NCBI GenBank assembly: GCA_003599365.1
Contig: QZJR01000024.1
Span: forward strand, 1-32,165
DNA from: Deltaproteobacteria bacterium
GTDB lineage: Bacteria; Desulfobacterota; UBA8473
DNA length: 32,165 nucleotides
Direction: 5' to 3'
The notes under the pieces: model-generated
Databases searched by the model: none
Told to the model about the DNA's origin: nothing
Seen by the model: the letters and a program-made list of their open reading frames with translations, nothing else
Shown here: one piece after another, positions 1 to 32,165 of the stretch
Layout of the letters: each line of letters starts with the position of its first letter
Numbering within the stretch: position 1 is the first letter of the stretch
Position numbers and translations under genes: made by a program

Positions 1-270
1 TTGCAGCGTAACTATAAGTACGCTTCACTCCTCGTGATTTGCGCGCCTTGCATCTGGAGCTTTTTACTGTGCCGTCTGATTTTTGACTTTTTACGACTTT
101 ATCAAACTTGGAGGTATATCCATCTTGACGTAACTACTTAAATTCATTATACTCGGCAAGTTGGATAATACCCATTTTGGAATGATATCCGGAAAAATTG
201 GATAACTACACTCATCAATATCCCGCCAAAAATAAAGAGGGCAATCTCTCTCCATTTCGGCATCTTCAGT

Positions 271-1320
271 CTACTTCTTTTCTAGTATATCTGAGAGTTC
301 TTTTAGCAACCTTGATATCTCATCATCGGTGCCAACAGTAATTCTGATGCAGTCGTTAAGCTCCGGAGTATCAAAGTATCTTACCAGAACATCTCTTCTT
401 TTCAGCTCCTCATATATGCCTTTTAAGTTTCTGCCGGGAATCTTTGCCAGGACAAAATTGCTTTGAGACGGGTATACCTTAAATCCCAGTCCGGTTAGAG
501 AGGTGCTTAGCCTCTGCCTGGTTTTCTTTATCTTTGCCACATTGTTTTCCATCCATGGCATATCATCCAGGGCAGCAGCGGCAGCAGCTATGCTCAGTCT
601 ATTGAGATTGTACGAGTCTTTTACCTTTATCATCCCGTGTATCAGGTTGCGGTTGGCAAAGGCAAGACCAATGCGCATCCCTGCCAGAGAAAAAGACTTG
701 GAAAAGGTGCGTAAAACTACTATATTCGGGTATTCATTAATCAACGGTATGGCACTTTCAGAAGCAAAATCCACATAGGCCTCATCTACAACCAATACCC
801 CATTCAGTTCTTTTGCAAAACCTGCAATCTTTTTTATCGGGGTAAAGGTTCCGGAAGGGGAGTTGGGATTGGCAAGGAAGGTCAGCTTTGCATCTCGTTT
901 AGCGAATCCTTCCGGGATGTCAAAGTTCTCAGTAAATGGTATGTTTAATTTTTTCCCTTCCTGAATTGCCACCAGAGTATCGTAAAGGGTGTAAGTAGGG
1001 GTAGGTATGACTACCAGGTCACCTTTCCCCACAAATGATCTGACCAGGATAGATAGCAGGTCATCAGCGCCATTTCCTGCCAGAATATTCTCCTCTCTGA
1101 CACCATGGACCTTTGCCGCTTTTCTCCTCAATGAATCAGCCATAGGAGACGGGTATAAACGTATTGAAGTATTGGCTTCTTTATTTATTGCTTCTGCCAC
1201 CTTTGGAGAAGGGGGATACGGGTTCTCGTTTGTATTCAGCTTGATGTACTGTCCGTCCTGAGGCTGTTCTCCAGGAGAATACCCCTCCATCTTTTCTATG
1301 TTTTTCCTAAAATAACCCAA
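271..1320 (-). CDS. hisC: Histidinol-phosphate aminotransferase
   Basis: 349 aa ORF; N-terminal IKLNTNENPYPPSP, PLP-lysine region RTFSKSFSLAGMRIG and C-terminal RITVGT are typical of HisC. Confidence 0.93.
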   Translation of the reverse strand: MGYFRKNIEKMEGYSPGEQPQDGQYIKLNTNENPYPPSPKVAEAINKEANTSIRLYPSPMADSLRRKAAKVHGVREENILAGNGADDLLSILVRSFVGKGDLVVIPTPTYTLYDTLVAIQEGKKLNIPFTENFDIPEGFAKRDAKLTFLANPNSPSGTFTPIKKIAGFAKELNGVLVVDEAYVDFASESAIPLINEYPNIVVLRTFSKSFSLAGMRIGLAFANRNLIHGMIKVKDSYNLNRLSIAAAAAALDDMPWMENNVAKIKKTRQRLSTSLTGLGFKVYPSQSNFVLAKIPGRNLKGIYEELKRRDVLVRYFDTPELNDCIRITVGTDDEISRLLKELSDILEKK

Positions 1321-1352
1321 TTGTTTTTTTCCCTTTTAATTTGAATTCTGTA

Positions 1353-1377
1353 GGGGGCATGTTTCAAATCTGCCCCC
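1353..1377. other. Intergenic stem-loop, 7-bp arms GGGGGCA/TGCCCCC
   Basis: Perfect inverted repeat 1353-1359 / 1371-1377 between the aminotransferase and hisC; no clear T-tract on the minus strand. Confidence 0.45.
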
Positions 1378-1383
1378 TTTATC

Positions 1384-2574
1384 TTATCCCAATCCATGTT
1401 CCTTTGCCAGTTCTCTGAAACCTGCAAGGGAATTCTCTATAGCCTTTTTCTCTACACAGTATGCAATGCGAAAATAACCGGGGGTACCGAAACCACTTCC
1501 CGGAACAACCAGGATATTCTTCTTCTGTGCCTCTCTAACAAATGCTACATCATCCTCTATGGGAGATCTGGGAAATAAATAGAATGCGCCCTGAGGTTTG
1601 ACCATCTGATAGCCCATCCCAGTCAGACTGTTATAAAACAGGTCCCTTTTTTCCTGATAATCTTTCACGTTTACACATACTTTCTGCAATCTGGACACAA
1701 CCCTCTGCATCAAAGCAGGCGCATTTACAAAACCTATAACCCTATTGCAGAAAGTAAGACCGTTCATTATATCCTGAAGGTCAGCCGCAATTGGGTTGAC
1801 GGCTATGTATCCTATTCTCTCTCCAGGGATTGAGAGGTCCTTTGAATGGGAAGTGACCACAATGCTATTGTCTATCAGCTTGAATACATTTGGAGGCTCT
1901 ATACCGTCATAAACCAGTTTCTTATACGGTTCATCGGAGACTACATATATAACAATACCGAGTTCCTTTTCCTTTTTTCTGAGAAGCCCTGCCAGCCCTT
2001 CCAGAGATTTTGAACTGTAGAGCACTCCTGTAGGATTATTGGGAGAATTTATAATTATAGCCCTGGTTTTAGAGGTAACAGCCTGGCTTAATGCCTCCAG
2101 ATCGATGTCGAATTTTTTATCGGTAGGTACCTCACGGCATACACCGCCGTGGTTGTCTATATAGAACCTGTACTCTACGAAAAATGGAGTCAGCACTATA
2201 ACCTCATCCCCAGGATCAATAAGGGTCTTTAGGACTACGTTAAGTCCGCCACCTGCACCACAAGCCATAACTATATTATTCCATTTAAAATCTATACCTG
2301 AATCTTCTGCTAAAACCTTGGCTATAGCCTCCCTTGTCTCTACAAAGCCTGCATTGGGCATGTACCGATGCATTCCAGGGGTTGGGTTGTTTACCAGGTT
2401 CTTCAGTTCATTCAAGAACTCAGGGGGGGGCTCTCCAAAGGGGTTACCCAGAGAAAAATCGTAGACATTGTCTGCCCCCAGTTTAGCCTTTAGCCTGTCG
2501 CCCTCTTCAAACATCTTTCTTATCCAGGACCCTCTTTCTAAACCAGCTTTAATCCTATTTGAGATAGGCATCAT
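1384..2574 (-). CDS. Pyridoxal-phosphate-dependent class I/II aminotransferase
   Basis: 396 aa; NSPNNPTGV, SHSKDLSIPGERIGY (PLP lysine) and GYFRIAY motifs. Confidence 0.88.
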   Translation of the reverse strand: MMPISNRIKAGLERGSWIRKMFEEGDRLKAKLGADNVYDFSLGNPFGEPPPEFLNELKNLVNNPTPGMHRYMPNAGFVETREAIAKVLAEDSGIDFKWNNIVMACGAGGGLNVVLKTLIDPGDEVIVLTPFFVEYRFYIDNHGGVCREVPTDKKFDIDLEALSQAVTSKTRAIIINSPNNPTGVLYSSKSLEGLAGLLRKKEKELGIVIYVVSDEPYKKLVYDGIEPPNVFKLIDNSIVVTSHSKDLSIPGERIGYIAVNPIAADLQDIMNGLTFCNRVIGFVNAPALMQRVVSRLQKVCVNVKDYQEKRDLFYNSLTGMGYQMVKPQGAFYLFPRSPIEDDVAFVREAQKKNILVVPGSGFGTPGYFRIAYCVEKKAIENSLAGFRELAKEHGLG

Positions 2575-2643
2575 TCACTCCTTCCATAAGAATACCAAAT
2601 AGTTAACCTTATTCTACAGCCTTGTAAACTGTATCACCTTCTC

Positions 2644-2829
2644 TCACTCTGTCTTTGACCTTGATTCCAATAAGTTGGGATGATTTGGCATGGTCAAAGG
2701 GGTCTTGCTGCCGTCTGTATTCTCTCGTTCCATAGCTATATGCTCCCTCTCACGAACCATATGAAACCCTAATATCTCAAAAGCTTTTAGAACATTTCGT
2801 TTCGGTGCATCAATTGGAAATTTAGACAT
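2644..2829 (-). CDS. HicA-like toxin, C-terminus apparently truncated or frameshifted
   Basis: 61 aa; KAFEILGFHMVREREHIAMERENTDGSKTPLTMPNHP matches the HicA fold pattern with conserved His; directly downstream of hicB. Confidence 0.65.
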   Translation of the reverse strand: MSKFPIDAPKRNVLKAFEILGFHMVREREHIAMERENTDGSKTPLTMPNHPNLLESRSKTE

Positions 2830-2834
2830 TGAGT

Positions 2835-3080
2835 TTAAACCCCGGCTTCGGCAACAAATGCCTCAAGTATAGGTGGTTCAATATCAAAGTCTTTCTCTCC
2901 GAAGGTTTCAATATGGAAACGAATTGCAGACTTAATATCAGAGAGAGCTTCTTCATAAGTATTACCTTGTCCAACAACGATCCCTTTTATCCCTAGTGGA
3001 TAGGCGACATAGCCATCAGGATGTTTTTCAACAACTATCTTATATTGTTTCATAAGCCCCCCTTTTTGACTTTTTACCAA
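2835..3080 (-). CDS. HicB-family antitoxin (N-terminal HicB-like domain)
   Basis: 81 aa; YKIVVEKHPDGYVAYPLGIKGIVVGQGNTYEEALSDIKSAIRFHIE is HicB-like; likely start is the internal ATG (MKQYKIVVEK, 3053). Confidence 0.8.
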   Translation of the reverse strand: MVKSQKGGLMKQYKIVVEKHPDGYVAYPLGIKGIVVGQGNTYEEALSDIKSAIRFHIETFGEKDFDIEPPILEAFVAEAGV

Positions 3081-3222
3081 TCATACCATGTTTCTTGATT
3101 TTCCAACAGTATACTTTTACGCACTGACGGCGACTTTTAGATAACTTTCTTGGCGGAAAAGAAGTGCAGTAGTATTTAGATGGTAATCTTTTGGCCTGTG
3201 TCAGGGGACGTCGCCCCCTTCT

Positions 3223-3444
3223 CTATAAACTGACAACTTCGACTTCCAATCTTTCCTTAATCGTGTGGGTTGATTCCAGAAGGCTATCGATTCCAGCTAA
3301 TATCTTTGCGTGAAAATATCTCTCCCCACATTCAGAACAAACCTCTGCTTCCACATTCTCAACAATGTATAATTTGCCATGGAGCCAGTGTTGCCTTTTT
3401 ACCTTTTTCTTTTCTGTTTTTCCTCCGCAAAATTCACAATTCAT
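3223..3444 (-). CDS. YgiT/MqsA-type zinc-finger protein, putative antitoxin
   Basis: MNCEFCGGKTEKKKV...EAEVCSECGERYF has paired CxxC motifs; ATG at 3444 is preferred over the longer ORF (3507), which overlaps the upstream gene. Confidence 0.8.
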   Translation of the reverse strand: MNCEFCGGKTEKKKVKRQHWLHGKLYIVENVEAEVCSECGERYFHAKILAGIDSLLESTHTIKERLEVEVVSL

Positions 3445-3452
3445 AAATCCCC

Positions 3453-3725
3453 CTATAAGATATAAGCTGTGATGATAATAAGATTTCCAAGAATTTGAAA
3501 TCTGCATACGACATGGATAATTCTTCCATCTCTTGCCGGGCCTTCAATCCTATATCTCGTTCCCCGAATATCCTCGGTTAACTTCTTCTCTATCCTTCCA
3601 TGAGGAATTGCATATTCGATATCGGCACGCTCCAATTCATCGTCCACCATTTCTTCTTCAGCATGTACAGAAATAAAATAATCCCTGTCAATAATCTTTT
3701 GTCGTATTCTTTGTAAATCCTTCAT
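3453..3725 (-). CDS. DUF4258 domain protein, putative toxin partner of the YgiT-type zinc finger
   Basis: 90 aa; RDYFISVHAEEEMVDD...IEYAIPHGRIEKK...RYRIEGPARDGRIIHVVCRF typical of DUF4258; located immediately upstream of the YgiT gene. Confidence 0.8.
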   Translation of the reverse strand: MKDLQRIRQKIIDRDYFISVHAEEEMVDDELERADIEYAIPHGRIEKKLTEDIRGTRYRIEGPARDGRIIHVVCRFQILGNLIIITAYIL

Positions 3726-3883
3726 TCAATGATTTCCCAGGGGACGATGTTGTTTAACGTTCACGCAACAGGCGCCGTTTTGGCCTATCATATAATGACA
3801 AGTAGCTAAGGGCTCGAAATGACGGTATTGAATATGTAGTTATGAAACTATGTGCCGGCAACGGACAACCTACACTATCCCCC

Positions 3884-4546
3884 TTAAGAGTCCTTGTATA
3901 ATCCGTGTCCTTTAATGTACTCTATCACCTTTTCAGGAAGAAGATAACGGATCGACATGTTTTCTTTGATCCTCTTTCTAACAGCGCTCGAAGATATGTC
4001 TAAATGGGTAATATCCCGGAAGTATAGAGAGAAGTTCGAGGCATGAATAAACCTGTCTTCTTCAGATGAATATGAAAAGTTTCCTGCCACATCAGGAGGA
4101 AGAACGGTTCCCAGATTGGTTAAGCTGTATCCTGGTCGGGTAGTAACCACAAAATTGCAACGGGAGAAGAGGTTTATATAATCCTTCCATGTAGATATTT
4201 CGGTAAAGGCATCTATTCCCATAATGAAGAACAATATCAAATCTGAGCCGTGTATTTTTCTTATGTAATCAATAGTCTCGATAGAATAGGATTTACCGTG
4301 TCTCTTTATCTCAATATCGGAGACAGAAAAGCCTTGATTTCCCTCAATGGCAAGGTTGACCATCTCCATGCGATGGATAGGGGATATTATATTCTTTCCT
4401 TGCTTATGTGGAGGGTTTGCTGAAGGTATGAAGATGACCTGTTGAAGGTTAAAAAGTTCGCGAACCTCTTCAGCAGACCGGAGATGTCCTAAATGTATCG
4501 GGTTAAATGTCCCCCCAAATAGACCAACCCTCAAACAACCCTCCAT
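3884..4546 (-). CDS. nadD: Nicotinate-nucleotide adenylyltransferase
   Basis: 220 aa; GLFGGTFNPIHLGHLR and ISSSAVRKRIKE motifs. Confidence 0.95.
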   Translation of the reverse strand: MEGCLRVGLFGGTFNPIHLGHLRSAEEVRELFNLQQVIFIPSANPPHKQGKNIISPIHRMEMVNLAIEGNQGFSVSDIEIKRHGKSYSIETIDYIRKIHGSDLILFFIMGIDAFTEISTWKDYINLFSRCNFVVTTRPGYSLTNLGTVLPPDVAGNFSYSSEEDRFIHASNFSLYFRDITHLDISSSAVRKRIKENMSIRYLLPEKVIEYIKGHGLYKDS

Positions 4547-4547
4547 T

Positions 4548-5804
4548 TTAAGACCTTATCTGCCCATTACCATATACGATAAATTTACAGGTAGTAAGCT
4601 CTTCCAGCCCCATGGGACCGAAGGCATGGAGTTTGGTAGTGCTTATCCCGATCTCTGCCCCCAAGCCTAACTGGTTGCCGTCATTGAATCTGGTGGAGGC
4701 ATTGACCAGCACCACCGATGAATTGACTTCTTTCAGAAACCTTTGAGAATTCTCATAGTTGGATGTAACAATAGCCTCTGTATGTAATGATCCATACCTG
4801 GTAATATGACTGATCGCCTCATCCAGGCCATCTACCACTTTGACAGAGAGGATTAGGTCCAGATATTCTTCATACCAGTCTTCCTCATTTGCCTGTTTAA
4901 CTGATGGAACGGTCTGCAGAGCCCTGGGGCAGCCCCGGATTTCTACTCCTCTGTCTTGTAACTTTTGGATCATAGAGGGAAGGAAATCAGAGGCAATATC
5001 CTTGTGAACCAAAAGAGTTTCCAGCGCATTGCAAACTCCCGGGCGCTGGACCTTTGCATTTATAACTATGTCTTCAGCCATACTAAAGTCAGCGCTCTCA
5101 TCTACAAAGATGTGACATACCCCCTTGTAATGTTTTATGACAGGTATCCTGGAGTTTTGCACAACAAACCTGATGAGTTCTTCTCCACCCCTGGGGATTA
5201 TCACGTCAATATAGTCCTCTAATTTTAACATCTCATTTACGGCAGCCCTGTCTGTTATCGGGATAACCTGAATTGCCTCCTTTGGTATGCCCTCTTTTTG
5301 TATTACGTCTTGTAATATTCTGGCAATAGCCAGGTTTGAATTTATTGCCTCTGATCCCCCCCGGAGGATTACGGCATTACCGGACTTCAGACATAATCCG
5401 GCTGCATCAGCGGTAACATTAGGACGGGATTCATAGATTATGCCGATTACCCCAAGAGGAATTCGAACTTTACCCACCAGCAGGTTGTTAGGTCGCCTCC
5501 ACATCCTGGTTACCTCGCCTACTGGATCTGGGAGCGCTGCAACATCCCTGAGTCCTTCTGCCATTGACTGGATAGTAGAATCACTGAGGGTTAACCGATC
5601 TATGAAGGCATCTGATAGGCCCTTTTCCTTAGCGTTCTCCAGGTCATTTTCATTCTCCTGCTTTAAGAGCTGAGCATAGTTTAGGAGTTCAGTACTCATC
5701 TTAATCAAGACATCTTTCTTTTTCTTGGAGGAGAGGTTACTTAGCTCCTTAGATGCTGCTTTACTATCCTTAGCTATGTTTAAGACCTGGCTTTCTATGG
5801 ACAT
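4548..5804 (-). CDS. proA: Glutamate-5-semialdehyde dehydrogenase
   Basis: 418 aa; [39 protein letters not shown] and [23 protein letters not shown]. Confidence 0.96.
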
Positions 5805-5821
5805 TTTAATCTCCTATCATC

Positions 5822-5863
5822 TCGTAAATCGTAAATCGTGAGTCGAGAATCGAGAATCGGAAA
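5822..5863. repeat. Degenerate heptad array, six 7-bp units (TCGTAAA TCGTAAA TCGTGAG TCGAGAA TCGAGAA TCGGAAA)
   Basis: TCG recurs exactly every 7 nt; complementary to the array at 5878-5912. Confidence 0.85.
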
Positions 5864-5877
5864 TGGGTTTTATTCTA

Positions 5878-5912
5878 TTTACGACTAACGACTTACGATT
5901 CACGACTTACGA
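5878..5912. repeat. Opposing heptad array, five 7-bp units overlapping the proB 3' end
   Basis: TTTACGA CTAACGA CTTACGA TTCACGA CTTACGA; CGA every 7 nt; extends across the proB stop codon (5900-5902). Confidence 0.85.
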
Positions 5913-7051
5913 CTCTCTAAAACTACCAAATCATCCCTATGGATTATCTCATCAAAGTATTTATAACCCAGTTTGCCTTCTATCTCACCGGTTTTAAGCC
6001 CCTTTATCTTTGTTATTTCTGAAGAGCTATAATTTACCAAACCTCTTGCAAACTCGAATCTGTCAGGGCCTACTAAGTTAACTGAATCACCGGTACCAAA
6101 CTTCCCCTTTATGCTCAATACCCCTGAGGGAAGGAGACTTTTCCCTTTATTAACAATAGCCTTTTGGGCTCCGTCATCTACAAGAATCTCTCCCTTGGGT
6201 TTGAGGGTAAAGGCGATCCAGTGCTTACGGCTGGTCATTCTGGTCTCTTTTGGTAAAAACAGGGTGCCAACGTCTTCCCCAATAATGATCTTGCCTAAAA
6301 TTCCATCCAGCTTACCATTGGCCACTATAGTAGGGACTCCAAAGATAGCGGCTTTTTTGGCAGCTTGCACTTTCGTAATCATTCCACCAACACTGATTGG
6401 GCTGGTGGTGTCCCCTGCAATCTTTTCTATTTCGTGGTTGATCTCTTTTACAACGGAAATAAGTCGGGCATCCTCTTTCTGGCAGGGATCATCATCGTAT
6501 AGTCCATTGATGTCGGTAAGTATTATGAGTAAGTCGGCTCCGACCAGGTTTGTAGTCAGAGCAGAGAGATTATCATTATCTCCGAATTTTATTTCCTCCA
6601 CAGCCACCGAATCATTTTCGTTTATTATGGGAATAATCCCATAATCTGATAGGGTTGAAAGGGTATTACGGGCGTTTAGGTACCTCTGACGGTTACTGAG
6701 GTCATCATGGGTAAGGAGTACTTGCGCTACCTTTTGATTGTATTCAGCAAAGGATCTTTCGTAATTCCACATCAGGGCAGATTGTCCTACGGCTGCAGCT
6801 GCCTGTTTCTGCGGAATGTTTTTTGGTTTCTCAGTAAGCCCCAATTTCTGCATACCGGCAGCAATAGCCCCTGAGGAGACGATAATTGGATCATAGCCAT
6901 TCTTCTTTAGAAGGGATATTTCTCTTGCCAGCCCTTTGAATACCTTTGAATTCAATCCACCCTCATCAGAAGTTAAGACACCACTCCCTATCTTTATCAC
7001 TATACTTTTTACATCTTTTAGGGTATCCCTTGTGAGGTATTCTTGTGTCAT
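5900..7051 (-). CDS. proB: Glutamate 5-kinase with C-terminal PUA domain
   Basis: 383 aa; IVIKIGSGVLTS, VSSGAIAAGM, NENDSVAVEEIKFGDNDNLSA. Confidence 0.96.
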   Translation of the reverse strand: MTQEYLTRDTLKDVKSIVIKIGSGVLTSDEGGLNSKVFKGLAREISLLKKNGYDPIIVSSGAIAAGMQKLGLTEKPKNIPQKQAAAAVGQSALMWNYERSFAEYNQKVAQVLLTHDDLSNRQRYLNARNTLSTLSDYGIIPIINENDSVAVEEIKFGDNDNLSALTTNLVGADLLIILTDINGLYDDDPCQKEDARLISVVKEINHEIEKIAGDTTSPISVGGMITKVQAAKKAAIFGVPTIVANGKLDGILGKIIIGEDVGTLFLPKETRMTSRKHWIAFTLKPKGEILVDDGAQKAIVNKGKSLLPSGVLSIKGKFGTGDSVNLVGPDRFEFARGLVNYSSSEITKIKGLKTGEIEGKLGYKYFDEIIHRDDLVVLESRKS

Positions 7052-7054
7052 TTT

Positions 7055-8089
7055 TTAGTTTTCGCTCTCTTCTTTTGTCACCGAAAGCCTTTTCGCAATA
7101 CAATCGATCAAAGGCTTAATTCCCTTTCCGGTTATTGCGGATATAGGGAAAATTTCCATGCCCAATCCCTTAAATCGCTCTTTAACCATGGGGAAATTAT
7201 CTTTAGATTCCGAGAGATCCATCTTATTTATTGCTATTATTTGGGGTTTTTTGGCCAGAAATGGACTGTATAAAGCTAACTCATTATTAATGGTGTTGAA
7301 GTCGTCTATTGAATCCCTATGGTTGGCTTCTGAAATGTCAATTAGGTGAAGGAGAAGACTGGTTTTCTCAATATGTCTAAGAAACCTTGTACCCAGTCCA
7401 GCTCCCAGGTGAGCACCCTTTATCAGTCCGGGGATATCTGTTATAATAAAACTCTTATAATCCCCATAGCTCACTACACCAAGGGTTGGGATTAAGGTGG
7501 TAAATGGATATCCGGCAATTTTGGGTTTTGCTGCTGAAATCTTTGATATTAAGGTGGATTTACCAGTGTTAGGAAGGCCAATTATACCAATATCTGCAAG
7601 CAGCTTAAGCTCGAGTTTTAGCCACTTTCCTTTCCCTGCTTCTCCATCTTCGGCATAACGTGGAGCCCGGTTGGTCGATGTGGCAAATCTTGCATTCCCT
7701 TGCCCCCCTTTTCCTCCTTTTGCTACTGTTACCCTTTCTCCTTCTGAGGCAAAATCCATTATGACTGTGTTATATTCATCTTTAACCAGAGTACCTGCAG
7801 GAACAGTAATTATTAAATCAGGTGCATCTTTGCCATGCTGATTCTTTCCCTTTCCGTGCCCGCCTCGCTTTGCCAGATAGTGCTGTTGGTACTGAAGGTC
7901 TAAGAGGGTTGAAAGTCGGGTGGAAGCTTCCAGTATTATATCTCCACCTTTGCCACCATCCCCTCCGTCTGGTCCTCCCTTTGGAACAAACTTTTCACGC
8001 CTGAAACTTACACAACCCCTCCCTCCGTCACCGGATTTAACAAATATCTTTACTTCATCTATAAATTTCACAACTTTCGAGATACCCAA
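7055..8089 (-). CDS. obgE: GTPase Obg/CgtA
   Basis: 344 aa; Gly-rich Obg domain, GLPNTGKSTLIS P-loop, DIPGLIKGAH, NKMD; GTG at 8071 (VKFIDEVKIFV) is a plausible alternative to the TTG start. Confidence 0.96.
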   Translation of the reverse strand: MGISKVVKFIDEVKIFVKSGDGGRGCVSFRREKFVPKGGPDGGDGGKGGDIILEASTRLSTLLDLQYQQHYLAKRGGHGKGKNQHGKDAPDLIITVPAGTLVKDEYNTVIMDFASEGERVTVAKGGKGGQGNARFATSTNRAPRYAEDGEAGKGKWLKLELKLLADIGIIGLPNTGKSTLISKISAAKPKIAGYPFTTLIPTLGVVSYGDYKSFIITDIPGLIKGAHLGAGLGTRFLRHIEKTSLLLHLIDISEANHRDSIDDFNTINNELALYSPFLAKKPQIIAINKMDLSESKDNFPMVKERFKGLGMEIFPISAITGKGIKPLIDCIAKRLSVTKEESEN

Positions 8090-8344
8090 TCAGTTTGCAT
8101 AGATGCTGACTTTCTTTCTGTCTTTCCCCATTCTCTCGTATCTCACCACGCCATCTGTTTTAGCAAATAAGGTGTAATCCTTCCCCAATCCAACGTTCAT
8201 GCCAGGGTGAATCTTGGTGCCTCTCTGACGGACTAAGATACTGCCGGAACTTACCTTTTGGCCACCGAATATTTTGACTCCTAGCCTTTGTCCAGCACTA
8301 TCCCTTCCGTTACCGGAACTTCCCCCTGCTTTTTTATGTGCCAT
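8090..8344 (-). CDS. rpmA: 50S ribosomal protein L27
   Basis: 84 aa; [29 protein letters not shown]. Confidence 0.98.
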
Positions 8345-8357
8345 GATGTGTCCTCCA

Positions 8358-8399
8358 TAACCGTTTTCTGTATTCCGTTATCCGTTCACCGTTATCCGA
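8358..8399. repeat. Degenerate heptad array filling the rplU-rpmA spacer
   Basis: TAACCGT TTTCTGT ATTCCGT TATCCGT TCACCGT TATCCGA: six consecutive 7-bp units, mostly NNNCCGT. Confidence 0.75.
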
Positions 8400-8402
8400 C
8401 AT

Positions 8403-8714
8403 TTACATCTTTATTTCTTTTATCCTTAAGTTAGTATAGAGTTGACGATGCCCTTGCTTTTTGCGGTATCCCTTCCTTTTTTTGGATTTAAAGACGATTA
8501 TCTTTTTTGCCTTCCCATGTTTGACTATCTCTCCTACGACACAGGCATTGGTCAGAACAGGGGTTCCTACCTCTATTTGATCTCCATTGGCTACCATCAG
8601 GACTTCTTTCAACTCTACTACATCCCCTGTTTCTCCACCTAGCTTCTCAACCCTTAAAAGGTCTCCTTCAGAAACCTTGTACTGTTTTCCGCCCGTTTTT
8701 ACAACTGCATACAT
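8403..8714 (-). CDS. rplU: 50S ribosomal protein L21
   Basis: 103 aa; [25 protein letters not shown]...[13 protein letters not shown]. Confidence 0.98.
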
Positions 8715-8904
8715 CCTGTTGTACCTCCCATTGCCCCTTTAAATATTTCAGATTCCTATCTCGAAAGGCTTTGAAAAACTATGCTTCCCCTGATAGTACC
8801 ATTTAGGAGTACCCCTGAATACGGTTTCATAATTTTTGGATTAAAAGATGAGTGTTTAAGCTAAAAGGGATACTTTTTCAAAGCTCAAGATAAGATAAAT
8901 AATA

Positions 8905-8933
8905 AAAATAAAGTATTTTTCATAACCTGTCAA
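8905..8933 (-). promoter_or_regulatory. Sigma70-like promoter for rplU
   Basis: Minus-strand TTGACA (8928-8933), 17-bp spacer, TATTTT (8905-8910); begins just past the rng stop codon. Confidence 0.55.
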
Positions 8934-8936
8934 GAA

Positions 8937-10463
8937 TTAAATGCCTGCCTGCCTGTCAACTTCAAATTGTTCCTGATGAAAATCATCTCTTACAGTTACA
9001 ACAATCCTTTTTCTATATTTTCTTTCTAATTCGTCAATTTCAGCTCTTTCCTCCTCCAATAGTAAGTTTGCAATACCGGGGTTTACAAAGACAAATATAG
9101 TGTTTCCCGGAGTCTCTCTTATTTCTCTTTTGATTTCCCTAAGGACCTCATTTAATACAGTTGTTTTGGATTTTATAAACCCTTTGCCCTCACAATAGTA
9201 ACAGGGTTCGCATAGAACGCCACTGAGATTGTCCCTGGTTCTTTTCCTGGTCATTTCTATCAGTCCCAGTTCAGAGATTTTAAGGATGTTGGTTTTCGCC
9301 CTATCCTTTTTAAGGGCTTCCCTTAAGGATTGGAAAACCTTTTCCTTACTGCTCTCCTTCTTCATATCTATAAAATCAATGATAATTATTCCACCGATAT
9401 TTCTAAGCCTCAATTGGTATGCAATCTCCTTAACTGCTTCTAGATTTGTTTTTAGTATGGTATCTTCAGGGTTTCTGCTGCCCACGTATTTTCCTGTGTT
9501 AACATCTATAGCAACCAGAGCTTCGGTTTCTTCAATTACTATATAGCCTCCGGACTTTAACCATACCTTGTTTCCCAATGCCCTTCCAATTTCAACCTCT
9601 ATTCCATATGCATCAAAGATAGGTTCATCGTTTTCGTAGAGTTCTACGGAGTGCTTCAGCTGGGGCATAAAGGTTTCAACAAATTCCAGTATCTTCTGGT
9701 ATTCGCCGGGAGAATCTACAACCAGCCTATCCACATCCTCGGTAAACAGATCGCGAATTGTTCTCATAATCATGTCTAAATCCCGGTGAATAAGACTGTA
9801 GGCAGGGGCGTTGTTTTTTTTATCCAGAATATTGTGCCAGAGCTTAAGTAGAAAATCCATGTCTGTAACTAAATCCTTTTCATTTTTCCCCTCACTCGCA
9901 GTTCGGACAATGGAACCGAACCCCGCCGGTTTGTTTTTTTGTACAATTTCCCTCAGTCGGGCTCTCTCTTTTTCATTTTCAATTCGACGGGATACACCCA
10001 CGTGGTCAACAGTGGGCATAAGCACTAAATAACGGCCCGGAAGGGATATATGGGATGAAACTCTAGCCCCTTTAGAACCGATGGGCTCCTTAGTAACCTG
10101 TACCAGTATTTCCTGTCCCTCATATAGCATATCCTCAATTTGAAGAGGTCGGTTAATAGCCGCCCAAAGACCATTTTCTAAATCAATTCCTGTCTCACCA
10201 TTTGGAATGTGGAGCATTTCTTCAAATTCTTCCAGATCAGAACAGACATCTGAAACGTAAAGGAAAGCGGCCTTGTCCAATCCTATATCTATAAATGCTG
10301 CCTGCATTCCCGGCAGTACCCTGACTACCTTTCCTTTATATATATTTCCAGAGGTTCCCATTTCTGTACGATGTTCGATGTACAGTTCAGCCAAGACCCC
10401 GTTTTCTAAAAGGGCAACCCTGGTTTCTTGCAAATTGGCGTTTATGATTAACTCTACTGACAT
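8937..10463 (-). CDS. rng: Ribonuclease G/E family endoribonuclease
   Basis: 508 aa; S1 domain GNIYKGKVVRVLPGMQAAFIDIGL; VAIDVNTGKYVG; IIIIDFIDMK; CxxC zinc link CEPCYYCEGKG. Confidence 0.94.
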   Translation of the reverse strand: MSVELIINANLQETRVALLENGVLAELYIEHRTEMGTSGNIYKGKVVRVLPGMQAAFIDIGLDKAAFLYVSDVCSDLEEFEEMLHIPNGETGIDLENGLWAAINRPLQIEDMLYEGQEILVQVTKEPIGSKGARVSSHISLPGRYLVLMPTVDHVGVSRRIENEKERARLREIVQKNKPAGFGSIVRTASEGKNEKDLVTDMDFLLKLWHNILDKKNNAPAYSLIHRDLDMIMRTIRDLFTEDVDRLVVDSPGEYQKILEFVETFMPQLKHSVELYENDEPIFDAYGIEVEIGRALGNKVWLKSGGYIVIEETEALVAIDVNTGKYVGSRNPEDTILKTNLEAVKEIAYQLRLRNIGGIIIIDFIDMKKESSKEKVFQSLREALKKDRAKTNILKISELGLIEMTRKRTRDNLSGVLCEPCYYCEGKGFIKSKTTVLNEVLREIKREIRETPGNTIFVFVNPGIANLLLEEERAEIDELERKYRKRIVVTVRDDFHQEQFEVDRQAGI

Positions 10464-10469
10464 TTGAGG

Positions 10470-13004
10470 TTATTTTCCTAATTCTGTTTCTGCTCTTAAG
10501 ATTCTTAAGAGCTTTACCTGTTTATCATCCAGGTTTAAAATATGCTCTACCAGCTTAAAAGGCTTTACATCCATTGCCATTCCAGGTCTGATACTGATTT
10601 CAAATGAAAGGTCATCTCCCAATTTGACATCTTCCACCATGAATCGAAGATCAACCTTTCGTATCCCCCCCCTTTTTTTATATAACACAAAGAGACTGTC
10701 TTTACTTAAAAAAGAGGCAACAGCCTCCTTCAGGTTATTGCCATCTGAGGAAAGGGCCTTTATCTGTTTGTCTGGAAAGACCAAGTATTTTATGTTTCTA
10801 ATATTATCAGATATCGGATTGGATTTCAAGGTAATTTCCCAACAATTCAAAATCTTCAATCCTGGTGGAAGCTCTTTATTCAGTCTCTTCTTAAACTCAT
10901 CAGGCGCTATATATCCTTCGATTTCTATATCAACATACTCTGATAAGCTCTCAATACCGACAGGTAAAGCTCCTCCAAAGATTATCCTGGGCAGTGGGTG
11001 AAAACCTTTTGAATATTTCACAGAGATTTTTGCCCTTCTTACAGCTCTTAAGAAAACATTGATCAGTTCCAGATGGCTCAGGAATCTCGCATCGTCCAGT
11101 TTAGAAAACTGTAGTCTATACTTTAGGTATGACCTTACTGCCTGTTGCCGATTCAGGTATTCTAACGGCTCTCTCCTGGGCACGGGACTGGATATTACCA
11201 TTTCGATGTTTTTATTATCGCAGACTCCGCAATTATTACAACCTTCAGTTCGGCAATCCGGGGTTAATACTGTATTTAGTCCCCTCTCCCTTTCCTTTGC
11301 AAGGAACTCCTTGCTAACCAGGCAGTCCAGATGATCCCAGGGAAGAGCTTCATCATAAATAAGCTTTCGCCTGTTATAGAAATCCATGTCCAATCGGGCA
11401 TCCATGAATGCCTTCTCCCACAGATCGTATCTGAAGTGTTCGCTCCAGCCGTCAAGACGGCAACCATACCTTTGAGCATTAATCAGAACCTTACTTAACC
11501 GTCTGTCCCCTCTGGAGAAGATACCCTCCAGGATGCTCAATCTTGGATCCTGCCATTTGAGGCTCAGCCTCTTACCGTTCAGTTTATCTTTTAGAAAGTT
11601 ATGCTTTTCCAACATTTCTTCAAGATTAATCTGGGGTTCCCATTGAAACGGTGTTTGTGGTTTGGGCACAAAGGTGGAGACGCTGACTGTTACATTGCTT
11701 GGAGTGTTTAGACCTTTCCCGCATGAAAGTATTTTTCTGGAAAGATCAACTATTCCCTCAACATCCTCCTCCGTCTCGGTAGGCAGCCCGATCATAAAAT
11801 AGAGTTTGATAGATTTCCAACCGGCGGCAAACACGTTTTTGGCTGTAGCCAAAATATCTTTCTCTGTAATTCCTTTATTGATGGCATCCCTTAATCTCTG
11901 TGTACCGGCTTCAGGGGCGATAGTGATTCCAGTCTTTCGTACCCTCTTTATCTCATTGATCAGCTCCTGGGTAAGGGTTTCAGGCCTCAAAGAGGGAAGA
12001 GATACGGCTATGTTTTCCTTTGAATATCTGCACATTAAATCTGCCATGAGATCAGAGATGCAGGAATAGTCACCGGTATTCAGGGAAAGCAAGGATATCT
12101 CGTCCTGTCCGGTTTTATCCATTGCTTTTTTTACTATCTTTTTGATCGCATCTTCTGATCTTTCCCGAACAGGACGATATGTCATCCCTGCCTGACAGAA
12201 ACGACAGCCTCTGGTGCAGCCCCTGGCAATCTCGAGACTCACTCTATCATGAATAATCTTCATGAAAGGGACGATTAATTTAGTAGGATAGTCTACACTG
12301 TTGAGATCAGAAACCACTCTCTTTTTAATGGTCGAATAATTTTCTCTGAAAGGTACAATCTTCTCAATTGTTCCATCGCTGTGGTACTTTACATCGAAGA
12401 ATGAAGGTATATAGATTCCCTGGATCTTCGACAGATCTCTATACAGGTCTTCTTTTTCTCCGCCGTTCTTTTTCCAATCTTTAAAGCAATCACAGACTTC
12501 CAGAATAACCTCCTCTCCATCGCCAAGGACTATGACATCGAGAAAATCGGCTACCGGTTCGGGATTGAAGGAGCAGGAACCCCCGGCTATAATCAATGGC
12601 CGGCTTTTGTCCCGATCCTTTGCCAGAAAAGGTATCCCGGAGAGGTCTAACATGTTTAGAATATTGGTGTAAGAGAGTTCGTATGGAAGAGTAAATCCAA
12701 TGATGTCAAAGTCTTTTAAGGGGAGAGAAGATTCAAGAGAGGAGAGAGGAATCCCTTTTGTCCTTAAGAGCTCTTCCATATCTGCCCATGGAGCGTAAAC
12801 CCTCTCAGCAGCGATATCCTCTCTCTTGTTAAGGATGTCATAGAGAATCTGAAACCCTACATACGACATACCGATCTCGTAAACGTCCGGGAATGCCAGG
12901 GCGAAAGTCAGGTCTACACCCTTTAAGTCCTTGTGAACGGAGTTGACCTCATTTCCCAGATAACGGGTTAATTTGCTGACCAGCGGAAGAAATTCTTTTA
13001 CCAT
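10470..13004 (-). CDS. TIGR03960-type B12-binding-like/radical SAM protein with C-terminal DUF2344 domain
   Basis: 844 aa; radical SAM CTRGCRFCQAG; C-terminal LKYRLQFSKLDDARFLSHLELINVFLRAVRRAKISVKYSKGFHP. Confidence 0.9.
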   Translation of the reverse strand: MVKEFLPLVSKLTRYLGNEVNSVHKDLKGVDLTFALAFPDVYEIGMSYVGFQILYDILNKREDIAAERVYAPWADMEELLRTKGIPLSSLESSLPLKDFDIIGFTLPYELSYTNILNMLDLSGIPFLAKDRDKSRPLIIAGGSCSFNPEPVADFLDVIVLGDGEEVILEVCDCFKDWKKNGGEKEDLYRDLSKIQGIYIPSFFDVKYHSDGTIEKIVPFRENYSTIKKRVVSDLNSVDYPTKLIVPFMKIIHDRVSLEIARGCTRGCRFCQAGMTYRPVRERSEDAIKKIVKKAMDKTGQDEISLLSLNTGDYSCISDLMADLMCRYSKENIAVSLPSLRPETLTQELINEIKRVRKTGITIAPEAGTQRLRDAINKGITEKDILATAKNVFAAGWKSIKLYFMIGLPTETEEDVEGIVDLSRKILSCGKGLNTPSNVTVSVSTFVPKPQTPFQWEPQINLEEMLEKHNFLKDKLNGKRLSLKWQDPRLSILEGIFSRGDRRLSKVLINAQRYGCRLDGWSEHFRYDLWEKAFMDARLDMDFYNRRKLIYDEALPWDHLDCLVSKEFLAKERERGLNTVLTPDCRTEGCNNCGVCDNKNIEMVISSPVPRREPLEYLNRQQAVRSYLKYRLQFSKLDDARFLSHLELINVFLRAVRRAKISVKYSKGFHPLPRIIFGGALPVGIESLSEYVDIEIEGYIAPDEFKKRLNKELPPGLKILNCWEITLKSNPISDNIRNIKYLVFPDKQIKALSSDGNNLKEAVASFLSKDSLFVLYKKRGGIRKVDLRFMVEDVKLGDDLSFEISIRPGMAMDVKPFKLVEHILNLDDKQVKLLRILRAETELGK

Positions 13005-13133
13005 CGGGTTTCCTTTTCTGTGTAAGAATATTAGTAATATGAGCGTTATTTGCTTTTTGGATTAAGCCACATTTGTCTTTCTTTGTCAAGGTGATGCAGC
13101 CTCAATTTTTAAGTACTTGGAAGATTTTAACTT

Positions 13134-13147
13134 CAAGTTGCAAGTTG
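13134..13147. repeat. Short tandem heptad CAAGTTG x2
   Basis: CAAGTTGCAAGTTG in the intergenic region at the left edge of the island. Confidence 0.5.
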
Positions 13148-13220
13148 TGGTGTTTATGTGGTAAAGTACAGGAAAGTATGGAATAAGTTGTTATACGATA
13201 GCGTTTAAAAGAATTATGCA

Positions 13221-14639
13221 ATGAAATTTCAAATACTTCCGAAAGATAAATGCCCCTGTGGCTCTGGAAATGAATACAGGAAATGCCATTCTCCTAAGAG
13301 AGATAGATCTGACAATAATATGTGGAAGGGGCCTGGATACAAACAGGTTATCTATTTTGGGGATAAAAAAACTGTCAGTGGGTTTCACTTTGATAAAGCT
13401 AAAAGGGGAGAGTTTAAACTTCTTAGAGATGATGACAGAATCCCTTTACCTAGATTTTTCTGTGTAGATGATTCTATTTTAGAATGCAAAGCTATTGTCA
13501 GATACCTATCTATTTCAGTTGAGAACAATACTATTAAGTTTGTTGGCTCAGTGGGTATAAATTGCAATTTGCAATCAGAAATCCCAATTTTAATTGGCTG
13601 CTCCGATATCAATTCGATTAAGAAATTTGAGGCAAACTTTGCAGGAAAACCCATTTCTTATGAAAGAGGAGTATGGAGCATTTATATAGGAGAGGATGAA
13701 AACCCTATCGCCCGTATTAAAAAGCAGCCACAGTGGTTTCGTTACTTGTATGCCTCTGGATATTTAGTTGAGGCGGAGGCAACTGGGGAAATAAACTTTA
13801 GTCTATATGCTAATATAAAAGGTTTTAACCTTTTTACCTTAGCCATGCCTTTTGGTGAAATAGAAATTCCACACCCACAGATTTCTGTCCTAGACCATCA
13901 AACTACATGTCAATTTGAGATCGAAAAGGAAAGAGTGTCTTGGGACCTTATATTACATCAAGATATTTTCAGCGAAAAGAAAAGAGCAAGAAAAGACTCG
14001 AGATTATTCCTTGGTTTTAAAAAGGACGAAGGCGTTGATTTTGAAGATTTCGATGAAAGTGTTCGAAAGCATTTTTTAAACCCAATAAAATTGCGTATTG
14101 GCGTATCGACCCCCGATTTGAGCACTATCATTGGAAAATTCAATGAAATTCTTGATAGAACAATCCGGACAATTTCAGAGGACGGGGGATTCCTATTCGA
14201 GGAAACATCAAATCGAATTCTTGAAGCAGATTTCAGAGATTATGTGCTGACAGTACTAAAAAGCTCTGGCTATTATGCCATTGCCGAACCCTCAAGGAGA
14301 GGAGGGTTTATAGATATTCTGTTAAAAAAAGGTGAATCAGAAAGCATAATCGAGTTTAAAGTATGGGGCCGACGTAAATATAAAGAAGTCATAAAACAGG
14401 TTCTTGACTATGGAACACCTTGGACAACCGAATATGCGACGGTGATAATAAATCCTAACAAAGGTTCAATACTCGATAAATTTGTGGATAATGCAAGGAA
14501 AGCCCCGGGATTCAAATACATTAGCGATGAAAATCAAGACCCAACAGCCCTCCAGAAATTAACCAGTAGTCATTATTTAACGAAATGGGATAGGCATATA
14601 GTAGTAAGTCACCTCATTATAAATACGACAATGTTGTGA
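13221..14639 (+). CDS. SEC-C motif protein with C-terminal PD-(D/E)XK-like nuclease domain
   Basis: 472 aa; N-terminal DKCPCGSGNEYRKCH; C-terminal FRDYVLTVLKSSGYYAIAEPSRRGGFIDILLKKGESESIIEFKVWGRRKYKEVIKQVLDY (D...ExK...Q). Confidence 0.75.
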   Translation: MKFQILPKDKCPCGSGNEYRKCHSPKRDRSDNNMWKGPGYKQVIYFGDKKTVSGFHFDKAKRGEFKLLRDDDRIPLPRFFCVDDSILECKAIVRYLSISVENNTIKFVGSVGINCNLQSEIPILIGCSDINSIKKFEANFAGKPISYERGVWSIYIGEDENPIARIKKQPQWFRYLYASGYLVEAEATGEINFSLYANIKGFNLFTLAMPFGEIEIPHPQISVLDHQTTCQFEIEKERVSWDLILHQDIFSEKKRARKDSRLFLGFKKDEGVDFEDFDESVRKHFLNPIKLRIGVSTPDLSTIIGKFNEILDRTIRTISEDGGFLFEETSNRILEADFRDYVLTVLKSSGYYAIAEPSRRGGFIDILLKKGESESIIEFKVWGRRKYKEVIKQVLDYGTPWTTEYATVIINPNKGSILDKFVDNARKAPGFKYISDENQDPTALQKLTSSHYLTKWDRHIVVSHLIINTTML

Positions 14640-14685
14640 TTTTTATCTTTAAATATCGGTAAATCGTATAATCATGTACTGAATG

Positions 14686-14730
14686 CCGGCTGGGATTTAG
14701 CTGGTGCTCACCCCCAGCCGGTCAGCACCA
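14686..14730. other. Interleaved inverted repeats (pseudoknot or mutually exclusive hairpin topology)
   Basis: CCGGCTGGG 14686-14694 / CCCAGCCGG 14713-14721 and TGGTGCT 14702-14708 / AGCACCA 14724-14730. Confidence 0.75.
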
Positions 14731-14807
14731 CGTTATATGCAAAGAAAGATGATCGAGTGTCCGTGTACTCGCAAAATAGAGACCTAATTTATAAAAGGGA
14801 TTGATAC

Positions 14808-16283
14808 ATGACCAAAAAAGAGCTTGAAGACTATCTCTGGGGTGCAGCCAATATTTTACGCGGAATGATTGATGCCGCCGACTTTAAGCAGTATATTTTC
14901 CCTTTGCTGTTTTTTAAGCGCATCAGCGATGTATGGGATGAGGAATATCAAACAGCGTTGAATGAAAGCGGAAACGATCTCGACTACGCCTTGTTCCGTG
15001 AAAACCACAGGTTTCAGATACCAAAGGGCTGCCATTGGGAAGATGTGCGAAAGAAAACCGTTGATGTTGGAGCTGCCCTTCAAAAAGCTATCAGCGGTAT
15101 TGAAAAAGCCAACTTTGAAATGCTGCATGATGTTTTCGGCGATGCACAGTGGACGAATAAGCGCCGGATGAGTGATGAGAAAATGCTCGACCTTATTGAG
15201 CATTTCAGCCGGATGAATTTAACGGTCAGTAATGTCCCTCACGACGTCATGGGTGAAGGCTACGAATACCTGATTAAAAAATTTGCAGATGACAGCGGAC
15301 ATACCGCAGCCGAGTTTTATACGAACCGCACAGTCGTAAAACTCATGACCCAGATTACCGACCCTCAAAGCGGTGAAAGCATCTATGACCCTACCTGCGG
15401 AAGCGGCGGTATTTTGCTCTCAAGCGTGCTGCACCTAAAAGAACGAGGCAAGGAATACCGTAATTTAAAGTTATACGGACAGGAGCTGAATCTGATTACA
15501 TCCGCCATTGCCCGTATCAATATGTTTATGCATAATGTGGATGGGTTTCTGATAGTTCAGGGTGATACACTTGATAATCCTCAAATACTGGAAAATGATG
15601 AACTCAAGCAGTTTGATGTAATAATGGCAAATCCGCCATACAGTGTAAAGCGCTGGAATCAGAAAAAATGGATGAACGACCCTTTTGGAAGAAACATCTG
15701 GGGTACGCCACCTCAAGGTTGTGCTGATTATGCTTTTCAACAGCATATTATGAAAAGTCTAAGACCAAATACCGGTAGAAGCGTGGTTCTCTGGCCTCAC
15801 GGCGTATTGTTTAGAGATGCGGAAAGCAATATACGCAAACGCATGATTGAAGAAGATTATGTGGATGCGGTAATTGGCTTGGGCAAAAACCTTTTCTACA
15901 ACAGCAGCATGGAAAGCTGCCTGCTGGTTTGCAGAATGAATAAGCCGAAAGAGAGAAAAGGCAAAATCATATTTATTGATGCCAAAGAAGAATTGCGGAT
16001 TGAAAGAACAAATGCCTGGCTGGAGCCGCCGCATATTAAAAAGATTGCTGATGCCTATTGGAAATTTAAAGATGACGAAGGTTTTGCCAAAGTAATGAAC
16101 AATACGGAAGTGTTGGAAAACTACGGGAACCTGAGCTTACAACTCTATGTAAAACAGGCAAACAACTCCATTGAACACGATACTGGTAAACTGATTGAGG
16201 ATATTAAAGCAGGGCAGAAACAGATCAGTGCTTCGCTTGAAAATTTATTTACTGAACTAAAAAATATTGGAATTGAGGTATGA
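14808..16283 (+). CDS. hsdM: Type I restriction-modification system DNA methyltransferase subunit
   Basis: 491 aa; AEFYTNRTVVKLM, YDPTCGSGGILL and catalytic MANPPYS. Confidence 0.96.
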   Translation: MTKKELEDYLWGAANILRGMIDAADFKQYIFPLLFFKRISDVWDEEYQTALNESGNDLDYALFRENHRFQIPKGCHWEDVRKKTVDVGAALQKAISGIEKANFEMLHDVFGDAQWTNKRRMSDEKMLDLIEHFSRMNLTVSNVPHDVMGEGYEYLIKKFADDSGHTAAEFYTNRTVVKLMTQITDPQSGESIYDPTCGSGGILLSSVLHLKERGKEYRNLKLYGQELNLITSAIARINMFMHNVDGFLIVQGDTLDNPQILENDELKQFDVIMANPPYSVKRWNQKKWMNDPFGRNIWGTPPQGCADYAFQQHIMKSLRPNTGRSVVLWPHGVLFRDAESNIRKRMIEEDYVDAVIGLGKNLFYNSSMESCLLVCRMNKPKERKGKIIFIDAKEELRIERTNAWLEPPHIKKIADAYWKFKDDEGFAKVMNNTEVLENYGNLSLQLYVKQANNSIEHDTGKLIEDIKAGQKQISASLENLFTELKNIGIEV

Positions 16284-17296
16284 CTAAGGAAATAGTCCCA
16301 AGTAATCTATATTTAAAAATTGCCGAACTTTTACAAACTGCAAGGCAAACAGTAATACGTACTGTAAATCAAACAATGGTTTACACCTATTATGAAATTG
16401 GGAGGATGATTGTAGAGGATGAACAGCAAGGGAAAGAGAGGGCCGAATATGGCAAGCAGGTATTAGAAGATTTATCCCAAAAATTGACACAAAATTTTGG
16501 TAAAGGATTTTCTGTAGTTAATTTACGACAAATGCGAGCTTTTTATCTAACTTACTCAATTCAGCAGACGGTTTCTGCTGAATTACAAGCACCTCGTTTT
16601 CAATTATCCTGGTCGCATTATCTTAAACTGATGCGGATTGAAAACCACGATGAGCGAAGTTTTTATGAAATAGAATGTGTTACAAACAATTGGTCGCTTA
16701 AAGAATTGCAACGACAATTTGACACCGCTTTATATGAACGATTGGCTTTGAGTAGGGATAAAAAGGGCATTAAACAATTGGCACAGCAGGGGCATCTTAT
16801 TGAAAAACCTTCCGATGCAATAAAGGATCCTTATATTTTAGAGTTTCTTGGTTTGCCCGAACATCACCATTATTCTGAAACCGTATTAGAACAGGAAATT
16901 TTCGACAAATTAGAGCATTTTTTACTCGAACTCGGTAAGGGCTTTACTTTTGTCGGAAGACAGGTTCGTTTTACTTTTGATGAAAAACATTTTCATGTTG
17001 ATCTGGTGTTTTATAACAGACTTTTAAAGTGCTTTGTTCTGATAGATTTGAAAATTGGTGAGCTTAGTCATCAGGATCTTGGTCAGATGCAGATGTATGT
17101 CAATTACTATGACCGTTTTGTAAAACTCCCCGACGAAAATAAAACCGTAGGTATTGTACTTTGCCGCGACAAAAACGAAACCCTTGTTGAAATTACTCTG
17201 CCGGAAGATAATGACCAGATCTTTGCCAGCCGCTACCGGACAGTATTGCCGGACAAACAAGCGTTTATTGAGCTTTTGAATGAGAGTGAAGCATGA
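16280..17296 (+). CDS. YhcG/DUF1016 family PD-(D/E)XK nuclease domain protein
   Basis: 338 aa; DUF1016 N-terminal YYEIGRMIVEDEQQGKERAEYGKQVLEDLSQKL; C-terminal HVDLVFYNRLLKCFVLIDLKIG...Q.QMYVNYYD; ATGA overlaps with hsdM and hsdS. Confidence 0.92.
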   Translation: MTKEIVPSNLYLKIAELLQTARQTVIRTVNQTMVYTYYEIGRMIVEDEQQGKERAEYGKQVLEDLSQKLTQNFGKGFSVVNLRQMRAFYLTYSIQQTVSAELQAPRFQLSWSHYLKLMRIENHDERSFYEIECVTNNWSLKELQRQFDTALYERLALSRDKKGIKQLAQQGHLIEKPSDAIKDPYILEFLGLPEHHHYSETVLEQEIFDKLEHFLLELGKGFTFVGRQVRFTFDEKHFHVDLVFYNRLLKCFVLIDLKIGELSHQDLGQMQMYVNYYDRFVKLPDENKTVGIVLCRDKNETLVEITLPEDNDQIFASRYRTVLPDKQAFIELLNESEA

Positions 17297-18441
17297 AGTT
17301 GAGAAAGGATAAATGGGGAAAGGTTAAATTTGAACAACTATGTTTCAATATTTCTGAAAGGGTAGAACCCAATAATACTTCCCTTGATAAATATATCGGC
17401 CTTGAACATTTAGATTCAGGGAAAATTAAGATTGATAGATTTGGGCAACCAGATGAGGTGATTGGAACAAAATTAAAAAGTTACAAAGGCGATATTATAT
17501 TTGGAAAACGAAGGGCGTATCAAAGAAAAGCAGCAGTTGCAGACTTTGATGCTATTTGTTCAGCACACTCAATGGTTTTAAGAGCCAATGAACAAAATAT
17601 AAATAGGCATTATTTTTTACATTTTATACACTCTGATTTGTTTATGAATAGGGCTGTTGAAATCTCAGAAGGGTCTTTGTCTCCAACTATAAAATGGAAG
17701 ACATTAGCAGCTCAAAAATTTCCCCTTCCCCCTCTCGAAGAGCAAAAACAAATCGCCGCTCTTTTTCAATCCATAGAAACCGCTATCGAACGGGTTGAGG
17801 GGCAGGAGAAGAATTTGTTGAAGTTGAAAAATCAACTACTTCGTGAACTGTTTGGTGAGATGCTACAATTTGGCAACTATCTGAATAGAAATGATTTTGA
17901 GAAAATTAAGTTTGAAAAGATTGCGTTAAACATTTCTGAAAGAGTAGAGCCCCAAAAGACAACCCTGGATACTTATGTCGGATTGGAACATCTAGACCCT
18001 GATAGTCTTGTTGTTGCAAGAACAGGGAAACCGGGTGATGTAATCGGCACAAAATTAAAAATCTATAAAGGCGATATCATATTTGGGAAACGTAGAGCCT
18101 ATCAGCGCAAAGTTGCTGTTTCACATTTTGATGGAATTGCATCTGCCCATAGTATGATTTTAAGAGCCAATGAAAAACACATTGAAAAAGAGTTTCTTCC
18201 TTATTTTATGCAATCGGATGTTTTTATGAACAGAGCCGTTCAAATTTCTGAAGGCTCTCTATCGCCAACAATCAAATGGAAGACATTAGCATCACAAGAG
18301 TTTTATTTGCCCAAGAAAGAAAAACAAAAGGAATTAACCAAAGTGTTTAAACAATTTGGTACTACACGGGACCAACTCAAGCATCAAAAAACCACGCTCA
18401 AAAATCTGAAGCAAAAACTATTAAGCGATATTTTAGGGTAG
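17293..18441 (+). CDS. hsdS: Type I restriction-modification specificity subunit with two near-identical TRDs
   Basis: 382 aa; two copies of NISERVEP...GTKLK.YKGDIIFGKRRAYQRK...ISEGSLSPTIKWKTLA. Confidence 0.94.
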   Translation: MKLRKDKWGKVKFEQLCFNISERVEPNNTSLDKYIGLEHLDSGKIKIDRFGQPDEVIGTKLKSYKGDIIFGKRRAYQRKAAVADFDAICSAHSMVLRANEQNINRHYFLHFIHSDLFMNRAVEISEGSLSPTIKWKTLAAQKFPLPPLEEQKQIAALFQSIETAIERVEGQEKNLLKLKNQLLRELFGEMLQFGNYLNRNDFEKIKFEKIALNISERVEPQKTTLDTYVGLEHLDPDSLVVARTGKPGDVIGTKLKIYKGDIIFGKRRAYQRKVAVSHFDGIASAHSMILRANEKHIEKEFLPYFMQSDVFMNRAVQISEGSLSPTIKWKTLASQEFYLPKKEKQKELTKVFKQFGTTRDQLKHQKTTLKNLKQKLLSDILG

Positions 18442-18537
18442 CCCTGTGAAAACGCCTATGTCAAAGTCACGGATCATTTTGTTGAGGCCAACAAGATGAT
18501 CTAACTTAGAAAAGGATATAAAAAAGGGGTCAGCAAT

Positions 18538-21516
18538 ATGGCATTTAACGAGCTTAACAGCATAGAATATTTCATCATCCGCCAGCTTACCGGCATTAAT
18601 CTGAATCAGGTTCAGCATGGCATGGTAAAGGAAGATGCTGCGTCTTATGGCGATGATCCAAAATGGGAATATGTCCAGCCTGAATTGCTTTCGAGAGATA
18701 TTACCGATGTTCTTCTGGAAAAGGAATTAAAAGAATCTCTGATCCGTCTCAATCCCGCAATAAAATCAAACCCCGAACGCGCTGAAGAAGTAATACACAA
18801 ACTTCGCGCTATTCTGATTACTGTCGGCAATGTTGGTCTTGTGCGCGCTAATGAAGAATTTGCCAAATGGTTACGGGGAGAAATCTCCATGCCTATCGGT
18901 AAAAACAATGAACATGTAAATATTCGTCTGATAGACTTTGAAAAAATAGCTAACAACTCTTTTTTACTGACAAATCAATTCAAAATCAGAGCCAGAGAGA
19001 CAAAAATTCCCGATATCGTTATGTTTGTAAATGGGATTCCTCTTGTTGTAGGCGAAACGAAAACCCCTGTCAGACCTGCTGTAAGCTGGCTGGATGGCGC
19101 GCATGATATTCATGTCATTTATGAAAATGCTGTGCCCCAACTTTTTGTTCCCAATGTGTTTTCTTTTGCGACTGAAGGAAAAGAGCTTTTCATTGGCGGA
19201 GTGAGAACACCATTAGAATTCTGGTCACCATGGCGGCTTGAGGATGAAAAGGATGAACTGCATCATTTTGCCGGCTTACAGGACATAAAAAAACAGATGA
19301 CGCACTTATTAAAGCCTTCTACATTATTAGATATTTTGCAGTATTTTACGGTGTATGCAACAAACAGCAAAAAGAAAAAGATAAAGCTCGTCTGCCGATA
19401 CCAGCAATATGAAGGCGTCAATGCCATTGTTGAACGGGTTAAAGAAGGCAAAATAAAGAAAGGTTTAATCTGGCATTTTCAGGGGTCGGGTAAATCGTTG
19501 TTAATGCTGTTTGCCGCTCAAAAAATGCGTAAGCAACAGGAGCTTGGGAATCCCACTGTCATTATAATGGTTGACAGAGTTGATCTCGACACGCAAATAA
19601 CAGCAACTTTTAATACTGCCGAAGTTCCGAATATGGTGACAACCGACAATATTAAAGAACTGCATGACCTCCTGGGAAAAGATGCCAGAAAAATCATCAT
19701 TACCATGATTCATAAATTTAAAGATGCCTATCCCGACATGAACAAGCGTAAAAATATCATTGTGATGGTGGACGAAGCGCACAGAACACAGGAAGGTGAT
19801 CTCGGCCGCAAGATGCGAAGCGCTTTGCCCAATGCATTTTTATTCGGTTTAACCGGAACACCTATCAATAAAGCCGATAAAAACACATTCTGGGCATTTG
19901 GAGCCGACTCGGATAAAAGCGGATACCTGAGCCGATATACCTTTCAGGATAGTATTCGTGATAACGCCACACTGCCTTTGCATTTTGAACCGCGCTTGCC
20001 GGATTACCACATTGATAAAGAAAGCCTCGATATTGCTTTTAAAGAGATGGCAAATGACCTTAGCGAAGAAGACCGTAACAAACTCAGCCAGAAAGCCGCT
20101 AAAATGGCGGTATTTTTAAAATCTCCGGAACGAGTGAAAACCATAGTTCAAGATATAGTGGAGCATTTTCAAAAGCACGTGGAGCCGGAAGGTTTTAAAG
20201 CCTTGATTGTAACCCCTGACCGCTATGCCTGTGTCCAGTATAAAGAGGAGTTGGACAAACTGCTTTCACCCGAATCCAGCATCGTTGTTATGAGCACTTC
20301 TGCCAATGATGATCTGGAGTTCAAGCAAAACTTTGCACTGGACAGAGACCAGCAGGAAAAGGTAATTGAAAGATACAATGATTCAAATTCGCCGCTTAAA
20401 TTCCTTATTGTTACTGCAAAGCTGCTGACCGGTTTTGATTCGCCCATTTTACAAACAATGTATCTGGATAAATCGCTTAAAGACCATACGCTGCTGCAGG
20501 CAATTTGCCGCACAAACCGCCTCTTTCCGAATAAAACATTCGGACGGATTGTCGATTACTTTGGTGTCTTTGATGATACAGCAAGCGCCCTGGCATTTGA
20601 TGAAGAATCTGTAAAAAAGGTTATCAGTAATCTTCAAGAGCTGAAAGACAAACTCCCTGAACAAATGACACTTTGCTTATCTCATTTTGAGGGTTTAGAC
20701 AGAACAATAGAAGGTTTTGAAGGTTTGCAAGCAGCACAGGATTGCATAGGTTCAGATGAAAAGCGAGATGCCTTCGCAAAGGATTTTAGTTTATTGTCAA
20801 AACTATGGGAAGCCCTTTCACCGGATGATGTATTAAAGAACTATCAAAAGGATTATAAATGGCTTTCACAGGTTTATACCTCGGTTAAACCGGGTTCCGA
20901 TGATAACGGAAGGTTATTATGGCATGCATTGGGAGCACAGACTACGGCTCTTATCCATGAGCATATTCATGTTGCCGGCATTAACCACGATATGGAAGAG
21001 ATGGTTTTAGACGCCGATGTAATTGACAACTTAATGAGTAAAAAAGACCCTAAAGATGCAGATAAGATTGTAAAAATATTGTCAGGCAGGCTGGGTAAAA
21101 ATAAAGGCAATCCGATTTTTAGAAAGTTAAGTGAAAGGCTTGAAGCACTGAGAGACAAGGCTGAAAAAGGGTTAATCAATAGCATCGAATTTATTAAACA
21201 GCTTTGTGAAATCGCAAGAGAAACCTTGCAGGCTGAGAAGCAGAAGGGTAACGGTGAACAGCAAAAATCAGCAAAAGCGGCATTAACGGAGTTGTTTCTT
21301 GAACTTAAAACAGATAAAACACCGGCAATAGTTGAAAGAATAGTAAATGACATTGATGAGATTGTTCGTTTAGTCCGCTTTGACGGTTGGCAAAATACCA
21401 TTCCCGGTGAAAGAGAGGTTCAAAAATCTTTACGCAAGACATTGTTGAAATATCAATTGCACAAAGATGAAGAGCTGTTTAATAAATCGTATGAGTATAT
21501 TAAAGAATATTATTGA
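18538..21516 (+). CDS. hsdR: Type I restriction-modification endonuclease/translocase subunit
   Basis: 992 aa; nuclease PDIVMFVNGIPLVVGETKTP, Walker A FQGSGKSLLM, VDEAHRTQ, LTGTPINK. Confidence 0.96.
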   Translation: MAFNELNSIEYFIIRQLTGINLNQVQHGMVKEDAASYGDDPKWEYVQPELLSRDITDVLLEKELKESLIRLNPAIKSNPERAEEVIHKLRAILITVGNVGLVRANEEFAKWLRGEISMPIGKNNEHVNIRLIDFEKIANNSFLLTNQFKIRARETKIPDIVMFVNGIPLVVGETKTPVRPAVSWLDGAHDIHVIYENAVPQLFVPNVFSFATEGKELFIGGVRTPLEFWSPWRLEDEKDELHHFAGLQDIKKQMTHLLKPSTLLDILQYFTVYATNSKKKKIKLVCRYQQYEGVNAIVERVKEGKIKKGLIWHFQGSGKSLLMLFAAQKMRKQQELGNPTVIIMVDRVDLDTQITATFNTAEVPNMVTTDNIKELHDLLGKDARKIIITMIHKFKDAYPDMNKRKNIIVMVDEAHRTQEGDLGRKMRSALPNAFLFGLTGTPINKADKNTFWAFGADSDKSGYLSRYTFQDSIRDNATLPLHFEPRLPDYHIDKESLDIAFKEMANDLSEEDRNKLSQKAAKMAVFLKSPERVKTIVQDIVEHFQKHVEPEGFKALIVTPDRYACVQYKEELDKLLSPESSIVVMSTSANDDLEFKQNFALDRDQQEKVIERYNDSNSPLKFLIVTAKLLTGFDSPILQTMYLDKSLKDHTLLQAICRTNRLFPNKTFGRIVDYFGVFDDTASALAFDEESVKKVISNLQELKDKLPEQMTLCLSHFEGLDRTIEGFEGLQAAQDCIGSDEKRDAFAKDFSLLSKLWEALSPDDVLKNYQKDYKWLSQVYTSVKPGSDDNGRLLWHALGAQTTALIHEHIHVAGINHDMEEMVLDADVIDNLMSKKDPKDADKIVKILSGRLGKNKGNPIFRKLSERLEALRDKAEKGLINSIEFIKQLCEIARETLQAEKQKGNGEQQKSAKAALTELFLELKTDKTPAIVERIVNDIDEIVRLVRFDGWQNTIPGEREVQKSLRKTLLKYQLHKDEELFNKSYEYIKEYY

Positions 21517-21746
21517 ATCAAACTAATCGTCCGTATTTTTTGGGGAAACTAAAGAGTGAGTATGTTTAGGGGCTACCTGCCCGTTGAGCCTGTGGAAAAA
21601 CCCCTGGATTTCTCCAATAATTGCTTTACCAGACGGCAGATTTATGTTACTATCACCGCAATAATATGAGGTCAACCCGTTTAACCTTGATTACCCCCTG
21701 AATCAAATTAATAACCCTAAAAAATCCGCGCTGATAGAAAACTAAT

Positions 21747-21781
21747 TCTCTATCAAACAGCTTAAATTTCCATGATAGAGA
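21747..21781. other. Inverted repeat TCTCTATCA/TGATAGAGA downstream of the relE-like gene
   Basis: 9-bp perfect arms at 21747-21755 and 21773-21781. Confidence 0.45.
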
Positions 21782-21786
21782 GGAAC

Positions 21787-22062
21787 TCAATAAACATCAT
21801 CATGATGCCCGACAGTTACCGGTACTATTTCCTTGTCATTGAAGTAAAATTCAAGCGTAATTCGGTAGGAGATATTGATGGAGACAGAGTATAAATCTTT
21901 CAATTTACCTTTCAACGGATGCAATCTTAAAGAGGGATGGTGGGGATTGATTTCCAATATTTTGAGAGTCTTTTCGTACTGAGTAAGCAATTCAGGGTGT
22001 TCTTTTACAAACCGTTTTGCTTTTTTAGTATAGCTGTCAGTATAAATCAGCTTATATTTCAT
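21787..22062 (-). CDS. RelE/YafQ-like toxin of a type II TA system
   Basis: 91 aa; HHPSLRLHPLKGKLKDLYSVSINISYRITLEFYFNDKEIVPVTVGHHDDVY. Confidence 0.88.
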   Translation of the reverse strand: MKYKLIYTDSYTKKAKRFVKEHPELLTQYEKTLKILEINPHHPSLRLHPLKGKLKDLYSVSINISYRITLEFYFNDKEIVPVTVGHHDDVY

Positions 22063-22310
22063 TTTGTTATCCGCTGAATGTGTTTTTCAACACTTTCGGT
22101 AACAAATTTTCCATTTTGATAATCTGCCCTTGTTTCATGCAATGCAGCGTCAAGCTCGCATTCACGTAGATAATTGTATTGCTGTATATCCATAATGACA
22201 TATTTTTCTTTTCCGCGTACGGTAATGACCAATTCGTTATCATCGGCTAATTTGCTCTCAATTACAGATACGCCTTTGGTTTTCAATTGGTTGGCAGTAA
22301 TAGTGTTCAT
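22059..22310 (-). CDS. Phd/YefM-like antitoxin
   Basis: 83 aa; MNTITANQLKTKGVSVIESKLADDNELVITVRGKEKYVIMDIQQYNYLRE; ATGA overlap with the toxin gene. Confidence 0.85.
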   Translation of the reverse strand: MNTITANQLKTKGVSVIESKLADDNELVITVRGKEKYVIMDIQQYNYLRECELDAALHETRADYQNGKFVTESVEKHIQRITK

Positions 22311-22413
22311 AAGAACCTCATTAATAAAGTTTTCAATATGATTTTTATAGTACGATTATAAGTTTGTTTATAGAATTATTCAAGAAAAAATTTAATAAAT
22401 GCATGAACCCGGA

Positions 22414-22446
22414 CGTTTTTCGAGCTGCTTCGCTCTGTGAAAAACG
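22414..22446. other. Intergenic stem-loop CGTTTTTC-GAGC ... GCTC-TGT-GAAAAACG
   Basis: Two-part inverted repeat with a 3-nt bulge, between the TA pair and the SUI1 gene. Confidence 0.5.
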
Positions 22447-22581
22447 CCGATTATGCTGTGGTGTGTGGAGAAAAACCATGCATTTTCCAGTCAGTAGGGT
22501 AACTTCAGAGGGGTACGCTGCCGAGATTCTTACTCTTCAGAAACTTGCTGACGGCAACCAATCGGGAGAGCATTTTTTAAA

Positions 22582-22947
22582 TTGAAAGACAGAGATAATA
22601 ACAGCAGACTTGTTTATTCAACGGAGTTAGGCAGGATGTGCCCTTCCTGTGGAGAGCAATCTGATAAATGTCAATGCAAAAATAAAAAAAATAATCCTGC
22701 CAAGGGAGACGGAGAAGTTCGAGTCGAGAGATCTGCCAAGGGAAGAAAAGGAAAAGGCGTCTCCTTAATCAGTGGAATTCCTCTTGAAGGAGTACAGTTG
22801 AAAGAGCTTGCAAAAGAACTTAAACAAAAATGCGGAACCGGTGGAACAATTAAGAACAGTGTAATCGAAATTCAGGGTGACCACAGAGATGTTCTGGTTG
22901 AAGAGCTGAATAAGCTGGGCTATAAAGCTAAAAAGGCCGGTGGATAG
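22582..22947 (+). CDS. SUI1/YciH-family translation initiation factor with N-terminal zinc-ribbon-like cysteines
   Basis: 121 aa (TTG start); RLVYSTELGRMCPSCGEQSDKCQC ... GRKGKGVSLISGI...LKQKCGTGGTIKNSVIEIQGDHRD. Confidence 0.9.
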   Translation: MKDRDNNSRLVYSTELGRMCPSCGEQSDKCQCKNKKNNPAKGDGEVRVERSAKGRKGKGVSLISGIPLEGVQLKELAKELKQKCGTGGTIKNSVIEIQGDHRDVLVEELNKLGYKAKKAGG

Positions 22948-22952
22948 ACCCT

Positions 22953-23684
22953 ATGGAAGAGATTAATATCCTTGAATTTCAAAAAGGCTGGCTTGCAGTG
23001 GACAAACCCTGCGGATTGAGTGTCCATAATAATCCCGGAAATGACCTTGTTTATGTGTTGTCTGACAGGATTAGTTCAGATGCTTTACTGAAAAAGCATC
23101 TTGGGATAAATGCCTCCTTCCTGATTCATCCGGTTCACAGGCTGGACAAAGAGACCAGTGGGGTGATGTTGCTTGCTACGGACATCAACGTCTTGCGCAA
23201 CCTGTCTGACTTGTTTCTCAAGGGCAGGGTTAAAAAAAGATACCTTGCCCTTGTACATGGTGTTTTTGATCGTGAGGCAGGAAGTCATCAATATAATATA
23301 TGGGATTATCCCTTGTCAAAGACAGCAGGCGGCAGAGAAGACCCTGTTGGTAAAGGCAGGCGTGTAAACTGTGTGACCCGGTACAGGGTGTTACAGCAAA
23401 GCAGCCGTTATTCTTTGCTGGAGATTGAACTGATGACCGGTCGGAAACACCAGATTCGACGTCATGCAAAACTTTCCGGCCACCCTGTTACAGGAGACAC
23501 TCGGTACGGATCGAAAAAATCTATCCGCTATTTAAGAGATACTCTCTCCTATCATCGGCTGGGACTTCATTGCAAATGTCTTGAATTCGTTCCGCCCGGT
23601 CAAAAAGAAGAGGTCCGCATCATATCAGAGAATCCTTTAACCGATATGGATAAGCTTCTTTCAGGTGATGTATTGCAGATGTAA
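22953..23684 (+). CDS. RluA-family pseudouridine synthase
   Basis: 243 aa; VHRLDKETSGVMLLA catalytic motif; LMTGRKHQIRRHAKLSGHPVTGDTRYG. Confidence 0.93.
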   Translation: MEEINILEFQKGWLAVDKPCGLSVHNNPGNDLVYVLSDRISSDALLKKHLGINASFLIHPVHRLDKETSGVMLLATDINVLRNLSDLFLKGRVKKRYLALVHGVFDREAGSHQYNIWDYPLSKTAGGREDPVGKGRRVNCVTRYRVLQQSSRYSLLEIELMTGRKHQIRRHAKLSGHPVTGDTRYGSKKSIRYLRDTLSYHRLGLHCKCLEFVPPGQKEEVRIISENPLTDMDKLLSGDVLQM

Positions 23685-23765
23685 TGTGTTAAGACTGTTG
23701 GAACACCGACTCCGGGAAAAATAACTAATTATTGAACTGACGTAAAATATAAAAAGGAGGACAAT

Positions 23766-25727
23766 ATGGGCAATCCACTCTGGAAGCCATCGGAAGAGAG
23801 GAAGATGAATGCCAATATAACAAGGTTTATAGATGCTGTTAATAAGCGTTATGGGAAAAGCTTTTGCTCTTATGACGAACTTTATGACTGGTCGATAAAT
23901 AATATATCCGATTTTTGGGCATCTGTTTGGGATTTCTGTGAGATCAAGGCTTCCAGGGATTATGACATTGTTGTTGATGACCCTGGTAAAATGCCCGGGA
24001 CAAAGTGGTTTACAGGGGCAAGGCTTAATTTTGCTGAAAATCTCCTCAGATATAGGGATGAACACACAGCTTTTGTATTTAAAGGGGAGAATCAAAAATC
24101 GGCAAAAATGAGTTACTCTGAGCTTTATGATTCTGTGGCGCGTCTGGCAAAATCACTTCGAGAGATGGGAGTTACCCCAGGGGATCGAATAGTTGCATAC
24201 ATGCCCAATATGATAGAGACAGCTGTTGCCATGCTTGCTGTTACCGGTATCGGTGCTGAATGGGCTTCCTGTGCAACTGATATCGGTCCAGGAGCAGCTT
24301 TAGATCGCTTTGGTCAAATTGAACCAAAGGTTTTATTCACTGCTGACGGATACTTTTATAAAGGGAAGGCTTTTAGTTCCCTTTCCAATGCGGCTGAGAT
24401 TGCAAAAGGAATACCTTCAATTGAAAAGGTTATAGTAACTTCTTATACCGAACAGAAACCTGACATTGGCTGTATTCCTAACTCTGTACATTATGATGAT
24501 TTCCTGTCCGGGGAAAACGGGCTTGAAATTCAGTTCGAACAATTACCCTTTGATCATCCCGTATTTATTATGTTTTCTTCCGGAACGACCGGTAAGCCAA
24601 AGTGCATGGTTCAAGGAAGTGGAGTTCTTGTCAATCACTTAAAAGAGCTAATACTTCATGCTGATTTAAAGCGGGAAGACACGATCTTTTATATAACAAC
24701 CTGTAGTTGGATGATGTGGAATTGGCTGCTGAGCTCACTGGCGACAGGGGCTACTATTGTGCTATATGATGGCAATGCCCTTTATCCCGACGCAGGTGCC
24801 ATGTGGAAGTTAGTTCAGGATGAAAAAACAACTGTTTTTGGTTGCAGTGCAAGTTATATTAATCATCTCAAAAGCCAGGGAGTTAAACCTGGAAAGGACT
24901 ATGACCTGTCTTCACTGAGACAAATATCCCAGACCGGATCACCTCTTTCAGCCAAAGGATTTGAATATGTTTACCAGGAAATTAAGGAGGATTTGCATTT
25001 TAATTCTATTGCAGGTGGCACGGATATCAATGGTTGTTTCGCTATTGGAAGCCCTATGCAGCCGGTATATGCCGGTGAATTACAGGGCCCGGGATTAGGA
25101 ATGAAAGTAAAGGCATATGATGAAACAGGCAATCCGGTAGTTGACCGGCAGGGAGAGCTTGTTTGCGAAGCCGCCTCCCCTTCAATGCCACTTTACTTCT
25201 GGAATGATCCTGATGGCAAAAGGTACAGAGATGCCTACTTTGATTTCTATCCTGATTTGAATGTATGGCGGCATGGTGATTACATTGTGGTTAATAGTGA
25301 CACAGGTGGAATTACTTTCTTTGGCAGATCTGACTCCGTCTTGAAGCCTTCCGGAGTGCGAATAGGCACAGCCGAGATATATAATCAGGTAGAAAAATTG
25401 GAAGAAGTTGCCGATAGCCTTGCAATAGGTCAGAGCTGGCAAGGGGATCAGCGCATCATTCTCTTTGTTAAACTTGCTGAAGGATATCAGTTAACAGACG
25501 ATTTGAAAAACAGGATTAAAAAAACCTTGCGGGAAAACGCCTCACCCAGACATGTCCCGGCTAAGATTATAAAAGTGCCGGATATCCCCTATACCCTTAA
25601 CATGAAGAAGGTTGAAAGTTCGGTTACGAATATAATAGATGGCAGACCTGTCCTGAATAGGGATGCCCTGATCAATCCGGAATCTTTGGATTACTATGAT
25701 GATCTTGAAGAACTTCACGCGGACTAA
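23766..25727 (+). CDS. Acetoacetyl-CoA synthetase
   Basis: 653 aa; AMP-binding MFSSGTTGKPKCMVQGSG; GARLNFAENLLR; STDIN-like GGTDINGCF; RHGDYI; PYTLNMKKVE. Confidence 0.9.
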   Translation: MGNPLWKPSEERKMNANITRFIDAVNKRYGKSFCSYDELYDWSINNISDFWASVWDFCEIKASRDYDIVVDDPGKMPGTKWFTGARLNFAENLLRYRDEHTAFVFKGENQKSAKMSYSELYDSVARLAKSLREMGVTPGDRIVAYMPNMIETAVAMLAVTGIGAEWASCATDIGPGAALDRFGQIEPKVLFTADGYFYKGKAFSSLSNAAEIAKGIPSIEKVIVTSYTEQKPDIGCIPNSVHYDDFLSGENGLEIQFEQLPFDHPVFIMFSSGTTGKPKCMVQGSGVLVNHLKELILHADLKREDTIFYITTCSWMMWNWLLSSLATGATIVLYDGNALYPDAGAMWKLVQDEKTTVFGCSASYINHLKSQGVKPGKDYDLSSLRQISQTGSPLSAKGFEYVYQEIKEDLHFNSIAGGTDINGCFAIGSPMQPVYAGELQGPGLGMKVKAYDETGNPVVDRQGELVCEAASPSMPLYFWNDPDGKRYRDAYFDFYPDLNVWRHGDYIVVNSDTGGITFFGRSDSVLKPSGVRIGTAEIYNQVEKLEEVADSLAIGQSWQGDQRIILFVKLAEGYQLTDDLKNRIKKTLRENASPRHVPAKIIKVPDIPYTLNMKKVESSVTNIIDGRPVLNRDALINPESLDYYDDLEELHAD

Positions 25728-25745
25728 GGGTGTGATGGGAATGAA

Positions 25746-25823
25746 TGGCGTCCCCAAGGGGATTTGAACCCCTGTTACCGGCGTGAAAGGCCGGTGTCCT
25801 GGGCCAGGCTAGACGATGGGGAC
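25746..25823 (-). tRNA. tRNA-Glu (TTC)
   Basis: Minus strand GTCCCCATCGTCTAGCCTGG...CCGGC-CTTTCAC-GCCGG...GGTTCAAATCC...TGGGGACG with encoded CCA. Confidence 0.95.
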
Positions 25824-25825
25824 GC

Positions 25826-25901
25826 TGGTGGGCCGTGCTGGACTCGAACCAGCGACTCTCTGCTTAAAAGGCAGATACTCTACCTCCTGAGTTAACGGCC
25901 C
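25826..25901 (-). tRNA. tRNA-Lys (TTT)
   Basis: Minus strand GGGCCGTTAACTCAGGAGGTAGAG...TCTGC-CTTTTAA-GCAGA...GGTTCGAGTCC...ACGGCCCACCA; CCA encoded. Confidence 0.95.
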
Positions 25902-25909
25902 TTAAAAAC

Positions 25910-27241
<1,332 letters not shown>

Positions 27242-27274
27242 TTAACTGCCTTAATCCCTTTAACCTGGGATTTT

Positions 27275-28870
27275 TTATAATTTTAACTGTTTAATAGAGA
27301 CAACGTTTGGCAGTTTAGTTAATTCATCCAGTATTTTTTTAGAGACAGGGGTGTCGATACTCAAGAGGACTATAGCCCTTCCCCCTATCTCTTCTCTGCT
27401 GAATTGCATATTGGCGATATTGATATCTGTGTTTCCCAGAATACTCCCTATATTTCCTATAACCCCAGGACGGTCAACGGTATGAAATAGTAGCAAATTT
27501 CCCTGCGGTATCGCCTCCAACCGAAACTTATTAATCCGTATAATTCTAGGCTCCTTCTTACCAAAGAGGGTGCCGGCAACTATGTTCTCTCCTTTTGTCG
27601 TTCTGGTCTTAATTGTAAGCAGACTTGTGAAATCCTCACTCTTTGTGCTCTTTGATTCAACTACCTTTACACCCCTTTCTTTGGCAATAATAGGGGCATT
27701 TACAAAATTTATACCGTCTCTCAGGATTGGTTTGAAGATACCGGTCAATATTGAAGTAGTAATAGGTGTCACGTCCAGCTCAGCAATATCCCCACTGTAT
27801 TCTATTGCTATCTCCTCCAGTGCCCCTGGTTCCAGTTGTGCTTGAAAACTGCCCAGTTTCTCTGCAAGATCCATATAGGGTTTAATCCTGGAGAGGGTAT
27901 CTCCGCTTACTGATGGAACATTAACAGCATTTTTGATTGTTCCGTATAGTAGATAATTTGCTATCTGTTCTGCGATAGCTACTGCCACATTCTCCTGAGC
28001 TTCATCGGTGGATGCTCCCAAATGAGGTGTGCAGATCACCTCATCCAGATCAAATAAAGGGCTATCCTGAGGAGGTTCTTGCTCGAAAACATCAAGGGCA
28101 GCTCCGGCAACCTTTCCGCTCTTTATTGCTTCATAGAGGTCCTTTTCGTTAACCATTCCCCCTCTGGCACAGTTTATAATCATAACCCCATCCTTCATTT
28201 TTTTGAAGGCTTTTTTGTTAATGATATTTCTAGTTTCTTCAGAAAGTGGGACATGGATGGTAATGTAATGTGATCTTTCAAAAAGCTCATAAAGGGAAAC
28301 CAGTTCCACTTCCATTTCACGAGCCTTCTCTTCCGAGATGAAGGGATCATATGCTATAATGTTCATTTTCAGGCCCTTGGCTCGATCCCCCACAATACTT
28401 CCAATCCTTCCCAGTCCGATGATACCAAGGGTTTTGTCGAACAGTTCTCTCCCCTTGAACTTCTTTTTCTCCCATTTTTTTGCCTTCATGGAAGCGGTAG
28501 CCTGGGGGATGTTTCTTGAGAGGGACAACATCATGGATATGGCATGCTCGGCAGTCGTAATCATGTTGCCCTCAGGGGCATTCATAACGACAATTCCTCT
28601 TTTGGTAGCTGCCTCTATATCAACATTGTCCAGTCCGATCCCTGCCCTCCCTATGACCAGTAGATTTTTTGCAGCATCTATAATATCTGCCGTAACCTTT
28701 GTAGCACTCCTGATGGCCAGACCATGATAATCCTTGATTTTCTTTTTGAGTTCTTCTTTTGATAGGTTTGTATCGATATCTGCGTGAATACCCGGGGTAT
28801 TCTTTAGTATCTGTATCCCTATCTCTGAAAGGTTATCACTGACCAGTATCTTTTTCACCCAATCCCCCAA
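27275..28870 (-). CDS. serA: D-3-phosphoglycerate dehydrogenase
   Basis: 531 aa; GLGRIGSIV, NCARGGMVNE, C-terminal ACT domain DRPGVIGNIGSILG. Confidence 0.95.
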   Translation of the reverse strand: MGDWVKKILVSDNLSEIGIQILKNTPGIHADIDTNLSKEELKKKIKDYHGLAIRSATKVTADIIDAAKNLLVIGRAGIGLDNVDIEAATKRGIVVMNAPEGNMITTAEHAISMMLSLSRNIPQATASMKAKKWEKKKFKGRELFDKTLGIIGLGRIGSIVGDRAKGLKMNIIAYDPFISEEKAREMEVELVSLYELFERSHYITIHVPLSEETRNIINKKAFKKMKDGVMIINCARGGMVNEKDLYEAIKSGKVAGAALDVFEQEPPQDSPLFDLDEVICTPHLGASTDEAQENVAVAIAEQIANYLLYGTIKNAVNVPSVSGDTLSRIKPYMDLAEKLGSFQAQLEPGALEEIAIEYSGDIAELDVTPITTSILTGIFKPILRDGINFVNAPIIAKERGVKVVESKSTKSEDFTSLLTIKTRTTKGENIVAGTLFGKKEPRIIRINKFRLEAIPQGNLLLFHTVDRPGVIGNIGSILGNTDINIANMQFSREEIGGRAIVLLSIDTPVSKKILDELTKLPNVVSIKQLKL

Positions 28871-28874
28871 AAAC

Positions 28875-30014
28875 CTAATCTTTGAGTACTTCTAAAGCAG
28901 CTCTAATCCCTTTTCCCAGTTCTGCATGATAGCCCAACTCATGAAGGGTCATCTCCAGGGCAGATACCGCTGTGATGACATCGAATTGATCCATATATCC
29001 CAGGTGTGCAATCCTGAATATCTTTCCCTTTGCATGGCCCTGTCCCCCGGCGATGGTAATACCGTATTTCTCCCTCATGACTTTTACAACATCCGAACCA
29101 TTGATGTTATGAGGTGCCAAGACGGCCGTTACAGCGTTGCTGGGAGATGTTGGGGCATATAATTGGAGCTCCAGAGCAGTCATGGCTGCCCTTGTTGCCT
29201 TAGCCAGCTTCTCATGCCTGGCAAAAACACTCTCTAACCCCTCTTCTTTTATCTGATTTAGGGATTCTCTTAATCCTATAAGCAATGAAACTGCAGGGGT
29301 ATATGCGTTTTGATTTTTAGATAAAGACATTAGCTCTTTTTTAAAGTTAAAATAATACTTGGGGAGATTCGAGCTTTCAACAAACCTCCATGCCTTGTTG
29401 CTCACACTGGCAAAGGCCAGCCCAGGAGGGAGCATCAATGCCTTTTGAGAGCCTGCAACTACTACATCCAGACCCCATCTGTCAGTAGGGATGTCAAGGG
29501 CGCCCAGTGCTGAAATGGCATCCACAATGACAAGGGTATTCTCTTTATCTTTCACTATCTCTGCTATCTCTTTTATAGGATGGACAACCCCTGTAGAGGT
29601 TTCGCACGCCTGGATGAAGACCGCTTTTATGGAGTTGTTTTGATCAAGGATACTCTTCACTATACTCGGATCTACAGCTTCTCCCCATGGAACATCAATG
29701 ATTTCAACATCTACCCCATAAGCCTGACATATATCAATCCATCGTTCGCCAAACTTTCCGCCATTCACTACCAGCGCCTTGTCCCCTTTGGAAAGCATAT
29801 TGGATATGGTACCTTCCATTGCTCCAGTTCCGGAGGATGAGAATATCAAAACTTCGTTCCTGGTCTGAAAAAGGTATTTCAGTCCCTCTCTTATCTCGCC
29901 AAGTATACTGCTGAATTCCGGTCCCCGGTGATGGATTATCGGTTCTGCCATGTCGAGTAGTGTTTTTGAGGGGATTGGTGTAGGCCCGGGTGCCAGTAGA
30001 TACCTTTTTTTCAT
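28875..30014 (-). CDS. Class V aminotransferase (alanine-glyoxylate/serine-pyruvate type)
   Basis: 379 aa; LLAPGPTPIPSKTL, IHHRGPEF, VDAISALGALDIPTDRWGLDVVVAGSQKALMLPPGLAF. Confidence 0.92.
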   Translation of the reverse strand: MKKRYLLAPGPTPIPSKTLLDMAEPIIHHRGPEFSSILGEIREGLKYLFQTRNEVLIFSSSGTGAMEGTISNMLSKGDKALVVNGGKFGERWIDICQAYGVDVEIIDVPWGEAVDPSIVKSILDQNNSIKAVFIQACETSTGVVHPIKEIAEIVKDKENTLVIVDAISALGALDIPTDRWGLDVVVAGSQKALMLPPGLAFASVSNKAWRFVESSNLPKYYFNFKKELMSLSKNQNAYTPAVSLLIGLRESLNQIKEEGLESVFARHEKLAKATRAAMTALELQLYAPTSPSNAVTAVLAPHNINGSDVVKVMREKYGITIAGGQGHAKGKIFRIAHLGYMDQFDVITAVSALEMTLHELGYHAELGKGIRAALEVLKD

Positions 30015-30178
30015 AGAAAGACTCCATTAAATGTAACAATCTAGGGTTGCTGAAATCAGATGTCTCTTCTCTCTTCAAAATCAGTTTTCAGAACACTCGT
30101 TACAGACAAACCCTAATTCCCTACCAGAAATGCCGATAGTTGTCAAGGTAAAAGTTTTTTTGGAGTTCAAATTGTTAA

Positions 30179-30352
30179 TTAGAGACTCGATAATGTTAAG
30201 TTATTATGGAGAAGGGGTATATACTCTTTTTTATTGGAAACATCAGGCAGGTTTGCAAGATATTCCTCATAGTCAGTCTTGCTGACAATACCCTCAGCGA
30301 TGTTTTTTTCTATGATCCTTTTGTCAAATAGGTTTTCCTTATTATCAACCAT
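30179..30352 (-). CDS. Small hypothetical protein (57 aa), absent from the supplied ORF track
   Basis: MVDNKENLFDKRIIEKNIAEGIVSKTDYEEYLANLPDVSNKKEYIPLLHNNLTLSSL; AAGGAG ribosome-binding site just upstream of the ATG; stop TAA at 30179-30181. Confidence 0.7.
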   Translation of the reverse strand: MVDNKENLFDKRIIEKNIAEGIVSKTDYEEYLANLPDVSNKKEYIPLLHNNLTLSSL

Positions 30353-30368
30353 ATAATCTTTCTCCTTC

Positions 30369-31505
30369 TTAATAGGTTTTTGACAAGGTTAACGGGGAGG
30401 TTATACTTTTTTGGGCGTTATATTCGGTTATATATTTTTCAATTAATGCTCTAGCCTCTAAGTCAGCAATCTGTTTTGGCGGATGTTTCATGGTATAGGC
30501 AGAGATGGGTAATAGTACCCCTTTATCACCACTTTCCCTTGCTATTTTGCAGTATCTTATGGCGTCAATTGTGACTCCACCACTATTAGGTGAATCTTCT
30601 ACAGAAAGGCGCATCTCCAGATGCAATGGAACACCGGCAAATCCCATTCCCTCCATTCTAATAAAACAGACCTTATTATCATTTTGCCAGGGGATATAGT
30701 CTGACGGGCCTATATGAATGTTTTCTGCCGCTAGAGGTTCATCCATTTGGGATTGTACGGCTTCGGTTTTAGAAATCTTCTTTGACTTCAGTCTGTTTTG
30801 ATTTAACATGTTTAAGAAATCGGTATTCCCACCGGTATTCAGTTGATAAGTACGTTCCAGTTTTACGCCCCTATCTTGAAAGAGTTTGGTTAAAGCTCTG
30901 TGTGTTATAGTAGCGCCTAGCTGAGACTTAACATCATCCCCTATAATAGGTATTCCCCTTTTTTCGAACCTCTTGCTCCAGTAAGGATGGGATGCTATAA
31001 AAACCGGTATACAATTAATCAAACTCACCCCAGTATTAAGACAACACCCGGCATAGAATTCAGTTGCCTCTTGAGAACCGACAGGTAAATAATTTAATAA
31101 TATTTCGGCTTTGCTTTTCTTTAGTACTTCTCTTGCATCACAGGGTTCTTCATCGGCAACGAGAAAGGTTCTTTCAGGGGGGTAACCACTCATATGTTCC
31201 GAGACACCATCTAAAACCCTTCCCATGGATACTGTAACACCATAGCTTGGAAGGTCTTCCCATATAGTTCTGGTACAATTAGGTGGGGCGAATACCGCCT
31301 TTTCTAGAGGCTTCCCCACCTTTCTTTTGTCAATATCAAATGCAGCCACTACTTCAATATCCGAAGGAGTGTAGCCACCTAGGTCATAATGCATAAGACC
31401 TAGACTTACACCCGGATTGTTTTTGTAAAATTCAATACCCTGAAGGAGTGCACTGGTGCAGTTTCCAACACCAACAACAGCAATTTTTATACTTTTATTC
31501 TTCAT
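30369..31505 (-). CDS. ino1: Myo-inositol-1-phosphate synthase (archaeal/actinobacterial type)
   Basis: IKIAVVGVGNCTSALLQGIEFYKN...IIGDDVKSQLGATITHRAL...NTGGNTDFLNML...GPSDYIPWQNDNKVCFIRMEG; ATG at 31505 overlaps the dnaJ stop as ATGA; the ORF track uses an upstream TTG at 31514. Confidence 0.9.
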   Translation of the reverse strand: MKNKSIKIAVVGVGNCTSALLQGIEFYKNNPGVSLGLMHYDLGGYTPSDIEVVAAFDIDKRKVGKPLEKAVFAPPNCTRTIWEDLPSYGVTVSMGRVLDGVSEHMSGYPPERTFLVADEEPCDAREVLKKSKAEILLNYLPVGSQEATEFYAGCCLNTGVSLINCIPVFIASHPYWSKRFEKRGIPIIGDDVKSQLGATITHRALTKLFQDRGVKLERTYQLNTGGNTDFLNMLNQNRLKSKKISKTEAVQSQMDEPLAAENIHIGPSDYIPWQNDNKVCFIRMEGMGFAGVPLHLEMRLSVEDSPNSGGVTIDAIRYCKIARESGDKGVLLPISAYTMKHPPKQIADLEARALIEKYITEYNAQKSITSPLTLSKTY

Positions 31506-32165
31506 TGCTTCCAAAACCTTTTTTTCAGAGGTGTTTCTTCTTCACTTATCCTGGCAAATTCTGTCAATAACTCTTCCTGCTTTTTAGTTAATTTGGTTGG
31601 AGTTTTTACTATTACCTGAACAATTTGGTCTCCTCTGCCATGTCCCCTGAGATGATGAGTACCCTCACCTTTTAAACGGAAGACATGTCCAGACTGAGTT
31701 CCTCTAGGGACGTGAATTTTTTTTGCACCGTTTAATGTTGGTATATCTATTTCTGTCCCTAAGGCTGCTTGAGTAAAGGATATAGGAATCTGGCATATAA
31801 TGTTATCTCCCTCTCTATCAAAAAGTGGGTGACGTTCTACATGCAAAACAACATAAAGATCCCCTGGTGCTCCCCCTCTTTCGCCTTCTTCACCTTCTCC
31901 CCTGAGCCTTAAACGAGAACCGTCTTCAACTCCCCCTGGTATCTTTGCCGATACCTTTTTCTTCTTTGTTACCTTCCCAGTACCACGACAATCCACACAT
32001 GGGTTGGTAATAATCCTTCCTTCACCATTACAATGGGGACAGGCGGTGCTTATGTTGAAAAATCCTTGAGAACGGGTTATCTGTCCTTTCCCCTGACATC
32101 CGGGGCAATTTACAGGGTAAGTACCTGGTTTTGCGCCTGTTCCCTCACATCTACCACATTGTACA
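31502..32165 (-). CDS. dnaJ: Chaperone protein DnaJ, 3' part (5' end beyond the window)
   Basis: Frame open to the window edge: QCGRCEGTG, CPGCQGKG, CPHCNGEG, CVDCRGTG zinc motifs followed by the C-terminal domain KIPGGVEDGSRLRLRGEGE. Confidence 0.95.
   Translation of the reverse strand, partial: VQCGRCEGTGAKPGTYPVNCPGCQGKGQITRSQGFFNISTACPHCNGEGRIITNPCVDCRGTGKVTKKKKVSAKIPGGVEDGSRLRLRGEGEEGERGGAPGDLYVVLHVERHPLFDREGDNIICQIPISFTQAALGTEIDIPTLNGAKKIHVPRGTQSGHVFRLKGEGTHHLRGHGRGDQIVQVIVKTPTKLTKKQEELLTEFARISEEETPLKKRFWKQ

Follow-up and report, generated by a model that had tools for sequence, protein, structure and literature searches.

The window (the whole 32,165-nucleotide stretch of deltaproteobacterial DNA analysed here) contains an open reading frame encoding a 472-residue protein, which lies between a TIGR03960 radical-SAM gene and a type I restriction-modification operon. 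The relevant features, all on the forward strand, are as follows.

13005 to 13190, forward strand: conserved chromosomal stretch that separates the TIGR03960 gene from the cassette and forms the left flank of an insertion hotspot (84-87% identical in the sister species G075, G039 and G137)
13191 to 14732, forward strand: highly probable integron gene cassette of 1542 bp, from TTATACGA through the gene and attC up to the G of R' (homology boundaries, same-genus flanks)
13221 to 14639, forward strand: coding sequence, 472 aa, for a SEC-C / unassigned middle / predicted PD-(D/E)XK protein (ORF list, profile matches, homologs)
13245 to 13295, forward strand: SEC-C zinc-knuckle motif, residues 9-25, with C11, C13, C22 and H23 (PF02810)
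13353 to 14195, forward strand: middle region, residues about 45-325, or about 280 residues (lacking a match in Pfam, PHROG and PDB sequences)
14223 to 14510, forward strand: predicted PD-(D/E)XK nuclease domain, residues about 335-430, with E335, D365, E378, K380 and Q393 (PF08011, invariant residues)
14665 to 14740, forward strand: attC with R'' CGTATAAT at 14665-14672 paired to R' GTTATAT at 14732-14738, and an extended imperfect stem (folding, shuffles)
14808 to 16283, forward strand: hsdM, the type I restriction-modification methylase, outside the cassette (N6_Mtase, HsdM_N; hsdM model)
16280 to 17296, forward strand: DUF1016/YhcG PD-(D/E)XK protein within the hsd operon (PF06250, PF17761; PDC-S02)
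17293 to 18441, forward strand: hsdS specificity subunit (PF01420)
18538 to 21516, forward strand: hsdR restriction subunit (HSDR_N, SWI2_SNF2; TIGR00348)

The ORF retains its start ATG in homologs and encodes a protein with recognisable signatures at both ends. The N-terminal segment (CPCGSGNEYRKCH, ligand spacing CxCx8CH) matches PF02810 over residues 9-25 with an E-value of 8e-4 and 19.7 bits, 0.7 bit below the cut-off of 20.4, while the best homolog gives an E-value of 3.8e-5; the best PDB matches of this segment are weak ones to SecA zinc-domain chains. Residues 335-399 match PF08011 (PDDEXK_9) with an E-value of 2e-6 and 28.2 bits, above the curated cut-off of 25.5, and this match is present in all four sequences of the family, in which E335, D365, E378-x-K380 and Q393 are invariant. 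The first-pass annotation had proposed both an N-terminal SEC-C motif and a C-terminus with the residue order of PD-(D/E)XK nucleases, and had named conservation of these residues among homologs as a check; the two assignments are borne out at the level of profiles and motifs, and the conservation holds throughout the family (4/4). Its statement that the middle could not be assigned to a family also stands, since neither Pfam, nor the PHROGs, nor the sequences in the PDB contain a match to residues about 45-325; a beta-rich character of this region is seen only in a low-confidence model.

AlphaFold2 gave mean pLDDT values of 34.3 for the full-length protein and 46.5 for the C-terminal domain alone; the likely reason is that there are no more than four similar sequences. 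Both of these low-confidence models contain the helix-strand-strand-strand-helix order expected of the PD-(D/E)XK fold (H-E-E-E-H-E-H in the C-terminal model), and a Foldseek search with the C-terminal model returned nothing meaningful. The nuclease assignment therefore rests on sequence, from which a PD-(D/E)XK nuclease fold in the C-terminal domain is very highly probable. The product is most likely a zinc-knuckle PD-(D/E)XK nuclease, as predicted from its motifs, of a rare and undescribed family.

Relatives of the protein are few. A single scan of 84,980 species genomes, sensitive to close relatives only, revealed three, all in deltaproteobacterial metagenome-assembled genomes and with 70% (L002), 67% (L003) and 63% (L004) protein identity to the window; L004 is a contig-end fragment. 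No homologs were found in plasmids, phages or IMG/VR contigs, profile searches of about 300 to 400 genomes of the phylum gave no further family member, and the gene was not found in seven other genomes examined from the same class. Two weak matches (L005 and L006) were rejected as members, being SecA C-termini with SEC-C only. Comparison of L002 and L003 indicates purifying selection (dN 0.09, dS 0.57, dN/dS about 0.16), and the gene is therefore maintained. We conclude that it is rare and horizontally distributed.

The limits of the mobile unit emerge from comparison of the homologous loci at the DNA level. L002 and L003 lie on contigs that are otherwise unrelated. Their homology begins precisely at the integron crossover G^TT (GTTATACGA) and ends with the complementary R'' box (TCGTATAAC), beside hairpin sites. 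Integron integrases are known to cross over after the first base of GTTRRRY, separating G from TT (PMC8876359). Identity between L002 and L003 is 100% from the base after the G in GTTATACGATT, is about 85% on average across the gene, returns to 100% at CGTATAACAA and is random on both outer sides; homology between the window and L002 begins at 13190. In all three of these loci (window, L002 and L003) the cassette begins with TTATACGA, to which R'' TCGTATAA(C/T) is reverse-complementary; formation of attC in an excised circle needs this complementarity.

The window attC folds with -18.0 kcal/mol on the bottom strand and -15.0 kcal/mol on the top strand (z -4.3, with none of 500 shuffles as good), and none of 5000 shuffles of the intergenic stretch gave an equal site. 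Greater stability of the bottom strand is a property of real attC sites (PMC11023631). Weaker hairpins, with z about -2 to -3.7, adjoin L002 and L003 and likewise favour the bottom strand. A loose attC scan, which yields about 26 chance matches per window, was replaced by a fold-based scan with about two chance matches per 32 kb. Over the whole 32-kb window similarly strong attC-like matches arise in about 6% of shuffles, and the case for the site therefore depends in large part on where it lies, next to the gene, and on the limits of homology.

Several features sit less comfortably with a textbook cassette. The R'' of the window attC ends in AAT rather than AAC. Within the window no attC precedes the cassette and no consensus promoter was found in front of the gene; downstream of the L004 fragment there is no recognisable attC. 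The attC interior of the window is unrelated to those of L002 and L003, though the genes are homologous. The interiors at L002 (3499-3558) and L003 (2138-2208) are also unrelated to each other despite 85% identical genes, which is unusual; the hairpin interior may have been exchanged while the gene and R box were kept. The missing upstream attC and promoter, together with the oddities of L004 and of the attC interiors, weaken the argument for a cassette, yet the evidence from the boundaries stands, and we regard it as highly probable that the gene is an integron cassette.

The genome encodes a full integron integrase (G000:C57:674-1618, TIGR02249, 429-451 bits against a cut-off of 265). None is present on the contig of the window, and comparison of the hotspot flank with the regions around intI found no similarity. 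A genome-wide search with the exact pattern of the cassette's own R boxes (CGTATAAC...GTTATACG) revealed no array. A second tyrosine recombinase, which does not possess the integron-specific patch, is encoded on another contig (G000:C18, L026, 670-1650), near an attC-like hairpin (2437-2503) and small cassette-like ORFs.

Sister species of the genus provide a view of the insertion point itself. Homology to the left flank ends at window positions 13191 (G075), 13186 (G039) and 13195 (G137), the same base within about 5 nt, and the window flank reads AATAAGTTG followed by TT at this point. G137 has a cassette-free site, reading AAATTG followed by TTCTAATCAAAAC (TTG followed by TTCTAATC). G039 carries a PIN-toxin cassette at the same site, which starts TTGGGC, has R'' GCCCAAC and its own attC, and this attC ends immediately before the same TTCTAATC (TTCTAATCAAG) as in G137. 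Not all junctions fit, since G075 has TTG followed by TC instead of TT and G108 diverges earlier. The site has therefore been used repeatedly by cassettes, though no integrase adjoins it.

This hotspot (13190/13191 in the window; equivalents L049 in G075, L050 in G039 and L051 in G137) lies between the TIGR03960 radical-SAM and SUI1 genes, and each sister species has different, mostly defence-like cargo there, with cassettes entering at one base. G137 (L051) retains remnants of the hsdS and hsdR ends of the window at the same site, which suggests that an ancestor had the type I system at this place and that it was later deleted. A sequence of about 100 bp is found once in the window (21584-21688) and three times in G075, where the copies (L049 reverse strand 7642, 8506 and 9331) come behind consecutive modules of hotspot cargo. 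The island's right end (21787-22310) encodes a RelE/HigB-like toxin and a Phd/YefM-like antitoxin, which are conserved in G039.

Cargo at the site or beside the homologs is mostly defence-like, comprising type I restriction-modification (window and L003), PrrC, PD-T7-4, GmrSD_N, DndB, HepT and PIN. For example, the relatives' hotspots hold GmrSD_N, a helicase-PLD protein, HepT/nucleotidyltransferase and DndB. The gene preceding the homolog in L003 encodes a PD-T7-4 homolog (E-value 1.8e-76) and is followed by a good attC, and the operon after the homolog has the order hsdR-hsdS-prrC-hsdM; its PrrC-type anticodon nuclease (L003:6581-7693) thus lies inside the type I operon that adjoins the homolog. 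L002 is flanked by NucS-like and HEPN-like genes, the HEPN match being weak. In the window the DUF1016/YhcG gene (16280-17296) overlaps hsdM and hsdS by 4 bases each. We also considered whether the hsd operon could be a cassette in its own right and dropped the idea, as no R'' matches its left end. Such neighbourhoods point to defence indirectly, and integron cassettes also carry toxins and metabolic genes. PD-T7-4 was identified by experimental selection for phage defence (PMC9519451), and about 10% of Vibrio cholerae cassettes proved anti-phage on testing (PMC12409362).

Taken jointly, these observations lead us to favour, with a probability of roughly 60%, a rare-family nuclease that works as a single-gene anti-phage system and moves in an integron cassette, here placed at a defence hotspot. 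The first-pass annotation had read the protein as a zinc-anchored nuclease whose middle domain could sense a partner or a ligand. The SEC-C and PD-(D/E)XK assignments within that reading stood, while its packaging as a mobile cassette, for which the support is strongest, had been missed; the ends of the cassette, its attC and the hotspot of insertion are additions of the present analysis.

Other functions for the same gene have to be weighed. It is conceivable, but unlikely, that the protein is a nuclease which behaves like a toxin or stabilises its cassette, and that it persists as a selfish element and plays no specific part against phages. Toxin-antitoxin cassettes are known to stabilise integron arrays and the PIN-toxin cassette of G039 occupies the very same site, but the 1542-bp cassette has no antitoxin-sized companion ORF on its coding strand, and a middle region that is long and conserved suggests that activation is regulated. 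A housekeeping or DNA-processing role outside conflict, such as repair or plasmid maintenance, is distinctly improbable: the PD-(D/E)XK fold serves repair as well as defence, but the distribution of the gene is very patchy (three relatives among 84,980 species and no copy in sister species), and both its mobility and its defence-rich neighbourhoods speak against such a role.

The position of the gene, directly upstream of and collinear with hsdM, could also indicate an accessory subunit of the adjacent restriction system, in effect a fifth gene of the hsd operon, and a type I system lies downstream of the homolog in L003 as well. This is very unlikely, because the attC and the cassette end separate the gene from hsdM, the L003 system has another gene order and other subunits, L002 has no adjoining restriction-modification genes, and G137 retains hsd remnants without the SEC-C/PD-(D/E)XK gene. 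Although attC sites are degenerate and even the fold-based scan gives its two or so chance matches, there is similarly little prospect that the hairpins and matching ends are coincidental and that the gene moved by another route, since three independent lines (homology boundaries, complementarity of R'' and cassette start, and same-genus insertion points) agree to the base and the genome encodes a full integron integrase.

For the favoured reading, an anti-phage nuclease in an integron cassette, we propose the following mechanism. The integron integrase would have inserted the single-gene cassette by G^TT crossover at the chromosomal defence-gene hotspot of the genus. The PD-(D/E)XK domain (D365, E378 and K380, with E335 and Q393) is predicted to cut nucleic acid using a divalent metal. 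The SEC-C knuckle, which would hold a single zinc, may dock the protein on a partner, which could be the ribosome, a chaperone or nucleic acid. The conserved middle region may sense infection through, for instance, a phage protein, a DNA end or a DNA modification, so that the protein would most likely act as a stand-alone anti-phage or anti-plasmid nuclease.

Recent work, mostly on Vibrio and on mobile integrons, has revealed integron cassettes as a reservoir of compact anti-phage genes. If our reading is correct, the locus extends this reservoir to an uncultured deltaproteobacterial lineage and supplies an undescribed predicted nuclease family in one 1.5-kb unit. One chromosomal base takes different, mostly defence-like cargo in sister species, which links integrons to the formation of defence islands. 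A bolder combination is offered only tentatively and is, taken as a whole, rather doubtful: that the site upstream of the radical-SAM gene is a standing cassette landing site which, with no integrase nearby, builds ordinary-looking defence islands; that the protein represents a new anti-phage class in which SEC-C and a recognition domain control a PD-(D/E)XK nuclease; and that attC interiors may be exchanged.

Among known systems, the protein shares the E, D, ExK, Q order of PDDEXK_9 (PF08011), but the match spans positions 3-77 of the 105 in the profile, and the SEC-C motif and the middle region are foreign to PF08011. The PADLOC candidate defence protein PDC-S54 (L016) is 37% identical over 90 nuclease-domain columns (probability 91) and has the D, E-x-K and Q at the same positions; against the whole 410-position profile only positions 265-376 match (E-value 4.9e-5), the remainder of the protein being unmatched. 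In contrast to the window protein, the L016 example does not contain SEC-C and pairs with a SIR2-like gene (the two genes lie at L016:302-1321 and 1459-2631). No Shedu (SduA) nuclease model occurs among the Pfam or PADLOC matches of the protein, and in profile comparisons neither YhcG nor the NucS-like neighbour in L002 matched the nuclease domain. SEC-C domains of the SecA/YchJ type (PF02810) have the same CxCx8CH ligands in a short terminal segment, whereas here the motif is N-terminal on a predicted nuclease; our literature search found no report of SEC-C nucleases in integrons.

With regard to its genomic setting, the locus resembles the attG insertions of Loot 2024, which, as cited in PMC11023631, likewise place cassettes at G^TT away from the integrase; the present case differs in that a single site has repeatedly served different cargo in several species of one genus. 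The anti-phage integron cassettes of Darracq 2025, Kieffer 2025 and Getz 2025, as reviewed in PMC12409362, similarly consist of a single compact gene with its attC and include restriction-like nucleases, as predicted here. Relative to those cassettes, the predicted nuclease of the window resides in a chromosomal hotspot rather than an integrase-adjacent array, and in an environmental deltaproteobacterial lineage.
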